Source of the DNA: an uncultured Rhodobacterales bacterium
GTDB lineage: Bacteria; Pseudomonadota; Alphaproteobacteria; Rhodobacterales; Rhodobacteraceae
DNA: 64,000 bases
Reading direction: 5' to 3'
Assembly: GCA_903873585.1 (NCBI GenBank)
Contig: CAIQOV010000021.1
Span: forward strand, 62,001 to 126,000
The notes beneath the pieces are model-generated. The model was given only the letters and a program-made list of their open reading frames with translations, did not search any database and had not been told where the DNA came from. Positions within the stretch are counted from its first letter, which is position 1; the number at the start of each line of letters is the position of its first letter. Made by a program: the position numbers and the translations under genes. Below are positions 1 through 64,000 of the stretch, piece by piece.

Positions 1-2079
1 CTTCTGATCGAACTGTTCTCTGAAGAAATCCCCGCCCGGATGCAGGCCCGCGCGCGCGAAGACCTGAAGGCGCTTGTGACCAATGGCTTGGTCGAGGCGG
101 GGTTGACCTATGCCTCGGCAGGCGTTTTCTCAACGCCGCGCCGCCTGACCTTGACGCTCGATGGCTTGTCATCCGAAAGCCGCCCCGTGAAGGAAGAACG
201 CAAAGGCCCCCGCGCCGATGCGCCTGCGGCGGCACTCGAAGGGTTCTTACGCTCGACTGGATTAACGCTTGATCAGCTGGAACGCCGCGAAGACAAAAAG
301 GGCGGTGTGACCCTGTTTGCCGTGCTGGAAAAGCCCGGCCGCCAAGCCGCCGCGATCATTGCCGAGGTCTTGGAAACCACGATCCGCACGTTCCCTTGGC
401 CCAAGTCCATGCGCTGGGGCAGCGGCAATTTGCGCTGGGTGCGCCCGCTGCATTCGATCTTGTGCATCTTGGTTGACGAGGCGGGGGCCACCACCGTCCC
501 CCTAACCGTCGACGGCATCCAAGCCGCCAACACCACCGCTGGCCACCGCTTCCTGTCACCTGCCCGCTTCGCCGTCACCTCGTTTGACGACTATGTCGTG
601 AAGCTTAAGCGCGCCCATGTTGTGCTCGACAGTGCCGAACGCGAAGCGGCCATCTGGCAAGGCGCATCCAATCTGGCCTTCGCCGCAGGGCTGGAACTGG
701 TCGAAGACCGCGCTTTGTTGACCGAGGTTGCGGGCCTTGTCGAATGGCCCGTGCCCCTGATGGGCCGCATCGGGGCTGATTTCTTGCACCTGCCGCCCGA
801 AGTGCTGCAAACCTCAATGAAAGAGCATCAAAAGTTCTTCTCGGTGCGCAATCCCAAAACGGGCCGGATCGAAGGCTTTGTCACCGTCGCCAATACCGAA
901 ACCGCCGACCACGGGGCGACGATCCTGAAGGGCAACCAAAAGGTGCTCTCCGCCCGCCTGTCAGATGCGCGTTTCTTTTGGGAGAACGACCTGCGCGTGG
1001 CAAAGGCGGGGATGGGCGAATGGTTGGATGGGCTGAAAGCGGTGACCTTCCACAACAAACTCGGCTCCCAAGCCGACCGCATCGCCCGCATCGCGTCGCT
1101 GGCGCGTCACATCGCCCCCTTGGTGGGCGCTGATGCTGACGTGGCCCACCAAGCTGCCACCGTCGCCAAAGCTGACCTGCGCAGCGCCATGGTCGGCGAA
1201 TTCCCCGAATTGCAAGGCCTGATGGGCATGTATTACGCCAAAGCCGCTGGCCTGCCCGACGCCGTAGCCCATGCCGCGCGCGACCACTACTCCCCCCTCG
1301 GCCCGACCGACACCGTCCCCACCGACCCCGTTTCCATCGCAGTGGCGCTGGCCGATAAGATTGACACCCTGGCAGGCTTTTGGGCGATTGACGAAAAGCC
1401 CACAGGGTCGAAAGACCCCTTCGCTTTGCGCCGCGCCGCCCTTGGCGTGATCCGCCTGATCCTGTCGAACACCCTCCGCCTTGACCTGCGCGCCCTGCGC
1501 CAGATCGCCGACAGCGCCTTTCCAGCTGCCTTGAAATCTGGCGCGGGCAATGACGACAGCCTCCTCTCCTTCTTCCACGACCGCCTCAAAGTCTTCCTCA
1601 AAGACCAAGGCATCCGCCATGATCTGATCGACGCCTGCTTGGCCATGCCCGGCCATGATGACCTGACCCTGCTTGTCAAACGCGCCGAGGCGCTGGCGGC
1701 TTTCCTCAAAACCGAAGACGGGCCGAACCTTCTGGCAGGCTTCAAACGCGCCAACGCGATCCTTTCCCAAGCCGAGGCGAAAGACGGTGTCGAATATTCC
1801 TACGGGGCCGACATCAAATTCGCCGAAAGCCCCGCAGAGCGCGACCTGTTCGCCAAGCTCGACATGGCCGAAGCCACCATCGCCCCCGCCGTCTCTCGCG
1901 AAGATTTTAACGAGGCGATGTGGGCCATGGCCGCCCTACGCGCCCCGATTGATGCCTTCCTTGATGCGACCCAAATCAACACCGACAACGCCATCTTGCG
2001 CCGCAACCGCCTGAACCTGCTGCACCGCATCCGTGCCATCTGTTCGGGCGTGGCAGACCTGACCAAAGTCGAAGGCTAA
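1..2079 (+). CDS. glyS: Glycyl-tRNA synthetase beta subunit (5' end cut by window)
   Basis: Beta chain of the tetrameric glycyl-tRNA synthetase, which charges tRNA-Gly in the cytoplasm. The frame is open from base 1, and the residues before the first internal ATG (base 40) read LLIELFSEEIPAR, the family's conserved N-terminus (compare LLVEIGTEELP). The true start therefore lies a few codons before the window. About 690 residues are visible, close to the usual full length. The catalytic-body-like region is followed by a C-terminal DALR-type anticodon-binding segment. The alpha subunit gene glyQ is expected just upstream. A dispersed repeat follows the stop codon. Confidence 0.95.
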   Translation, partial: LLIELFSEEIPARMQARAREDLKALVTNGLVEAGLTYASAGVFSTPRRLTLTLDGLSSESRPVKEERKGPRADAPAAALEGFLRSTGLTLDQLERREDKKGGVTLFAVLEKPGRQAAAIIAEVLETTIRTFPWPKSMRWGSGNLRWVRPLHSILCILVDEAGATTVPLTVDGIQAANTTAGHRFLSPARFAVTSFDDYVVKLKRAHVVLDSAEREAAIWQGASNLAFAAGLELVEDRALLTEVAGLVEWPVPLMGRIGADFLHLPPEVLQTSMKEHQKFFSVRNPKTGRIEGFVTVANTETADHGATILKGNQKVLSARLSDARFFWENDLRVAKAGMGEWLDGLKAVTFHNKLGSQADRIARIASLARHIAPLVGADADVAHQAATVAKADLRSAMVGEFPELQGLMGMYYAKAAGLPDAVAHAARDHYSPLGPTDTVPTDPVSIAVALADKIDTLAGFWAIDEKPTGSKDPFALRRAALGVIRLILSNTLRLDLRALRQIADSAFPAALKSGAGNDDSLLSFFHDRLKVFLKDQGIRHDLIDACLAMPGHDDLTLLVKRAEALAAFLKTEDGPNLLAGFKRANAILSQAEAKDGVEYSYGADIKFAESPAERDLFAKLDMAEATIAPAVSREDFNEAMWAMAALRAPIDAFLDATQINTDNAILRRNRLNLLHRIRAICSGVADLTKVEG

Positions 2080-2094
2080 CCCAAAAGCCCCCCC

Positions 2095-2155
2095 CTTTCA
2101 TATGTGCACAAATATCCCACGGGGGTGCGGGGGTGTGAAACCCCCGCGGGCGTAA
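2095..2155 (-). repeat. Dispersed GC-hairpin repeat, copy A
   Basis: Read on the minus strand, it has a hairpin GCGGGGG-TTTCACA-CCCCCGC, then CACCCCCGTGGGATATTTG, then a conserved tail TGCACATATGAAAG. The same design recurs near 6729, 12850, 32054 and 53006. It fills the gap between glyS and the PPDK-like gene. Function is unknown. Confidence 0.75.
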
Positions 2156-2247
2156 GGCGCACCCTTTGCCCTTTCATCGTTTAAACCTCAGCCCTTGCAC
2201 CAAAGCGCACAAGGTATATCCTGCACGCGCAAACGAAAGGCGCTGCA

Positions 2248-4788
2248 GTGCAGAATTCTACCGAATACGCAGAAATCACGCCCACCGCCCAGATGAAGGC
2301 CGATGCCTATGGCTGGCGTGCCAAGTGTTTGCAGCGCTTGATCCGGCTTGATCTGCCCGTGCCCAAGACCGTCGCGCTGCCCTCGGCCACCGTGCGTGCC
2401 ATAGCGCAGGGCACTGTTGTAGACACCGCCGCCATTCTGGCGCATTTCGGCCCCATGGCGCTGGTGTCGGTGCGCCCCTCGCCTGCCAATCCGAACTGGG
2501 GCGGGCCGGGCACGTTGCTCAACGTCGGCATGAACGCCGACCGCCACCGCCTGCTTTGCGAAACCCACGGCCAACCCGCCGCTGACGCGCTGTACCTGCG
2601 CTTTGTGCAAGCTTACGCCACCCACGTTGCCCGCCTTGACCCCGACCTGTTCGCCCCCAGCCTGAACACCGCCGAAGCGCTGCGCGAAGCCCTGCGCACC
2701 TATGAGCGCGAGATGGACGAACCCTTCCCCCAAGACTCCGCCCGGCAATTGACCGAAGTGCTGCGTTCAATGGCCCGCGCGTGGGAGGGCACCTCGGCCC
2801 GCCTGCTGCGCCAAGCCAAAGGCGCGCCCGAGGCGGCGGCTTTGGGGTTGGTGGTGCAGACCATGGCGCAGGGCATTGGCCAAGGCCTGTCGGGCGCGGG
2901 GGTGATTCAGTTTGTCGACCCCGTCACAGGCCAACCGCAAATTACGGGCCGCTATCTGGGCCAAGCCCAAGGCCGCGCCGCGCTGAAAGAAACCGATGCG
3001 CTGTATCTGACACGCGACAAGCGCGGCCCCTCGCTGGAAGACCTGTCGCCCAAGCTGTTCGCGGACCTGATCGCCTTCGGGGCAGCCTGCCGCGCCAAGT
3101 TGCGCGAAGAGATGCAGATCGAATTTACCATCGAAGACGGCAAGCTGTCGGTGATTGACGCGGTCAAAGTCCCCCGCTCTGCCCGCGCGGGATTGCGCAT
3201 TGCGGTGGCCTTGGCGGATGACGGCATTATCACCCAAAACGACGCCATCCTGCGGGTTGAACCGCGCAGCCTGACCGAACTTCTCCACCCCCAAGTCGAC
3301 CCGCGCGCGCCGCGCGATGTGCTGGCCAAGGGGATCGCCGCTTCTCCGGGGGCTGCGACAGGTCGGATCGTGTTCTCCTCAGCCGCAGCGCAGGCCCATG
3401 CCGCGCGGGGCGAGGCGTGTATTCTGTGCCGCCGTGAGACTGAACCCGAAGATATTCGCGGCATGAACTCTGCCGCTGGGGTGCTAACCGAACGTGGCGG
3501 CATGACCAGCCACGCCGCCGTGATCGCGCGCGGGTTGGGCGTGCCTTGTGTGGTGGGCGCTTCTGGCCTGCGGCTGGATGCCAAGGACAAAAAGATCACT
3601 GTGGCCGATGGCCGCGTGCTGGTCGAAGGCGACCAGATCACGATTGATGGCACCACGGGCGAAGTGCTGGCGGGCAGCGCTGTGCTGCTGGCCGCCGCCC
3701 TTGATGACGCCTTTCGCAAGCTTCTGTCATGGGCTGACGGGGTGCGCGACATCGGGGTGCGCGCCAATGCCGACACCCCCGCCGATGCCCTAACCGCGCG
3801 GCAGTTTGAAGCGCAAGGCATTGGCCTGTGCCGCACCGAGCATATGTTCTTTGACGAAGACCGCCTTGTCGTGATGCGCGAGATGATCTTTGCCGGCACC
3901 CCGCAAGACCGCGCTGCCGCCTTATCACGCCTGTTGCCCATGCAGCGCGCTGACTTTGTGCAACTGTTCAGCATCATGCAGGGCCTGCCCGTCTGCATCC
4001 GCCTTTTCGACCCGCCGCTGCACGAATTCCTGCCGCAAAGCCGCGAGGGTTTGCGCGAACTGGCCGAGGCGCTGGACCGCCCCCTGTCCGAAGTGATGCG
4101 TCGGGCAGAGGCTTTGTCCGAAGCCAACCCCATGCTGGGGATGCGCGGTGTGCGTTTGGGCGTGGTGCTGCCCGAAATCTACGATATGCAGGCCCGCGCC
4201 ATATTTGAGGCCGTGGTGGAAATGGCAAAGCAGGGCTTTGTTGTGGTGCCAGAAATCATGATCCCGCTTGTATCAGCACGACGAGAGGTGGAACTGGTCA
4301 AAACCAACATCGACGCCGTTGCCGCCGCTGTAAGGGTGAAATCGGGCACGAATTTTGACTATAAGCTGGGCGTTATGGTCGAAACCCCGCGCGCCGCTTT
4401 GCGCGCCGGTGAAATCGCCCAGCACGCGGCTTTTCTATCCTTTGGCACCAACGACCTGACGCAAATGACCTATGGCCTATCGCGCGACGATGCGGGGCGC
4501 TTTATGTCAACCTATGTGCAGCAGGGCGTTTTCCCCGAAGATCCGTTCTTGTCGCTAGACATCGACGGGGTGGGAGAGTTGCTGCACATCGGCGCAGAAC
4601 GCGGTCGCCACACGCGGGCCGACCTGACTTTGTCGATCTGCGGCGAGCATGGCGGCAACCCCGAATCGATAGATTTCTGCCGCAAAGCAGGGTTCGATTA
4701 CGTGTCATGCTCACCCTATCGCGTGCCTTTGGCGCGGCTGGCGGCGGCCCATCTGGCCTTGGCAGATTTGCAACCCATACGGGATTAA
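2248..4788 (+). CDS. ppdK: PPDK-like PEP-utilising enzyme with divergent ATP-grasp lobe
   Basis: 846 residues related to pyruvate, phosphate dikinase, which interconverts pyruvate and PEP. The phosphohistidine swivel domain is intact (GGMTSHAAVIARG). So is the C-terminal PEP/pyruvate barrel: CRTEHMFFDEDR, NPMLGMRG, FGTNDLTQM and the catalytic-cysteine region YVSCSPYRVP. The N-terminal nucleotide-binding part is unusual. The usual KGAGLAEM element reads AYGWRAKCL, SVRSGA reads SVRPSP, and the terminal QTR-type motif reads IDAVKVPR. ATP use is therefore uncertain and this may be a specialised paralogue. The start is GTG, with GAAAGG 7 bases upstream. A glyS neighbour is, from memory, common in Rhodobacteraceae. 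Confidence 0.8.
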   Translation: MQNSTEYAEITPTAQMKADAYGWRAKCLQRLIRLDLPVPKTVALPSATVRAIAQGTVVDTAAILAHFGPMALVSVRPSPANPNWGGPGTLLNVGMNADRHRLLCETHGQPAADALYLRFVQAYATHVARLDPDLFAPSLNTAEALREALRTYEREMDEPFPQDSARQLTEVLRSMARAWEGTSARLLRQAKGAPEAAALGLVVQTMAQGIGQGLSGAGVIQFVDPVTGQPQITGRYLGQAQGRAALKETDALYLTRDKRGPSLEDLSPKLFADLIAFGAACRAKLREEMQIEFTIEDGKLSVIDAVKVPRSARAGLRIAVALADDGIITQNDAILRVEPRSLTELLHPQVDPRAPRDVLAKGIAASPGAATGRIVFSSAAAQAHAARGEACILCRRETEPEDIRGMNSAAGVLTERGGMTSHAAVIARGLGVPCVVGASGLRLDAKDKKITVADGRVLVEGDQITIDGTTGEVLAGSAVLLAAALDDAFRKLLSWADGVRDIGVRANADTPADALTARQFEAQGIGLCRTEHMFFDEDRLVVMREMIFAGTPQDRAAALSRLLPMQRADFVQLFSIMQGLPVCIRLFDPPLHEFLPQSREGLRELAEALDRPLSEVMRRAEALSEANPMLGMRGVRLGVVLPEIYDMQARAIFEAVVEMAKQGFVVVPEIMIPLVSARREVELVKTNIDAVAAAVRVKSGTNFDYKLGVMVETPRAALRAGEIAQHAAFLSFGTNDLTQMTYGLSRDDAGRFMSTYVQQGVFPEDPFLSLDIDGVGELLHIGAERGRHTRADLTLSICGEHGGNPESIDFCRKAGFDYVSCSPYRVPLARLAAAHLALADLQPIRD

Positions 4789-4991
4789 TACCCAATATCA
4801 TTGCGTTGCCAGTTTATGCCACTCTGGAAACGATAGATTTTTGGCGGATTTCCGCGCAAAATTGCGCAAAATCTGTGGCAATTTTGCCGTTTGGGTAGAC
4901 CCAAGCCGCTTTCCTATCTAGCCCGACCCTTCGCCGTTTTGCCTGACCCTTCGGGCTTGCGGCTTATGGAAACAACCGGGAACATAGAACA

Positions 4992-5669
4992 ATGCGCTTG
5001 CCCCTTTGCCGGACCTTGGCCGCCGTGGCCGTCTGTGTCCTGACGGGTGCTGCCTTCGCCGATGTGATGGTCAGCCAATCCAACTCTCCGACCCTTGCCA
5101 TGGGCGCTGAATTCAGCGCGCTGCTTGGGGCCGAACATAGCACCGTGAATGCCTTGGCCCAAACCGAACTGGCGGCCTTAGCCAAGGGTGATGGGGCCAA
5201 GGGTGATGGGGCCAAGGCGAATGCGGCCCGCAAGTCGTTGCCCTATTCCGAAGACTGGCTTGCCAGCCTGCCCGCGCCCAAGGGTGATGCACAGTGGGAT
5301 TGCCTGCGCAGTGCCTTATACTTTGAAGCGCGGGGCGAAACGGTCCAAGGCCAATTCGCCGTGGCCGAGGTGATCTTGAACCGGCTGGACGCTGCGGGCT
5401 TTCCCAAAACCGTTTGCGGCGTGGTCAAGCAAGACGGCGATGGCACCTGTGCCTTTTCCTTTATGTGCGACGGTCTATCAGACCAAATGCGCGATCCTGT
5501 GGCGGCGGATCGGGCGGGCAAGATTGCCCGTGTGATGCTTGACGGCGCGCCGCGCCCGTTGACGGCGGGGGCCACCTTCTTTCACAGCCAAGATGTTAGC
5601 CCCAAGTGGCGGCACCTGACCAAAACCGCCGCCATCGGCGCGCATCTGTTTTACCGCACCGCCCTATAA
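4992..5669 (+). CDS. SleB-type cell wall hydrolase, exported
   Basis: 225 residues. A signal peptide (MRLPLCRTLAAVAVCVLTGAAFA) is followed by a variable linker. The Hydrolase_2 (SleB) domain starts near residue 98, with WDCLRSALYFEARGE, a run typical of the family, and CAFSFMCDG. The likely role is peptidoglycan cleavage in the periplasm, by family analogy with spore-cortex lytic enzymes. The linker contains a 15-bp tandem repeat (bases 5181-5225) encoding AKGDG-AKGDG-AKANA, which may vary in number between strains. It stands alone between ppdK and folB. Confidence 0.85.
   Translation: MRLPLCRTLAAVAVCVLTGAAFADVMVSQSNSPTLAMGAEFSALLGAEHSTVNALAQTELAALAKGDGAKGDGAKANAARKSLPYSEDWLASLPAPKGDAQWDCLRSALYFEARGETVQGQFAVAEVILNRLDAAGFPKTVCGVVKQDGDGTCAFSFMCDGLSDQMRDPVAADRAGKIARVMLDGAPRPLTAGATFFHSQDVSPKWRHLTKTAAIGAHLFYRTAL
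5181..5225 (+). repeat. 15-bp in-frame tandem repeat in SleB linker
   Basis: Two identical copies of GCCAAGGGTGATGGG are followed by a degenerate third copy. The repeat keeps the reading frame and encodes AKGDG units in the linker before the hydrolase domain. Confidence 0.9.
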
Positions 5670-5760
5670 CGTCGCGCGCCTTGCACAGGCGGTCGGGTTC
5701 GGGCACATCAGGCTTCGGGTCAGGCGCTAGTCTGATCCGGTTCCTAAAGGGGGGGCGCTT

Positions 5761-6669
5761 GTGACCTCTGACATCCGCCTAGCCTTTGCCCATCCTGAAG
5801 AGCGCAGCCTTGCCTCTGCCAGTGCTGATCCGCGCGACCGTATTTCGCTGCGCGATCACATGGTTGAGGTGGACATCGGCGCTTTTCAAAAAGAGCGCGG
5901 CCACACCCAGCGCATCTTGTTCAACATCGTGGTCGAGGTGCGCCCCGCCCCGCAGCCCTTGAACGACGATGTTGACCGCATCCTGTCATATGACCGCCTG
6001 ACGGAGGCGATTGCCACCGAATTGGCCGCTGAACGGCTGAACCTGCTAGAGACTTTGGCCGAACGTGTGGCCGAACGCATCTTGGCCGAACCCCAAGCCA
6101 TGCGCGCCTTTGTGCGGATCGAAAAGCTGGATGTCGGCCCTTATAAGCTGGGGGTGGAAATCGTGCGCTCGCGCGCCGAGGCGGCGTTGAAGGTGATGGG
6201 CCAAGACGGGCAAGAAGCGGCGGTGCATCCGTTGGTGGTGTTTTTGGACAACGCCACGATTGCCGCCCCCGACCTTTCATCGAAGCTTGACGCTTTGGCA
6301 TCGTCGGGCCTGCCCGTGATCATAACCCTTGGCCTGCCCGACCTACCGCGCCCGCAAACCGGCCACAAACCGACCCAACGCCGTGTCGACCTGTTGGCCA
6401 TCGAGCAAAACGCTTGGGGCCTTGCCGCGCGCGACCCGCGCTGCGTGGTGATGCAAACCCGCACCGAGATTGATTGGGCGGTCAAGCGGCGCCAGATGAT
6501 GGTCTGGGCCCCGTCGAAGATGGTGCTGGATGCCACCGATGGCCCGCAAGCGCGCGATGCTGTGGGGTTAGCGCTTTGGCTGGCCGAAACCATGGCGGCA
6601 GACCGCTTGATCGTTCACGGCCCTGTGACACTGCCGGCAGGAAGCCGCGTGCGGGTGGAACAGGCGTAA
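5761..6669 (+). CDS. folB: Dihydroneopterin aldolase with long C-terminal extension
   Basis: 302 residues. Residues about 25-135 form a FolB domain (RISLRDHMVEVDIGAF, ILSYDRLTEAI, LLETLAERVAERI, DVGPYKLGVEIVRSR), which converts dihydroneopterin to hydroxymethyldihydropterin in folate synthesis. Ordinary FolB proteins have about 120 residues. Here a further ~165 residues follow (PLVVFLDNATIAAPDL..., MMVWAPSKMVLDATDG..., LIVHGPVTLPAGSRVRVE) that I cannot assign. The start is GTG behind an AAAGGGGGGG purine run. folP follows after about 106 bp, most of which is repeat copy B. Confidence 0.88.
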   Translation: MTSDIRLAFAHPEERSLASASADPRDRISLRDHMVEVDIGAFQKERGHTQRILFNIVVEVRPAPQPLNDDVDRILSYDRLTEAIATELAAERLNLLETLAERVAERILAEPQAMRAFVRIEKLDVGPYKLGVEIVRSRAEAALKVMGQDGQEAAVHPLVVFLDNATIAAPDLSSKLDALASSGLPVIITLGLPDLPRPQTGHKPTQRRVDLLAIEQNAWGLAARDPRCVVMQTRTEIDWAVKRRQMMVWAPSKMVLDATDGPQARDAVGLALWLAETMAADRLIVHGPVTLPAGSRVRVEQA

Positions 6670-6728
6670 GGCTGACCCTTGCTGGAGAGCGGTTTGCGCT
6701 TTATCCGGCAAAGACAGCGCGGGCCCCA

Positions 6729-6782
6729 GCCGGGGGTTTTGCACCCCCGGACCCCCGCAGGATATTTGGGCACATATGAAAG
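6729..6782 (+). repeat. Dispersed GC-hairpin repeat, copy B
   Basis: Hairpin CCGGGGGTTTTGCACCCCCGG, then ACCCCCGCAGGATATTTGGG, then the tail CACATATGAAAG. The ATG of the longest folP reading frame lies inside the tail, so this copy supplies either the start codon or the ribosome binding purines of folP. Confidence 0.75.
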
Positions 6783-7804
6783 ACGCATCCGTGGCAGACT
6801 ATCTGCGCCCCATCACGATGAGCGACCCGGCCCGCCCTGAGGGGGCCTTGCCCCTTGCAGGCGGCTTGTGCTGGTTTGATCGGGTCGAGGTGTTGTCGCG
6901 GACAGCGCCGCCGCGCATCGTGGCCGCCGCGGATCTGCCGCAGGCCGATCAGGCGCGCCTGTCGGCGGCGCGGCCCGACTTTGGCCACTTGGACATGACC
7001 AAGCCGCGTATCATGGGCATTTTGAACATCACGCCCGACAGCTTTTCGGATGGCGGGTTGTTCCTGCGCCCCGAGGCGGCGGTTATGCAGGCTCGATTGA
7101 TGGCGGCGGGGGCAGAGATCATCGACATCGGCGGCGAAAGCACACGGCCCGGCGCGGTTGAGGTGGACGTCGCCGAAGAGATCACTCGCACAGCGCCTGT
7201 AATTGCGGCTTTGCGCGAGGGTGGCTTGGACCTTCCGCTGTCGATTGACACGCGCAAGGCACCTGTGGCGCAAGCGGCCTTGCAAGCGGGGGCGTCTTGG
7301 GTGAATGACGTGACCGCCTTGCGCTTTGACGCGCAGATGGCGGGGCTGGTCGCTGCCCACAACGTGCCCGTGATCTTGATGCATTCGATTGAGACGCCCG
7401 CCACCATGCAGGCCGACCCCTATTATGACGATGTTCTGCTGGACGTTTACGACGCCCTCGCGGCCCGTGTTGCCGCCGCCGAAGCCGCCGGCATTGTGCG
7501 GGCCAATATCGCCATTGACCCCGGCATCGGCTTTGGCAAGACGCTGGCGCATAACCTTGCCCTGCTGCAACGCCTAAGCCTTTTTCACAACCTTGGCCTG
7601 CCTGTGCTTTTGGGCGCTTCGCGCAAGCGTTTCATCGGCACCATCGGGCAAGAGGCCGAAGCCGCCCGCAGGATGCCCGGTTCACTGGCGGTGGCGCTTT
7701 GGGGCGTATCGCAAGGCGTGCAGATGATCCGCGTGCATGATGTGGCCGAAACCCGCCAAGCCCTGTCGCTGTGGCAAGCCACCACCCAAGGAGCGCCGTC
7801 ATGA
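6776..7804 (+). CDS. folP: Dihydropteroate synthase
   Basis: 342 residues. Condenses hydroxymethyldihydropterin diphosphate with p-aminobenzoate. DHPS signatures are clear: [18 protein letters not shown] near residue 77, [36 protein letters not shown] and [11 protein letters not shown]. An ~75-residue N-terminal extension precedes the barrel. The start is uncertain. ATG 6776 lies in a dispersed repeat and has no clear ribosome site. GTG 6791 (VADYLRPI...) has GAAAG 8 bases upstream and may be the real start. The 3' end overlaps glmM by ATGA, so the two are probably translationally coupled, an arrangement I recall from other bacteria. Confidence 0.93.
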
Positions 7805-9156
7805 CCCGCAAACTGTTTGGCACCGACGGTGTGCGCGGCCGCGCCAACACCTATCCGATGACCGCCGAGATGGCCTTGAAACTGGGGGCCGCGGCGGGCC
7901 GGTATTTCCACCGCGATGGCAGTTCCGCCCACCGCGTGGTGATTGGCAAAGACACGCGCCTGTCGGGCTATATGCTGGAAAACGCGTTGACGGCGGGGTT
8001 GACCTCGACCGGGATGAACGTGCTGCTTTTGGGGCCCTTGCCGACCCCTGCCGTGGGCTTCCTGACGCGTTCGATGCGCGCCGATCTGGGCGTGATGATC
8101 TCTGCCTCGCACAACCCGCACCAAGACAACGGCATCAAGTTCTTCGGCCCCGACGGGTTCAAACTGTCAGACGAGGCTGAGGCCGAGATTGAAGCCATCG
8201 TCGCAGGCGACATCACCCCCGCCGAGCCCAGCCTGATCGGACGGGCGCGCCGGATCGAAGATGGTCGTGGCCGATATCAGGAATTTGTGAAAACCACTTT
8301 TCCCGCAGGCCTGCGCCTTGATGGCCTAAAGGTCGTGATCGACTGCGCCCATGGGGCCGCCTATAAAGCCGCCCCCGAAGTGCTGTGGGAGCTGGGTGCA
8401 GAGGTCATCGCCGTGGGGGTCAGCCCCAATGGCACCAATATCAACGACCAAGTCGGGTCCACCCATACCCAAACCGCAGCCCAAGCTGTTATCGCCCACG
8501 GCGCGCATCTGGGCATCAGCCTTGACGGTGACGCCGACCGCGTGATGATCCTTGACGAAACCGGCGGCGTGGCCGACGGCGACCAGATCATGGCGCTTTT
8601 GGCCAGCCGCTGGGCCGACGAAGGCCGGTTAAAAGGCGGCACCTTGGTCGCCACTGTTATGTCAAACCTTGGCCTTGAACGCTTCCTAACCCAGCGCGGC
8701 TTGCGGCTGGAACGCACCGCCGTTGGCGACCGCTATGTTGTCGAAGCGATGCGGCGCGGCGGGTGGAACCTTGGGGGCGAGCAATCGGGCCATATCGTGA
8801 TGACCGACTATGCCACCACAGGTGACGGCCTGATCGCGGGCCTGCAATTTCTGGCTGAAATGGCGCGCACCGGCCAACCCGCCAGCCGCCTGATCACCCA
8901 ATTCCAAACCGTCCCGCAACGGCTGCAAAACATCCGCTACCCTGCCGGATCAAAACCGCTTGACGCAGCCGCCGTTCAGGCCCGCATCGCAGCCAACGAA
9001 CAGCGCATCGCAGGCCAAGGCCGCATCCTGATCCGCAAATCCGGCACCGAACCGCTGATCCGCGTCATGGCCGAATGTGAAGACTCAGACCTTCTGGCTG
9101 ACGTCGTACAAGACATCGTCTCCGCCATCGAAGCCGCAACCCACAGCGCAAAGTAA
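7801..9156 (+). CDS. glmM: Phosphoglucosamine mutase
   Basis: 451 residues from ATG 7801, which overlaps the folP stop. Converts glucosamine-6-phosphate to glucosamine-1-phosphate for peptidoglycan and LPS precursors. It shows the N-terminal [14 protein letters not shown], the phosphoserine loop [11 protein letters not shown] (Ser about 103), the metal loop DGDADR, the sugar-binding GGEQSGH and the phosphate-binding [14 protein letters not shown]. Length and all four domains are normal. The codons upstream of 7801 belong to folP. Confidence 0.97.
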
Positions 9157-9254
9157 GCCGCCGCCCTTTTCACCAAGGCCCAAAGGCCACCCTTAGTCCC
9201 CCTTCAATCCCCCCGCCATTCGCCCTATAAGACCCCAAACCGTTGGAGGCCCCG

Positions 9255-9839
9255 ATGCGCGACGCCACAATCACCCGCACCACGTCTGAAACCGCGATTT
9301 CTGTCTCGCTGGCACTCGACGGCACCGGAGCCGCCAAAATCTCAACCGGCGTGGGGTTTTTTGACCATATGCTTGACCAACTGGCCAAGCATTCGCTGAT
9401 CGACATGACCATCACCGCCAAGGGCGATCTGCACATCGACGATCACCACACGGTCGAAGACGTGGGCATCGCGATTGGCCAAGCGCTTGCCAAGGCTTTG
9501 GGCGACAAAAAGGGCATCCGGCGCTATGGCCATTTTGCGCTTGCGATGGATGATGCGCAAATCGGCTGCGCGCTTGATCTGTCAGCGCGCCCCTATCTGA
9601 TCTGCAACCTTGAGTTCCCTACGCAAAAGATCGGCAGTTTTGACACCGAACTGGTGCGCGAATTCTTTCAAGCGCTCTCGACCCATGGTGGCATCACGCT
9701 GCATATTGACAAAAAGCACGGCTTTAACAGCCACCACATCGCCGAAGCCGCCTTTAAGGCCGTGGCGAAATCTTTGCGCATGGCTGTCGAAAAAGACCCG
9801 CGCAATGACGCGCTGCCCTCCACCAAAGGCGCGCTATGA
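9255..9839 (+). CDS. hisB: Imidazoleglycerol-phosphate dehydratase
   Basis: 194 residues. Dehydrates imidazoleglycerol phosphate in histidine synthesis. The two histidine-rich metal sites are present ([10 protein letters not shown] and [11 protein letters not shown]), with [12 protein letters not shown] near the N-terminus. This is the monofunctional form without a HisN phosphatase domain. ATG 9255 is chosen because GGAGG lies 5 bases upstream; the in-frame TTG at 9243 would place the ribosome site inside the gene. It overlaps hisH by ATGA and opens the his block. Confidence 0.97.
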
Positions 9840-10477
9840 GCCTGACGGTTCTGGTCGATTACGACAGCGGCAATCTGCATTCGGCTGAAAAAGCCTTTCA
9901 GCGCATGGCGTTGGAAACGGGTGCGGGAACCGTGCTTGTGTCGTCGCGCCCCGAAGATGTCGCCCGTGCGGACCGCATCGTTCTGCCGGGGGATGGGGCC
10001 TTTCCGTCATGCAGGCGCGCCCTTGGCAGTTACGGCGGGCTGTTTGAGGCGATTGAAGAGGCTGTCACCGTCAAGGCGCGCCCCTTCCTTGGCATCTGCG
10101 TGGGTATGCAGATGATGGCCACTTGGGGGCGCGAATACGAAAACACCCAAGGCTTTGGCTGGATTCCGGGCGAGGTGGTCAAGATCACCCCGCAAGACAA
10201 GGCCCTAAAAGTGCCGCATATGGGGTGGAATGATCTGGTGATCGACCACGATCATCCCGTTCTGGCGGGGCTTCAAACCGGCGATCACGCCTATTTTGTG
10301 CATTCATACCATTTCAAAGTCACCCACCCCGCCCAACGCTTGGCGCATGTTGACTATGCAGGCGATGTCACCGCCATCATCGGGCGCGATACAATGGTGG
10401 GCACGCAGTTTCACCCTGAAAAAAGTCAGGCGACCGGCTTGCACCTGATCGCCAACTTTTTGTCGTGGAAGCCTTAA
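9836..10477 (+). CDS. hisH: Imidazole glycerol phosphate synthase, glutaminase subunit
   Basis: 213 residues, class I glutamine amidotransferase. It feeds ammonia to HisF. Catalytic Cys lies in FLGICVGMQ and the His/Glu pair in [16 protein letters not shown] and VPHMGWND are typical of HisH. It overlaps hisB by 4 bases. The partner hisF lies about 1.3 kb downstream, beyond a gene on the opposite strand and hisA. Confidence 0.97.
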
Positions 10478-10486
10478 GGTAGCGTC

Positions 10487-10873
10487 TTAGCCTGCGACCT
10501 TGGTCCAGCCCAAAGTCTTGCACAAAACCGAGCAGACTTTCACGTTCAACGTCTCACCGTCGACCGTCATCGAAGCCGAATAGGCCTTGTCGCCACCCGG
10601 TGCGACCAACTGCCCGTCGGTAAAGCTGCCCGCAGCGGCCAAAGTCATGCCGGTGATGATGGCCTTGCCCACGTCGCCGCCCGCTTGTTCCGCACCCGCG
10701 CTGTCAAACGCCTTCACCACCGTGCCGCACATTTTGTCGCCGCAAGGCGCAATTTGGACATAGGCATAGCCGCCCTTGTCATTGGGCGTGGTTTTCCAAA
10801 CACCTTCCACCGGATCAGCCAAAGCCACGCCAGCGCAAAGAATAGCCATCGTCGAAAGAATCAGTTTTTTCAT
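10487..10873 (-). CDS. DUF2147 periplasmic protein
   Basis: 128 residues. A signal peptide (MKKLILSTMAILCAGVALA) precedes a DUF2147-type domain: DPVEGVWKTTPNDKGGYAYV, PCGDKMCGTVV, and a C-terminal LCKTLGWTKV, all matching the family pattern. The biochemical role of the family is not established; four cysteines could form disulfides after export. It lies on the opposite strand inside the his block, convergent with hisH (9-bp gap) and divergent from hisA. Confidence 0.85.
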   Translation of the reverse strand: MKKLILSTMAILCAGVALADPVEGVWKTTPNDKGGYAYVQIAPCGDKMCGTVVKAFDSAGAEQAGGDVGKAIITGMTLAAAGSFTDGQLVAPGGDKAYSASMTVDGETLNVKVCSVLCKTLGWTKVAG

Positions 10874-11002
10874 AGTTTGCTCCTGTGATGGCTGCTTATC
10901 CCAAACCCGCGCGGCCCTGTCTACCTGCTCAATAGTGCACCACCTTCTCTTGCCCTAAGCCCCACTTGCGCCTAAACACGCCCCACGTTTTGGAGTGCCG
11001 CC

Positions 11003-11725
11003 ATGATCCTTTACCCCGCCATTGATCTGAAAGACGGCCAATGTGTGCGCCTGTTGCGCGGTGAGATGTCTGCCGCCACCGTCTTTGGCGACGATCCCGC
11101 CGCCCAAGCCGCAAAGTTCGTGGCCGCAGGCTGTGCGTGGCTGCATCTGGTTGACCTGAACGGTGCCTTCGCCGGCACCCCCGTCAACGCCGCAGCGGTC
11201 GAGGCGATCTTGGCCAGCGTGAATGTGCCCTGCCAACTTGGCGGCGGCATCCGCGATATGGCCACGATCGAAATGTGGCTGACCAAGGGCCTTGCCCGTG
11301 TGATCTTGGGCACGGTTGCGGTTGAAAACCCCGATCTCGTGCGCCAAGCCGCACGCGCCTTTCCCGGCCAAGTCGCCGTGGGAATCGACGCGCGCAAGGG
11401 CTTTGTTGCCACCAAAGGCTGGGCCACGGAAACCAACGTCCAAGCCAGTGACCTTGCCCGCAGCTTTGAAGACGCAGGCGTGGCCGCGCTGATCTACACC
11501 GACATTGACCGTGACGGCGCAATGCAAGGCCCCAATATCGCAGCCACCCAAGCCCTGTCGCGCGCTGTCACGATCCCTGTCATCGCCTCGGGCGGGGTCA
11601 GCACCATGGCCGACCTGATAGCGCTGCGCGACACGGGCACCATCGCGGGGGCCATATCCGGCCGCGCGCTGTATGATGGCGCAATTGACCTGACCGCCGC
11701 CTTGGCCGCCCTAAAACAGCGCTAA
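11003..11725 (+). CDS. hisA: ProFAR isomerase
   Basis: 240 residues, TIM barrel. Isomerises ProFAR to PRFAR in histidine synthesis. The N-terminal [17 protein letters not shown] carries the first catalytic Asp. [26 protein letters not shown] (second catalytic region) and [12 protein letters not shown] are conserved. TTTTGGAGTGCCGCC upstream gives a weak GGAG ribosome site. hisF follows after 39 bp. Confidence 0.97.
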
Positions 11726-11764
11726 AGCCTTTGCGCTCACCCGCATTGCCCCTATAAAGACCCC

Positions 11765-12526
11765 ATGCTCAAAACCCGCCTCATCCCCTGCCTTGATGTC
11801 GCCGATGGCCGCGTGGTCAAAGGGGTGAACTTCACCAACCTGATCGACGCAGGCGATCCAGTGCAAGCCGCGCGCGCCTATGATGCGGCAGGCGCGGATG
11901 AGCTATGTTTTTTAGACATCCACGCCACCCATGAAAACCGTGGCACGATGTTTGATCTGGTGACCCGCACCGCCGAGCAATGCTTTATGCCGCTGACCGT
12001 GGGCGGCGGGGTGCGCAGCCACCACGATGTGCGCGCCTTGCTGCTGGCAGGGGCTGATAAGGTCAGCTTCAACTCTGCCGCCGTGGCCAACCCCGATGTC
12101 GTGGCCGAGGCCGCCGACAGGTTTGGCTCGCAATGTATCGTCGTGGCGATAGATGCCAAAACCGTAGCCCCCGGCCGGTGGGAGATTTTCACCCACGGCG
12201 GGCGCAAAGCGACTGGCATTGACGCGGTGGAATTCGCCCGCACCGTGGCGGCCAAAGGCGCTGGCGAAATCCTTTTGACCTCAATGGACCGTGACGGCAC
12301 CAAGGGTGGCTACAACCTGCCCCTGACGCGCGCCATCGTCGATGCGGTGGGCGTGCCCGTCATCGCCTCGGGCGGGGTTGGCACGCTCGACCATCTGGTC
12401 GAAGGTGTGCTGCAAGGCGGTGCCTCGGCGGTGCTGGCCGCCTCTATCTTCCACTTTGGCACCTTCACCCTGCCCCAAGCCAAAGCCCATATGCAGGCCG
12501 CAGGCATCCCCATGAGGCTGTCATGA
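11765..12526 (+). CDS. hisF: Imidazole glycerol phosphate synthase, cyclase subunit
   Basis: 253 residues, TIM barrel partner of HisH. Makes imidazoleglycerol phosphate and AICAR. It shows [17 protein letters not shown] (catalytic Asp11 region), [32 protein letters not shown] (second catalytic Asp) and [11 protein letters not shown]. It overlaps hisE by ATGA. Confidence 0.97.
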
Positions 12527-12834
12527 CCAACGCCCTCACCCGCCTCGCCGCGACCATCGCCGCGCGCAAAGGCGCTGATCCTGAAAGCTCTTGGACAGCC
12601 AAGCTTCTGGCCAAAGGCCCCGAAAAATGCGCTGAAAAGTTCGGCGAAGAGGCGGTTGAAGCCATCATCGAGGCGGTGAAGGGCGACAAGGCGAAACTCA
12701 CAACCGAAGCCGCAGATGTGCTCTACCACCTCCTCGTCATGCTCGCCGCCCGCGATGTCACGCTTCAGGATGTGCTGGCCGAACTCGACAAACGCGCAGG
12801 CACCTCCGGGCTCGCCGAAAAAGCCGCACGCTAG
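12523..12834 (+). CDS. hisE: Phosphoribosyl-ATP pyrophosphatase
   Basis: 103 residues, all-alpha MazG-like fold. Hydrolyses phosphoribosyl-ATP at the second step of histidine synthesis. It shows [24 protein letters not shown], followed by [15 protein letters not shown]. It is the stand-alone HisE form without a fused HisI domain. It is coupled to hisF by a 4-base overlap and ends the plus-strand his run. Confidence 0.95.
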
Positions 12835-12849
12835 GGCCAAACGCCCCTT

Positions 12850-12907
12850 CCCCTTTCATACATGCACAAATATCCCGGGGGGGTCCAGGGGGGCAGCGCC
12901 CCCCGGC
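12850..12907 (-). repeat. Dispersed GC-hairpin repeat, copy C
   Basis: On the minus strand: hairpin GGGGGGCGCTGCCCCCC, then TGGACCCCCCCGGGATATTTG, then TGCATGTATGAAAGGGG. It occupies the gap between the convergent hisE and ychF genes and may also serve as a terminator there. Confidence 0.75.
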
Positions 12908-12928
12908 CTTCCGGCGGCCGCAGGCCCC

Positions 12929-14026
12929 TTAGGCGTTGAACAAAAAGTGCAACACGTCGCCGTCTTTGACCTCATAGGTCTTGCCTTCGACACGGAACTT
13001 GCCCGCTTCCTTGGCCCCCGCCTCGCCATTGCCCGCAACATAATCGGCATAGCCGATGGTTTCAGACCGGATAAAGCCCTTCTCGAAATCGCCGTGGATC
13101 ACGCCTGCCGCTTGCGGGGCAAGGGTGCCCTTGAGGATCGTCCAAGCGCGCGCCTCTTTCGGGCCGATGGTGAAATAGGTCTGCAAGCCCAACAGCTCAT
13201 AGCCCGAACGGATCAACCGATCCAAGCCCGCCTCAGCCAAGCCCATTTCTTCCAAGAACATCGCCGCCTCGTCAGCGGCCAACTGGCTGATCTCTTCCTC
13301 GATCCGGGCCGAGATGACAACCGAAGCCGCCCCTTGCGCCTTGGCCATCGCGGCCACGCGGTCAGACTGGCTGTTGCCCTTGGCAGCGCAAGCCTCTTCC
13401 ACGTTGCAAACATACAGCACAGGCTTTGAGGTCAGCAGTTGCAGCAAGCGCCACGCGCGCAGGTCGTCTTCGCCCACCTGAACCGTGCGCGCCGGTTTGC
13501 CCGCTTCCAGCGCCACTTGCGCCAAGGCCAGCAGGCGGTCTTGATCGACCAGTTCCTTATCGCCGCCCTTGATCTTGCGCGCCAAACCCGCACGGCGGCG
13601 TTCGATCGATTCCAGATCAGACAGCATCAACTCGGTTTCAATCGTCTCGGCATCGGCCACGGGGTCAATGCGGCCTTCGACATGGGTGATATCGCCGTCT
13701 TCAAAGCAGCGCAGCACATGGGCAATGGCGTCACATTCGCGGATATTGGCCAAAAACTGGTTGCCCAAGCCCTCGCCCTTAGATGCACCCCGCACCAGCC
13801 CCGCGATGTCGACAAAGGTCATGCGAGTCGGAATAATTTGCTTAGACCCTGCAATTTCCGCCAATTTATCCAGCCGTGCATCGGGCACAGCCACTTCGCC
13901 CACGTTGGGTTCAATCGTGCAAAACGGAAAGTTTGCCGCCTGAGCGGCAGCTGTTCTGGTCAAGGCATTGAAAAGGGTGGATTTTCCCACATTCGGCAAA
14001 CCCACGATACCCATTTTGAAACCCAT
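12929..14026 (-). CDS. ychF: Redox-regulated ATPase/GTPase YchF (OLA1 family)
   Basis: 365 residues. TRAFAC P-loop NTPase with ATP preference, linked to ribosomes and stress responses in other bacteria. It shows G1 GLPNVGKST at residues 9-17, G3 [10 protein letters not shown] followed by GEGLGNQFL, a coiled-coil insertion (about 125-185), and a C-terminal TGS domain ([39 protein letters not shown]). The family has an altered G4 motif, which fits the absence of NKxD here. It is convergent with hisE and divergent from trpA. Confidence 0.96.
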
Positions 14027-14227
14027 GACACCCTCCGCTTTTTCACCCTCGCGGCATAGGAGGCGGGGGGCTTTTGGTCAAGGGGGCGCTCAAGCTCCAA
14101 AGGCCCCTGCGCGGCATTGCGTGTCAAAAAACGGCGCAGATGGCCTGTGCGAAGGCCCAAGCCATTGCTTTTCCCCGCGCCCAAGTGCACATCGGACCCA
14201 ACATTTCTTTTGGCAAAGATCGCTGAC

Positions 14228-15019
14228 ATGACCCGAATCGATGACACTTTCGCCCGTCTTTCCACCCAAAACCGCAAGGCCTTTGTTGCCTATATCATGG
14301 CAGGCGACCCCGATGTGGCCACCGCTTTGGCCGTGATGAAGGGCCTGCCCGCCGCTGGTGTCGACATCATCGAACTGGGCCTGCCCTTCACCGACCCGAT
14401 GGCCGATGGCCCCACGATCCAACTGGCGGGCCAACGCGCGTTAGAAGGCGGGATGACGCTGGATAAAACCCTGCAAATGGTGCGCGATTTTCGCGCATTC
14501 GACAGCACCACCCCCATCGTGCTGATGGGCTATTACAACCCGATCTATGCACGCGGGGTTGATCTGTTCCTGACCCAAGCGAAAGACGCCGGAATTGACG
14601 GGTTGATCATCGTTGACCTGCCGCCCGAAGAAGACGCCGAACTGTGCATTCCGGCGCAAAAAGCAGGCCTCAACTTCATCCGCCTTGCCACCCCTACCAC
14701 CGACAACAAACGCCTGCCCAAGGTTTTGCAAAACACGTCCGGCTTTGTGTACTACGTCTCGATCACCGGCATCACCGGCGCTGCGGCGGCCTTGGCGGTC
14801 GATGTCGCCCCCGAAGTGGCGCGGATCAAGTCGCAGACCAAGCTGCCGATCATCGTGGGCTTTGGCATCAACACCCCCGAAGCTGCGCAGGGCATCGCCT
14901 CGGTTGCCGATGGCTGTGTGGTCGGCTCTGCCATCGTCAAGCAAATCGGCGAGGGGCGTCCGGTTTCCGACGTTCTGGCCTTTGTGGCCAGCCTTGCCGC
15001 AGGCGCGCACCGCGCCTGA
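14228..15019 (+). CDS. trpA: Tryptophan synthase alpha chain
   Basis: 263 residues. Cleaves indoleglycerol phosphate to indole and glyceraldehyde-3-phosphate; indole passes to TrpB. Catalytic Glu and Asp lie in [42 protein letters not shown] and VGFGINTPE are conserved. ATG 14228 begins the conserved [11 protein letters not shown]; the open frame extends further upstream but the extra residues look non-coding. trpB is not adjacent here. Its stop overlaps the next gene (TGATG). Confidence 0.97.
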
Positions 15020-15477
15020 TGCGCGACCTTGGCTATGCAAAGCTTTTGGCCGACAGTTTCGAACGCCTGACGGGCCGCCCTTTGGGCGACCCTTGGGGCC
15101 TATCGCAGCCCTTGGTATCGCACGGCACCGAAGATGACCCGATCTTTCGCTACGCCAACCCCGCAGCCTTAACCCTGTGGGAGATGGATTGGGACAGCTT
15201 CACCAAACTGCCCTCGCGCCTTTCGGCTCAAGATGACCCCGCCATCCAAACCGACCGCAGCGCCTATCTCGCACAAGCGGCGGTTCAGGGCTTTGTCAGC
15301 GATTACCAAGGCATTCGCATTTCCGCCACAGGTCGGCGGTTTCGCATTGCTGATACGATCTTATGGACAGTGACTGACACCACGGGCATCCGTCATGGCC
15401 AAGCCGCCCTTATCGGGCGGGTGGAAAGGCTGGATGAGGGCCGCTTTGCCCCTGTCCTTCCCGAACAAGGGCGTTAA
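15019..15477 (+). CDS. MEKHLA-domain protein, coupled to trpA
   Basis: 152 residues. Matches the MEKHLA family, a PAS-like fold also found at the C-terminus of plant HD-ZIP III proteins: LLADSFERLTGRPL, VSHGTEDDPIFRYANPAALTLWEMDWDSFTKLPSRLSA, and GRRFRIADTILWTVTD. No catalytic motif is visible. A role as a sensory or ligand-binding protein is only inferred. The ATG overlaps the trpA stop by one base, so it is probably translated by re-initiation from trpA. Confidence 0.82.
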   Translation: MRDLGYAKLLADSFERLTGRPLGDPWGLSQPLVSHGTEDDPIFRYANPAALTLWEMDWDSFTKLPSRLSAQDDPAIQTDRSAYLAQAAVQGFVSDYQGIRISATGRRFRIADTILWTVTDTTGIRHGQAALIGRVERLDEGRFAPVLPEQGR

Positions 15478-15506
15478 ACTGACGGCAAATCACGCCCGAG
15501 GATCTT

Positions 15507-16670
15507 ATGCCCATCATCACCTGTATCGAAGACCTCAAACAAATGCACCGCCGCAAAGTGCCCAAGATGTTTTGGGACTATTGCGAAAGCGGGTCTTATA
15601 CCGAACAAACCTTTGGCGAAAACAGCAGCGATTTTCACAAGATCCGCCTGCGTCAACGGGTCGCGCGCGACCTGTCAGGGCGCACGACTGCGACCACCAT
15701 GATGGGGCGCGATGTGGCGATGCCCGTGGCACTGTCACCCGTAGGGTCTGCCGGAATGCAATCGGCCGATGGCGAGATCAAAGCCGCCCGCGCGGCCGAA
15801 GCCTTCGGGGTGCCCTTTACCCTGTCAACTTTTGCGATTTGTTCCATCGAAGACATCGCGGCCCATACCAAAGCGCCCTTTTGGTTTCAGCTTTACGTCA
15901 TGCGCGACGAAGATTTCGTTGACGGCTTGATCGAGCGCGCCCGCAACGCCGGATGCGATGCTTTGGTGCTCACGCTTGATCTGCAAATTCTGGGCCAGCG
16001 CCACAAAGACATCAAAAACGGCCTCACCGCCCCGCCCCGCATGACACCGCGCAACCTGTTGGATATGGCGCTGCATCCGGCATGGTCTTACGGCATGGCC
16101 ACGACCAAACGGCGCACCTTTCGCAATGTGGTGGGCCATGCCAAGGGCGTGGTCAGTTTGCGCGATCTGAACGCTTGGTCGAACGAGAATTACGACCCCC
16201 AGTTGGATTGGGGCAAGGTGCGCAAGCTGCGCGACAAATGGGGTGGCAAGCTGATCTTAAAGGGCATTTTAGATGCCGAAGATGCCCGCATGGCTTTGGA
16301 TGTGGGGGCAGATGCCATCCTTGTATCCAACCACGGCGGTCGGCAGCTCGACGGCGCGCTGTCGACCATCCGCAGCCTGCCCCAAGTGGTGCGCGCCGTG
16401 GGCGACCAGATGGAGGTGTATCTGGATGGCGGCATCCGATCCGGCCAAGATGTGCTAAAGGCGCTGGCGATGGGGGCCAAATCAACCTTCATCGGGCGCA
16501 GTTTTCTGTATGGCCTTGGCGCGATGGGGCAAGCGGGTGTGACGAGTACCTTGCAAGTGATCCAGAAGGAAATCGACATCACCATGGCCCTGTGCGGTGT
16601 GCAGCACGCGCGCGAGTTTTCTCGTGACCACGTTCTGGTGCCCGAAGGGTTTGAGGGGCGTTGGGAATGA
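15507..16670 (+). CDS. lldD: FMN-dependent L-lactate dehydrogenase (alpha-hydroxy-acid dehydrogenase)
   Basis: 387 residues. FMN-dependent 2-hydroxy-acid oxidase/dehydrogenase family. It probably oxidises L-lactate to pyruvate at the inner membrane. Conserved features: N-terminal VPKMFWDYCESGSYTEQT, ALSPVGSAGMQ, the catalytic histidine in SNHGGRQLDGA, and FMN-phosphate loop LDGGIRSGQDVLKALAMGAK. Glycolate oxidase and mandelate dehydrogenase share the fold, so the substrate is not certain. Its stop overlaps the following hydrolase by ATGA. Confidence 0.88.
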   Translation: MPIITCIEDLKQMHRRKVPKMFWDYCESGSYTEQTFGENSSDFHKIRLRQRVARDLSGRTTATTMMGRDVAMPVALSPVGSAGMQSADGEIKAARAAEAFGVPFTLSTFAICSIEDIAAHTKAPFWFQLYVMRDEDFVDGLIERARNAGCDALVLTLDLQILGQRHKDIKNGLTAPPRMTPRNLLDMALHPAWSYGMATTKRRTFRNVVGHAKGVVSLRDLNAWSNENYDPQLDWGKVRKLRDKWGGKLILKGILDAEDARMALDVGADAILVSNHGGRQLDGALSTIRSLPQVVRAVGDQMEVYLDGGIRSGQDVLKALAMGAKSTFIGRSFLYGLGAMGQAGVTSTLQVIQKEIDITMALCGVQHAREFSRDHVLVPEGFEGRWE

Positions 16671-17476
16671 TCGAAACCCTGCTGCACTTTGCCGTGCAAG
16701 GCCAGCGCGTCACCGGCACGTTGTGCCTGCCGCAAGGCGCCCCTGCCCCCGTGGTTTTGATGGTGCATGGCTTTACCGGATCACGCGATGAAATGGCGGT
16801 AACGGGCACGGGGGAAGGTGTGTTCTCACGCTCGGCCCGCCGCTTGGCACAGCTTGGGCTGGCATCGCTGCGGATAGATTGTCGCGGCAGCGGCACGTCA
16901 GAAGGCGATTTTGCCGACACAACCTATGAAGGCCAAATCGCTGACGCGCTGGCGGCTTTGCAGGTGCTTTCTGATGAACCGCGCGTACAAGGCAAGCGCG
17001 CGGCTTTGCTGGGGTGGAGCCAAGGCGGCTTGGTTTGCGCCTGTGTCGCTGCGCGCAGCCAACTGCCCTTGGCCACGGCACTTTGGGCGGCAGTCGCTGA
17101 TCCGGTGGAAAGCATCGGCGGGATATTGGGCGCGGATGTTATAGCCGCAGGGTTGAAAACAGGCGATCAAGCGCTGAACATCGTGGTGCATGACAAGACG
17201 ATTGCTTTGAAGCAGGGCTATTTTGACGGGATGAAGACCTTAAAGCCCGCCGATGAAATTCGGCGCTATGCGGGGCCGTTGTTTGTCGCACACGGGCTGG
17301 CCGACACCGCCGTTCTGCCCCATGCCGCAGATACGTTTCTGGCCGCGCATAAGGGCAAGCAACAAGCGTGGATCACCGATATGGACCATTCGTTTAACGC
17401 AACCCAAGGGCCTGAAATGCTTGACCGTTTGCTAGACGCTACGGCAGGTTTCTTCAAACTCAACGGGTTGGCTTAA
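16667..17476 (+). CDS. Alpha/beta hydrolase (serine esterase/acylhydrolase type)
   Basis: 269 residues. The alpha/beta hydrolase fold is seen in VLMVHGFTGSRDEM, the nucleophile elbow GWSQGG (Ser about 119), an acid candidate in HGLADTAV, and the catalytic His in DMDHSFN near the C-terminus. The substrate is unknown; family members act as esterases, lipases or feruloyl esterases. ATG 16667 overlaps the lldD stop, suggesting co-translation with lldD. Its 3' end overlaps the convergent MFS gene by 17 bp. Confidence 0.85.
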   Translation: MIETLLHFAVQGQRVTGTLCLPQGAPAPVVLMVHGFTGSRDEMAVTGTGEGVFSRSARRLAQLGLASLRIDCRGSGTSEGDFADTTYEGQIADALAALQVLSDEPRVQGKRAALLGWSQGGLVCACVAARSQLPLATALWAAVADPVESIGGILGADVIAAGLKTGDQALNIVVHDKTIALKQGYFDGMKTLKPADEIRRYAGPLFVAHGLADTAVLPHAADTFLAAHKGKQQAWITDMDHSFNATQGPEMLDRLLDATAGFFKLNGLA

Positions 17477-18608
17477 GGCGCGCCAGTAGCGGAGCCAGCA
17501 GCCAGACAAAGCCCAAAAGGGCCGCGGTAAAGACAAAAGCGGCGCGCAGGCCCAAACCGCCCGCAATCATCCCCACAAGGGGCGGACCCACGAAATATCC
17601 CGCATAGCCCAGCATCGTGGCACGTGCCACAGCGCGGGCGCGGGCTTCCGGTGCGGCCATGGTGCCCACCAAGGTAAAGGCTGTGGGCGCAATGACCGAC
17701 GATCCGATGCCCATCACGATAAACCCCGCATAGGCCAAGAACGGGCTGGCCGCTAAGGCCACCGCCAAGGCCCCGCATGCCGAAATCGCCGCACCGATCA
17801 GCAACAGGCGCAGCGCACTGATCTTGGCCGATAGGCCGTGCCCGAACACCCGCGCCGTGCCCATCGTCAGCGCCAAAACGGCAGGCCCCGCCGACCCCAA
17901 TGCGGCCGACCCGTGCAGGGTCTTTTCGATATGCAAGGCTGACCAGCTTTCAGCGGCATTCTCGCTCATGAAGGCGATCAGCACGATGGCCCCGCCGATC
18001 ACAGGGATCAAGCCAAGGCTGGGGCTGGTGCCTTCGGGTGGGGCGCGCAATCCGTCGATCTCACCCTTTGCCTCAAACGTCGCAAGGGCTGCCAACACGG
18101 CCAAGGCAACCGCCACGGCCATCACAACCGCAGGTGTTGCCCCCATCGACCGCAACGCGCCTGTGCCCAAAGCCCCCCCTGCATAGCCGAAAGAATAGGC
18201 GGCGTGGCACAGGTTCATCAAAGGTCGGCCCTGCGCCACCTCCATCGCTGAAACGCGGGCGTTCATCAAAACGTCCACCGCCCCTGTGGTGGCCCCGCAG
18301 ACCAGCATGGCGGCGGGGAACAGGTACCAAACGCCGGTTTGACCGGGCAAGATAAAGGCCAAAGCCATGCACAGGCTGGTGACGCCCAGAACATACCGCC
18401 CCAAAGCTTCGCTGACCCAAGGCGCTGCGCGCATCGCCAGCATTGCGGCCAAGGGGGTTAGAAACATCAAGAACCCCAAGCGGCTTTCGCTGACGCCCAG
18501 CATGGTTTTGATATCAGGCAAATCCGCGGCAAAACTGCCCCACAAGATGCCCATGGCAAAGAACGCCGCAAGCGCGGCGCGGGTGTGGCGCAGGGTGGAT
18601 AAGGTCAT
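17460..18608 (-). CDS. MFS transporter, about 12 membrane segments
   Basis: About 382 residues from ATG 18608 (MTLSTLRHTRAAL); an in-frame start 30 bases earlier is possible. The protein is hydrophobic throughout, with MFS-type loops such as APWVSEALGR between segments 2 and 3. It resembles the YbjJ-like efflux/uptake group (LPDIKTMLGVSESRLGFLMFLTPLAAM). No substrate can be read from sequence. It lies downstream of the class III aminotransferase, separated by a strong inverted repeat, so co-transcription is doubtful. Confidence 0.85.
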   Translation of the reverse strand: MTLSTLRHTRAALAAFFAMGILWGSFAADLPDIKTMLGVSESRLGFLMFLTPLAAMLAMRAAPWVSEALGRYVLGVTSLCMALAFILPGQTGVWYLFPAAMLVCGATTGAVDVLMNARVSAMEVAQGRPLMNLCHAAYSFGYAGGALGTGALRSMGATPAVVMAVAVALAVLAALATFEAKGEIDGLRAPPEGTSPSLGLIPVIGGAIVLIAFMSENAAESWSALHIEKTLHGSAALGSAGPAVLALTMGTARVFGHGLSAKISALRLLLIGAAISACGALAVALAASPFLAYAGFIVMGIGSSVIAPTAFTLVGTMAAPEARARAVARATMLGYAGYFVGPPLVGMIAGGLGLRAAFVFTAALLGFVWLLAPLLARLKPTR

Positions 18609-18642
18609 CATAAGGCTTGATAGAGCAGCGCAAGGCAAGCCA

Positions 18643-18689
18643 CTTGCCCAGTGCCGACAGGGGTTGGCCCGCCTGCGGCACTGGGCAAG
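18643..18689 (-). terminator. 14-bp perfect inverted repeat after aminotransferase gene
   Basis: CTTGCCCAGTGCCG (18643-18656) and CGGCACTGGGCAAG (18676-18689) are exact complements around a 19-base loop. It begins 5 bases beyond the aminotransferase stop. It has no clear T-run, so it may be a Rho-assisted terminator or mRNA-stabilising hairpin. Confidence 0.6.
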
Positions 18690-18693
18690 CGCT

Positions 18694-20088
18694 TTACGCC
18701 GATTTCAACAAGCCGTCAGCCTTCAGGCCAGCATAGCATTCATCCAGCGACTTGGTGGCGCGGGCGATCAGGATGTCAATTTCGTCAGTCGTGATCACCA
18801 AGGGGGGCGAGATGATCATGCGGTCGCCGACATGGCGCATGATCAGATCATTGGCAAAGCAACGCTCGCGGCAGCGGTAGCCGACAGTGCCGGTATCGGC
18901 AGCGAACTTGGCGCGGGTGGCTTTGTTGGGCGTCAAAGCGATAGAACCCATCAGGCCCACCAGTTTCGCCTCGCCCACCAAGGGATGGTCGGTCAGGGCT
19001 TGCCATTTGGCCCAAAGGTAGGGGTGGGCCACATCGCGCACGTGTTCGACGATGTGTTCTTCTTGCAGGATGCGGATGTTTTCCAAGGCCACGGCGGCGG
19101 CAACGGGATGGCCGGAATAGGTGTAGCCGTGGTTAAAATCACCGGCTGATCCCATCACCTCTGCCACTTCATCGCAGACAATCGACCCGCCGATGGGCTG
19201 GTAGCCAGACGACAGGCCCTTGGCGATGGTCATGATATGGGGCTTGATGCCAAAGGTTTCGCTGCCAAACCAGTTGCCAGTGCGACCAAAGCCGGTGATA
19301 ACTTCGTCGGCGATCAAGAGGATGCCGTATTTGTCAACGATGCGCTGAATTTCGGGCCAATAGGTTGACGGCGGAATGATCACCCCACCCGCACCCTGAA
19401 CCGGCTCGCCAATAAAGGCCGCGACGTTTTCAACGCCCAATTGCAGGATCATGGCTTCCAACTCACGCGCGCGCAGCAGGCCAAAGTCTTCGGGCGTCAT
19501 ATCGCCGCCCTGCTCCCACCAGTTCGGCTCGCCGATATGCACGATGCCCGCGATCTTGCCGCCATGGGCATGGATGCCCGACATGCCGCCCAAAGACCCG
19601 CCGCCCATGGTTGACCCGTGGTAGCCGTTGGTCCGTGCGATGATGATGCGCTTTTCGGGCTGGCCTTTGATGTCCCAATAGCGGCGCACCATGCGGATGT
19701 TGGTATCGTTCGCTTCGGACCCCGAGCCTGCGAAAAAGACGTGGTTCAGATCACCGGGTGCCACCTCGGCAATCTTGGCGGCGAGCGCGATGGCGGGGAT
19801 GTGGCTGGTTTGGAAGAAGGTGTTGTAATAAGACAGCTCCTCCATCTGGGCGGCGGCAGCTGCGGCCAATTCCTTGCGGCCATAGCCGATGTTGACGCAC
19901 CACAGGCCCGCCATGCCGTCGATGATGCGGTGGCCTTCGGTGTCGGTCAGCCAAACACCCTTGGCCGATTTCATGATGCGCGCGCCTTTTTTGGCAAGGG
20001 CGGAATTGTCGGTGAACGGGTGCATGTGGTGTGCCGCGTCTAGCGCTTGAAGCTCGGCTGTGGGCATGTGGTTGGTGATCTTGTTCAT
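18694..20088 (-). CDS. Class III (omega) aminotransferase
   Basis: 464 residues, PLP-dependent class III transaminase. The closest types are putrescine/beta-alanine:pyruvate aminotransferases, with FFAGSGSEANDTNIRM, GYHGSTMGGGSLGG, ADEVITGFGRTGNWFGS and the PLP lysine in TIAKGLSSGYQP near residue 289. It transfers an amino group from an amine such as putrescine, beta-alanine or taurine to a keto acid; the donor is unresolved. ATG 20088 (MNKITNHMP) is chosen over the upstream in-frame start because AAGGG lies 7 bases before it. A GntR gene on the same strand immediately upstream may regulate it. Confidence 0.88.
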   Translation of the reverse strand: MNKITNHMPTAELQALDAAHHMHPFTDNSALAKKGARIMKSAKGVWLTDTEGHRIIDGMAGLWCVNIGYGRKELAAAAAAQMEELSYYNTFFQTSHIPAIALAAKIAEVAPGDLNHVFFAGSGSEANDTNIRMVRRYWDIKGQPEKRIIIARTNGYHGSTMGGGSLGGMSGIHAHGGKIAGIVHIGEPNWWEQGGDMTPEDFGLLRARELEAMILQLGVENVAAFIGEPVQGAGGVIIPPSTYWPEIQRIVDKYGILLIADEVITGFGRTGNWFGSETFGIKPHIMTIAKGLSSGYQPIGGSIVCDEVAEVMGSAGDFNHGYTYSGHPVAAAVALENIRILQEEHIVEHVRDVAHPYLWAKWQALTDHPLVGEAKLVGLMGSIALTPNKATRAKFAADTGTVGYRCRERCFANDLIMRHVGDRMIISPPLVITTDEIDILIARATKSLDECYAGLKADGLLKSA

Positions 20089-20199
20089 GGCGCGACCCTT
20101 GTGCTGGCGAGCGCTTAGCGCCCTTTGGCAACAGCTTAAAGTCAAACGCGGTGCGCTTCAAGAAATTTGATCAAATTTTTCAGATAGGGCGAAACGGCG

Positions 20200-20856
20200 C
20201 TAAACCTCGCCCCGCGCAAGGGCGGCGCGCACTTGATCTACGCCTTGCAAAATGTCATCGCGCAGGGCCTGCGCCAAGGCGGTGCTGTCGCCCGCCCGCA
20301 TGGCTGACAGGGCCAGCCCGTGTTGGTCAGGCAAGGCCAAAGCCCCGCCCCGCGCCACGACAATGCGCAACGAAGGCCCAAAGCGCAGCCAAAGCGAGCG
20401 CGCCATGTCGACAAGGACGGGGGCGTTTGATGCCTCATACAGGGCGAAGTGGAAGGCGTGGTTGCTTTGCAGGTAAGCGGTCGTGTCGCCCGCGCGAATG
20501 GCAGTATCAACTTGGGCATCCAAGGCTTCCAACCGCGTGATCAAAGCGGGCGTCAGGTGGGCGGCGGCAAGCTGTGCCAAATGCGGCTCGATGGTCAAAC
20601 GGGCAAAGGCGATCTGATCCAACAGGCCCAAGCTGACACGCGGCACTGTCACCCGCCTGTTGCCCTGCGGCAACAAAGCCCCTTCTGCCGCCAAACGCCG
20701 CAACGCTTCGCGCACGGGGGTCATGCCCGCGCCCAAATCGTTGATCAATCCCTGAATGGTGACGGGCGCGCCGGGTTCTAGCAAGCCAAACAGGATCATA
20801 TCCCGCAGACGGGCATAGGTGATCTCATGGGTCGGAATCTTGCGCGTGTCGGTCAT
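20200..20856 (-). CDS. GntR-family regulator, FCD (FadR/VanR) type
   Basis: 218 residues. An N-terminal winged helix-turn-helix (LRDMILFGLLEPGAPVTIQGLINDLGAGMTPVREALRRLAAEG) is followed by an all-helical FCD ligand domain (HLAQLAAAHL..., NHAFHFALYEAS, DEI-like metal site less clear). Such proteins typically repress neighbouring catabolic genes until a carboxylate or amine ligand binds. It lies 111 bp upstream of the class III aminotransferase on the same strand, its most likely target. Confidence 0.85.
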   Translation of the reverse strand: MTDTRKIPTHEITYARLRDMILFGLLEPGAPVTIQGLINDLGAGMTPVREALRRLAAEGALLPQGNRRVTVPRVSLGLLDQIAFARLTIEPHLAQLAAAHLTPALITRLEALDAQVDTAIRAGDTTAYLQSNHAFHFALYEASNAPVLVDMARSLWLRFGPSLRIVVARGGALALPDQHGLALSAMRAGDSTALAQALRDDILQGVDQVRAALARGEV

Positions 20857-20995
20857 GGGGTATCCCGCAGGTGATCTCTCGCCTTATGACGGCTTTTGCG
20901 CCGCAATCAAGCGCAAGCGGGGCATCCATAGCCTTGACCCGCGCGGAATGGGCTTGGCAAGACACGGCGGGGGGCCAAGCGGCCCCCCAGTTTCG

Positions 20996-22126
20996 TTACG
21001 CCAAAAGCGCGCGGGCTTCGGCGATGCCAAGGGCTGCGGGGCGGGTGCAGGTGGTGGTCAAGGTGATAAACTGCCCCGTCTCGCCCGATTTCAGGATAGA
21101 AGTCATCACATCCACCCCATGCAGCGTGCGTTCCAACGAGCAGCGGTGGTCGCGCCCCTCCATATGGGCTTGCGCCATATCGGCCAGCCCTGCGGTGCGG
21201 TAGTTCGCCAGATCGCGGCCGTTGTGGTTTTGGTTGATCACACCAAACGGGTGATCCCATGGGCTTTGCACTTGGGCTTCACCGCCCGCCAAGGCCACTT
21301 CAACCGTGCCGCCAAAGAAGTTGGGGTCGGGCACATACAGCGTGCCTTTGGTGCCATAAAGTTCGAAATGGTTGCGCTTATGGTGCCACACATCCCACGA
21401 GGCCGAAAAGCTGATCGTGGCGCCAGAGTGGAATTCCAGCAGCGCTTGAATGTTTGACGGTGTGTTGACCTTGATCTTCTGCCCCTGACGCGGGCCAGAG
21501 CCGATCGTGCGTTCGGGTTCGGCCGAAGAGGTCAAAGCCCCCACGCGCTTCACTGGCCCCAGAAGGTTGATCAGCGTGGCGATGTAATAGGGCCCCATAT
21601 CCATGATCGGGCCCGCGCCGGGTTGGTAAAAGAACTCTGGCGAGGGGTGCCAGCTTTCGGGCCCATGGGCCTGAATGGCGGCGTTGCCTGTGGTGACCTG
21701 ACCAATCGTGCCTTCGTCCAGAATGGCGCGGGCTTGTTGGTGCGCCCCGCCCAAGAACGTATCAGGCGCGCAGCCGACCGACAGGCCTTTGGCCTTGGCC
21801 AGATCGCGCAGGGTCGTGCCCTGTTCCAGCGTCAGCACCAGCGGCTTTTCGGAATAGGCGTGCTTGCCCGCTTCCAGAATGCGCTTGGTGATGGGGTAAT
21901 GCGCATCGGGGATCGTCAGGTTGATCACGATATCCAACGCGGGGTTGGCGAGCAGGTCATCCACGCTTTGCGCTTTGACGTTGAACTCTGCCGCGCGGGC
22001 CTTGGCGGCTTCCATGTTGATATCCGCAACAGCGCGGACTTCCAGCCCTTTGAACAGGGGCGCAAGTTTCAGATACGCGGTCGAGATATTGCCGCAGCCG
22101 ATGATACCGATGCCAAGTTTTGTCAT
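20996..22126 (-). CDS. Gfo/Idh/MocA-family sugar oxidoreductase
   Basis: 376 residues. The NAD(P)-binding fold is at the N-terminus (GIGIIGCGNISTAYLKLAPLF, VRAVADIN), with DIVINLTIPDAHY and the conserved SEKPLVLT lysine motif near residue 95. The C-terminal alpha/beta domain contains GPIMDMGPYYIATL, where the His usually expected at the end of the helix is Tyr. The family oxidises sugar or inositol hydroxyls. It is the last gene of the sugar operon, 7 bp after the epimerase gene. A GGGGGGCC...GGCCCCCC hairpin follows the stop. Confidence 0.88.
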   Translation of the reverse strand: MTKLGIGIIGCGNISTAYLKLAPLFKGLEVRAVADINMEAAKARAAEFNVKAQSVDDLLANPALDIVINLTIPDAHYPITKRILEAGKHAYSEKPLVLTLEQGTTLRDLAKAKGLSVGCAPDTFLGGAHQQARAILDEGTIGQVTTGNAAIQAHGPESWHPSPEFFYQPGAGPIMDMGPYYIATLINLLGPVKRVGALTSSAEPERTIGSGPRQGQKIKVNTPSNIQALLEFHSGATISFSASWDVWHHKRNHFELYGTKGTLYVPDPNFFGGTVEVALAGGEAQVQSPWDHPFGVINQNHNGRDLANYRTAGLADMAQAHMEGRDHRCSLERTLHGVDVMTSILKSGETGQFITLTTTCTRPAALGIAEARALLA

Positions 22127-22133
22127 GTCAGCC

Positions 22134-22883
22134 TCACAAAGCGTTCAGGGTGGCGAAAGAGCGCGACGCGAAGCGCTTGTGATCCGCCGGATTGTCATGT
22201 TCCAAGACGAAGTGCTTGCAGCCTGCGGCTTTCAGCGCGGCGTGGATGGTTTTCCAATCGACCGTGCCGTAGCCCACATCGGCCCAGCCGTCTTCATCGG
22301 CGTTCTGGCCCTTGGGGGCGATGTCTTTGACATGGGCCGCCGTGATGCGCCCTGCGTAGCGGTTGATCCACGCCAAGGGGTCTGACCCGCCACGGATTAC
22401 CCAAGCCACGTCCAGTTCCACCTCAAGGTTCGGGCCGCCTTCAAGGATCGAGGCTTGAGGGATCGAACCATCGGCTTGGGCTACGAATTCAAAATCATGG
22501 TTGTGCCAGCCAAAGCCCAAACCAGCCGCGCGCAATGGGGCGCCTGCCTTTTCCAGCCTTGCGCCAAAGGCGCGCCAGCCAGCGGCGTCTTTGGGGCGAT
22601 CATCGGGCATAAGATAGGGCACATAAACGCGTTCAATCCCCAAGGTCTTGGCCACTTCCAGCGCCCAAGCGGGGGTGTCTTCGACTTGGGATAGGCCGAA
22701 ATGCCCCGTTTTCATCGACAATCCCGCAGCCTTTAGGGCCGAGGCCGTCGCCGCCAGCGTTGCAGGCGTGTCGTAAAGCCCGCCGAAACCTTCGGTGCCC
22801 GTCAGGCCAACGGAGGCCAGCATTTTGGCAGTGGCGTCCAGCGGCGGGAAATTGCGCGACGAATATAGCTGATAGGCGATCAT
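22134..22883 (-). CDS. TIM-barrel sugar isomerase/epimerase
   Basis: 249 residues, AP-endonuclease 2/xylose-isomerase-like barrel. Metal ligands are suggested by KTGHFGLS, GFGWHNHDFEF, EVELDVAWVIRGG and ITAAHVKD, and the terminal HFVLEHDNP. The reaction is unknown: sugar isomerisation, epimerisation and 3-keto-glycoside elimination all occur in this superfamily. It sits between a beta-mannosidase (12 bp) and a Gfo/Idh/MocA dehydrogenase (7 bp), which implies it works on the imported sugar. Confidence 0.87.
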   Translation of the reverse strand: MIAYQLYSSRNFPPLDATAKMLASVGLTGTEGFGGLYDTPATLAATASALKAAGLSMKTGHFGLSQVEDTPAWALEVAKTLGIERVYVPYLMPDDRPKDAAGWRAFGARLEKAGAPLRAAGLGFGWHNHDFEFVAQADGSIPQASILEGGPNLEVELDVAWVIRGGSDPLAWINRYAGRITAAHVKDIAPKGQNADEDGWADVGYGTVDWKTIHAALKAAGCKHFVLEHDNPADHKRFASRSFATLNAL

Positions 22884-22895
22884 GTCTTGTCCTTG

Positions 22896-25265
22896 TCAGG
22901 TGGTGGCGGCGTGCAGGTCGCGCAGGGTGAACTGCGGGGCGGGGCCGGAGGATTTCGGGGTAAATGTCACTGTGGCCGGATGGCCGGGGAAAAGCGCAAA
23001 GCCATTGGCAGAGAAGCGGCCAGGTTGGTCGGATTCAAGTGCGACGAACAGCGCCAAGGCATCAGCTTTGAGGGTGATTTCATAAGACTGCCCGACTTTC
23101 TTTGCGTCATAGGTCACGAAAGCCGGTTGCAGATCATAGGATTTGTAAGGCTTGGGCGCGAAATGGTCGCCGCCCTGATGCCCGTCAGCCGCCCATGTAT
23201 AGGCGAGGATTTCGCCTTCGGGCACAGCAACGGTTAGCGCCAGTTCAGCCTTATCGCCCACAGTTACTCTGGCTGTGCCCAGCAAGCGCGTGGAGCCATC
23301 CATCGCCGCCGCATGGGCTGTGACGGTCAGCGCCACGGGGGAGCCAGTGTCATTCACAGCGCGCAGTTCCACTTGGCCCGCAACGGGAACGGCAGAAACG
23401 AACACCGGCTGGTAGAATTCTTTGGCCATATGGTGCAGCAGTTTCCATCCACCGCCGTGGTCAAGGCTGGCCCATGAACACACCGGCCATGTGTCATTCA
23501 ACTGCCAGATCAGCGTGCCCATGCAATGCGGCTTTAGGCTGCGCCAATGGGTGACGGCGGTTTTGATCGCCAGCCCCTGTTGAACTTGGCTGAGATAAAC
23601 GAAGTTTTCGAAATTGGTCGGGAAGCGGAAGTAGCGAAACATCGTTTCTGCAATGCGCGCATTGCCACCGGCGTTCTTTTGGTGGCTTTCCATCACGGGG
23701 GCCGCGATGTTGAAATCTTTGGGGTCAGCAAAGCGGCGGATCACATCCATCGACGGATAGGACTGGAAGCCGAATTCCGAACAAAAGCGCGGGGCGACAT
23801 CGCGGTAATGGTCGAAATCGCGCCCCTCATGCCAGACTGACCAAAAGTGCATATCGCCTTTTTTATCGTCATGCCATGTATCGCCAAAATCCATCGGGCC
23901 GGGCGAGGGGCTAGAGGGCCACCAAACCGCCGCAGGAACCGCCGCTTTCAGCGCCTGTTCAATCGTGCGGTTCAAACGGTCATAGCCCACCAGATACTGG
24001 TCGCGGTTCGCGCGGGTTTCGGGGAACCATGTCAGCGCGCCGATCAACTCGTTATCGCCGCACCAGATGGTCATTGACGCATGGTGATGCAGGCGCAGGC
24101 CGTTTTGGCGCACCTCCTCGGCCACTTGGGTCAAAAAGGCATCATCTGACGGGTAGATATGGCACGAGAACATGAAATCTTGCCAGACCATCAGGCCCAT
24201 TTCGTCGCACAGGTCATAAAACCAAGTCGGCTCATACCGCCCGCCGCCCCAAATGCGGATCATGTTCATATGGGCGTCTTTGGCCGATTGCAGCAACTCG
24301 CGGGTGTCGGCCTGATTGATGCGGCCAGCCAAGGCGTCAGCAGGAATCCAGTTGGCCCCTTTGCAGAAGATATCGCGCCCGTTGATGCGCACCTTAAAGC
24401 CAAGGCCCACCGCGTCTTTTTCGGTGATCAGTTCGGCCACCCGCAGACCGATGCGGCGCGTTAGCACCTGTGTGCCCATCGTGACGGTCAGGTCATGCAG
24501 CGGCTGTGCGCCCTGCCCTGCGGGCCACCACAGCGCGGGGTTGGCGATGGCAAGATCAGCCTTAGCTTGCCCCCGCCGCACCACGGCTTTGGCCTGCACA
24601 CCGCAAAGATCAAAGGTCACTTCGTGGCCATCGTCGCCGTCAAACTGTGCTGTCACGCTAACCACGGCACGACCGGGGCTGTGGGTTTGGGTGATCACAA
24701 GGTGGTCAATGCGCGCGGGCGCTGCGGGTTCCAGATACAGGTCGCCGTAAACGCCAAAGGTGGCAAGGGCGATGTTCCAATCCCAGCCGAAATCGCAAGC
24801 GGGTTTGCGGATCAGGTTGCCGTTGTGGATGGGGGTGTTGTTGGCCGAAAAGGGCAGGAAATAGCGGTAAGCGTCTTGGCGGCGCTTGGCTTCGGCGGGC
24901 ACGTTGCCGAAAGTTAGCGTGATGTCATTGCGCCCCTTGACCAGCACGCCTGACAGATCAACGCGGTGCGATAGGAACATGTTGTCAGATGTCAGCACCA
25001 CGGTGCCGTTCACCGCAACCGTCACCAAAGTGTCAAGCATCGACGCTACAAGCACCAGATTGGTGCGGTCAGCCGCAAAACTGCGCTTGGCCACCCACGT
25101 GCGGTCACAAATCCAGCGCAACCCATATTCGTTGCGGCCAAAGTAAGGGTCAGGGATCGACCCCGCCTGAAACAGCGCGTCAATACCATCGCCGGGGAGT
25201 GTGAAAGCCACCGCAGTCTCGCCGCTTTCTTGCGAAAGCAACCACTCTCCGGCAAGGTTGATCAT
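22896..25265 (-). CDS. Glycoside hydrolase family 2, probable beta-mannosidase
   Basis: 789 residues. No signal peptide, so it probably acts in the cytoplasm on imported oligosaccharides. GH2 layout: sugar-binding jelly roll (LAGEWLLSQ ... NEYGLRWICDRTWVAKRSF), an immunoglobulin-like domain, then the TIM barrel with IRIWGGGRYEPTWFYDLCDEMGLMVWQDFMFSC, which is highly typical of beta-mannosidases. The proton donor is Glu in WCGDNE (about 405) and the nucleophile Glu in CSEFGFQ (about 496). It ends 3 bp before the ABC ATPase gene and sits within the importer operon. Confidence 0.92.
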   Translation of the reverse strand: MINLAGEWLLSQESGETAVAFTLPGDGIDALFQAGSIPDPYFGRNEYGLRWICDRTWVAKRSFAADRTNLVLVASMLDTLVTVAVNGTVVLTSDNMFLSHRVDLSGVLVKGRNDITLTFGNVPAEAKRRQDAYRYFLPFSANNTPIHNGNLIRKPACDFGWDWNIALATFGVYGDLYLEPAAPARIDHLVITQTHSPGRAVVSVTAQFDGDDGHEVTFDLCGVQAKAVVRRGQAKADLAIANPALWWPAGQGAQPLHDLTVTMGTQVLTRRIGLRVAELITEKDAVGLGFKVRINGRDIFCKGANWIPADALAGRINQADTRELLQSAKDAHMNMIRIWGGGRYEPTWFYDLCDEMGLMVWQDFMFSCHIYPSDDAFLTQVAEEVRQNGLRLHHHASMTIWCGDNELIGALTWFPETRANRDQYLVGYDRLNRTIEQALKAAVPAAVWWPSSPSPGPMDFGDTWHDDKKGDMHFWSVWHEGRDFDHYRDVAPRFCSEFGFQSYPSMDVIRRFADPKDFNIAAPVMESHQKNAGGNARIAETMFRYFRFPTNFENFVYLSQVQQGLAIKTAVTHWRSLKPHCMGTLIWQLNDTWPVCSWASLDHGGGWKLLHHMAKEFYQPVFVSAVPVAGQVELRAVNDTGSPVALTVTAHAAAMDGSTRLLGTARVTVGDKAELALTVAVPEGEILAYTWAADGHQGGDHFAPKPYKSYDLQPAFVTYDAKKVGQSYEITLKADALALFVALESDQPGRFSANGFALFPGHPATVTFTPKSSGPAPQFTLRDLHAATT

Positions 25266-25267
25266 GA

Positions 25268-26344
25268 TCAGATCCGCAGTTCGTTGGTTTCGTCAAACAG
25301 CGAGGCTTTGGCTATATCAACCTTTAGGTGAACCTGTTTGCCCGGCGCGGGGCGGTGTTCAACCGGCACGCGCACCGACATTTGCCGCCCCTCGGCCAGC
25401 AGCCACACCAGCGAGTCTGCGCCCATCGGTTCGTCAATTTCAACCACGGCGGGAATGGTGTGGCCGGGAATGGCTTCATCAACCATGCTTAGATGCTCGG
25501 GCCGCAGGCCGATGATGGCCTTTGGCCGATCCAGAATAGCCCCGCCTTCATAGCCCGCCAAATCCAGCGACACATCGCCGAATTTAAAGCGCTTACCGCC
25601 GTCAACCGTTTCACCTTTGATAAAGTTCATTGCCGGAGAACCGATGAACCCCGCCACAAACAGGTTGGCCGGACGGTTATAAATGGTCTGCGGCGCATCC
25701 AATTGCTGGATGATGCCGCCGCGCATAATGGCGATGCGGTCGGCCAAGGTCAGGGCTTCGATCTGGTCATGGGTCACGTAGATCATGGTGTTTTTCAAGC
25801 GGTTATGCAGGCGCTTCAACTCCACCCGCAATTCGCTGCGCAGTTTGGCATCAAGATTTGACAGGGGTTCGTCAAATAAGAAAACATCCACCTCGCGCAC
25901 CAAGGCGCGGCCAATCGCCACGCGCTGGCGCTGGCCGCCCGACAAAGCGCCGGGCTTACGGTCTAGCAGCGGGCCGATTTGCAAGATTTCAGAGGCGCGG
26001 TCGACCCGCTTGGCGATCTCGGCCTTGGGCAGGCCCGCAATCTTTAGGCCAAACGACATATTCCCGCGCACTGTCATCTGCGGATAGAGCGCGTAAGATT
26101 GAAACACCATGCCAATGCCACGTTCCGAAGGTTCGGCCCAAGTGACATTCTTGCCCTTAATATGAATCTGCCCTTCGGTCAGTTCCAACAGACCGGCAAG
26201 GCAATTGAGCAGCGTCGATTTGCCGCAGCCCGATGGCCCCAGCAGAACGATAAACTCGCCCTCTTCGACATCAAGGTTCAGGTTCTTCAGAACCTCGGCA
26301 GAGCCGAATTTCAGGGTTAGGTTTTTAACGGAAACTGAGTGCAT
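25268..26344 (-). CDS. Sugar ABC transporter ATPase (MalK/UgpC type)
   Basis: 358 residues. Powers the adjacent sugar permease pair. Walker A is GPSGCGKST near residue 38, the Q-loop follows, signature LSGGQRQRVAIGRAL and Walker B VFLFDEPLSNLDA. The C-terminal TOBE/OB regulatory domain begins around residue 240 (IIGLRPEHLSM). It is packed 4 bp after the downstream-most permease and 2 bp before the beta-mannosidase. Confidence 0.95.
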   Translation of the reverse strand: MHSVSVKNLTLKFGSAEVLKNLNLDVEEGEFIVLLGPSGCGKSTLLNCLAGLLELTEGQIHIKGKNVTWAEPSERGIGMVFQSYALYPQMTVRGNMSFGLKIAGLPKAEIAKRVDRASEILQIGPLLDRKPGALSGGQRQRVAIGRALVREVDVFLFDEPLSNLDAKLRSELRVELKRLHNRLKNTMIYVTHDQIEALTLADRIAIMRGGIIQQLDAPQTIYNRPANLFVAGFIGSPAMNFIKGETVDGGKRFKFGDVSLDLAGYEGGAILDRPKAIIGLRPEHLSMVDEAIPGHTIPAVVEIDEPMGADSLVWLLAEGRQMSVRVPVEHRPAPGKQVHLKVDIAKASLFDETNELRI

Positions 26345-26348
26345 GAGT

Positions 26349-27248
26349 TCAACCCTTCACGGCGCCGGCTGCAATGCCGCGCACGAAGTATTTGCCTGAG
26401 AAGAAATAGATGGCGAGCGGGACCAGACCTGTCAGGATCGTGGCGGCCATGTCGACGTTGTAAGCCTTGCCCCCTTGGGCCGAGTTGACGATGTTATTAA
26501 GCTGCACCGTCATGGGATAGTTGGTGGGGCCAGCATAGATCACGCCAAAGAGAAAATCGTTCCAAATGCCCGTGACCTGCAAGATCACAGCCACAGTAAA
26601 GATCGGAACCGACATGGGCGCAAAGACTTGGAAGAAGATCTGCCAATAGCCCGCACCATCAACCCGTGCCGCTTTGAACAATTCTTGCGGCAGGCTGGCG
26701 AAGTAGTTGCGGAATAACAGCGTCAGCAGCGGCAAGCCAAAAATCGTATGCACCAACACCACGGCGGGCAAAGTCGAATAGATGCCCAATTCGCGGGTGA
26801 TGATCACCAAGGGGTAAATCATCACGACATAGGGGATAAACGACGACAGCAGCAGGATGGTGAAGAACACTTCCGAAAATTTGAACGGCCAGTTGGCCAT
26901 GGAATAGCCGGTAAGTGACGCGACAATGATCGACACGATGGTCGACGGCACCGTTATCTTGATCGAATTCCAAAAGCCGACCTTGATGCCCTCGCAATAA
27001 AGCCCCGTACAGGCTGAATTCCACGCTTTTTCCCATGCGTCAAACGTCGGGTGCATGGTTGGAATGAAAATATTGCCAGATTGGATCTCTTGGATGTTTT
27101 TAAGCGAGGTGATGACCATGATATACAGCGGGAACAAGAAGAAGATCGCGCAGACAATCAGCACCGTATAAACCACCGCACGTTGCGGGGTGATAAAAGG
27201 TTTCGGCTTTGCGCCCGAAGGGCCTGCCGCGAGGGGTGTGTTGGCCAT
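26349..27248 (-). CDS. Sugar ABC permease (MalG/GtsC type)
   Basis: 299 residues, six predicted membrane segments. The EAA loop that contacts the ATPase reads FKAARVDGAGYWQIFFQVFAPMS. ATG 27248 (MANTPL) is chosen because GGAG lies 7 bases upstream, just after the stop of the preceding permease; an ATG two codons earlier would leave almost no spacing. An unusual pair of cysteines (NSACTGLYCEG) lies in the first periplasmic loop. Confidence 0.93.
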   Translation of the reverse strand: MANTPLAAGPSGAKPKPFITPQRAVVYTVLIVCAIFFLFPLYIMVITSLKNIQEIQSGNIFIPTMHPTFDAWEKAWNSACTGLYCEGIKVGFWNSIKITVPSTIVSIIVASLTGYSMANWPFKFSEVFFTILLLSSFIPYVVMIYPLVIITRELGIYSTLPAVVLVHTIFGLPLLTLLFRNYFASLPQELFKAARVDGAGYWQIFFQVFAPMSVPIFTVAVILQVTGIWNDFLFGVIYAGPTNYPMTVQLNNIVNSAQGGKAYNVDMAATILTGLVPLAIYFFSGKYFVRGIAAGAVKG

Positions 27249-27259
27249 GCTCATGCTCC

Positions 27260-28213
27260 TTACGCCTGCGACTTCTTGCCAAATTCCATGCGCATCCATG
27301 GAATAAGCACAATGGCCATCGACACCAGCATCACGGTCGAAGCCGACAGGGATTGGCCAAGATTGGCCGAGAAATTCTGATAAATATAGCGCGACGGCAC
27401 ATCAGACGAGATGCCCGGCCCACCATCTGTCAAGGCCACCACAAGGTCATAAATCCGCACAGCGCCCGATGCGACCAGCACAAAGGTTGTCACCATCACC
27501 GGCTTCATCATTGGCAGAACAATTTGAATATAGGTGCGCCAAGCGGGAATGCCGTCAACCCGCGCGGCTTTCCAGATATCTTCATCAATGCCGCGCAAAC
27601 CGGCCAGCATCAGCGCCATAACAAAGCCCGTGCCCTGCCAAATACCGGCGATAACAATGGCATACATCACCATTTGGCGGTCCGCGATCCAGCCGAAGGA
27701 AAAACTCGTCCACCCCAATTCGCGCATCGCATGCTGTAGCCCGTATTCCGGCGACATGATCCAAGCCCAAACGTGGCCGGTCACGATAAAAGACAGCGCG
27801 AAAGGATACAGATAAATCGTGCGGAACATCCCCTCTAGCCGGATCTTTTGATCCATCATCACCGCCAGCAAAAACCCCAGCGAGATAGAGATGATAATCG
27901 CCAAAATCGCATAGGTGATCATATTCGGCATCGCGCCGGTGCATTTAAACTGCCAGCTTTCCTGCCCGATTTTGGTAATGGCAGGGCAGCTCATCCAGCG
28001 GTCGGAATTGAACAGGCGCTTGTAATTGGCAAAGCCCACGAAACCGTCGATCCACTGCTTGGGCGTGAAAATCGGCAGGATTTTGATATTGGTGAATGAA
28101 AACAGCACGGTCCATACCGTGCCACCGACAAAAACACCCAACACAATCAACATCATTGGCAAGGAAGCAATTTTGGAATTCAAATTCCTAAAAAGCGGAT
28201 TTGGCCTGTTCAT
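27260..28213 (-). CDS. Sugar ABC permease (MalF/GtsB type)
   Basis: 317 residues, six predicted membrane segments with EAA loop KAARVDGIPAWRTYIQIVLPM. The N-terminal region (ASLPMMLIVLGVFVGGTVWTVLFSFTN) and the following extracytoplasmic segment resemble glucose/mannose-type permeases. It lies downstream of the binding protein gene, after a 90-bp gap carrying a hairpin, and 11 bp before the second permease. Confidence 0.93.
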   Translation of the reverse strand: MNRPNPLFRNLNSKIASLPMMLIVLGVFVGGTVWTVLFSFTNIKILPIFTPKQWIDGFVGFANYKRLFNSDRWMSCPAITKIGQESWQFKCTGAMPNMITYAILAIIISISLGFLLAVMMDQKIRLEGMFRTIYLYPFALSFIVTGHVWAWIMSPEYGLQHAMRELGWTSFSFGWIADRQMVMYAIVIAGIWQGTGFVMALMLAGLRGIDEDIWKAARVDGIPAWRTYIQIVLPMMKPVMVTTFVLVASGAVRIYDLVVALTDGGPGISSDVPSRYIYQNFSANLGQSLSASTVMLVSMAIVLIPWMRMEFGKKSQA

Positions 28214-28248
28214 CTGGTCGTCATCCCTACCTATGAGATCTAATTAAC

Positions 28249-28279
28249 AGGCCCGGCAACCCGTTCAGGCGCCGGACCT
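28249..28279 (-). terminator. Hairpin between binding protein and permease genes
   Basis: AGGTCCGGCG pairs with the downstream CGCCGGGCCT-like arm (about 10 bp with G-U pairs). It starts 25 bases past the binding-protein stop, without a T-run. In sugar ABC operons such hairpins often keep the binding protein mRNA more abundant than the permease part; that role here is inferred. Confidence 0.5.
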
Positions 28280-28303
28280 GCTGTGCGTCATCTGACCAAA
28301 GTC

Positions 28304-29542
28304 TTACTTCGGTGCAGCTTCGATGATCGACACGAACTTGGCCTGTGCATCAGCAGCAGCCATATCGGGGTTCGCCATGAATTCGGTGAACAGATCGTTG
28401 ATCTGGTTCAGCGAGTCACGGTCGATCATCTGGATGTCGTTCGGGAACACGGCGGAAGAGTGGTCAAGGATTTCCAGACCCTTCTTCATGCAGTCGTTGG
28501 CAGCCGACAGATCAACGTCAGCGCGCATCGGCAGCGAGCCCTTCTTCAGGTTGAACGCAACCTGAACTTCCTTGGTGACAAGGGTCGAGGCCAGCTTCAG
28601 CTGAGCTTCCGTCACAGCCGGATCGGCCGATTTCGGGAAGTAAAACACGTCGCCGCCGGTGTTCAGAACCGGGGTCACACCCAGACCGGGCAAGCAGTCA
28701 TAGTCCGTCCCAGCGACCATTTTGGCCACCTGGAATTCGCCACCAGCCCAGTCGCCCATGATGTTGGCGGCAGCTTTGCCCTGAATCACAAGACCGACAG
28801 CTTCGTTCCACTGGGGAACCATTTTGTCAGCCGGGGTGTACTGGCGGATCGACGCCAGCGTTTCGAAGATCTTGCCGAATTCCGGACCGCCAGCGATGGC
28901 CAAGTCACGGTCTTTGTAAACCTTCACAAAGTTATCAACGCCAGCCTGAGCAACCAGAATGTCGTTGACCATCAGACCAACCGGCCAGCCTTGGGCCAGC
29001 GACAGCGGCTGAATGCCAGCTTCTTGCAGCTTGGGGGCCAGAGCCAGCAGCTCGTTGATGTCTTTCGGGGGTTCCATGCCAAGGTCGGTAAAGACCTTGC
29101 GGTTGGTCCACATCCACTGAGCCGAGTGCAAGTTGACGGGCACGCAATAAACTTTGCCGTCTTTGGTGCACGATTCCAGCTGCGATGCGGGGCGCAGAAT
29201 GTGGGCCCAATCTTCGGCAGTTGCCAGATCGGTCAGGTCCTGCATCAGGCCAGCCGCGATCAGATCGTCAGCATCTTTGCCGGGGTTCAGCTGGGTGGCG
29301 CCCATCGGGTTGCCGCCCATGATGCGGCTGATGATGATCGGGCGGGCAACGTCGCCCGAACCGGCGATAGCGCCGTCAACCCAGTGGTTGCCGGTGGCAT
29401 CGAATGCCTTGGCAAATTCCGCCACAGCGGCGGCTTCACCACCAGAAGTCCACCAGTGGGTGACTTCCAGATCAGTTGCCATGCCAACAGACGGCAAAGC
29501 CACAGTTGCAGCCAAAACGGCTGCCATCGTAAACGCTTTCAT
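28304..29542 (-). CDS. Periplasmic sugar-binding protein (GtsA/GltB-like)
   Basis: 412 residues. A signal peptide (MKAFTMAAVLAATVALPSVGMA) is followed by a family 1 solute-binding fold. The mature start DLEVTHWWTSGGEAAAVAEF resembles Pseudomonas glucose-binding GtsA/GltB proteins. Other features are WVDGAIAGSGDVA, VPVNLHSAQWMWTNRKVF and NIMGDWAGGEF. It captures a hexose or mannoside for the importer encoded next to it. GGAGGAG lies 8 bases before the ATG. A perfect palindrome lies 41 bp upstream, so LacI-type control is likely. Confidence 0.92.
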   Translation of the reverse strand: MKAFTMAAVLAATVALPSVGMATDLEVTHWWTSGGEAAAVAEFAKAFDATGNHWVDGAIAGSGDVARPIIISRIMGGNPMGATQLNPGKDADDLIAAGLMQDLTDLATAEDWAHILRPASQLESCTKDGKVYCVPVNLHSAQWMWTNRKVFTDLGMEPPKDINELLALAPKLQEAGIQPLSLAQGWPVGLMVNDILVAQAGVDNFVKVYKDRDLAIAGGPEFGKIFETLASIRQYTPADKMVPQWNEAVGLVIQGKAAANIMGDWAGGEFQVAKMVAGTDYDCLPGLGVTPVLNTGGDVFYFPKSADPAVTEAQLKLASTLVTKEVQVAFNLKKGSLPMRADVDLSAANDCMKKGLEILDHSSAVFPNDIQMIDRDSLNQINDLFTEFMANPDMAAADAQAKFVSIIEAAPK

Positions 29543-29937
29543 TAGGGTCTCCTCCCCGTTTGTAAATCGTTATTGGGCGATCCTATAACGTTATAGTTTT
29601 TTCAATCAAGCAATCTTTTCGCTTGCGGATGCGCTTTTTCGCGGCGTTGTATGCGCCTTACCAGAAGGTCAAGTCGCGCGCGGTTTGTGGAAAGAACGGT
29701 TGAAATCCCGATGCAGAACAAGTCAAATTTCTGCGCTGCAACATCCGGCAAGGCTCTCGCAAACGGGGGGCTTGGGGCTTGGTTTGGCACGCTTTGCGCC
29801 CATCGCAGAGCGAGGGTTGCTGCGCTGCGGCAAAGCGGAATGGCCAGCGATAGGGGTGCCGCTTTCTGCAAGCGCAAAGCGGTGCAGGGGCGCAGGCTGA
29901 TTCGCAACCAGCCCGCCTGTAGCGGGAGTGGGGCGCC
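29543..29937. other. 395-bp divergent regulatory gap
   Basis: Separates the sugar importer operon from the lacI-type gene. The left 60 bp hold a ribosome site and the palindromic operator. In the remaining ~330 bp I see no convincing gene, tRNA or repeat; open frames there are short and lack recognisable content. Confidence 0.6.
29583..29596. promoter_or_regulatory. LacI-family operator candidate
   Basis: CTATAACGTTATAG is a perfect 14-bp palindrome with the central CG step typical of LacI/PurR-family operators. It sits 41 bp before the binding protein start and about 340 bp before the divergent lacI-type gene. The AT-rich stretch around it (TATAAC, TTATAG) probably overlaps the promoter, so binding would block transcription. 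Confidence 0.7.
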
Positions 29938-30984
29938 ATGAGCGGCATCTCTTTACTGCCCCCTGATTCGGATCGCCCGACGCTGAAGACCATCGCCGCC
30001 GAAACCGGCCTTGCGATTGCCACGGTGTCGCGCGCGCTGAAAGATGCGCCAGACATTGGCGAAGACACCAAAAAGCGCGTGCGCGAAACCGCCGAGCGTT
30101 TGGGCTATCGCCCCAACCGCGCGGGCGTGCGCCTGCGCACGGGAAAGACCAATGTGATCGCCTTGGTTTTGTCGACCGAAGCGGATGTGATGAACCACAC
30201 CTCAAAACTCATCTATTCCATTGCCGAGGCGTTGCGCGGATCGGCCTATCATCTGGTGGTGATGCCGTTTTTTGGCGACCAAGACCCGATGGACCCGATT
30301 CGCTATATTGTGGAAACCGGCTCTGCTGATGGTGTGGTTCTGAACCAGACCCAGCCGAATGACCCGCGCGTGCGCTATTTGGCGCAACATACCTTGCCCT
30401 TCGCCACCCATGGCCGCACCGATATGGGCATCCCCCATCCCTATTTTGATTTCGACAACGAAGCCTATTCGCGCCTTGCGGTGCGCGAACTGGTCAAGCG
30501 CGGGCGCAAGAGGCTTTTGCTGATCCCCCCGCCCCGCTCGCATTCCTATGCAGGGCATATGATTGCGGGCTTTGTCGATGAGGCGGGCAAATGCGGTATC
30601 GGTTTTGAAGTGACAGGTCATATCAGCAGCGATTCTGCGGGGGGCGCGATCGAGGCGGCTGTGACCGACCGCATGGGGCAAGACCCGCGGATTGACGGCA
30701 TCGTTTGCGGTTCAACCACCGCCGCTATGGCCTCTGTCGCTGGGGCTGAAAACGCAGGCCTGCGGATCGGGCGCGACTTTGATCTGGTGGCAAAAGAGGC
30801 GATCAGCTTTTTGCACCGCTTTCGCCGCGAGATTTTGGTGGTAAAAGAAGATGTGGGCCATGCTGGAACCTTTATTGCCCAATCGCTCATGGCCGCGATT
30901 GAAAAGCGTTCGCCGGACCAAGGCCAGTATCTAGAACGTCCCACCCGCGCGGACGACGGCTTACCCAAGGGAGAGACCCTATGA
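29938..30984 (+). CDS. LacI-family transcriptional regulator of the sugar locus
   Basis: 348 residues. The N-terminal helix-turn-helix and hinge helix (LKTIAAETGLAIATVSRALKDAP, RLGYRPNRAGVRLRTGKT) are followed by a periplasmic-binding-protein-like effector domain (VMPFFGDQDP, DFDNEAYSRLAVRELVKRGRKRLLLI, DGIVCGSTTAAMA). It probably represses both arms of the locus until a sugar binds. The palindrome at 29583-29596 is its most likely site. GGAGTGGGG precedes the ATG. It overlaps the next gene by ATGA. Confidence 0.92.
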   Translation: MSGISLLPPDSDRPTLKTIAAETGLAIATVSRALKDAPDIGEDTKKRVRETAERLGYRPNRAGVRLRTGKTNVIALVLSTEADVMNHTSKLIYSIAEALRGSAYHLVVMPFFGDQDPMDPIRYIVETGSADGVVLNQTQPNDPRVRYLAQHTLPFATHGRTDMGIPHPYFDFDNEAYSRLAVRELVKRGRKRLLLIPPPRSHSYAGHMIAGFVDEAGKCGIGFEVTGHISSDSAGGAIEAAVTDRMGQDPRIDGIVCGSTTAAMASVAGAENAGLRIGRDFDLVAKEAISFLHRFRREILVVKEDVGHAGTFIAQSLMAAIEKRSPDQGQYLERPTRADDGLPKGETL

Positions 30985-32036
30985 AGACGATCAAAGGACC
31001 AGCTCTGTTTCTGGCGCAATTTGCAGGCGATGCCGCCCCGTTCAATTCGTGGGACAGCATCACCAAATGGGCCGCTGATTGCGGCTATGTCGGCGTGCAG
31101 GTGCCCAGCTGGGACGCAAGGCTGATCGATCTGGACAAGGCGGCGAGTTCCACGACCTATTGCGACGAGCTGAAGGGGGTCGCCGCTGCAAACGGCGTGC
31201 AGATCACCGAACTGTCGACCCATTTGCAAGGCCAGTTGGTCGCCGTGCATCCCGCCTATGACACCCAGTTTGACGGCTTCGCCGCCCCCGCTGTGCGCGG
31301 CAATCCCAAGGCGCGGGCCGAATGGGCGGTGGATCAGGTCAAAAAAGCCCTGACCGCCAGCCGCAATCTGGGCCTGACCGAACACGCCACCTTTTCGGGC
31401 GCTTTGGCTTGGCCCTACCTATACCCGTGGCCGCAGCGCCCTGCGGGTTTGGTTGAAGAGGCGTTTGACGAACTCGCCCGCCGCTGGCTGCCGCTTTTGA
31501 ACCATGCCGAAGACTGCGGTGTCGATGTGGCCTATGAAATCCACCCCGGCGAAGACCTGCATGACGGCGTGACGTTTGAGATGTTCTTAGACCGCGTCAA
31601 AGGCCACAAGCGGGCCAATATGCTGTATGATCCCAGCCATTATGTGCTGCAGTGCTTGGATTATTTAGACCATATCGACATCTATCACGAGCGGATCAAG
31701 ATGTTCCACGTCAAGGATGCCGAGTTCAATCCCACGGGCCGCCAAGGCGTGTACGGTGGGTTCCAATCATGGGTGAACCGCGCGGGGCGGTTCCGCTCTC
31801 CGGGCGATGGGCAGGTCGATTTTGGGTCGATCTTCTCCAAACTCACTCAGCATGATTTTTCGGGCTGGGCCGTGGTGGAATGGGAATGCTGCCTGAAACA
31901 CCCCGAAGATGGCGCGCGCGAGGGGGCGGATTTTGTCGCCGCCCATATCATTCGCGTGACCGAAAAAGCATTTGACGATTTCGCTGATGCGGGAACCGAC
32001 CGCGCCGCCAATCGCAAAATGCTGGGCTTGGGCTAA
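30981..32036 (+). CDS. TIM-barrel sugar isomerase/epimerase (second)
   Basis: 351 residues, xylose-isomerase-like barrel. It is longer than the minus-arm epimerase and not a close copy. Metal-site candidates: Glu in ITELSTHLQGQL, VAYEIHPGEDLHDG, LYDPSHYVLQ, KMFHVKDAEF and the terminal VVEWEC. Proteins of this type often accompany Gfo/Idh/MocA dehydrogenases in inositol or keto-sugar pathways. Start overlaps the lacI-type gene by 4 bases. A Gfo/Idh/MocA gene follows after 129 bp containing repeat copy D. Confidence 0.88.
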   Translation: MKTIKGPALFLAQFAGDAAPFNSWDSITKWAADCGYVGVQVPSWDARLIDLDKAASSTTYCDELKGVAAANGVQITELSTHLQGQLVAVHPAYDTQFDGFAAPAVRGNPKARAEWAVDQVKKALTASRNLGLTEHATFSGALAWPYLYPWPQRPAGLVEEAFDELARRWLPLLNHAEDCGVDVAYEIHPGEDLHDGVTFEMFLDRVKGHKRANMLYDPSHYVLQCLDYLDHIDIYHERIKMFHVKDAEFNPTGRQGVYGGFQSWVNRAGRFRSPGDGQVDFGSIFSKLTQHDFSGWAVVEWECCLKHPEDGAREGADFVAAHIIRVTEKAFDDFADAGTDRAANRKMLGLG

Positions 32037-32053
32037 ACGCCCGTCCAAACCAA

Positions 32054-32107
32054 AGCCGGGGGGCCAGCCCCCCGGACCCCCCGGGATATTTAGACAAGTA
32101 TGAAAGG
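32054..32107 (+). repeat. Dispersed GC-hairpin repeat, copy D
   Basis: Hairpin CCGGGGGGCCAGCCCCCCGG, then ACCCCCCGGGATATTTAG, then ACAAGTATGAAAGGG. It separates the epimerase and oxidoreductase genes and could lower read-through between them. Confidence 0.75.
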
Positions 32108-32165
32108 GAAAGCGGCGCAGTGCCTAGGCGCGGCGTTGGCCCCCAAACCTTAAAGGAGAGTTTTC

Positions 32166-33335
32166 ATGGCCATCACCGCTGCCCACGTGGCCCGCGCCCC
32201 TAGAATCCGCCTTGGCATGGTCGGCGGCGGGCGTGGGGCTTTTATTGGGGCTGTACACCGAATCGCTTCGCGTTTGGATGATCAGTATGAACTGGTCGCG
32301 GGCGCGTTTTCGTCTGACCCCGAAAAATCTGCCGCATCCGCCGCCGATCTGGGCGTGGCGCGCAGCTATGGGTCTTATGCCGAGATGGCGCAGAAAGAGG
32401 CGCGGCGCAAAGACGGGATCGAGGCTGTGGCCATCGTCACCCCCAACCATATGCACGCCCCTGTGGCGGTAGAATTCTTAAAGCGCGGCATTCATGTGAT
32501 CTGCGACAAACCGCTGACCGCGACCCTGCCCGAGGCGAAGAAGCTGGCCAAGACCGCCGAGGCCAGCGGCGTGGTCTTTGCGCTGACCCATAATTACACC
32601 GGCTACCCGATGATCCGCCAAGCGCGCGAGATGATCGCCGCAGGCGCTTTGGGCGATATTCGCTTGGTGAATGTGGAATACATCCAAGACTGGCTGGCCG
32701 AACCGATTGAAGCCACAGGCCAAAAGCAAGCCGATTGGCGCACAGACCCAGCGCGTTCGGGGGCGGGCGGGGCCACGGGCGACATCGGCACGCACGCATT
32801 CAACTTGGCCAATTTCGTCACAGGGCTGACGCTGCAAGAACTGTCCGCCGATCTGCAAAGCTTTGTCGCCGGTCGTCGGGTGGATGACAACGGCCATATC
32901 ATGATGCGCTACACTTCGGGCGCGCGGGGCACGTTGTGGTGCAGCCAAGTCGCCTCGGGCCAAGAAAACGGGCTGCGGTTGCGGATTTTTGGCACCAAAG
33001 GCGGGATCGAGTGGGAGCAAGAGAACCCCAACTACCTGTGGGTCGCGCCCTTGGGCCAACCCAAATACCGCCTGACACGCGGCGGCCCCGCCACGGGTGA
33101 GGCTGCGGCGCGCTTGACGCGCATTCCTTCGGGCCATCCGGAAGGCTATCTAGAGGGCTTCGCCAATATCTACGCCGAAGCCGCACGTGCCATTATTGCG
33201 CGGCGTGAGGGCATAGCGCTAGATAGCGCCGTTGTCTTTCCGGGGTTGAAAGAGGGGCTAGAGGGCGTGGCCTTTGTTGATGCCTGTGTGCGATCTTCCA
33301 AGCGCAACGGGGCTTGGGTGAGCTTGGCCTTGTAA
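32166..33335 (+). CDS. Gfo/Idh/MocA-family sugar oxidoreductase (second)
   Basis: 389 residues. NAD(P)-binding motif IRLGMVGGGRGAFIGAVHR at the N-terminus, VTPNHMHAPVAVEFLKRGIHVICDKPLT (catalytic Lys about 115), and TGDIGTHAFNLANFVTG with the typical His. It oxidises a sugar or cyclitol; the exact substrate is not evident. AAAGGAG lies 6 bases before the ATG. It is a member of the regulated plus-strand arm and parallels the minus-strand dehydrogenase. Confidence 0.9.
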   Translation: MAITAAHVARAPRIRLGMVGGGRGAFIGAVHRIASRLDDQYELVAGAFSSDPEKSAASAADLGVARSYGSYAEMAQKEARRKDGIEAVAIVTPNHMHAPVAVEFLKRGIHVICDKPLTATLPEAKKLAKTAEASGVVFALTHNYTGYPMIRQAREMIAAGALGDIRLVNVEYIQDWLAEPIEATGQKQADWRTDPARSGAGGATGDIGTHAFNLANFVTGLTLQELSADLQSFVAGRRVDDNGHIMMRYTSGARGTLWCSQVASGQENGLRLRIFGTKGGIEWEQENPNYLWVAPLGQPKYRLTRGGPATGEAAARLTRIPSGHPEGYLEGFANIYAEAARAIIARREGIALDSAVVFPGLKEGLEGVAFVDACVRSSKRNGAWVSLAL

Positions 33336-33357
33336 GGGTCTTGCGCGCCGGAAGATG

Positions 33358-34431
33358 TTATCCGGCGCGCAAACGCCCCCGTTCGCGTTGCAGCCAAAGG
33401 GCGGTTAAGATCAAAGGGGCGTTTGCCGCCTCGCCACTGGCGACCAGTTCCATCAGACGGTCAAAGCTGATCAGGTGGCCGCGAATATCCTCGGCCTCTT
33501 CGGCGAGGCCGAAGACACCGGCGCAGCCGTCGGGCAAAGCGGTGAGGGCGACGTAGGAATAAAGGAACTCTGTCTTGGCCCCCGGGCTTGGGTAATATTG
33601 GGCCACGGGGATCAGGTCTGTCAGGGTCAGGCCCGCTTCTTCCACCGCTTCGCGGCGTGCGGCCTGTTCGGGTGTCTCGAACGGGTCAACGCGGCCGGCA
33701 ATCGCCTCGATCTGCCAAGATTGCCCATCGCCGCGCGCAAAGGGGCCGGCGCGGATTTGTTCCACCACCAGCACCAGATCGCGCTTGGGGTCATAGGGCA
33801 GCACTGTCACAGCATCGCCCGAGACAAAGGCAGCACGCGTGGTGGGCGGGCTGAAACTGCCATCAAACCGCCGCCATGAGAGGTCATATTCCTCGACGGC
33901 AAAGAACTTCGCATAGGGCAAGCGCTGCGCTTGGGTCACGATGTCACCCGCACGGGTGGCGCGGCGCAGGTCGGTCGGAGCCAAAGCGCGCGCGCGCAGT
34001 TTTGATGCAGCGCGCACCAAGGCGGGCGACAGGCGGCGGGCAAGGGTGGCGGCATCGACTTGGCCTTGCAGCGGCAAGACATCCTCTAGATAGGCCAAGA
34101 TCACCGCCAGCACATCGGGCGCGGTGGCGGGCATAACGCCCCCGCCCTGCCCCAGATAGGTCGCCCCCGCCCCATCGGGCAGATCAGCCGCAACCATCCC
34201 CAAAGCGCGCAGGGCGAAATCAAGGCGGCTTTCTTGCGCGCCCGTCAGCTGCACCACAACGCCCGCCGCCGTTCCACCCACCGCGCAGACCGCCACAGGC
34301 CAAGGCCCTGCGTCGGCGGCGACCAACACCAGCCCCGCCACTTGCGCCGGTTTTACCTCAGGTTCGCCCAAGACAAGCCGCAGCACCGCAGGCTCTGCCG
34401 CAAGCCCCGCCAAAAACACGTGGCCCGCCAT
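33358..34431 (-). CDS. trgB: NUDIX hydrolase, TrgB-like (tellurite resistance/ADP-ribose type)
   Basis: 357 residues. The C-terminal half carries a complete NUDIX box, G-x5-E-x7-REAVEEAGL, starting at GRVDPFE, followed by YYPSPGAKTEFLYSYVA, typical of ADP-sugar pyrophosphatases. The N-terminal ~150 residues (HVFLAGLAAEPAVLRLVLG...) look like a gamma-glutamylcyclotransferase-type fold. This two-part layout recalls Rhodobacter TrgB. ATG 34431 is chosen because GGGGGA lies 4 bases upstream. It is the third gene of the phr-cfa-trgB unit, 29 bp after cfa. Confidence 0.8.
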   Translation of the reverse strand: MAGHVFLAGLAAEPAVLRLVLGEPEVKPAQVAGLVLVAADAGPWPVAVCAVGGTAAGVVVQLTGAQESRLDFALRALGMVAADLPDGAGATYLGQGGGVMPATAPDVLAVILAYLEDVLPLQGQVDAATLARRLSPALVRAASKLRARALAPTDLRRATRAGDIVTQAQRLPYAKFFAVEEYDLSWRRFDGSFSPPTTRAAFVSGDAVTVLPYDPKRDLVLVVEQIRAGPFARGDGQSWQIEAIAGRVDPFETPEQAARREAVEEAGLTLTDLIPVAQYYPSPGAKTEFLYSYVALTALPDGCAGVFGLAEEAEDIRGHLISFDRLMELVASGEAANAPLILTALWLQRERGRLRAG

Positions 34432-34460
34432 GCTATCCCCCACACTGCTGCGAAATCGCC

Positions 34461-35678
34461 TTACCCTGCCGCAGGCCGTGCGATGGTGATCTGCGTCACG
34501 TCACAATTGCCGCCCTCAAAAGCACCGGCACAAGAGGTCAGATAAAAGTTCCACATCAAGCGGAAGCGGTCATCAAAGCCCATCTTTTGCACATCCGCCC
34601 AGCGCGCGTTGAAGGTTTCATGCCAGCGGCGCAGGGTTTGGCTGTAGCTTTTGCCAAACTCAACCGAGCCTAGAACCTTCATCCCCGCCCGCTCAACCTC
34701 GCGCCGCAAGGCTGAGGGTGAGGGCAGCATACCACCCGGAAAGATGTATTTCTGGATAAAATCGACTGATTTGCGGTAGGTTTCCCAGCGGTGATCAGCA
34801 ATCGTGATGATCTGCAAGGTCGCCTTCTTGCCCGGATGCAGGCGGTTCAGCACGGTGTCGAAGTACACAGGCCAGAACTTTTCACCAACCGCTTCAAACA
34901 TCTCAATCGAGGCGATGCCGTCATAAACCCCCGTCTCGTCGCGGTAATCTTGCAGCTTGATGTCAACCTTATCCGACAGGCCCAAGCGCGCCATTCGCGC
35001 AACGGCATATTTGTGCTGCTCGGCACTGATGGTCAGGCAGGTCACTTTTAGCCCACGATGCTTTGCCGCATATTCGGCAAAACCACCCCACCCGCAGCCA
35101 ATTTCCAACACATGATCGCCCGGCTGCACGCCCATTTTATCAACCATCGAGGCGTATTTTTGCTCTTGCGCCTTTTCAAGGCTTTCTTGCCCGCTTTCAA
35201 ACAGGGCTGACGAATAGGTCATGCTTTCATCCAGCCACAAGCCATAGAAATCATTTCCCAAATCGTAGTGATAGCTGATGTTTTTCAGCGCCTGCTTTTT
35301 GGTGTTTGATTGCAGCCAAAAGCGAAACCGTTCATAGGCGCGCACCAAGGCCATGCCGGGAAAACCGTCATAGACCGCATCATTGTCCATCTGGATCAGG
35401 TCCATGAACCCCATCAGGTCGGGGGTTGACCACCAGCCATCCAGATAGGCATCGCAAAAGCCCAAATCGCCATCGCGGATCAAACGCGCGAACAAATCTG
35501 GGTTGTGAACGTCCAACATCACGGCAGGGCCGGGCTTTTTGCCTTCGGCGCGAAAGATGCGCCCATCGGGCAGGCGAAAATCCAATCGCCCGCGTCCCAT
35601 CTGCGAAATGGTCGCGAAGGCTTGGCCAAAATAGCGCGGCAGGCCCTTTTGGCCGGCGGTAGAGGTTAGAACCGTCAT
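34461..35678 (-). CDS. cfa: Cyclopropane-fatty-acyl-phospholipid synthase
   Basis: 405 residues. Methylates unsaturated acyl chains of membrane lipids using S-adenosylmethionine. SAM site VLEIGCGWGGFAEYAA, then VTCLTISAEQHKYA, IASIEMFEAVGEKFWPVYF, and QKYIFPGGMLPS. The N-terminal domain includes NPDLFARLIRDGDLGFCDAYLDGWW. ATG 35678 is chosen because GGGGGAAAT precedes it; an in-frame start 51 bases earlier nearly abuts phr. In R. sphaeroides a cfa gene belongs to the singlet-oxygen RpoE regulon together with phrA. Confidence 0.93.
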   Translation of the reverse strand: MTVLTSTAGQKGLPRYFGQAFATISQMGRGRLDFRLPDGRIFRAEGKKPGPAVMLDVHNPDLFARLIRDGDLGFCDAYLDGWWSTPDLMGFMDLIQMDNDAVYDGFPGMALVRAYERFRFWLQSNTKKQALKNISYHYDLGNDFYGLWLDESMTYSSALFESGQESLEKAQEQKYASMVDKMGVQPGDHVLEIGCGWGGFAEYAAKHRGLKVTCLTISAEQHKYAVARMARLGLSDKVDIKLQDYRDETGVYDGIASIEMFEAVGEKFWPVYFDTVLNRLHPGKKATLQIITIADHRWETYRKSVDFIQKYIFPGGMLPSPSALRREVERAGMKVLGSVEFGKSYSQTLRRWHETFNARWADVQKMGFDDRFRLMWNFYLTSCAGAFEGGNCDVTQITIARPAAG

Positions 35679-35729
35679 ATTTCCCCCGTCGAAGTCTTTT
35701 CGCCATGTTTCCAGAAGATTTGGCGACAC

Positions 35730-37142
35730 TCAAGCCTTTCGTTGCGCATAGGCCGCCAAGGCCCGCGCGCGGCCCTCTGCAAGGGGGATCAATGGCGCAG
35801 GATAGGGGCGTTTCGGGTCAAGCCGCCATGACAACGGCGCTGCGGCAAAGTACTCTAGCGCGGGTTTGGGCGGATGGGCTGACAGTTCTGCGACATAGCG
35901 CCGCCGATAGGTCTGGTCGGGGTCGAAATTCTGCGCCTGTGTGGCGGGGTTGAAGACGCGAAAATAGGGGGCGGCATCGGGGCCACTTCCTGCCACCCAT
36001 TGCCAGCCCATCGCATTCGCCGCAGGGTCCCAATCGGTCAGGCACTGGGCAAACCACGCTTGGCCCACGCGCCAATCGGTCAGCAAATGCTTGGTCAGAT
36101 AGGATGCTACGATCATGCGCGCGCGGTTGTGCATGGTGCCGGTGACAAACATCTGGCGCATCGCGGCATCGACCACCGGCTCTCCGGTTTGCCCACGCCG
36201 CCAGGCTTCGGCGTCAGAATTATCGCCGCGCCAGTCAAACCCCTCCCACTCGGGGCGCCAGTTGGTTTGGGCGATGTGCGGGGTGTGGTGCATCAAAGCC
36301 CAAGCAAACTCGCGCCAGACCAATTCTTTTAAGAAATGCTCCGCCCCCGCCGCCCCTTCGTGCAAGGCACGCTGGCCTGCGTGCCAAATCTGGCGCGGGC
36401 TGATTTCGCCGTAGGTCAGGTTCTCCGACAGGCCAGACGAAGCATCTTCGGCCATAAAATCGCGCCGCGCCTTGTAAGCGCCGACCTTGGTTTGGATAAA
36501 CCCCGCCAAACGGTCCAAAGCCGCAGCCTCTCCGACGTGCTGATATTGCCGCACCACCGCAGCCCCGCGCCGCATTCCAGCGCCCAAGTCCCAAGCGGCC
36601 AAATCGTCAGAGGCGGGCCAGACGTCAGGCGCAGGCAAAGCCTTGGGCGCAGGCAAAGGCGCATCGACGGGCAAGCCCTTCACGGCATTCCAATAGGGGG
36701 TGTAAACGCGGTAAAAGCCGCCCGCCCCCGTCATCACAGCGGCAGGTTCATGCAGCAAAAACCCCGCCCGTGATCCGCCGATCAGACCGCGCTCTTTGAC
36801 CATCGCCTTGACCGCCGCATCGCGCGGTATCGTGGCGGGGTCGTAACTGCGGCTCCACAGCACGCCCGCAGCCTGCGTTTCATCCAGCAGGGCAGCGATC
36901 ACCTCAACCGCGTTTCCACGCCGCAGGATGAAACGGCTGCCCATCGCAGCCAAGCTGGCCCCAAACGCCTCTACCGCCAAACCCCAGCGCCACAAGGCCG
37001 CAGCCCCCATGGCCAGCGTTTCGCTGTCAAGCACCACCACGGGCAAGACCGGATGCCCCGTAGCCAAAGCCTCGTGCAGGGCCGGATGATCCGACAGCCG
37101 AAAATCCCGCCGGAACCACACAATCATCGGTCGCTTGGCCAT
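35730..37142 (-). CDS. phr: Deoxyribodipyrimidine photolyase
   Basis: 470 residues. Light-driven repair of UV pyrimidine dimers. N-terminal photolyase domain (MIVWFRRDFRLSDHPALHEA, VLWSRSYDP). C-terminal FAD domain with SSGLSENLTYGEISPRQIW, LKELVWREFAW, GEPVVDAAMRQM, MHNRARMIVASYLTKHL, WQWVAGSGPDAAPYFRVFNP. The Trp-rich electron path appears intact. ATG 37142 has GGGGA 6 bases upstream. A sigma-E-like promoter lies 23-52 bp upstream, making this the first gene of the stress operon. Confidence 0.95.
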   Translation of the reverse strand: MAKRPMIVWFRRDFRLSDHPALHEALATGHPVLPVVVLDSETLAMGAAALWRWGLAVEAFGASLAAMGSRFILRRGNAVEVIAALLDETQAAGVLWSRSYDPATIPRDAAVKAMVKERGLIGGSRAGFLLHEPAAVMTGAGGFYRVYTPYWNAVKGLPVDAPLPAPKALPAPDVWPASDDLAAWDLGAGMRRGAAVVRQYQHVGEAAALDRLAGFIQTKVGAYKARRDFMAEDASSGLSENLTYGEISPRQIWHAGQRALHEGAAGAEHFLKELVWREFAWALMHHTPHIAQTNWRPEWEGFDWRGDNSDAEAWRRGQTGEPVVDAAMRQMFVTGTMHNRARMIVASYLTKHLLTDWRVGQAWFAQCLTDWDPAANAMGWQWVAGSGPDAAPYFRVFNPATQAQNFDPDQTYRRRYVAELSAHPPKPALEYFAAAPLSWRLDPKRPYPAPLIPLAEGRARALAAYAQRKA

Positions 37143-37164
37143 AACATCCCCCTGCCCCATCAAA

Positions 37165-37194
37165 GGCTTACGCCTAAGGCCCCGCCACAGATCA
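37165..37194 (-). promoter_or_regulatory. RpoE (ChrR-type) promoter candidate for phr-cfa-trgB
   Basis: On the minus strand, TGATCT (37194-37189) is separated by exactly 18 bases from TAAGCC (37170-37165). The group IV ECF sigma-E consensus known from R. sphaeroides is TGATCC-N18-TAAGA. Transcription would begin about 15 bases before the phr ATG. Confidence 0.65.
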
Positions 37195-37212
37195 CTTTCC
37201 CCTTCAGCTTGG

Positions 37213-37256
37213 CAGAAATACGCGCGGGAGGTGCGGGGGGCAGCAGGCCCCCCGCC
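37213..37256 (-). repeat. Degenerate GC-hairpin repeat, copy E
   Basis: On the minus strand: GGCGGGGGGCCTGCTGCCCC hairpin, then GCACCTCCCGCGCGTATTTC, a weakened version of the GGGATATTTG core with no recognisable tail. It directly follows the stop of the class V aminotransferase-like gene. Confidence 0.45.
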
Positions 37257-38492
37257 TTACAGTACACGGTCCAAGGCGGCAATCAGGCGCGCCACATCGT
37301 CGGCACTGGTGTAATGCACCGCCGACAACCGAAGCACGCCCAACGCGCGGTCGATGCCCATCGCTTCAATCGGGCGGACGGCGTAGAAATCCCCCGCCCA
37401 ACAGGCGATGCCATGCGAGGCCAGCGCTTCTGACACAGGCTCTGCGTCACGGTCCAACGCCACGGCCACCGTCGGCGCGCGGTTGGCGGCCGAACGCGGG
37501 CCGACCAGCCGCACATCATTGCGCGCGGCCAGATAGTCTAGCAGCGGTTGAATAACCGCCACTTCTTGCGCGCGCATCAGATCATGCACCACGCGGTTGC
37601 GTTCCGCGGGGGTCGTCGTTTGACCGGGGCAGTGGTGCGCATAAACCGCGTCGATGTAATCGGCCATCCCCGCACAAGCCGCGATCTGGGCATGGTCAGG
37701 GCCTGCGGGGGTGAAGCGTTTGTACAGGCTGCCCGCGTTGAACCAATGGCCCTGCGCCGGCAGTTCTGCCCCAAAATCAGAGCGTATCAGCATCAGGCCC
37801 TGATGCGGGCCATAGGTTTTATAGGCCGAAAACAGATACACATCCGCGCCAAGGCTTGGAAAGTCGGGCAAGCCATGCGGCGCATAGCTGACACCGTCCA
37901 CCACCGTGCGCACACCTGCCGTGCGCGCCATCGCACAAATCTCGGCCACGGGGTTGATCTCGGCCACCACATTCGAGCAATGCGGAAAGCATAGCAGTTT
38001 CACTTTGCCATCGGCAAACAGACCAACCAGATCTTCGGGGTTCAGATGCCCCGTGGCAGGGTCAATCTGCCATTCGCGCACGTCGATCCCTTCGTCCGCC
38101 AACCGCCGCCACACGCCAGAGTTCGCCTCGTGGTCTTGATTGGTCACCACAATCGCGGCCTTTTGCCCGCGCAGCCAGATGCGCACGGCATTGGCCAGCA
38201 CGAAGGTGTTCGCACTGGTAGACGGGCCAAAAGACAGCTCCTTTGGCGCGCAGCCCATCAGCGCTGACAGACGGTCGCGCGCCTCGTCCATCTCTGCACC
38301 GCCTTCGGTGGCACCAGAATAGGGCGCATAGGGCTGCACTTTGCGGTCGGTGTAAAAGCGGTGCAAACGGTTGACCACTTGCACGCAAGGAAACGATCCG
38401 CCTGCGTTTTCAAAAAAGGCGTTGCCCGACAGCACAGGGCTTTGAAACGCCGGAAACTGGGTGCGCACGAAGGTCATATCTAGCTTGGTCAT
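37257..38492 (-). CDS. Cysteine desulfurase-like class V aminotransferase
   Basis: 411 residues, PLP fold type I. It shows FFENAGGSFPCVQVVNRLHRFY, SFGPSTSANTFVLANA, TNQDHEANSGVWRRLA, VVDGVSYAPHGLPDFPSLGAD and the PLP lysine in FSAYKTYGPHQG near residue 224. It resembles the cysteine-desulfurase-like subgroup often found outside isc/suf clusters. The desulfurase cysteine loop is not evident, so another amino-acid lyase or transaminase activity is possible. A small overlapping frame lies immediately upstream. Confidence 0.8.
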   Translation of the reverse strand: MTKLDMTFVRTQFPAFQSPVLSGNAFFENAGGSFPCVQVVNRLHRFYTDRKVQPYAPYSGATEGGAEMDEARDRLSALMGCAPKELSFGPSTSANTFVLANAVRIWLRGQKAAIVVTNQDHEANSGVWRRLADEGIDVREWQIDPATGHLNPEDLVGLFADGKVKLLCFPHCSNVVAEINPVAEICAMARTAGVRTVVDGVSYAPHGLPDFPSLGADVYLFSAYKTYGPHQGLMLIRSDFGAELPAQGHWFNAGSLYKRFTPAGPDHAQIAACAGMADYIDAVYAHHCPGQTTTPAERNRVVHDLMRAQEVAVIQPLLDYLAARNDVRLVGPRSAANRAPTVAVALDRDAEPVSEALASHGIACWAGDFYAVRPIEAMGIDRALGVLRLSAVHYTSADDVARLIAALDRVL

Positions 38493-38740
38493 GGCAGGCC
38501 GCCTTTAACAAATGTGATGCCCCAAAGGGCTTGGGTGGCAGGTCTTCCAGCCAAGCCACGCACTGCGCGGCAGAAACGCTCAACCAGCGCTTCGCCCCAA
38601 GTCGTAGCAACCGCGCCGCCAGCCTGCAAGCCGCCCATGGGGCTGACTTGCGCGGGAATTGCCCGTTTTTCGAGCAGAGGAACGGCAAATTGCAAATGGC
38701 CGCTTGCACGCCTTTGGCTTTGGGGTATTTTTCGCGTCAT
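38489..38740 (-). CDS. Possible small hypothetical protein coupled to class V aminotransferase
   Basis: 83 codons from ATG 38740 (MTRKIPQSQ) to a TGA that overlaps the aminotransferase start as ATGA, the pattern used by real gene pairs in this window. The C-terminal half (ALVERFCRAVRGLAGRP) looks helical and protein-like. Against it: several rare codons (AGG, AGA, ATA, CGA, GGA), no strong ribosome site and no family I recognise. It may be chance or a remnant. Confidence 0.25.
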   Translation of the reverse strand: MTRKIPQSQRRASGHLQFAVPLLEKRAIPAQVSPMGGLQAGGAVATTWGEALVERFCRAVRGLAGRPATQALWGITFVKGGLP

Positions 38741-38805
38741 CCACCCTTCTTGGCGCATTTTGCCACACAGCGCCCCAAGCCCCGCCGCCCCAGATCGGAG
38801 AAAAG
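38493..38805. other. 313-bp divergent gap between aminotransferase and binding protein
   Basis: Apart from the doubtful small minus-strand frame, I see no RNA gene, repeat or clear operator. It should carry the promoters of both flanking genes. GGAG six bases before the binding protein ATG at 38806 is the only clear signal. Confidence 0.5.
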
Positions 38806-39867
38806 ATGTCACATTTCACAAAATTCCTGACCGGCACCGCCCTTGCCCTATCACTTGGCTTTGGCGGCACGCTTGCCCGCGCGGGCGACCCTGACCTGAT
38901 TGCCTTTGACTGGTCCAGCTTCCAACTGCCCGATCTTCTGGCCACTTATGTCACCCAACACGGCGATATGCCCACCTTTTCAATTTTCGCCGACGATGAC
39001 GAGGCGTTTCAGAAACTGTCTTCGGGCTTTAAGGCCGATGTGGCGCATCCATGCAGCCAGATGATCCAGAAATACCGTGATGCGGGGCTGATTGAGCCTT
39101 GGGATACCGCAAAGATCCCGAACTTTGGCGAAATTTCGCCGGCTTTCCTGAATTCCAAGATCTTCAAGGATGACACCGGCGTTTGGTTCATTCCGACCGA
39201 TTTCGCCTATACCGCTGTTGCCTATAACACGACCGAGGTTCCTGCCGAAGACGTGGCAAGTTTGGACGTTTTCACCAACCCCAAATACGCTGGTCGCATT
39301 TCGCTGCCCGACAATGCCGATGACGTTTGGGCGCTGGCTTTGCTGGCCACCGGTGTCAGCGACTGGACCAATATCAGCGACGACCAGTTCAAAGCCGCCG
39401 CAGATTGGCTGCGCGCGGTGCACCCGAATGTTCTGGCCTATTGGGCCGACCCTGCGCAACTCAGCCAACTTATGGCTTCGGGCGAGGTCGTGGTGTCTTG
39501 GTCGTGGAACGACACAATCGCCCTGCTGCGGGCCGAAAACTTCCCCGTGGGCTTCCAACGCCAAGCCAAAGAGGGCGCATCAAGCTGGTTCTGCGGCTGG
39601 GTGAATCTGAAAGACGGGCCGGGCAAGGAAGACAAGGCTTATGACTTTATCAACGCTTGGCTGGATCACGGGGCTGCCAAGCCCTTGCTGGACAATGTGG
39701 GTTATGCGTCAACCAACGCAGTGTCGATGCAAAGCATTGATATAGCTGCGCTGAAGGCGGCGGATGTTGACCCGCTCACCTCGACCCTTCTGGCGCAAAC
39801 CCCGATTGATCCTGCCCTGCGCGACCGCATGGTGAATGAGTTCGAGCAGATCAAGTCGGGCTTCTGA
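38806..39867 (+). CDS. Periplasmic binding protein, PotD/spermidine-putrescine type, orphan
   Basis: 353 residues. A signal peptide (MSHFTKFLTGTALALSLGFGGTLARA) precedes a type II binding-protein fold of the polyamine group: YVTQHGDMPTFSIFADDDEAFQKL, GFKADVAHPCSQMIQKYRDAGLIEPWD, FIPTDFAYTAVAYNT, VSWSWNDTIALLRAE and YGYAS-like VGYASTNAVS. ATG 38806 has GGAG 5 bases upstream. No permease or ATPase genes are nearby, and a strong terminator follows directly, so it must pair with a transporter encoded elsewhere. Confidence 0.88.
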   Translation: MSHFTKFLTGTALALSLGFGGTLARAGDPDLIAFDWSSFQLPDLLATYVTQHGDMPTFSIFADDDEAFQKLSSGFKADVAHPCSQMIQKYRDAGLIEPWDTAKIPNFGEISPAFLNSKIFKDDTGVWFIPTDFAYTAVAYNTTEVPAEDVASLDVFTNPKYAGRISLPDNADDVWALALLATGVSDWTNISDDQFKAAADWLRAVHPNVLAYWADPAQLSQLMASGEVVVSWSWNDTIALLRAENFPVGFQRQAKEGASSWFCGWVNLKDGPGKEDKAYDFINAWLDHGAAKPLLDNVGYASTNAVSMQSIDIAALKAADVDPLTSTLLAQTPIDPALRDRMVNEFEQIKSGF

Positions 39868-39884
39868 TCCCGCCAAACGCCCCC

Positions 39885-39919
39885 AAACGCCCGAAGCCTG
39901 CGCTTTGGGCGTTTTCATT
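39885..39919 (+). terminator. Intrinsic terminator of the PotD-like gene
   Basis: AAACGCCCGAAGC pairs with GCTTTGGGCGTTT around a short loop and continues into TTTTCATTT. It begins 17 bases past the stop codon. Confidence 0.85.
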
Positions 39920-39928
39920 TGCCCACCC

Positions 39929-39957
39929 TTGCGCCCCGCCCCATCCAGTCCTATATA
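39929..39957 (+). promoter_or_regulatory. Promoter candidate for ssrA
   Basis: TTGCGC (39929-39934), 17 bases, TATATA (39952-39957). Transcription would start near 39964, exactly where the first structured part of the tmRNA precursor begins. Confidence 0.6.
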
Positions 39958-39963
39958 CGAGCT

Positions 39964-40290
39964 GTCTGAAGCAATTCAGACTATGGCGATAAACGCACCC
40001 ATAATAGACGGATCGGACCCGGGGGCGGTACCCGGCGGCTCCACCAAAACCCTGTTCATTTCAGGTTCTGGGGCCGAAATAGGATCGACGGACGTTCAAA
40101 GGGGCCAGCTTTTGCTCGGTGAGGTACCACCGTTATCGGTCCAAGATCACAGTTGCAAATGACAACCGTGCTCCGGCTTATGCTCTGGCTGCGTGAGCAG
40201 TTCGAGAAAGCCAAACTAAGTCCTTGCGGTTAGCACCGTAAGGCGGGGTTTGCAGGTACCTGGCAACAGAAACCTGCGCCTAATTTCCTT
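39964..40290 (+). ncRNA. ssrA: Two-piece (circularly permuted) tmRNA
   Basis: Rescues stalled ribosomes and adds a degradation tag. The gene is in permuted order. First comes the acceptor piece: T-arm CCGGG-GGCGGTA-CCCGG (40019-40035), acceptor strand CGGCTCC, then A-CCA ending at 40046. A 23-base spacer with a small hairpin (40047-40069) follows. Then the coding piece starts GGGGCCGAAATAGGATCGACG at 40070. The two acceptor strands pair over 7 bp with a G-U at position 3, the alanine identity mark. The tag frame is at 40155-40196. A hairpin GCAGGT...ACCTGC (40252-40277) lies near the 3' end. Ends are approximate: a GNRA-capped hairpin at 39964-39981 marks the 5' side. Confidence 0.93.
40155..40196 (+). 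other. tmRNA proteolysis tag reading frame
   Basis: GCA AAT GAC ... GCG TGA encodes ANDNRAPAYALAA followed by a stop. With the alanine carried by the tRNA-like end, the added tag is AANDNRAPAYALAA. The N-terminal ANDN and the final ALAA are typical: the first part contacts the SspB adaptor in relatives, and the last is recognised by ClpX. Confidence 0.95.
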
Positions 40291-40347
40291 TGCGGTGTAG
40301 AGTGCGGGCGTCTTGCCCGTGTCACATTCCTGCCGCACAAGGCAAGG

Positions 40348-41616
40348 ATGTCGGGCCAAACACTCAACGACACGATCCCCTATCGCACGCTTTTTGGCGT
40401 CTTTGCGCGTATCGGGCTTTTGTCCTTTGGCGGGCCTGCCGCGCAAATCGCCCTGCTGCACCGCACCTTGGTCGACGAGCGCCGCTGGATTTCTGAAGCA
40501 GAGTTCTTATCCGCCCTGTCATTTTGCATGCTGTTGCCGGGGCCAGAGGCGATGCAACTCGCCACGTGGACAGGCTGGCGGCTGCGCGGCACAGGTGGCG
40601 GGCTGATTGCGGGGTTGTTGTTCGTACTGCCCGGCGCTGCGGTGGTCTTAGCACTCGCAACGCTTTATGCGGCTTTTGGGCAGGTGCCTGTGGTCGCAGC
40701 CCTTTTCACAGGCGTGCAGGCGGCGGTGGTGGCGGTGGTGATCGAAGCCCTGTTGCGCGTATCGCGCCGCGCGTTGAAGATTCCGGCGCATAAGATGGCA
40801 GCGGTCTTGGCCTTTGTGGCGCTGGCGCTTTTTGGCCTGCCCTTTCCGGCGGTGATTATCGTGGCGGGGCTTTACGGCTATCTGACAACGAAGGCCACAG
40901 CCCCCACCCCAAGCGGCCCGCGCCCTTGGGCGGCGACATGGCGGGCGGTGGTGATTTGGGGCACAGTGTGGCTGCTGCCTTTGGCGGCACTTGTTCTATT
41001 AGCCCCCAGTTTTTACGCCGAAGTCGCGGTGTTCTTTGCCAAACTCGCCGTTGTCACCTTTGGCGGGGCTTATGCCGTTTTGGCGTGGATGACCCAAGCG
41101 ATTGTCGCCGACAAGCATTGGCTCACCCTGCCCCAGATGATGGACGCTTTGGGCCTTGCCGAAACCACACCGGGACCGCTGATTTTGGTGACGCAATTTG
41201 TGGCCTATGTGGCGGGGCATCAAAAAGACGGCTGGCTCGGCGGGCTGTCAGCCGCGCTGATCACCCTATGGATGACCTTTGCCCCCTGTTTTCTGTGGAT
41301 CTTCGCCGCCAGCCCATGGCTGGATCGCCTAACCCAAATGCCCCGCCTGTCGGGGGCGTTAAGCTTCATCACCGCCGCAGTCGTGGGCGTGATCGCAAAT
41401 CTGTCGCTATGGTTTGCGACCCATGTGGTCTTCGCCCAAGTCGGGCGAATCGATCTGGGCCCGATCCACGCGCTGTGGCCGCAGATCAGCACGCTTCGCC
41501 CGCTGCCCACGGTCTTGGCCCTAAGTGCGGCTTACCTGCTGGCGCGCCGCCATTGGCCGCTGCCGCTGGTGCTGATGCTTAGCGCGATCACCAGTGCCAT
41601 CGCGGCTTGGATGTGA
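40348..41616 (+). CDS. chrA: Chromate transporter, two CHR domains
   Basis: 422 residues, about 12 membrane segments in two related halves. The first half starts RTLFGVFARIGLLSFGGPAAQIALLHR with ALSFCMLLPGPEAMQLATWTGW. The second has FAKLAVVTFGGAYAVLAWM and GLAETTPGPLILVTQFVAY. Both are classic CHR signatures. It exports chromate, or a related oxyanion, from the cytoplasm. AAGGATG overlaps the start region, with GGCAAGG just before the ATG. It lies between ssrA and sspB without obvious functional linkage. Confidence 0.93.
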   Translation: MSGQTLNDTIPYRTLFGVFARIGLLSFGGPAAQIALLHRTLVDERRWISEAEFLSALSFCMLLPGPEAMQLATWTGWRLRGTGGGLIAGLLFVLPGAAVVLALATLYAAFGQVPVVAALFTGVQAAVVAVVIEALLRVSRRALKIPAHKMAAVLAFVALALFGLPFPAVIIVAGLYGYLTTKATAPTPSGPRPWAATWRAVVIWGTVWLLPLAALVLLAPSFYAEVAVFFAKLAVVTFGGAYAVLAWMTQAIVADKHWLTLPQMMDALGLAETTPGPLILVTQFVAYVAGHQKDGWLGGLSAALITLWMTFAPCFLWIFAASPWLDRLTQMPRLSGALSFITAAVVGVIANLSLWFATHVVFAQVGRIDLGPIHALWPQISTLRPLPTVLALSAAYLLARRHWPLPLVLMLSAITSAIAAWM

Positions 41617-41678
41617 CGGGCCTCTTCCCTTTGGGGGCAAATCGCCTATGGTAGACCCACGCAGCGAAAGGAACTGGC

Positions 41679-42122
41679 ATGGCAAAGTCGATCGACTATG
41701 GCAATCTGATGCACAAGGCCATGTGCGGGCTGATTCAAACCGTGCTGAAAGACGTTGCCGCTTTCGGCCTGCCCGGCGCGCATCACTTCTTTATCACCTT
41801 TGACACCACGACTGACGGCGTGGAAATGGCCGATTGGCTGCGCACCCGCTATCCGGGGGAAATGACGATTGTGGTGCAGAACTGGTTTGAAAACCTTGTC
41901 GTTTCCAAAGACAGCTTCGCAATCACGCTTAACTTCGGCAACAATCCCGAACGCATGACCATTCCCTACGACGCGCTGCGCACCTTTGTAGACCCGTCGG
42001 TGGAATTCGGCCTGCGCTTTGACGCCCAAGTTTCCGACGACGACGAGGGCCCCGATGACGAGCCCCCCGCCCCGCAGCACGACGCGCAGATTGTGCGCTT
42101 GGACAAGTTCCGGAAATCATAG
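41679..42122 (+). CDS. sspB: SspB-family ClpXP adaptor (alphaproteobacterial type)
   Basis: 147 residues. Binds tmRNA-tagged proteins and delivers them to ClpXP. Core domain: IDYGNLMHKAMCGLIQTVLKDVA, HHFFITFDTTTDGVEMADWLR, MTIVVQNWFENLVVSKDSFAITLNFGNNPERMTIPYDALRTFVDPSVEFGL. An acidic/proline linker (DDDEGPDDEPPAP) then leads to a short C-terminal tail (VRLDKFRKS), the expected ClpX-docking element. It lies 1.4 kb from ssrA, which encodes the tag it would read. A methyltransferase gene follows after 6 bp. Confidence 0.93.
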   Translation: MAKSIDYGNLMHKAMCGLIQTVLKDVAAFGLPGAHHFFITFDTTTDGVEMADWLRTRYPGEMTIVVQNWFENLVVSKDSFAITLNFGNNPERMTIPYDALRTFVDPSVEFGLRFDAQVSDDDEGPDDEPPAPQHDAQIVRLDKFRKS

Positions 42123-42128
42123 GGTATC

Positions 42129-42680
42129 ATGAACGACACACTGCTTTTCATGCGCCAGCTCATCAGCCGGCCGCTGCAAGTTTCTGCGATGGCACCCTCC
42201 TCGCGGTTTTTGGGCAAAGCCATGGCCAAAGATCTTGGTCCGCATACCGGCCGCGTGGTGGAATTTGGGCCCGGCACGGGGCGCTTGACCGAAGGCATTT
42301 TGAACGCTGGTGTGGCCCCTGAAAACCTGACCCTGTTTGAGATGAACCCCGAGTTTGTGACCTACTTGCGCGACCGATTTCCAGGTGTAACCGTGCATTT
42401 GGCCGGCGCGGAATCTGCGCCACAGATGGTCGAAAAAGGCGTAGGGGCCGTTATTTCGGGCGTGCCTTTGCTGTCGATGCCCATGGCGCTGCGCCGCACG
42501 ATCATGGCGGCCGCTTTCGAGATTTTGCGGCCAGATGGCGTTTATGTGCAATTCACCTACCGCGGACGCCCTGCGCTGGAAGAATCGCAGATAAAATCTC
42601 TTGGGCTGACGTGGAAGCAAACAGCTTTTGTGCCGTTAAACCTGCCCCCTGCGCGCGTGCACACGTTCCGGCGCGCCTGA
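42129..42680 (+). CDS. SAM-dependent phospholipid N-methyltransferase-like protein
   Basis: 183 residues. A class I methyltransferase: SAM loop VVEFGPGTGRLTEGIL (about 38-53), acidic loop LFEMNPEF, and GAVISGVPLLSMPMALRRTIM. The start FMRQLISRPLQVSAMAPSSRFLGKAM matches bacterial phospholipid (PmtA-like) methyltransferases, which methylate phosphatidylethanolamine toward phosphatidylcholine. rRNA-adenine methyltransferases share part of the fold. It begins 6 bp after sspB, so the two are probably co-transcribed. Confidence 0.8.
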   Translation: MNDTLLFMRQLISRPLQVSAMAPSSRFLGKAMAKDLGPHTGRVVEFGPGTGRLTEGILNAGVAPENLTLFEMNPEFVTYLRDRFPGVTVHLAGAESAPQMVEKGVGAVISGVPLLSMPMALRRTIMAAAFEILRPDGVYVQFTYRGRPALEESQIKSLGLTWKQTAFVPLNLPPARVHTFRRA

Positions 42681-42757
42681 CGGTATGCGACTGTATACCG
42701 ATTGAGTTTTCTGCGCGGCAGAGCTAAAAGCCCCCAGCAACCATAGGAGCCTGCGCC

Positions 42758-44152
42758 ATGACCGCCATCCGTGTTGAAACCGACAGCTTTGGCCCGCTGG
42801 ATGTTCCAGCCGACAAATACTGGGGCGCGCAGACCCAAAGGTCGATCATCAACTTCCCCATCGGCTGGGAACGCCAACCTGTTGCAATCATCCGCGCCTT
42901 GGGCGTCATCAAGAAAGCCTGCGCCTTGGTGAACATCGCACAGGGCGACATTGACCCCACCTTGGGCCAAACCATTGCCGCCGCAGCCCAAGAGGTGATT
43001 GACGGCAAGTTTGACGACAACTTCCCGCTGGTGGTGTGGCAAACGGGGTCAGGCACCCAGTCGAACATGAACGCGAACGAGGTGATCTCGAACCGCGCGA
43101 TTGAAATGCTGGGCGGGGTGATGGGGTCAAAAAAGCCGGTGCATCCGAACGACCATGTGAACATGGGCCAATCCTCGAACGACACCTTTCCCACCGCGAT
43201 GCACGTCGCCATCGGCATGATGGCGCGCGATGTGCTGCTGCCGGGGTTGGAAAAACTGCACGAGGCGCTGCATGCCAAAGCGGTAGAGTTCAAAGACATC
43301 ATCAAGATCGGCCGCACCCATACGCAAGATGCAACGCCCTTGACCTTGGGGCAGGAATTTTCAGGCTATGCCGCCCAAGTCGCCAAGGGCATCGCGCGGG
43401 TGAAGATGTGCCTGCCCGACATTTACGAGCTCGCCCAAGGCGGCACGGCTGTGGGCACGGGGCTCAACACCCGCGTCGGTTGGGACACCCGCGTTGCCGC
43501 AGCGATTGCCGACATCACCGCCCTGCCCTTTGTGACCGCGCCCAACAAATTCGAAGCGCTGGCCGCGCATGACGCCATGGTGATGTTTTCAGGCGCGTTG
43601 AAAACTGTCGCAGCCAGCCTGTTCAAAATAGCCAACGACCTGCGGCTTTTGGGGTCTGGCCCGCGTTCGGGCTTGGGTGAGTTGATCTTGCCCGAAAACG
43701 AACCCGGATCGTCGATCATGCCCGGCAAGGTGAACCCCACACAGGCCGAAGCGCTGACGATGGTCTGCGCCCACGTCATGGGCAATGATGCCGCCGTGGG
43801 CTTTGCCGGATCGCAGGGGCATTTTGAGCTGAACGTTTACAACCCAATGATGGCCTATAACGTCTTGCAATCCATGCAACTTTTGGGCGACGCTTCGGGA
43901 TCTTTCACTGACAACATGGTGGTGGGCACCCAAGCCAACATCCCGCGCATCGAAAAGCTGATGAAAGAAAGCCTGATGCTGGTGACAGCGCTTGCCCCCA
44001 CCATCGGTTATGACGCCGCCACCAAAGTCGCCAAAACCGCGCATAAAAACGGCACGACCCTGCGCGAAGAGGCGATTGCTTTGGGCTATGTTGACGGCGC
44101 AACCTTTGACCGCATCGTGCGGCCCGAAGACATGGTTGGCCCGAAAGGCTGA
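42758..44152 (+). CDS. fumC: Fumarate hydratase class II
   Basis: 464 residues. Reversible hydration of fumarate to malate in the TCA cycle; the iron-free, oxygen-stable form. It shows [76 protein letters not shown] and the signature [16 protein letters not shown] with the catalytic serine. GGAG lies 8 bases before the ATG. The stop overlaps the next small gene (TGATG). Confidence 0.97.
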
Positions 44153-44340
44153 TGGCAGAACTCATCAACCTGCGCAGCGCTCGCAAAGCGGCAGCCCGCA
44201 AGGCTGACCGCTTGGCGGGTGATCAGGCTGCGATGAAATCAGGCCGCACCAAGGCGCAAAAAGTGTTGCAGGCGGCGGAAGCGGCCAAGTCCAAGGCAGC
44301 GCTGGATGGCAAGAAGTTGGATGGGTCTGACACGCCCTAA
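44152..44340 (+). CDS. DUF4169-type small basic protein
   Basis: 62 residues, highly charged: [20 protein letters not shown]... followed by an Ala/Lys-rich helix. It matches the pattern of DUF4169, found next to fumC in Rhodobacteraceae. No function is known. It starts one base inside the fumC stop and is followed by an RHH gene. Confidence 0.8.
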   Translation: MAELINLRSARKAAARKADRLAGDQAAMKSGRTKAQKVLQAAEAAKSKAALDGKKLDGSDTP

Positions 44341-44406
44341 ACACGGGCGTTGCAGCGTTTGGCCAGATCGTCGCAGACTGCCCGCACAGAACCAAAAGGC
44401 CCCGTT

Positions 44407-44643
44407 ATGAGCGATGCACCCACCTTAGGCCGCCCTGTCAAGCACAGCCTAACCCTGCGCGGCCACCGCACATCGGTGTCACTGGAAGCGGCGTTTTGGC
44501 AGGCGTTTCGCCAGATTGCCGCCGATCAGCAGCAGTCTTTGAACGATCTGGCCGCGCGCATAGATGCGCAGCGCGGGGATGTCGGCCTTGCCTCGGCCAT
44601 CAGGGTGTTTGTGCTGACCACGTTGCAGGCAAAATCCGCCTGA
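44407..44643 (+). CDS. Ribbon-helix-helix domain protein
   Basis: 78 residues. The core GRPVKHSLTLRGHRTSVSLEAAFWQAFRQIAADQQQSLNDLAARIDAQR fits the RHH_4 group, a beta strand followed by two helices. It may bind DNA as a dimer. ATG 44407 is chosen because it begins MSDAPTLGRPVKHSL and the extra upstream residues look random. It closes the fumC-DUF4169-RHH set. Confidence 0.8.
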   Translation: MSDAPTLGRPVKHSLTLRGHRTSVSLEAAFWQAFRQIAADQQQSLNDLAARIDAQRGDVGLASAIRVFVLTTLQAKSA

Positions 44644-45091
44644 CGCGGTGGCGGCATAAAGGGTAAAAGCGGGGCAAAGGTGTTCACGAAAGGCTGCTAA
44701 CACCCAACGCGCGCAAATCGGCCATTGTCATTTACCACCCTTTGCCCTTAAGTGGAGCCACGCGATTAAGTTCGCGCAAGCATTCTCTGACCACCCGCTC
44801 TGGCGCCTGACAACGGCGCCGAAACGGCGGTCAGTCGGATCGGTCGCAAGACCGGAGAGTTGCCCAGCAAGTCGCAGATTTACTGGGATTTCATTGGGGC
44901 CCGTCCGGGGCCTGGAAGAGAACCGCGATGAAGCGCGCGTTAACATTGGTGAAAAGTGCTGGCTGCCCCAAGGGCCTAGCCGCGCTTTCGCATGCGCAGC
45001 CCCTCGCCCGAACACGCCGCCCGTCTTTTGATCTGCCCCGCACTGGCGCTTCGCCACCGGGGCGCCCAAGGGCATGCGGCATTGGAACATC
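44644..45091 (+). other. Long leader/5' UTR region of rne
   Basis: 448 bp without a convincing gene. It holds a promoter candidate (TTGTCA 44725-44730, 17 bases, TTAAGT 44748-44753), a GGCGCC-TGACAAC-GGCGCC hairpin (44802-44820) and a CGGTC-GCAA-GACCG hairpin with a GNRA loop (44841-44854). If that promoter is used, the rne leader is about 330 nt. RNase E in enterobacteria controls its own mRNA through a leader of similar length. Confidence 0.5.
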
Positions 45092-47842
45092 ATGTCTAAG
45101 AAAATGCTCATCGACGCCACCCACGCAGAGGAAACTCGCGTTGTTGTGGTGGACGGAAACAAAGTCGAAGAATTTGACTTTGAAACCCTAAACAAGCGCC
45201 AGCTTGCCGGAAACATCTATTTGGCCAAAGTGACGCGGGTTGAACCCTCGTTGCAGGCGGCCTTTATTGATTACGGCGGCAATCGGCACGGCTTTTTGGC
45301 ATTTGCCGAAATTCACCCCGATTACTACCAAATTCCGGTCGCCGACCGCAAAGCCCTGCTGGAAGAAGAGCGCGCCTTTGCACGGGCCGAGGATGACGAG
45401 GACAATCGCCGTTCCAGCCGCCCCGCACAGCGCCAGCGTTCGCAACCCGCCCGCGTTGAAAATCGCGATCAGGTCGAAAGCGCGCCCGCCGCCTCCAGCT
45501 ATGGCAGCATGGATGTTGTTGATCTGTCAGAAGACACCGCCGCCGAAGAAGGCCAAGTCGCTGAAGCTGGGGTCGAAGCCGTGGCCGAGCAGGTTGTAGA
45601 AGCCGCTTTGGCACATGACCACGACCATCATCACGATCATGACCACACCCACAGCCATGACGATGCACAACCTGCCGAAGGCGACGCCCCCTTCCGCGCC
45701 ATCGACCACGCCTCTGACACCGATGACGAGATTGAATCCATCGCCGAAGAGGATGTACAGGAAGAAATCAGCGCCCCGCGCAAACCCCGCGCGCGTCGCT
45801 ACAAGATCCAAGAAGTGGTCAAAGTGCGCCAGATTATGCTGGTGCAGGTCGTAAAAGAAGAGCGCGGCAATAAGGGTGCCGCGCTGACCACCTACCTGTC
45901 GCTCGCTGGTCGTTACTGCGTGCTGATGCCCAACACCGCGCGCGGTGGTGGCATTTCGCGCAAGATCACGGTCGCGACCGACCGCAAGAAGCTGAAAGAA
46001 ATCGCGTCAGAATTGGAAGTGCCGGAAGGCGCTGGCCTGATCATCCGCACGGCGGGTGCCAAGCGCACCAAGCCCGAAATCAACCGCGATTACGAATATC
46101 TGATGCGTCTGTGGGAACAAATCCGCGAACTGACGCTGAAATCTATGGCCCCTGCGGCGATTTACGAAGAAGGCGATCTGATCAAACGCTCGATCCGCGA
46201 TCTGTACAGCCGCGAGATTGACGAGATTTTGGTGGAAGGCGAAGCAGGCTACCGCACCGCCAAAGACTTTATGAAAATGATCATGCCCTCGCACGCCAAA
46301 GTGGTGCAGCGCCATAATGACCAGATGCCGCTGTTTGCGCGCTATCAGGTTGAAAGCTATCTGGGCGGCATGTTCAACCCCACGGTTCAGCTGAAATCGG
46401 GCGGTTATATCGTGATCGGCGTGACCGAGGCGCTGGTGGCGATCGACGTGAACTCTGGCCGCGCCACCAAAGAAGGCTCGATCGAAGACACCGCGCTGAA
46501 AACCAACCTTGAAGCCGCCGAAGAGATTGCCCGCCAGTTGCGCCTGCGCGACTTGGCCGGTTTGATCGTGATCGACTTCATCGACATGGAAGAACGCCGC
46601 AACAATCTGGCGGTGGAAAAGCGCATCAAAGACAAGCTGAAAACCGACCGTGCGCGCATTCAAATCGGGCGGATTTCGGGCTTTGGCCTGTTGGAAATGT
46701 CGCGTCAACGCTTGCGTCCGGGGATGCTGGAATCAACGACCCAGCCTTGCGCGCATTGCCATGGCACGGGCTTGATCCGCTCGGATGACAGCCTTGGCCT
46801 GCAAGTGCTGCGCGCTTTGGAGGATGAGGGCGCGCGCAAGCGGTCAAAAGAAGTGCTGCTCAAAGCGCCGATTGGGATTGTGAACTTCCTGTTCAACCAA
46901 AAGCGCGAACATCTGGCCGTGATCGAAGCCCGCTACGGCATGGCCGTGCGGATCGAAGCTGATCCGCATATGATCAGCCCCGATTTCCTGCTTGAAAAGT
47001 TCAAAACCGCCACCCGCGTTGTGCCCGAAGCCGCCGCCGTCATCTCTGGCAACGCCAGCCTGATGGGCGCACCGGTGCTGGAAGAAGAAGACGACGATAT
47101 CATTGAAGAGGATATCGACGACGAAACCGATGATGCGGAAGATGAGGGCGAGGGGGAAAGCCTAACCAACGCCGGCAAGTCAACCGATCCGGCTAATCCG
47201 GGCAAGAAAAAGCGCCGTCGCCGTCGCAAGAAGAAGGGCGGCGCGGCACAAGGGGAACAGGGCGAAGCCGTGGCCCAAGAGGGTGGCGAAGCTGTGGCCC
47301 CTGACGCCGCAAGCGAAAGCGCTGATGCAGCCGAAGCAGCACCCGCCGCTGAGGTTGACGCCCAAGCCGCCAAAAAGGCCCCGCGCCGCTCGCGCAGCCG
47401 GTCGTCTAAGGTGGTGGAAGCTGCGGTTGCGGTGGAGGCCCCCGTTGGTGAACCTGTGGCAGAGCCTGTGGCCGAAGCCGTTGCAGAACCTGTCGCCGAA
47501 GCGGCAGAACCCGCCGCCAAACGCCCCGCCTCGCGCCGCAAGGCCGCTGCGGAAGTGCCCGCTGACGGCGCAGAACCTGCGCCCAAGCCCACCCGTGCCC
47601 GCACCCCGCGCGGCAAGGCCGCCGTGGCAGAGGTTGTGGCGGTAGAAGCGCCAGCACAGGCCGAAGCGACCACTTTCCCCGCTGATCCCGCTGTCAGCGA
47701 ACCCGCTGTGGCCGACGTGCAGCCCGTATTGCGCGCTGATCCTGAAGATGTGGCTGGTGTTGCCGCACCGGCCGCACCCGCGGTTGAGCCGGAAGATCCA
47801 AACAAACCCAAGCGCAAAGGCTGGTGGTCACTGGGCCGCTAA
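45092..47842 (+). CDS. rne: Ribonuclease E
   Basis: 916 residues. Main endonuclease for mRNA decay and rRNA/tRNA processing. The N-terminal S1 domain is split by a ~170-residue acidic insertion holding a His/Asp run (about 175-191: HDHDHHHDHDH). The catalytic domain has AIDVNSGRAT (Asp about 450) and IDFIDMEERRN (Asp about 493), and the zinc link is CAHCHGTG (about 552). The long C-terminal scaffold is Ala/Glu/Pro-rich with a basic KKKRRRRRKKKGG patch, expected to bind RNA and partner proteins. ATG 45092 (MSKKMLIDATHAEETR) fits the family start. A strong terminator follows. Confidence 0.96.
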   Translation: MSKKMLIDATHAEETRVVVVDGNKVEEFDFETLNKRQLAGNIYLAKVTRVEPSLQAAFIDYGGNRHGFLAFAEIHPDYYQIPVADRKALLEEERAFARAEDDEDNRRSSRPAQRQRSQPARVENRDQVESAPAASSYGSMDVVDLSEDTAAEEGQVAEAGVEAVAEQVVEAALAHDHDHHHDHDHTHSHDDAQPAEGDAPFRAIDHASDTDDEIESIAEEDVQEEISAPRKPRARRYKIQEVVKVRQIMLVQVVKEERGNKGAALTTYLSLAGRYCVLMPNTARGGGISRKITVATDRKKLKEIASELEVPEGAGLIIRTAGAKRTKPEINRDYEYLMRLWEQIRELTLKSMAPAAIYEEGDLIKRSIRDLYSREIDEILVEGEAGYRTAKDFMKMIMPSHAKVVQRHNDQMPLFARYQVESYLGGMFNPTVQLKSGGYIVIGVTEALVAIDVNSGRATKEGSIEDTALKTNLEAAEEIARQLRLRDLAGLIVIDFIDMEERRNNLAVEKRIKDKLKTDRARIQIGRISGFGLLEMSRQRLRPGMLESTTQPCAHCHGTGLIRSDDSLGLQVLRALEDEGARKRSKEVLLKAPIGIVNFLFNQKREHLAVIEARYGMAVRIEADPHMISPDFLLEKFKTATRVVPEAAAVISGNASLMGAPVLEEEDDDIIEEDIDDETDDAEDEGEGESLTNAGKSTDPANPGKKKRRRRRKKKGGAAQGEQGEAVAQEGGEAVAPDAASESADAAEAAPAAEVDAQAAKKAPRRSRSRSSKVVEAAVAVEAPVGEPVAEPVAEAVAEPVAEAAEPAAKRPASRRKAAAEVPADGAEPAPKPTRARTPRGKAAVAEVVAVEAPAQAEATTFPADPAVSEPAVADVQPVLRADPEDVAGVAAPAAPAVEPEDPNKPKRKGWWSLGR

Positions 47843-47860
47843 ACCAAGGCTTTAAAATTC

Positions 47861-47897
47861 AAACGCCCGGCAGCACCGCTGTCGGGCGTTTTCTTAT
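47861..47897 (+). terminator. Intrinsic terminator of rne
   Basis: AAACGCCCGGCAGC pairs with GCTGTCGGGCGTTT around ACC, followed by TTTTCTT. It starts 18 bases after the rne stop and partly overlaps the end of the convergent TusA-like gene. Confidence 0.9.
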
Positions 47898-48121
47898 CCG
47901 CCGACGCGGATCAGGTGCAGCGTGACGCTGCCATCCTCTTGCGCTTGCAAATAGCTATGCCCTGCTTGGCCGCAAAAATGTGGCAAGTCGATGCCGGCCA
48001 TCGCGTCGGTGGCGCGAACGCACAGCACTTGGCCGGCATCCATGCCCATCAAACGCTTGCGCGCCTTTAGCACGGGCAGCGGGCACAACAGCCCCTCGCA
48101 ATCCAAAACCTCATCCCACAT
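47894..48121 (-). CDS. TusA-family sulfur carrier-like protein
   Basis: 75 residues. The start MWDEVLDCEGLLCPLPVLKARKRL carries the family's Cys-Pro motif (LCPLPVLK), where the cysteine accepts a persulfide. A two-layer alpha/beta fold follows (VLCVRATDAMAGIDLPHFCGQAGHSYL). Possible roles include sulfur transfer for tRNA thiolation or cofactor synthesis. It is convergent with rne and divergent from ccdA. ATG 48121 is chosen since the residues further upstream do not resemble the family. Confidence 0.85.
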   Translation of the reverse strand: MWDEVLDCEGLLCPLPVLKARKRLMGMDAGQVLCVRATDAMAGIDLPHFCGQAGHSYLQAQEDGSVTLHLIRVGG

Positions 48122-48225
48122 GACGCACCTCTTTGGCGTTGCATACAAGCCAAGGTCGCCAAAAGCCACACGAAGGTGAAGATTGCGCAGGTGACGGCGG
48201 GGACCAAACAAGGTAAGCCTGCGCC

Positions 48226-48966
48226 ATGTTCGGAATAGACATCCTAGACGCCAGCCTTTTGCCCGCAGCCCTTGTCGCTTTGGCGGCGGGGGTCTTGTCG
48301 TTCTTATCGCCCTGCGTGCTGCCCATTGTGCCGCCCTATCTGGCCTATATGTCGGGCATCAGTTTGGGAGAGATGAAGTCAGGCCGCAAACCCTTGCTGG
48401 CCGCCAGTTTCTTTGTGCTGGGCCTGTCGACGGTGTTCTTGCTGATGGGGGCGGCGTCTTCGGCCTTCGGCGCTTTCTTTCTGGCACGCTCGCAAACCTT
48501 CGCCACCTTGTCGGCCATTGTCGTGATGATCTTTGGCGTGCATTTTCTAGGCATCTTCCGCCTGCGCTTTCTCGATCAAGACATCCGCCTTAATGCCGGC
48601 GATCAGGGCGGGTCGGCCATGGGGGCCTATGTGCTGGGCCTCGCCTTTGCCTTTGGCTGGACACCTTGCATCGGCCCGCAACTGGGCGCGATCTTGACGA
48701 TTGCAGCCCAAGAAGGTTCCGTCGGGCGCGGCACTGTGCTGCTGGCCGTCTACGCCCTTGGCCTTGGCCTGCCATTCCTGCTGGTCGCGGCCTTCTTCCC
48801 GCGCCTGACGCCCGTGATGGCGCTGATGAAGCGCCATATGGAGCGGATCGAGAAGATCATGGGCCTGATGCTGTGGACCATTGGCCTTTTGATGCTGACC
48901 GGCGGCTTTTCGCAGTTTTCCTATTGGCTGCTAGAGCATCTGCCAGCACTTAGCCAACTGGGCTAA
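48226..48966 (+). CDS. ccdA: Cytochrome c biogenesis protein CcdA
   Basis: 246 residues, six to seven membrane segments. It moves electrons from cytoplasmic thioredoxin to periplasmic thiol proteins for cytochrome c maturation. Two membrane cysteines are visible in LSFLSPCVLPIVPPYLAYMSG and FGWTPCIGPQLGA, the reactive pair of the DsbD-beta/CcdA family. The last codons form half of a strong inverted repeat. Its neighbour on the other strand is a TusA-like gene. Confidence 0.93.
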   Translation: MFGIDILDASLLPAALVALAAGVLSFLSPCVLPIVPPYLAYMSGISLGEMKSGRKPLLAASFFVLGLSTVFLLMGAASSAFGAFFLARSQTFATLSAIVVMIFGVHFLGIFRLRFLDQDIRLNAGDQGGSAMGAYVLGLAFAFGWTPCIGPQLGAILTIAAQEGSVGRGTVLLAVYALGLGLPFLLVAAFFPRLTPVMALMKRHMERIEKIMGLMLWTIGLLMLTGGFSQFSYWLLEHLPALSQLG

Positions 48967-48975
48967 GTGCTGGCA
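48941..48975. terminator. Bidirectional terminator, 15-bp perfect stem
   Basis: TGCCAGCACTTAGCC and GGCTAAGTGCTGGCA are exact complements around AACTG. The left arm encodes the end of CcdA and the right arm includes its stop. It sits 2 bp before the end of the convergent dctD gene, so it could end transcription from both sides. Confidence 0.75.
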
Positions 48976-48977
48976 GG

Positions 48978-50306
48978 TCAGACGTAATCTTGCCGCTGCA
49001 AGTTATACTTGGCCATCTTTTCATTCAGCGTGCGGCGCGGCAGGCACAGTTCTTCCATCACCGCGACGATTGACCCCTTATGGCGGCGCATGGTGTTGTC
49101 GATCAACATCCGCTCGAACGCTTCGACATAGTCTTTCAGCGGCTTGCCCTCGGTTGTCAGGGTGGGGCCGGTGGAATCATTATCAGCCATCAAAAGCGAC
49201 GCGATGGATCCTGACCCGCGCCGGTTTTGCAATACGGCACGTTCGGCCACGTTGACCAATTGGCGCACATTGCCCGGCCACGGCGCTTGCAGCAGTTGGG
49301 CCGCTTCTTGGGCGGTCACTTGGGGCGCATCGCAACCGTATTCATCGGCGAATTGCTCGGTCAGGCCGTTGAACAGGGTCAGAATATCTTCCCCCCGCGC
49401 GCGCAGGGGCGGCAGCACGATGGTCATGGCGCCAAGGCGGTAGAACAGATCAGGGCGCAGCGTGTCTTCCAGCGTTTTGTCGGGCGCGTGGCGGTTGCAG
49501 ATGGCGATGATGCGGGTTTCGGGCGGGGTGCCTTGGTCGTTGATCAGCTCTAGCAGGCGGGCCTGCATAGCACCTGACAGGGCCTCGATATCCTCAAGGC
49601 AAATCGTCCCCCCCCGCGCGTCTTCGATCATCGGGATCATGCCGTCTTCGGCAGGCCCAAACAGGCGCGCGGCCAGCTGGTCTTCAGACCAAGCCGCACA
49701 AGACACGGTGACAAACTTGCGCCCCGCGCGGGGGCCCACGGCGTGCAGCGCATGGGCGACCAAGGTCTTGCCCGTGCCGGTTTCGCCGTCAATCAGCACA
49801 TGGGCGTCAGCTTGGCCTAGGTCGAGGATGTCTTCGCGCAAGCGTTCCATCACAGGGCTGGTGCCGATCAGCTTTTTCATCAAAATCGTGCCGTCAGACA
49901 GTTCTTTGCGCAAAGCGCGGTTGTCCAGCGTCATGCGGCGGGTTTGGGTGGCGCGTTTGGCAAGCTCGGTCATCCGGTCGGGGTTGAAGGGCTTTTCCAG
50001 AAAGTCAAAAGCCCCGACCCGCATCGCCTCTACCGCCATGGGCACATCGCCGTGGCCTGTGATCAAAATCACCGGCAGGCCCGAATCCATCCCCATCAGC
50101 TTTTTCAAGAACGCCATGCCGTCCATGCCGGGCATCTTGATGTCAGACACGATCACACCGGGAAAGTCGGCCCCGATCACCTTCAGCGCCTCTTCGGCCG
50201 AGGCGAAGGTTTCCGTATCAAACCCCGACAGGGCCAGCCATTGGCTGATGGATTGCCGCATATCGGCTTCGTCATCCACAATCGCCACTTTCATTGCCCG
50301 CGCCAT
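48978..50306 (-). CDS. dctD: DctD-like response regulator lacking GAFTGA
   Basis: 442 residues. Receiver domain (VAIVDDEADMRQSI, phospho-Asp in VSDIKMPGMDG), AAA+ domain (Walker A GETGTGKT, Walker B-like GGTICLEDIE) and a C-terminal Fis-type HTH (HKGSIVAVMEELCLPRRTLNEKM). NtrC-family members normally carry GAFTGA after ELFG to touch sigma-54. Here LFG is followed by PAEDGMIPMIEDARGG, with no such loop, and the usual DE of Walker B reads ED. Sigma-54 activation is therefore unlikely. ATG 50306 has GAGGG 4 bases upstream. It lies 7 bp after dctB. Confidence 0.87.
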   Translation of the reverse strand: MARAMKVAIVDDEADMRQSISQWLALSGFDTETFASAEEALKVIGADFPGVIVSDIKMPGMDGMAFLKKLMGMDSGLPVILITGHGDVPMAVEAMRVGAFDFLEKPFNPDRMTELAKRATQTRRMTLDNRALRKELSDGTILMKKLIGTSPVMERLREDILDLGQADAHVLIDGETGTGKTLVAHALHAVGPRAGRKFVTVSCAAWSEDQLAARLFGPAEDGMIPMIEDARGGTICLEDIEALSGAMQARLLELINDQGTPPETRIIAICNRHAPDKTLEDTLRPDLFYRLGAMTIVLPPLRARGEDILTLFNGLTEQFADEYGCDAPQVTAQEAAQLLQAPWPGNVRQLVNVAERAVLQNRRGSGSIASLLMADNDSTGPTLTTEGKPLKDYVEAFERMLIDNTMRRHKGSIVAVMEELCLPRRTLNEKMAKYNLQRQDYV

Positions 50307-50313
50307 CAAACCC

Positions 50314-52125
50314 TCACTCTGCTGCTTTTACGTCTTGCCCCATATCCTGCGCCGTGGATTGACCTAGGATAGGAAGCTGCATTTCAAATACCGCCCCTTG
50401 AGGGCTGCCATTGCGGGCGGTCAAGCGACCGCCAAAATCGGTCATAATACCCGAACTGATCGCAAGGCCCAAACCAACACCCTCACCCGCCCGTTTGGTG
50501 GTGTAGAAGGGTTCAAACAGGTTCACCAGATCGGCAATGCCGTGACCGTTGTCTGACACGGTCAGGGTCGCCGTATTGCCTGCGGCAAGGGTCAGGTCGA
50601 TCATCGGTTCGCGGGTGTCTTTGGTGGCATCGAGCGCGTTGCGCAAAAGGTTGATGATCACCTGTTCTAGGCGCAAGCGGTCGACCGTCACCATCACGGG
50701 CTGGCGTGGCACCGAACGGGTGATCTTGACCACACGCAACTTTAACTGCGGTTCCATCATGGCAAGGGCCGACGACAGGCACTGGCGCAGATCAACCGGT
50801 TCAAAGGCATCGCCGCCCTTGCGCGCATAAGACTTAAGCTGGCGCGTGATGGCCCCCATGCGGTCGATCAGATCGTCGATGCGCTGGAAGGACGACAATG
50901 CCTCTTCCGCGCGCTTTCGTTGCAACAGCAGCCGCGCTCCGGCGAGATAGGTTTTCATCGCGGCCAAGGGTTGGTTCAACTCATGGCTGACAGCGGCTGA
51001 CATTTCGCCCAATGCCGCCAGCTTTGAGGATTGCGCCAAGGTCTGCTCGGCCACGGCCAGATCTTTTTGCACCTTTTCGCGCTCTGCCACCTCGCGTTGC
51101 AGGCGGGCGTTCAGTTTGCGCAGTTCCAAGGATTCGCGCCGAAAGGTCAGGGTCTGCGACCAAGCACGGCGCGACAGCAGGTAAAAGGTCAAGGCGGCCA
51201 GAATGGCAAAGCCCATGATTTCCAGCGCCAAAATGCCGTTGACCCGTTCGCGCACCGAATCATAGGCGGTGAAGCTGGCCATATGCCAGCCGCGAAAGCT
51301 CATCCGGTTATCGGTGCGCAGCACGGCCACGCCGCGCACATAGGCGTCGGGGTGGTTTTGGGTCAGGTCGGATGTGACCGAAATCGCCCTATTCAGCGCC
51401 TTATTCAGCGCCGAGGGGCTATCAGGTGCCGCAATCGCCTGTTCCACCGGCTTGCCGCGCCAGCGCGGTTCGGTCGACAAGATCACCTTGCCTTCGCTGT
51501 CGCTGACCAGCACCAAATCTTGCAGAGCCGCCCAAGCGCGCTCGAACTTCATCAGATCGACCGCCACCACAATCACACCGACAGATTTGCCTTCGGCGAA
51601 AACCTGTTGGCTATAGGTGAATTCGTATCCCCCCCCTGCGCGCGGCGTGGTGGAAAAGACGGTTTCGCCCGACTGCATCGCTTGCACGTAAAACGAGGCA
51701 TTGCGGTAGGGCGTGCCCAGCAATTTGCGATCCGTGGCCCCAACGGTGCGCCCTTGCGCATCTAGCAGCAAGATCGAGGCCACGCTGATATCGGCCTGCA
51801 CTTGAATCAGGCGCTGGCTGGCATGGACAAAATCGCCCTTGGTCAAGGCATCGGATATGGCAGCGTCGCGCGACAAAAGCAAAGGCACAACCGAGGTGCG
51901 CTGCAATTCCGACACCACGTTGCCGCTGTACAGGGCAAGGCGCAGTTCGGCCTTATTGCGGGTGGTTTCGGTGAAACGTTCGGTCAGCCAGCGGTTGGTG
52001 ACAAGCACCACGCCGAAAGCAAAAACAATCAGCGCCACAACCACCACCTTGACCCAAACCGAAGGCCGCGCAGAGCTGTCAGCTTGCGCAGGCGAGTTGG
52101 TGTGGATCAGCGGTATTTGTGACAT
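50314..52125 (-). CDS. dctB: DctB-like C4-dicarboxylate sensor histidine kinase
   Basis: 603 residues. Two membrane segments (about 25-47 and 300-320) flank a large periplasmic double-PAS sensor domain. A coiled coil (LRKLNARLQREVAEREKVQKDL) leads to the H-box AAVSHELNQPLAAMKTY (His about 380). The ATPase part has NLLRNALDATKD, LTVSDNGHGI and GEGVGLGLAIS. It phosphorylates the adjacent DctD-type regulator. No dicarboxylate transporter genes are in the window, so the DctB label rests on protein similarity. Confidence 0.9.
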   Translation of the reverse strand: MSQIPLIHTNSPAQADSSARPSVWVKVVVVALIVFAFGVVLVTNRWLTERFTETTRNKAELRLALYSGNVVSELQRTSVVPLLLSRDAAISDALTKGDFVHASQRLIQVQADISVASILLLDAQGRTVGATDRKLLGTPYRNASFYVQAMQSGETVFSTTPRAGGGYEFTYSQQVFAEGKSVGVIVVAVDLMKFERAWAALQDLVLVSDSEGKVILSTEPRWRGKPVEQAIAAPDSPSALNKALNRAISVTSDLTQNHPDAYVRGVAVLRTDNRMSFRGWHMASFTAYDSVRERVNGILALEIMGFAILAALTFYLLSRRAWSQTLTFRRESLELRKLNARLQREVAEREKVQKDLAVAEQTLAQSSKLAALGEMSAAVSHELNQPLAAMKTYLAGARLLLQRKRAEEALSSFQRIDDLIDRMGAITRQLKSYARKGGDAFEPVDLRQCLSSALAMMEPQLKLRVVKITRSVPRQPVMVTVDRLRLEQVIINLLRNALDATKDTREPMIDLTLAAGNTATLTVSDNGHGIADLVNLFEPFYTTKRAGEGVGLGLAISSGIMTDFGGRLTARNGSPQGAVFEMQLPILGQSTAQDMGQDVKAAE

Positions 52126-52181
52126 GGAGTGACCCTAAACCGCAGGTCAGCCCACCTCAAGTCAGGGCAAAACCAAGGCAC

Positions 52182-52850
52182 TTAGGCCAGCGCCATCCCG
52201 CCCATCAAACCGGCAAACAGCGCGGCCCCATCTGCGCCCCCCTGTGCCGCTTCCACCGCACGTTCGGGGTGCGGCATCATGCCCAAAACCCGCCGGTTGG
52301 GCGACAAGATGCCCGCAATATCCGCCGTCGCCCCGTTGGGGTTAGACAGATAGGTGAAGGCGATGCGGTCTTGGTCTTGCAGCGCCTTTAGCCCCTCGGC
52401 ATCAATGGTGAAATTGCCGTCGTGATGGGCGATGGGCAGCGCCACCTCTTGGCCGCGCGCGTAAGCGCTGGTGAAGGCGGTGTCGGTGCTTACCACCCGC
52501 AACCCCACCGAGCGGCACACAAACTTCAACCCCGCATTGCGCATCAAAGCCCCCGGCAACAGGCGCATTTCGGTCAGAACCTGAAAACCGTTGCACACCC
52601 CCAGCACAAAGCCGCCCCGCCCCGCATGGGCCACCACCGCCGCAGCGATCGGCGACTGCGCTGCAATCGCCCCGCAGCGCAGGTAATCGCCAAAGGAAAA
52701 GCCCCCCGGCAGGCCCACCACATCGGTGCCCGCAGGCAAGGCTGTGTCTTTGTGCCAGACGCGCGCCACCTGAAAACCGGCCTTTTCAAAGGCCACAGCC
52801 AGATCGCGGTCGCAGTTGGATCCGGGGAAGGTGATGACAGCGGCTTTCAT
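52182..52850 (-). CDS. purQ: Phosphoribosylformylglycinamidine synthase, glutaminase subunit
   Basis: 222 residues, class I glutamine amidotransferase that supplies ammonia to PurL in purine synthesis. The start [35 protein letters not shown], the nucleophile in [11 protein letters not shown] and the C-terminal [11 protein letters not shown] (His/Glu) are all present. purS and purL are not seen nearby. The upstream side carries the tandem repeat array. Confidence 0.97.
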
Positions 52851-52929
52851 CGCGGGCTCCGTAGGTTGGGATGGCCCGCCTTAACGCAAAGCGCTTGGGT
52901 CTGCCAGTGGGCGCGGCAGGATTTGCGCC

Positions 52930-53034
52930 GCGCCAAAGCGCGGGGGTTTCACACCCCCGCACCCGCGCCAAAGAGCGGGGGTTTCACACCCCCGCACCCG
53001 CGCCAAAGAGCGGGGGTTTCACACCCCCGCACCC
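52930..53034 (+). repeat. Three tandem 35-bp copies of the repeat hairpin unit
   Basis: Units at 52930-52964, 52965-52999 and 53000-53034 each run GCGCCAAAG(A/C)GCGGGGG, TTTCACA, CCCCCGCACCC. They differ by one base in the first unit. Each can form the CGGGGG-TTTCACA-CCCCCG hairpin. The array is the amplified hairpin half of the dispersed repeat, and only the last copy carries the GATATTTG tail. Confidence 0.9.
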
Positions 53035-53062
53035 CCGTGGGATATTTGTGCAAGTATGAAAG
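53006..53062 (+). repeat. Dispersed GC-hairpin repeat, copy F
   Basis: The third tandem unit continues into CCGTGGGATATTTGTG, then CAAGTATGAAAGG. It is almost identical to copy A at 2095-2155, including the TTTCACA loop. It ends 3 bp before the copA stop, read from the opposite strand. Confidence 0.75.
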
Positions 53063-53064
53063 GA

Positions 53065-55368
53065 TTAGAGTTTAAGCGCGCGCAGTCGCAAGGCGTTGGT
53101 GATGACCGAGACAGAGGACAAGCTCATCGCGGCGGCGGCGATCATGGGCGACAGGACAAGGCCGGTGACGGGGTATAGCAGGCCAGCCGCGATGGGGATG
53201 CACACGGCGTTGTAGCCAAAGGCGAACAGCAGGTTCTGGCGGATATTGCGCATCGTGGCCCGCGACAGGGTGACGGCGCGGGCGATGCCGATCAAGTCCC
53301 CCCCCAGCAGGGTGATGCACGCACTTTCCACCGCCACATCCGATCCCGGACCCATGGCGATGCCCACATCGGCCACGGCCAGCGCGGGGGCATCGTTCAC
53401 ACCGTCGCCCGCCATGGCAACAACATGGCCTTGGGCGCGCAGTTGGGTGACAAGGTCAGCTTTGCCTTCGGGCAGCAGACCCGCGTTGATCTGCGTCAGC
53501 CCCAAGCTTTGCGCCACGGCTTGGGCTGTGGCTTGAGCATCGCCGGTGGCCATCACGATGGTGATGCCTTGGGCGTGCAGTTTGGCCAGCGCTTGGGCGG
53601 TGTTGGGTTTGATGGGATCAGCGGCGGCGATCAGGCCCGACAAGGTGGTGTCTTGGGTTAGGAACATCACGGTCTTGCCCATCGCGCGCAGCGTTTGGGC
53701 TTGGTCTGCGGCCTGCGGGGAAAGGGTGACACCCAGCGTTGCCAGCAAAGCCGCATTGCCCAAGCCCAACCGCGTTGCGCCGTGGTGGGCGACAACGCCC
53801 TGCCCCGCCAAGCTTTCAAAGGCGGTGACGGCGGGAAGGGTCAGGCCCTTATCCCCCGCCGCAGCCAGTATGGCTTTGGCCAAGGGATGGCTTGCGCCTT
53901 GTTCCAGCGCTGCGGCAAGCGTCAGCACAGCGTCAGCGCTGCCAGCGCCCAGATCGACCACATCGCTCACCTCTGGCCGCCCCAGCGTCAGCGTGCCGGT
54001 TTTGTCGATGACCAGCGTATCCACCTTGGCCAAAGCCTCTAGCGCTGCGGCGTCTTTGATCAGCACCCCGACCGAGGCCCCCCGCCCTGCCGCCGTGGTG
54101 ATGGAAATCGGCGTGGCAAGGCCAAGCGCGCAGGGGCAGGCGATGATCAGCACCGACACAGCCGCCGCCATGGCATACAAGAACCCCGGCGTTGGCCCAA
54201 AGATCATCCATCCGGCAAAGGCGGCCAGCGCGACCCCCACCACCGTGGGCACGAACCACGCCGCCACCCTATCGGCCAGTGCTTGAATGGGCGCGCGCGA
54301 ACGGCGGGCGGCGGCGACCATGTCGATGATCTGCGCCAGCACGGTTGCAGCCCCCACCCGTGTGGCGCGCATCACCAGCGTGCCCGATCCGTTCAGCGTG
54401 CCGCCTGTAAGGGCCGCGCCCAGCGTCTTTTCCACGGGCAAGGCTTCGCCCGTCAGCAGGCTTTCATCGACCGAGGAGGCACCTTCCACCACGTCACCAT
54501 CGACCGGCACCTTGTCACCGGCCCGCACCCGCAGCAGGTCGCCTGCGATGATGTTCTCTAGCGGCACTTCAAACGTGCCATCGGGCTGCACGCGAAAGGC
54601 TGTAGCGGGGGCCAGATCCATCAGCGCGCGGATCGCATCGCCGGTACGCGCACGGGCCCGCAGTTCCAGCACTTGGCCCAGAAAGACCAAGGTAATGATG
54701 ACGGATGAGGCTTCAAAATACGTCTCAACCCCCATCGCGCCTTGATAGGCGGGCGGAAAGACCCATGGCGCAAAGGTGGCAAGCAGCGAATAAAGGTAAG
54801 CCGCAGCCACCCCCAGCCCAATCAGTGTCCACATATTGGGGCTGCGATTGAGTAGACTGTCGCGCGCACGTTGGAAAAAGGGCAAGGCGGCCCACAGCAC
54901 AACGGGGCTGGCAAGGGCCGCTTGGGCATAGTTCAGATATGGATGCCACGCCATAGGCAGAGAAAGCCCCAGCATCGGCCCCATGGCCAAGACCACCAAG
55001 GGCACGGACAGGGCCGCCGAAATCCCCATGCGGCGGGTGAAATCGGCCAGTTCGGGCGAGGGCGCGGTAGACGGGGTCATCGGTTCCAACGCCATGCCGC
55101 ATTTGGGGCAGGTGCCGGGGGTGTATTGCACCACTTCTGGGTCCATCGGGCAGGTGTAGAGCACCCCTTTCACCGCCAGCTTGCCGCGCTTCTTGGCATT
55201 GCCGGACAGGTAAAAATATGGGTCGGCCTTAAACCGCGTGCGGCACTTTTCGCCGCAGAAGTGATAGGTCGTGCCCTGATGGTCGTGCTTGCGGCTGGTG
55301 TCGGTGATCTTAACACTCATGCCGCAGACGGGGTCAATTCCAGTGGGGATGTTGGCTGTTTGGTCCAT
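53065..55368 (-). CDS. copA: Copper-transporting P1B-type ATPase with YHS and metal-binding N-domain
   Basis: 767 residues. Exports Cu(I) using ATP. In place of the usual HMA domains, the N-terminus has a YHS domain (DPVCGMSV ... [12 protein letters not shown]) and a small cysteine domain (YTCPMDPEV ... [12 protein letters not shown]). Then come eight membrane segments with the metal motif CPCALG (about 412), the phosphorylation site DKTGTLT (about 453), [10 protein letters not shown] and the TGE actuator loop. ATG 55368 is chosen because AAGGAG lies 6 bases upstream. It follows soeC on the same strand after 76 bp. Confidence 0.94.
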
Positions 55369-55444
55369 GGCACGCTCCTTCAAGGTTAGGCCTTCATCGC
55401 GCAACAAGTGCAGCGCGGCCTTGACCTATAGCAAACAGCGCAAC

Positions 55445-56326
55445 TTATCCTTGGCGCTGGCCGTAATACAGCCCCACAACATGTTCCGCCTGCGCAAAGA
55501 ACAACCAGCGCGAGGCGAGAGCGCCTGTCAGGTGAACCAGTGCTGCCAATGAAAAGGTCAACGGGTGGTGGGGCAGACCCACGATCAGCACCGCAGGCAC
55601 AACCGCCGCAGCGCCAAAGGCGATGGGCCACAGGCGGGATAGGTGTTTGCGTGCAACCACATAGATCATCTCGCGCATCAGGTAATTGGGGCTGGTGTGG
55701 GGTTGTTCAAACACGCTTGCCATGCCCACCACGTCAAGCCCTGTGGCCTTGCCCAAGGTTTGACCGCGCTTGGCAAAGGCCACATCGCCCTTGGTTTTAT
55801 GGGCGAAAAGCGCGCCGATCAGGGCGGCGCAGCCAATCAGCGCGGGCAGGGTTTGGCCCGACAACAGCGCGCCCCCTGTCAGTTCAAACGACAAGAACAT
55901 GGCAGGCACGGTCCAGTTGTTCCAGCGCGGCACGGCGGCGATTTGGGCATAGATCATCGAGGTGGTGAAGACCGTGCCGAAACAGGCCACAGCGCCCACA
56001 AGCCCGATCACGCGCGGCCAGCCAAGGCCCAGCCAGTCTGACAAGGCCACGGGGGCCAGCAGCAGAAGGGTTATCACAGCCGCCCAAGCCTCGCGGCTGA
56101 GCCACGAGGTTTTCCATTGGGTAAAGGCCCGCAAGGCGCGCTGCGGGTTGCCAAGGTGAAAGGTCGATGCCGTAAGCCCGCCCACGGCCAAGGCGTAGCC
56201 AAGCCCCCAATGGGCAAAGGCCAGCCAGCCCACGGGCTGCACAAAGCCAGCACCCAAAAAGGCCAAAAGGCCAAAGCCCATGCCAGATAGAACGGTGAAC
56301 GCGATGACTGATGGTGCAGGATTCAT
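55445..56326 (-). CDS. soeC: Membrane anchor subunit of sulfite dehydrogenase (DmsC/SoeC-like)
   Basis: 293 residues with about eight membrane segments (VIAFTVLSGMGFGLLAFLGAGF, AFHWGLGYAL-type segment, and others), typical of DmsC/NrfD-like quinol-interacting anchors. NPQRALRAFTQWKTSWLSREA is a family-like loop. It should pass electrons from the iron-sulfur subunit to quinone. ATG 56326 overlaps the soeB stop as ATGA; the upstream in-frame ATG would lie inside soeB. Confidence 0.85.
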   Translation of the reverse strand: MNPAPSVIAFTVLSGMGFGLLAFLGAGFVQPVGWLAFAHWGLGYALAVGGLTASTFHLGNPQRALRAFTQWKTSWLSREAWAAVITLLLLAPVALSDWLGLGWPRVIGLVGAVACFGTVFTTSMIYAQIAAVPRWNNWTVPAMFLSFELTGGALLSGQTLPALIGCAALIGALFAHKTKGDVAFAKRGQTLGKATGLDVVGMASVFEQPHTSPNYLMREMIYVVARKHLSRLWPIAFGAAAVVPAVLIVGLPHHPLTFSLAALVHLTGALASRWLFFAQAEHVVGLYYGQRQG

Positions 56327-57063
56327 CCCAATTTCCCCAAAACTTTGTCGAGCCACCCTGCAAAGCCCGTGGCTTGAATGTCTAGCAGCGGGGCCAAAAG
56401 GCTGGCCTCTTGCGGGACGTCTTTCTTGCGCGGGGCGAGGTATTTGTTGGTCGGCTTGGTTTTCAGATCAGGCATCAGATCATAGCCGCCCCGTTCGGCC
56501 ACCAGTTTGGACACGTGGCTTTCAGGGTCGGCAAAGTCGCCAAAGTGGCGCGCGCCTGTCGGGCAGGTGCGCACGCAGGCGGGTTCGCGGTCTTCCTCGG
56601 GCAGGTTCTCGTTATAGATGCGGTCAACGCATAGGGTGCATTTCTTCATCACCCCCGCCGCCTGATCCAATTCGCGCGCACCGTAAGGGCAGGCCCAAGC
56701 GCAAAGGCCGCAGCCAATGCAGGCGTCTTCGTTGACCAGAACGATGCCGTCTTCGGTGCGCTTGTAGCTGGCCCCCGTGGGGCAGACAGTCACGCAAGGC
56801 GCATCTTCGCAATGCAGGCAGGACCGTGGGAAGTTGACGATCTGGGCTGCGCCCACATCAGGTTGCACCTGATAGCTGTGCACGCGGTTTAAGAACGTGC
56901 CCGAAGGGTCTGATCCATAGGGGTTTTGGTCTGACAGCGCAGCCCCGTAGCCCTGATCGTTCCAGCCCTTACAGGCGGTGACGCAAGCCTGACAGCCAAC
57001 GCAAGTGTCAAGGTCAATCACCAGCCCCAGTTTCTTGTCGGTATGGGTGGGAAGTTGGGTCAT
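56323..57063 (-). CDS. soeB: Four-cluster ferredoxin subunit of sulfite dehydrogenase
   Basis: 246 residues. Carries four cysteine clusters for 4Fe-4S centres: DLDTCVGCQACVTACKGWN near the N-terminus, CLHCEDAPCVTVCPTGA, CIGCGLCAWACPYGA, and CTLCVDRI with ACVRTCPTGAR. It links the molybdenum subunit to the membrane anchor. It has no twin-arginine signal, so it is cytoplasmic. It overlaps soeA by 4 bases and soeC by 4 bases. Confidence 0.9.
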   Translation of the reverse strand: MTQLPTHTDKKLGLVIDLDTCVGCQACVTACKGWNDQGYGAALSDQNPYGSDPSGTFLNRVHSYQVQPDVGAAQIVNFPRSCLHCEDAPCVTVCPTGASYKRTEDGIVLVNEDACIGCGLCAWACPYGARELDQAAGVMKKCTLCVDRIYNENLPEEDREPACVRTCPTGARHFGDFADPESHVSKLVAERGGYDLMPDLKTKPTNKYLAPRKKDVPQEASLLAPLLDIQATGFAGWLDKVLGKLG

Positions 57064-59846
57064 GCGCGGTCCTGTCCCTGCGGCACCACTCGGGGGATAG
57101 GTGCGAAATCGGGCGAGGCGTGTTCCATCGGCCCGACATTTTCGATCCGCACCCGCAGATCAAACCAAGCGGCTTGGCCTGTGACAGGATCGGAATTGGA
57201 ATAACGCATCCCGTCACCCTTTTCGGGCAGAAGTTCGGAAATGAGGTGGTTGAGCAAGAAACCCTGATTGGCCTCTGGCGCATCGTCATCCAATGCCCAA
57301 GCACCCTTGCGTTTGCCGATGGCGTTCCATGTCCACACCGTGTTTTCGTTCAGCGCCGCCATATGGGCCACGGGCACGGTGATGCCGCCGTTGGGCGAAG
57401 AGACGCGCGCATAGTCGCCGTCTTTGAACCCTTGCGCCTCCCAAATCTTGGTCGGCACATACAGAAAGTTGCGCCCCCTGATCTGGCGCAGCCATGCGTT
57501 CTGGCTGCCCCAAGAATGGTACATATCCATCGGCCGCTGTGTCAGCGCGTGCACCGGATAGCCCCAACCCGACGCTTCCAAATCGCCAAAGGGCGGATAC
57601 CAGATCGGCAGCGGGTCCATCGCTTGGATCAACCTTGCGCGCAGATGGTCGGGCGGCTGAATCGCCCCGTGCCCTTCGGCGGCCAGTTGAAACTTGCGCA
57701 TCGGTTCGGACCAGATGTTGAACAGGTAAGGCTGCGGGCTTTCGTAGAACGAGGTTTGCACCGCCCAGTTCTGATAAGCCATGTTCCAAGGCTTAAAGAA
57801 CCGCCCCTCCTCTGGCACATGGGCCTGATAAAACCCACCGTTTTCGATATAGGCGGCGATTTGATCGGGGTTGGCATCGCCCCTGCCCTCTTTATCGCCA
57901 TCTGCGCCGCGAAAGCCAATCAAGGGGCCAACGCCGGGGCGGCGGATGTGGTTTTGGATATAGTCGGCGTAGTCTTTGAACTTGGGGCCGCCATCGGCAT
58001 TGACCATCGGGGCCAGCCCCAACCTAGCGCCTAGGTCTAGCAGAACCGACTGAAAGCCGCGCACATCACGGTCGGGTTCACTCACCGGCCAGCGGATGCT
58101 GTCACCGGCAGCGTCAGGCTCGCTGATCGGGCGATCCAGCAGGCTGATGCAATCGTGGCGTTCCAGATAGGTCGTATCGGGCAGGATCAGATCGGCATAG
58201 GCCACCATTTCGGATGCATAGGCATCGGAATAGATGATGCGCGGGATCATGTAGTCGCCGCTTTCGTCTTTGTCGGTCAACATCTCCATCACTTTGGTGG
58301 TGTTCATCGACGAGTTCCACGCCATGTTCGCCATATACAAAAACAGCGTGTCGATGCGGTAGGGGTCGCCCGCATGGGCGTTGGGGATCAGCATATGCAT
58401 CAGGCCGTGGGCAGAAAAGGGGTTCTCCCACGTAAAGGCCTTGTCTATGCGCGCCGGAGAACCATCGTCTTTCAGCGCCAGTTGTTCTGGCCCGCGCACA
58501 TAGCCCAAGTGCGGGCCTGACAGGGGTTTGCCGGGGGCGGTGACGAAATGGGGTGTTGGGTGCGCTTCGACCGGTTTGGGATAGGGCGGCTTGAAACGGT
58601 AGCCGCCGGGAGTTTCCACCGTGCCCAGCACGATCTGCAACAGATGCAGCGCGCGGGCGGTTTGAAAGCCGTTGGAATGGGCCGAAATGCCGCGCATGGC
58701 GTGGAACGACACGGGGCGGCCCAGCATGGTGTCGTGGGTGTCACCGCGAAAATCTGTCCAAGGCTGTTTGATTTCAATCGCTTGGTTAAAGGCCACATCG
58801 GCCAGTTCCGCCGCCAAGGCGCGGATGCGTGCGGCGGGAATGCCGCAACGGGCGGCCACAGCCTCTGGCGCGTATTCGGGGGCAAGGTAGCGTTCGGCCA
58901 TGTGCTGAAACACGGTGCGATGACCCTGCCATGTGGCCCCCAAATCAGGCTGCACGCCTTTGCCATCCCAAGGGGCCGGCGCGCCTGTGCGCTTGTCGAT
59001 CACAAAGGGCTGGCTTTCGGCATTCTTCAGGATCAGGCCCTTTTCAGGGCCTTCGGCTTCATTCACCAGCAAAGGCGCGTTGGTCCAGCGGGCGAGATAC
59101 TCTAGATCAACCTTGCCCGCCTGCAACAGGCAATGCAGCAGCGACAGGATCAGCAGGCCATCGGTGCCCGGCGTGATGCCATACCAATCGTCAGCAATCG
59201 CGTTGTAGCCGGTTCTGATCGGGTTCACCCCAATCACCCGCGCCCCGCGCCCTTTGAGCTTACCCAGACCCATCTTGATCGGGTTGGAATCGTGATCTTC
59301 GGCCACGCCGAACATCACGAACAGCTTGGTGCGCTCCCAATCGGGCTGGCCAAATTCCCAAAAGGCCCCACCGATGGTGTAAATCCCGCCCGCCGCCATG
59401 TTCACGCTGCAAAAGCCGCCGTGGGCTGCGTAGTTCGGCGTGCCAAAGGCCTGCGCCCACCAGCCGGTGAAAGATTGGCTTTGATCGCGCCCTGTAAAGA
59501 AGGCCAGCTTTTCCGGCGCGGTTTCGCGCAAGGGTTTCATCCATGACACGGCTAGGTCTAGCGCCTCGTCCCACGAGATCGGCTCAAACGCGCCCGACCC
59601 GCGCGGGCCAACCCGCTTCAGCGGCTGTTGCAAGCGGCTAGGGGCTGTCACCTGCATGATGCCCGAAGCGCCCTTGGCACACAGCACGCCCTTGTTGACC
59701 GGATGGTCGCGGTTGCCCTCGATATAGCTGACTTTGCCCGATTTCATGTGCACGTTGATGCCGCAGCGGCAGGCGCACATGTAGCAGGTCGTCTTGCGCA
59801 CCTCGTCCGAGACGGCGGGGCTGGTGTTTATCAGAGGCGCGTTCAT
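57060..59846 (-). CDS. soeA: Molybdopterin oxidoreductase, SoeA-type sulfite dehydrogenase subunit
   Basis: 928 residues, DMSO-reductase superfamily. 4Fe-4S site near the N-terminus (CYMCACRCGINV ... GVLCAKGASG), then bis-MGD domains (GRDQSQSFTGWW, GVNPIRTGYNAIAD, SDAYASEMVAYADLILPDTTYLERHD) and the C-terminal MopB dinucleotide-binding domain. It starts MNAPLINTSPAVSDE with no Tat signal. This points to a cytoplasm-facing enzyme such as SoeABC rather than periplasmic DmsA/PsrA. Clustering with xsc and tauE supports sulfite as the substrate. A thiosulfate/polysulfide or DMSO role is the main alternative. Confidence 0.85.
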   Translation of the reverse strand: MNAPLINTSPAVSDEVRKTTCYMCACRCGINVHMKSGKVSYIEGNRDHPVNKGVLCAKGASGIMQVTAPSRLQQPLKRVGPRGSGAFEPISWDEALDLAVSWMKPLRETAPEKLAFFTGRDQSQSFTGWWAQAFGTPNYAAHGGFCSVNMAAGGIYTIGGAFWEFGQPDWERTKLFVMFGVAEDHDSNPIKMGLGKLKGRGARVIGVNPIRTGYNAIADDWYGITPGTDGLLILSLLHCLLQAGKVDLEYLARWTNAPLLVNEAEGPEKGLILKNAESQPFVIDKRTGAPAPWDGKGVQPDLGATWQGHRTVFQHMAERYLAPEYAPEAVAARCGIPAARIRALAAELADVAFNQAIEIKQPWTDFRGDTHDTMLGRPVSFHAMRGISAHSNGFQTARALHLLQIVLGTVETPGGYRFKPPYPKPVEAHPTPHFVTAPGKPLSGPHLGYVRGPEQLALKDDGSPARIDKAFTWENPFSAHGLMHMLIPNAHAGDPYRIDTLFLYMANMAWNSSMNTTKVMEMLTDKDESGDYMIPRIIYSDAYASEMVAYADLILPDTTYLERHDCISLLDRPISEPDAAGDSIRWPVSEPDRDVRGFQSVLLDLGARLGLAPMVNADGGPKFKDYADYIQNHIRRPGVGPLIGFRGADGDKEGRGDANPDQIAAYIENGGFYQAHVPEEGRFFKPWNMAYQNWAVQTSFYESPQPYLFNIWSEPMRKFQLAAEGHGAIQPPDHLRARLIQAMDPLPIWYPPFGDLEASGWGYPVHALTQRPMDMYHSWGSQNAWLRQIRGRNFLYVPTKIWEAQGFKDGDYARVSSPNGGITVPVAHMAALNENTVWTWNAIGKRKGAWALDDDAPEANQGFLLNHLISELLPEKGDGMRYSNSDPVTGQAAWFDLRVRIENVGPMEHASPDFAPIPRVVPQGQDRA

Positions 59847-59944
59847 GGCCGTCCTTTACGATCTGCTCTTTGGGAATATTATCGTGAGATTTCGCCGCTT
59901 TGCTAGGCCATTTTCCCGATAAGCGCCCATTCTTTGGAACTTCA

Positions 59945-60964
59945 TCAGCCCGCCATCAACGCCAGCGCGTCAATGGCGATTTGCTTTTCTTCTTCGGCAG
60001 GCACCACCACGGCGCGGGGGGCACCGGCCCAATCCAGCCCTTGGGTGATGCGGTCGCGCACCAAGGTGTCATTCTCGCCAATGCCGCCGGTGAAGGCCAA
60101 CAGATCGACCCCGCCCATCGCCGCAATCATCGACCCTGCATGGCGGATCGCCCAATAGATAAAGTGGTCAATCGCAAAGCGCGCTTCTGGCGTTCCCGCT
60201 TCGTGCAAAGCACGCATATCAGCCACACCGCCCAAACCCAGCAGGCCCGAGGCGCGGTTCACGATCTGCGCCGCCCCTTCCAGCCCATGCACCTCGGCCA
60301 GTTTCAGCACGGCGTTCGCGTCAATATTGCCGCTGCGCGTGCCCATGGTTAGGCCAGAGACGGGGGAGTAGCCCATGGTTGTCGCAACCGAAGCGCCATT
60401 GAGGATGGCACAAAGTGACGCGCCATTGCCCAAATGCAGCCCCAGCACGCGCTTGGGCAAGTCGCCCTGCGTGCGAAGGTTGCGCACCAAACTGGCGTAG
60501 CTGATCCCGTGGAACCCATAGCGGCGCAGACCCAAATCCTCGGCCTCTTTGGGCAAGGCATAGCGGGTCGCGACATCTGGGTTGGTGGCGTGAAAGCCGG
60601 TGTCAAAGCTGGCATATTGCGGCAAATCGGGCGCTAATCGCGCCAAAGCCTCTATCCCCGTCAGGTTGGCGGGATTGTGCAAGGGGGCAAGGGGGATGCA
60701 AGCACGGATGCCGTCTAGAACGGCAGGGGTAACGCGCAGCGTGTGGGTCAGATCGCGGCCACCATGCACCACACGGTGGGCAGCACCCGACAGTTGGGCG
60801 GGGGTGATAGCCATCTCGGCCAGCCCCTGCTCCAAAGCGTCCAGATGCGTTGCCGCCCCGCCCGTGCCGATCCGTTCCGCCCGCGCCTGCGCGACTTGGG
60901 CCAAACCTGCGTCAAACACCGCAAGCTTAAGCGAGGATGATCCGGCATTGACGACCAGCAGCAT
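59945..60964 (-). CDS. ackA: Acetate kinase (short form)
   Basis: 339 residues, about 55 fewer than typical AckA. ASKHA-fold signatures are kept: LLVVNAGSSSLKLAVFD, HRVVHGGRDLT, PLAPLHNPANL, ASFDTGFHA, RYGFHGISY, LHLGNGASL, MGYSPVSGLTMGTRSGN and AFTGGIGEND. It would convert acetyl phosphate, the Xsc product, to acetate with ATP formation. Its ATG directly abuts the tauE stop, so it belongs to the xsc transcription unit. Confidence 0.92.
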   Translation of the reverse strand: MLLVVNAGSSSLKLAVFDAGLAQVAQARAERIGTGGAATHLDALEQGLAEMAITPAQLSGAAHRVVHGGRDLTHTLRVTPAVLDGIRACIPLAPLHNPANLTGIEALARLAPDLPQYASFDTGFHATNPDVATRYALPKEAEDLGLRRYGFHGISYASLVRNLRTQGDLPKRVLGLHLGNGASLCAILNGASVATTMGYSPVSGLTMGTRSGNIDANAVLKLAEVHGLEGAAQIVNRASGLLGLGGVADMRALHEAGTPEARFAIDHFIYWAIRHAGSMIAAMGGVDLLAFTGGIGENDTLVRDRITQGLDWAGAPRAVVVPAEEEKQIAIDALALMAG

Positions 60965-61708
60965 TCACAACACCGATTTCAACAGGCCAAGTGCTGCCAG
61001 CCCCGCCAGCAGCAAAATCGCAAAGCGGCGAAAATCCTGCGGATCGGTGCGCAGAAAATGGCGGCTGCCCAGCCAGTTGGCCAAGAACACCAAGGGCAAC
61101 CCGATGAGCGATATCCAAAGCGTGTCCCATGTCACCATGCCGTTCCACCAATAGATCGGCGCGGAATACAGGTCGAGCATGGGGAAATAGGCCACCAAGG
61201 TCGCACGAAACACCGCAGGCGACATGGCTTGGGCGGCAAAGAAGGCCGCCACCGGCAAGCCCCCCATCCCCGGCGCATTGGCAAGGCCCGACACCAAGCC
61301 CGCGCCCAGATTGGCCACTGGCCCAACGGTGCCGCGCAGCTTCCAGCCCGCCAGCAAAATCAGGCTCATCGCCAGCACATAGCCCGAAATCACCGCCCGC
61401 GCGGCATCTTCCGAGATTGAGGTCAGCGCCCAAATGCCAATCGGCATCCCCACCATCGCGCCCACCAGCAGCAAGCCCACACGGCGCCAATCAATATCTT
61501 TCCAGATGCCAGACAGTGCTTGCCCCGTCATCACGGTTTCCCACACCACCACCACCGCCACAAAATGCAGCGGGTTGGTAACAAGGGCCGAAGATGCAAT
61601 CGTCAGGGCCGAAAAGCCAAAGCCGGAATAGCCGCGCACAAAGCCCGCAACCAAGACGGTAACGGCCATCCAGCCCAGGCCGATGGGCGACAGATCAAAC
61701 GGGATCAC
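60965..61708 (-). CDS. tauE: TauE/SafE-family sulfite exporter
   Basis: 247 residues, about eight membrane segments in two halves (MAVTVLVAGFVRGYSGFGFSAL, ANLGAGLVSGLANAPGMGGLPVAAFF), the family signature. Members export sulfite or sulfoacetate-type anions. The GTG start overlaps the phnX stop. Next to xsc, it most likely removes the sulfite that Xsc releases, in parallel with oxidation by SoeABC. Confidence 0.9.
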   Translation of the reverse strand: MIPFDLSPIGLGWMAVTVLVAGFVRGYSGFGFSALTIASSALVTNPLHFVAVVVVWETVMTGQALSGIWKDIDWRRVGLLLVGAMVGMPIGIWALTSISEDAARAVISGYVLAMSLILLAGWKLRGTVGPVANLGAGLVSGLANAPGMGGLPVAAFFAAQAMSPAVFRATLVAYFPMLDLYSAPIYWWNGMVTWDTLWISLIGLPLVFLANWLGSRHFLRTDPQDFRRFAILLLAGLAALGLLKSVL

Positions 61709-62502
61709 GGACGCTCGCCGCGCGCCAAACGCCCTTCGATGTCATCCAGAACGGCATCCATATCGGCCACGGAATCAATGACATAATGCGCGCCGGTGCG
61801 GCGCAGATCGGCATAGGCGGCATCGCGCATCTTGGCGAATTCTGCCGGTGTCAACGCCGCCGTTTCCGCAGGGTTCAGCCCGAAAGCATTGCCCGAAACG
61901 GCCACCCCAACGGTCCAGCAACCCGCATTCAAGCCTTCGCCAATGCCCACGCCGGTGTCATCGACCTTGACAACCGTATGCGCCGGCCAAACGCCCAAAT
62001 CCAGAAAGGTGCGGTACATCATCATCGCCGAGGGCCGCGCTTCGGACAGATCGCCGGCGCAGACCAGATTGTCAGGCGCGTAGCCCTGCGCTGCCGCCAA
62101 GGGCAGCACCTTGGCCATGATAGACCGAGTGTATCCCGTGGTTGACCCGATCTTCATGCCCCGCGCGCGCATCCGGTTGATGGCAGGCACAGCGCCTTCG
62201 ATCATGGTGCAATAGTCGGTCACGGCTTCCACGTTCATCGGCACAAACACCTCATAAACGCGGTCAATCGCCGCTTCATCGGGGGCCGCGCCTTGCGCCT
62301 TTTCCCAAGCCGCAGCAATGCGGGGCACGGCCATCAGCGTTTTGATATGGTCGCGCTTGGCCATGCCCATCGGGCCACGGGCTTCGGCCACTGTAATGTC
62401 GACGCCAAACTGCTTGAAGGTCTTCACAAAAACCCCCATCGGCGCTTGGCTGCCGTGGTCAATCACGGTGCCCGCCCAATCAAATACCGCCGCTTTTAAC
62501 AT
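61705..62502 (-). CDS. phnX: Phosphonoacetaldehyde hydrolase (phosphonatase)
   Basis: 265 residues, HAD superfamily. Splits phosphonoacetaldehyde into acetaldehyde and phosphate. Nucleophile region VFDWAGTVIDHG (Asp 8), the cap-domain Schiff-base lysine in MGMAKRDHIKTL (about 49), IGSTTGYTRSIM and the C-terminal VKVDDTGVGIGEGLNAG all match phosphonatase. ATG 62502 overlaps the preceding oxidoreductase stop as TGATG, with GGGAGA upstream. It overlaps tauE by 4 bases. Confidence 0.93.
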   Translation of the reverse strand: MLKAAVFDWAGTVIDHGSQAPMGVFVKTFKQFGVDITVAEARGPMGMAKRDHIKTLMAVPRIAAAWEKAQGAAPDEAAIDRVYEVFVPMNVEAVTDYCTMIEGAVPAINRMRARGMKIGSTTGYTRSIMAKVLPLAAAQGYAPDNLVCAGDLSEARPSAMMMYRTFLDLGVWPAHTVVKVDDTGVGIGEGLNAGCWTVGVAVSGNAFGLNPAETAALTPAEFAKMRDAAYADLRRTGAHYVIDSVADMDAVLDDIEGRLARGERP

Positions 62503-63623
62503 CACGCTCTCCCGTAAATCTCTGCAATGGTTTCCTCGCCGATGGCAAAGGAGGTGCTGGCCCCGGTGCCGCTGGTGACGATCACCAAGCGGGTTTGATC
62601 GTCAATCGTCTCGCGCATCATGGTTTCAGGGCCAGAGGCGTAGGTACCATTCCAACGCTCGGTAATCTGCGCGCCGGGGACGTTGAGCACTTGGTGCAAT
62701 TCGTCCATGATCAGATCGTCGACCTCGGCCCGTTGGAAGGGCGAGGGCGACCAATCGTAATGATGACTGTCGCCCACGATCAACCCACCATCTGACCCCT
62801 GCACGACGATCAAATGAATACCTTCCGCCAAGGTGCGCGGCTGTTCGGCGCGCAGGCGGGCTTTGATCGGTTCAGATTCGGGCAGTTCGGCATAGCCCAA
62901 ATAGCGCACCAGACTTTGGTCTGACATGATGGAACCGGGCAGCTTGATCGGCTTTGCAGGCATCACCTTCATCATATGCAAGCGGCAGCGGGTGATCTGG
63001 TGGCGGGCGATCACTTGCGGGTACAGGGTCAGCATATCATCACCGGGGCAGACCACGACCTGTGTCGCCTCGATCACGCCTGAAGTTGTCAGCACCCGCC
63101 CCTTTTGCACCTCTTTCACCAAAGTCTTGCGAAAAAAGGTCACGCCAAGGCTTTCGATCCAAGCGGCCAGTTTCGGAATGGCAAAGCGGCTTTCCACACG
63201 GCGTTCATGGCTTGACCATAAAGCGCCCTGAATGGGCTTGCCCGACAAAACCGCACCGTGTTGGGCCACGGTTTGCGCAGCCGTCAACACATGGCACCCT
63301 TGCCCCATTTCAGTGCGCGCAAAGGCTTCCAGACAGTCCATCGCCTCGGGCCGCTGGGCCACGACCAGCAAGCCCTGATGTTCCACGGGAATGCCCGCCT
63401 TGGGGGCAACCTCTTCCCACACATCACGAGAGCGCATTGCACGGCGGTAGCAATCGCCCTGCTGCTGGCCCGTCACCGTGACAAAGCCAAAATTGCGGAC
63501 CGAGGCGCCAACCGCCTCGGTCTCACGGTCTATCACCACGACCTTTAGGCCCCTGCGGGACGCGGCAAGGGCATGGCCCAGCCCCAGTATCCCCGCCCCC
63601 ACAATGGCCAGATCGTAGCGCAT
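62502..63623 (-). CDS. FAD-dependent amine oxidoreductase of the phosphonate-associated type
   Basis: 373 residues, DAO/glycine-oxidase fold. FAD site YDLAIVGAGILGLGHALAASRRG, then VIDRETEAVGASVRNFGFVTVTGQ and a C-terminal TSGTGASTSFAIGEETI. This resembles the TIGR03364-type (HpnW) family that accompanies phnX and is proposed to oxidise aminoethylphosphonate derivatives such as N-methyl-AEP. It begins 1 bp after xsc and overlaps phnX by 1 base. Other amine or aminosulfonate substrates cannot be excluded. Confidence 0.85.
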   Translation of the reverse strand: MRYDLAIVGAGILGLGHALAASRRGLKVVVIDRETEAVGASVRNFGFVTVTGQQQGDCYRRAMRSRDVWEEVAPKAGIPVEHQGLLVVAQRPEAMDCLEAFARTEMGQGCHVLTAAQTVAQHGAVLSGKPIQGALWSSHERRVESRFAIPKLAAWIESLGVTFFRKTLVKEVQKGRVLTTSGVIEATQVVVCPGDDMLTLYPQVIARHQITRCRLHMMKVMPAKPIKLPGSIMSDQSLVRYLGYAELPESEPIKARLRAEQPRTLAEGIHLIVVQGSDGGLIVGDSHHYDWSPSPFQRAEVDDLIMDELHQVLNVPGAQITERWNGTYASGPETMMRETIDDQTRLVIVTSGTGASTSFAIGEETIAEIYGRA

Positions 63624-63624
63624 C

Positions 63625-64000
63625 TTACACCAACTGCGGGCGCATATCGGCGGCAGAGATACCGGCGACTTCGACAGGTTTTTTCATGGCGTCACGGCGG
63701 AAGGGTTCGCCAAGCTCTTGGTTGATCATCGCCTCGATCAAGGTGGTCTTGCCATGGTTCATCTGATCGTCAATCGCCTTGTGCAGGGCGGCGGTCAGCT
63801 CTTCTTGGGTGCGGGCCACAACACCTTGCAAGCCGCAGGCCTTGGCGATGCCCGCGTAAGAGACGCCTTCGTCCAGCTCTGTGCCCACGAAGTTGTCATC
63901 ATACCACAGGGTCGAGTTGCGCTTTTCAGCGCCCCATTGGTAGTTGCGAAAAACCACTTGGGTGACAGCAGGCCATTCGCCCCGGCCAATCGCCGTCAGT
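63625..64000 (-). CDS. xsc: Sulfoacetaldehyde acetyltransferase, C-terminal end (cut by window)
   Basis: The last 124 residues of a thiamine-diphosphate enzyme. The frame is open to the window edge, so the start lies outside. AIGRGEWPAVTQVVFRNYQWGAEKRN, LWYDDNFVGTELDEG, and ELGEPFRRDAMKKPVEV match the C-terminus of Xsc, which converts sulfoacetaldehyde and phosphate to acetyl phosphate and sulfite. Related acetolactate synthases lack the QWGAEKRN/PFRRDAMKKP region. Downstream genes on the same strand use the products: acetate kinase, TauE and SoeABC. Confidence 0.9.
   Translation of the reverse strand, partial: LTAIGRGEWPAVTQVVFRNYQWGAEKRNSTLWYDDNFVGTELDEGVSYAGIAKACGLQGVVARTQEELTAALHKAIDDQMNHGKTTLIEAMINQELGEPFRRDAMKKPVEVAGISAADMRPQLV

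Follow-up and report, generated by a model that had tools for sequence, protein, structure and literature searches.

Why should genes for the breakdown of a C2 phosphonate lie in the middle of genes for the breakdown of a C2 sulfonate? The window analysed here, a stretch of 64,000 nucleotides from an uncultured Rhodobacterales bacterium, ends in a run of genes on the minus strand which the original prediction had described as one coupled unit of xsc, a gene for a FAD-dependent enzyme, phnX, tauE and ackA. The aldehydes handled by the two pathways, sulfoacetaldehyde and phosphonoacetaldehyde, are isosteric.

Coupled genes and their families

The single unit was borne out by strand, coordinates, junctions and recurrence in relatives, with all five genes on the minus strand and separated by gaps of 0-1 bp or overlapping by 1-4 bp. 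The C-terminal part of xsc, for sulfoacetaldehyde acetyltransferase, lies inside the window (63625..64000) and the full gene reaches window-equivalent position 65400 on the contig (591 aa). As read from the sequence, the xsc stop is followed by one nucleotide and the ATG of a pbfD-type gene for a FAD-dependent amine oxidoreductase (62502..63623, 373 aa), whose TGA has one base in common with the ATG (TGATG) of phnX, for phosphonoacetaldehyde hydrolase (61705..62502, 265 aa from the ATG at 62502, with an alternative GTG start at 62505). The phnX TGA overlaps by 4 bp (GTGA) with the GTG start of tauE, of the sulfite exporter family (60965..61708, 247 aa), and the ATG of ackA, a short form of the acetate kinase family (59945..60964, 339 aa), follows the tauE TGA directly with a gap of 0. 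A scan for putative promoters and terminators returned sites no more numerous than in shuffles.

The names Xsc, PhnX, TauE and AckA proved correct by family profile scores. Xsc scored 1031.6 bits on NF005713, over its cut-off, and 924.5 bits on the equivalog TIGR03457 (cut-off 676.4), as expected for a taurine operon, while TauE reached 80.9 bits on PF01925 (cut-off 32.6) and AckA 271.1 bits on PF00871 (cut-off 22) and 261.5 bits on TIGR00016, under the cut-off of 293.4. The FAD enzyme matched TIGR03364 with 423.1 bits (cut-off 285.1) and, from this family and its linkage to phnX, is a PbfD with putative N-methyl-AEP oxidizing activity; its matches to solved structures were weak and distant (best E 7.7e-05). 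Its assignment as a ThiO or sarcosine-type oxidase was also considered; TIGR02352 gave 70.4 bits, far under the cut-off of 250.8. For PhnX, the equivalog TIGR01422 gave 324.9 bits (cut-off 220) against 82.7 bits on the PhnX-like model TIGR03351 (cut-off 218.9), and a look-alike hydrolase was thus rejected as the main reading. Its residues D8, K49 and H52 align (2iof) with Asp12, Lys53 and His56 of the Bacillus cereus enzyme, for which catalytic roles are described in the available text of PMC11203657.

A taurine operon with an insert

A regulator and a transaminase had been foreseen beyond the window, and extension of the sequence past xsc found them there on the same strand, as a MocR-type regulator with GntR and aminotransferase domains and the end of a gene for a tpa-like class III transaminase, which measures 163 aa at the contig end in the window's genome (G000) and 457 aa in genome G077. 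The transaminase matched PF00202, with no Tpa-specific model among the matches shown. The regulator is probably TauR, a name that rests on its place and on the binding site because its best NCBIfam model was PdxR (NF052282, 326.8 bits, cut-off 320), a result which counts against our preferred reading; a TauR model was absent from the 25 NCBIfam matches shown. The published TauR repeat CTGGACYTAA (PMC5320631) occurred exactly before xsc in 7/7 phnX-bearing loci examined, and in all seven a second copy with 2 mismatches lay 23 bp upstream of the first, forming a predicted TauR-like site pair as in taurine operons.

The originally proposed span of 59945-64000 held the right coupled genes and missed three further genes on the minus strand downstream of ackA. 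These encode a soeA-like molybdopterin subunit (57060..59846), a soeB-like 4Fe-4S subunit overlapping soeA by 4 bp (56323..57063) and a soeC-like membrane anchor (55445..56356; PF04976, DmsC), whose true start may be further in. The set of molybdopterin, 4Fe-4S and DmsC-type anchor subunits adjoining the taurine operon, in an order matching that of Ruegeria pomeroyi SPO3559 soeA (PMC4334477), points to soeABC and a predicted sulfite dehydrogenase. In NCBIfam the SoeC-like protein matched no family, and the SoeA-like one no Soe-specific model. Genes of this kind were also found directly behind ackA in L033, L062, L064 and L225. They were not right behind ackA in relatives lacking phnX, which again counts against the preferred reading.

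Because of the coupled genes and their regulator, transaminase and soeABC-like neighbours, we identify the locus as a taurine operon of rhodobacterial type in which pbfD-phnX has been inserted after xsc and before tauE. In R. pomeroyi DSS-3, soeCBA (SPO3557-3559), pta (SPO3560) and tauR (SPO3562) (PMC4334477) flank xsc (SPO3561; PMC9870897), giving by locus number the same order of regulator, Xsc, acetyl-phosphate step and SoeABC as here. That strain, however, has pta where our locus has ackA and tauE, and it is in our locus that pbfD-phnX follows xsc. Alphaproteobacterial TauR regulons are reported to comprise tpa, xsc, tauE and either pta or ackA (PMC5320631).

The inserted pair also resembles a described system. 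PbfD enzymes that have been characterised act as oxidases on N-methyl-AEP and AEP, are inactive on taurine and are reported to take the place of PhnW (Zangelmi et al. 2023, PMC10590968, as far as its available text goes), and in that pathway, as here, a TIGR03364 enzyme stands directly before phnX without a PhnW over cut-off. Here, in contrast, the pair is embedded in a taurine operon, downstream of a TauR-like site, and no phnS2T2U2 adjoins it, unlike a stand-alone aminophosphonate cluster; in the relative L067 the pair does adjoin phnS2-phnT2-phnU2, an AEP transporter set. Operons of phnWX share PhnX as the C-P cleaving step and differ from our locus in having PhnW; they are described as Pho-, substrate-, CbrAB- or NtrBC-controlled in a review (PMC10574752) whose accessible portion does not mention the TauR control predicted here. 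The taurine operon and the PbfD-PhnX pair are thus each of known kinds, and their combination appears to be a variant for which our literature searches, with subscription papers mostly outside their scope, found no published account.

Distribution and history of the pbfD-phnX insert

The xsc-linked insert was carried by nine genomes, eight species of the genus and one genome of another genus, and was contiguous in 8/9, a contig break splitting the remaining one. Within the genus, xsc-pbfD-phnX-tauE was contiguous in seven of the eight PhnX-bearing species, the window's own included; in the eighth, contig ends split the locus and its pbfD was not seen. In all six genomes (six species) of the genus that have xsc but lack phnX, tauE directly followed xsc. 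Sister species that have or lack the cassette at this one position offer a clean comparative system. The xsc-pbfD and pbfD-phnX coupling was kept in L062, L064, L065 and L066 and slightly altered in L073. An assembly artefact or chance as the source of the arrangement was rejected because it recurs in several assemblies.

Elsewhere the two pathways are usually separate clusters, as had been supposed, with xsc and phnX side by side on one contig in none of the 17 other PhnX-bearing genomes with xsc. Among 80 related pbfD loci, phnX stood directly downstream in 68 and directly upstream in two. PhnX matching that of the window at E <= 1e-100 was found in two of 390 genomes of the order-level sample, the window's own and G555, which has two copies with 75% and 74% identity. 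A plasmid search with PbfD (E limit 1e-60) gave 14 records, none of which reached 60% identity.

The xsc-linked PhnX proteins formed a single clade (SH-aLRT 100). The PbfD clade of the genus had a long stem, at 0.36 changes per column compared with 0.16 for the PhnX clade. The xsc tree requires two appearances of the cassette, and its history is therefore not one simple insertion, a further point against the preferred reading. Both pbfD and phnX are under purifying selection, with dN/dS against three relatives of 0.053-0.101 and 0.029-0.084, respectively, compared to 0.026-0.050 for xsc, 0.080-0.279 for tauE and 0.122-0.177 for ackA, all rough values as several dS were near or above 1. The window's PbfD keeps 91 of the 94 columns at least 95% conserved in 74 others and departs at W59Y, P138S and L236Q, while its PhnX retains 45 of the 47 columns of high conservation. 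The xsc-linked rows are set apart by nine PbfD substitutions, most of them conservative, among which W59Y occurs in 6/7 rows and R90Q in 7/7; P138S was absent from G077 and L009, and L236Q from L009. Together with the long stem, these nine substitutions leave room for some change of PbfD specificity.

Metabolic readings of the combined operon

We consider it likely that, in a Pseudorhodobacter-like rhodobacterium, a TauR-controlled taurine operon acquired pbfD-phnX, so that one transcript would degrade both kinds of C2 amine; co-transcription, induction by taurine, import of AEP and the substrates are here inferred, as are the identities of TauR, Tpa and SoeABC. Tpa would convert taurine to sulfoacetaldehyde, which Xsc with phosphate would turn into acetyl phosphate and sulfite; AckA would then make acetate and ATP, and sulfite would exit by TauE or be oxidised by the SoeABC-like enzyme. 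In the other arm, PbfD would form phosphonoacetaldehyde from N-methyl-AEP and/or AEP, and PhnX would split it into acetaldehyde and phosphate, with both arms predicted to be under taurine control. The AckA step as originally proposed fits the Xsc arm and is confined to it, because PhnX yields acetaldehyde; an acetaldehyde dehydrogenase was absent among the coupled genes, which counts against a mixed-substrate reading. A hand-over of phosphate from PhnX to Xsc is possible, the stoichiometry permitting it. The arrangement suggests that the two similar compounds are handled by the cell as a single food source, whose use is induced by taurine. If so, C-P cleavage would be turned on by taurine and not by phosphate hunger, and the turnover of organic sulfur and organic phosphorus would be joined at one transcript.

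The original prediction offered a mixed-substrate pathway or a repurposed enzyme, and of these the former fits better. In a repurposed system the FAD enzyme would supply Xsc with sulfoacetaldehyde by oxidising N-methyltaurine or taurine, with PhnX as a passenger or acting on another aldehyde. The gene's place within a taurine operon, the long PbfD stem, the nine clade-marking substitutions and the three departures of the window's protein from conserved columns (W59Y, P138S, L236Q) speak for such a change. We take COG0665 to be the D-amino-acid oxidase type. In some Rhodobacterales TauR regulons a COG665 oxidoreductase adjoins a Tpa-related transaminase and an alkylhydroperoxidase, an oxidoreductase under TauR as proposed here and likewise favouring repurposing, though the available part of that account mentions no PhnX (PMC5320631). 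A changed substrate is nevertheless less likely than the mixed-substrate operon, and in itself unlikely, because PhnX retains its three catalytic residues and both proteins of the pair match almost every highly conserved column of their families; moreover, phnX travels with pbfD and is under purifying selection, and PbfC, PbfD1 and PbfD2 gave no reaction on taurine (PMC10590968). The earlier suggestion that the FAD enzyme supplies either aldehyde accordingly agrees with characterised PbfDs for AEP or N-methyl-AEP as the source and not for taurine.

The pair could also be a guard, in which a taurine-induced Tpa or other transaminase makes phosphonoacetaldehyde from AEP, this builds up or blocks Xsc, and PhnX clears it, helped by PbfD for the methylated amine. 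PhnW was over cut-off in none of the nine carriers, some of them incomplete, a class III transaminase lies just upstream on the same strand and the two aldehydes are isosteric, all of which would suit a guard. We nonetheless hold it to be improbable, since the action of Tpa on AEP is hypothetical and PbfD would itself produce the phosphonoacetaldehyde that a pure guard should avoid. Least probable is that pbfD-phnX landed here and is merely tolerated, its co-location being without metabolic meaning. The rarity of the insert, in one genus and one further genome, and of close PhnX at the order level would agree with chance, but tight coupling persists in the eight contiguous loci and reaches into a second genus, and selection on both genes is purifying.

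Beyond the mixed-substrate operon that we prefer, a generic pathway for C2 amino-oxyanions is conceivable though rather doubtful, in which the taurine importer and Tpa would also take AEP, TauR would sense taurine as a stand-in for both nutrients, Xsc and PhnX would cleave their isosteric aldehydes in parallel and phosphate from PhnX would feed Xsc for the formation of acetyl phosphate and ATP; phosphonate use would then be gated by a sulfonate signal instead of phosphate starvation. A phnS2-type AEP importer (TIGR03261) was over cut-off in none of the 15 genomes searched, which counts against the preferred reading, as does the lack of a taurine-binding TauA over cut-off in the window's genome. 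The matches of G000 to TIGR03261, TIGR01729 and TIGR02326 were all under cut-off and thus pointed to no dedicated importer for AEP or taurine. As this genome also has C-P lyase genes, AEP could serve as a phosphorus source without the cassette, another point against the preferred reading. A protein adjoining these C-P lyase genes, a candidate PhnD, was a glycosyltransferase by Pfam.

Organisation and predicted regulation of the operon

Judged from its sequence, the window holds one coupled, probably TauR-controlled operon that would unite taurine and aminophosphonate catabolism. The taurine operon and the PbfD-PhnX pathway are both already known systems, and no report of their union in one operon with insert-free sister species was found among the literature matches listed; the union is modestly surprising and easily testable. 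The window occupies positions 62001-126000 of contig C21 (129645 bases) in a genome of 3.2 Mb. The five genes xsc, pbfD (encoding a TIGR03364-type FAD oxidoreductase), phnX, tauE and ackA were all confirmed at the places given in the original prediction, on the minus strand. On the coding strand, the xsc TAA and the pbfD ATG are separated by one base, the pbfD TGA and the phnX ATG have one base in common (TGATG), the phnX TGA overlaps the tauE GTG by four bases (GTGA) and the ackA ATG directly follows the tauE TGA. AckA (59945-60964) matches PF00871 and scores 261.5 with TIGR00016, under the cut-off of 293.4. The protein is short (339 aa, as also in L062 and L064, against ~380 aa at locus L227), and as its C-terminal end is like that of L227, the missing part is probably internal.

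The regulator and transaminase expected to the left of xsc were found past the window edge, where the contig carries the remainder of xsc, a 488-aa MocR-type regulator and, cut short by the contig end, a class III aminotransferase of which the C-terminal 163 residues remain. In the sister genome G077 the gene order is identical and the aminotransferase is whole (457 aa). From their place, and for the regulator also from a binding site, we infer these to be tauR and tpa; the top NCBIfam model of the regulator is PdxR (326.8 bits, cut-off 320). TauR of R. capsulatus binds direct repeats of CTGGACYTAA, according to the available text of PMC5320631. The xsc start is preceded by an exact match that begins 63 bp ahead of it and by a two-mismatch copy beginning at 86 bp, 23 bp from the first; both are just past the window. 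We compared 13 xsc upstream regions (seven with phnX, six without): the exact site, with a two-mismatch copy 23 bp upstream, precedes xsc in all seven phnX-bearing loci; all six phnX-lacking loci carry a one-mismatch copy, and in three of them another copy, with no more than one mismatch, lies 23 bp further upstream. The widened motif CTGGMCYTAR occurred twice in L002 against 0.07 expected from shuffling, a figure that is indicative only as the motif was widened post hoc. The site and the coupling of the genes suggest that TauR would control the cassette pbfD-phnX as well, and such control of phnX would differ from the Pho-, substrate-, CbrAB- or NtrBC-controlled expression described in the accessible part of a review (PMC10574752).

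The insert among sister species and its origin

Within the genus, xsc was found in 14 of 16 genomes, the two lacking it being 80% and 75% complete, and phnX in eight (E <= 1e-40). Seven of these eight carry xsc-pbfD-phnX-tauE in an unbroken row; the exception is G160, in which xsc and phnX stand at contig ends, pbfD was not seen and tauE-ackA follows phnX. The six genomes with xsc and without phnX all have tauE directly after xsc, and ackA comes next in five, which are all those whose contig continues. In two phnX-lacking sister species (L221, 8270-8375; L223, 8360-8470) inspection by eye showed a GC-rich inverted repeat with T's behind it in the xsc-tauE gap, possibly an attenuator; by eye, no such hairpin was present at the coupled junctions of the carriers. 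Outside the genus but within its family, G068 is the ninth carrier. Six xsc-linked contigs (L062-L066 and L073) represent the assemblies G149, G159, G161, G158, G077 and G068 and were counted once.

The survey of phnX-xsc neighbours proposed with the original prediction found adjacency to be rare. PhnX scored over the TIGR01422 cut-off in 14 of 149 genomes of the family and was present at E <= 1e-40 in 39 of 385 genomes of the class. All 52 genomes of the merged sets were searched for xsc, which was found in 20 (E <= 1e-150) and adjoined phnX in only three of these (the window's own genome G000, G077 and G068). In the remaining 17, the two genes lay on the same contig ~80 kb to 2.2 Mb apart (six genomes) or on different contigs (11 genomes); at least five of these 11 have one of the two genes no more than ~0.4 kb from a contig edge and may thus still have them adjacent. 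Xsc was merely 46-51% identical in five of the 17. In an order-level sample, PhnX matched that of the window at E <= 1e-100 in two of 390 genomes, one being G000. Among the best 80 of 292 loci with pbfD relatives, xsc adjoins pbfD in six and phnX in 70 (68 downstream, two upstream). In eight loci, seven from Ancylobacter/Xanthobacteraceae and one from Rhizobiales (L078, L086, L087, L090, L092, L093, L096 and L114), PhnX was not detected within 10 kb of pbfD, and thus the FAD enzyme may serve another route there.

In the PhnX tree (72 proteins), the seven xsc-linked rows form one clade (SH-aLRT 100) within alphaproteobacterial PhnX. Six of the seven linked rows also form a clade (100) in the PbfD tree (81 rows), and the seventh (L073) stands with one unlinked row beside it at an unresolved fork; a single origin of the linked PbfD is possible. 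In the xsc tree (20 rows), the eight genus carriers are one clade (100/99) and G068, which with four other rows has an odd base make-up, falls elsewhere and forces two changes; hence the cassette underwent at least one move or loss that xsc did not share. Counting against simple conservation, the genus PbfD clade has a stem of 0.36 changes per column, and the linked PhnX clade one of 0.16. At the related locus L067, pbfD-phnX lies behind the 2-aminoethylphosphonate (AEP) transporter set phnS2, phnT2 and phnU2 (TIGR03261 482.8, TIGR03265 510.5 and TIGR03262 740.1 bits, all above cut-off). As no TIGR03261 protein over cut-off was detected in 15 genomes (nine carriers and six non-carriers), the pair either arrived without a phnS2-type transporter or lost it. 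One Rhodobacterales metagenome genome has two separate pbfD-phnX pairs (L067 and L068).

Probable phosphonate-type character of the inserted enzymes

Both enzymes score over their model cut-offs (FAD enzyme, TIGR03364, 423.1 bits against 285.1; PhnX, TIGR01422, 324.9 against 220). Aligned to 2iof, D8, K49 and H52 of the window PhnX equal Asp12, Lys53 and His56 of the B. cereus phosphonatase, described as directly catalytic in the part available of PMC11203657. The window PhnX has Ser for Cys22 and Asp for Gly185 of 2iof, and the same source lists both changes among three replacements in active Achromobacter enzymes. Across 65 other PhnX proteins, 47 columns reach a conservation of 95% or more, and the window PhnX departs at two of them: G155A, not found in G077, L009 or L006, and P159A, present in all seven linked rows. 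PbfD departs at three of 94 such columns (74 others): W59Y occurs in six of the seven linked rows, P138S is not in G077 or L009 and L236Q is not in L009. Nine PbfD positions, with mostly conservative changes, set the linked rows apart. Values of dN/dS by NG86 (window against L064, L065 and L066), which are rough as several dS are near or above 1, were 0.053-0.101 for pbfD, 0.029-0.084 for phnX, 0.026-0.050 for xsc, 0.080-0.279 for tauE and 0.122-0.177 for ackA.

The suggestion that the FAD enzyme could also make sulfoacetaldehyde from taurine was not supported by the characterised enzymes: in the accessible text of PMC10590968, PbfC, PbfD1 and PbfD2 oxidised N-methyl-AEP, both PbfD enzymes readily oxidised AEP too, and taurine gave no reaction with any of the three.

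Proposed pathway and downstream genes

Taurine would turn on a single transcript via TauR and be converted by Tpa and Xsc to acetyl phosphate and sulfite, from the former of which AckA would yield acetate and ATP. PbfD would convert N-methyl-AEP, and probably AEP, to phosphonoacetaldehyde without PhnW; PhnX would then release acetaldehyde and phosphate, and this phosphate could be reused by Xsc. Disposal of sulfite would fall to TauE and a SoeABC-like enzyme. The genes for the latter start 98 bases past ackA and encode a molybdopterin protein (928 aa), a 4Fe-4S protein and a membrane protein of the DmsC type, a trio that also stands behind ackA in L033 (G077), L062, L064 and L225 (G154). We read it as soeABC because of its domains and the synteny of Ruegeria pomeroyi DSS-3, where the excerpted sources give soeC, soeB and soeA as SPO3557, 3558 and 3559, pta as 3560, tauR as 3562 (PMC4334477) and xsc as SPO3561 (PMC9870897); it would oxidise the sulfite made by Xsc to sulfate. 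The genes bisC, dmsC and hybA, TauR-regulated in some Rhodobacterales according to the available part of PMC5320631, are plausibly the same trio. In phnX-lacking relatives such genes are not directly behind ackA: they lie ~4.4 kb further on in G152, and none were detected in the fetched stretches of G150, G153 and G162. In G053, of another genus, they lie ~3 kb further on. Past the soeABC-like genes and on their strand, 53065-55407 encodes a protein that by eye resembles a heavy-metal P-type ATPase, and L062 has a similar ORF at the same place.

Among the 15 genomes, PhnW passed its cut-off in a single non-carrier; none of the nine carriers, some of which are incomplete, had it over cut-off. 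C-P lyase (PhnJ by PF06007) was found in 11 of the 15, including G000, and the cassette is thus unneeded there for phosphorus alone; with plentiful phosphate, it would supply nitrogen and carbon from aminophosphonates. The C-P lyase genes PhnJ and PhnM of G000 are on contig C6 (L228, 7996-13860), and two PhnJ matches each were seen in G149, G154, G155, G156 and G161.
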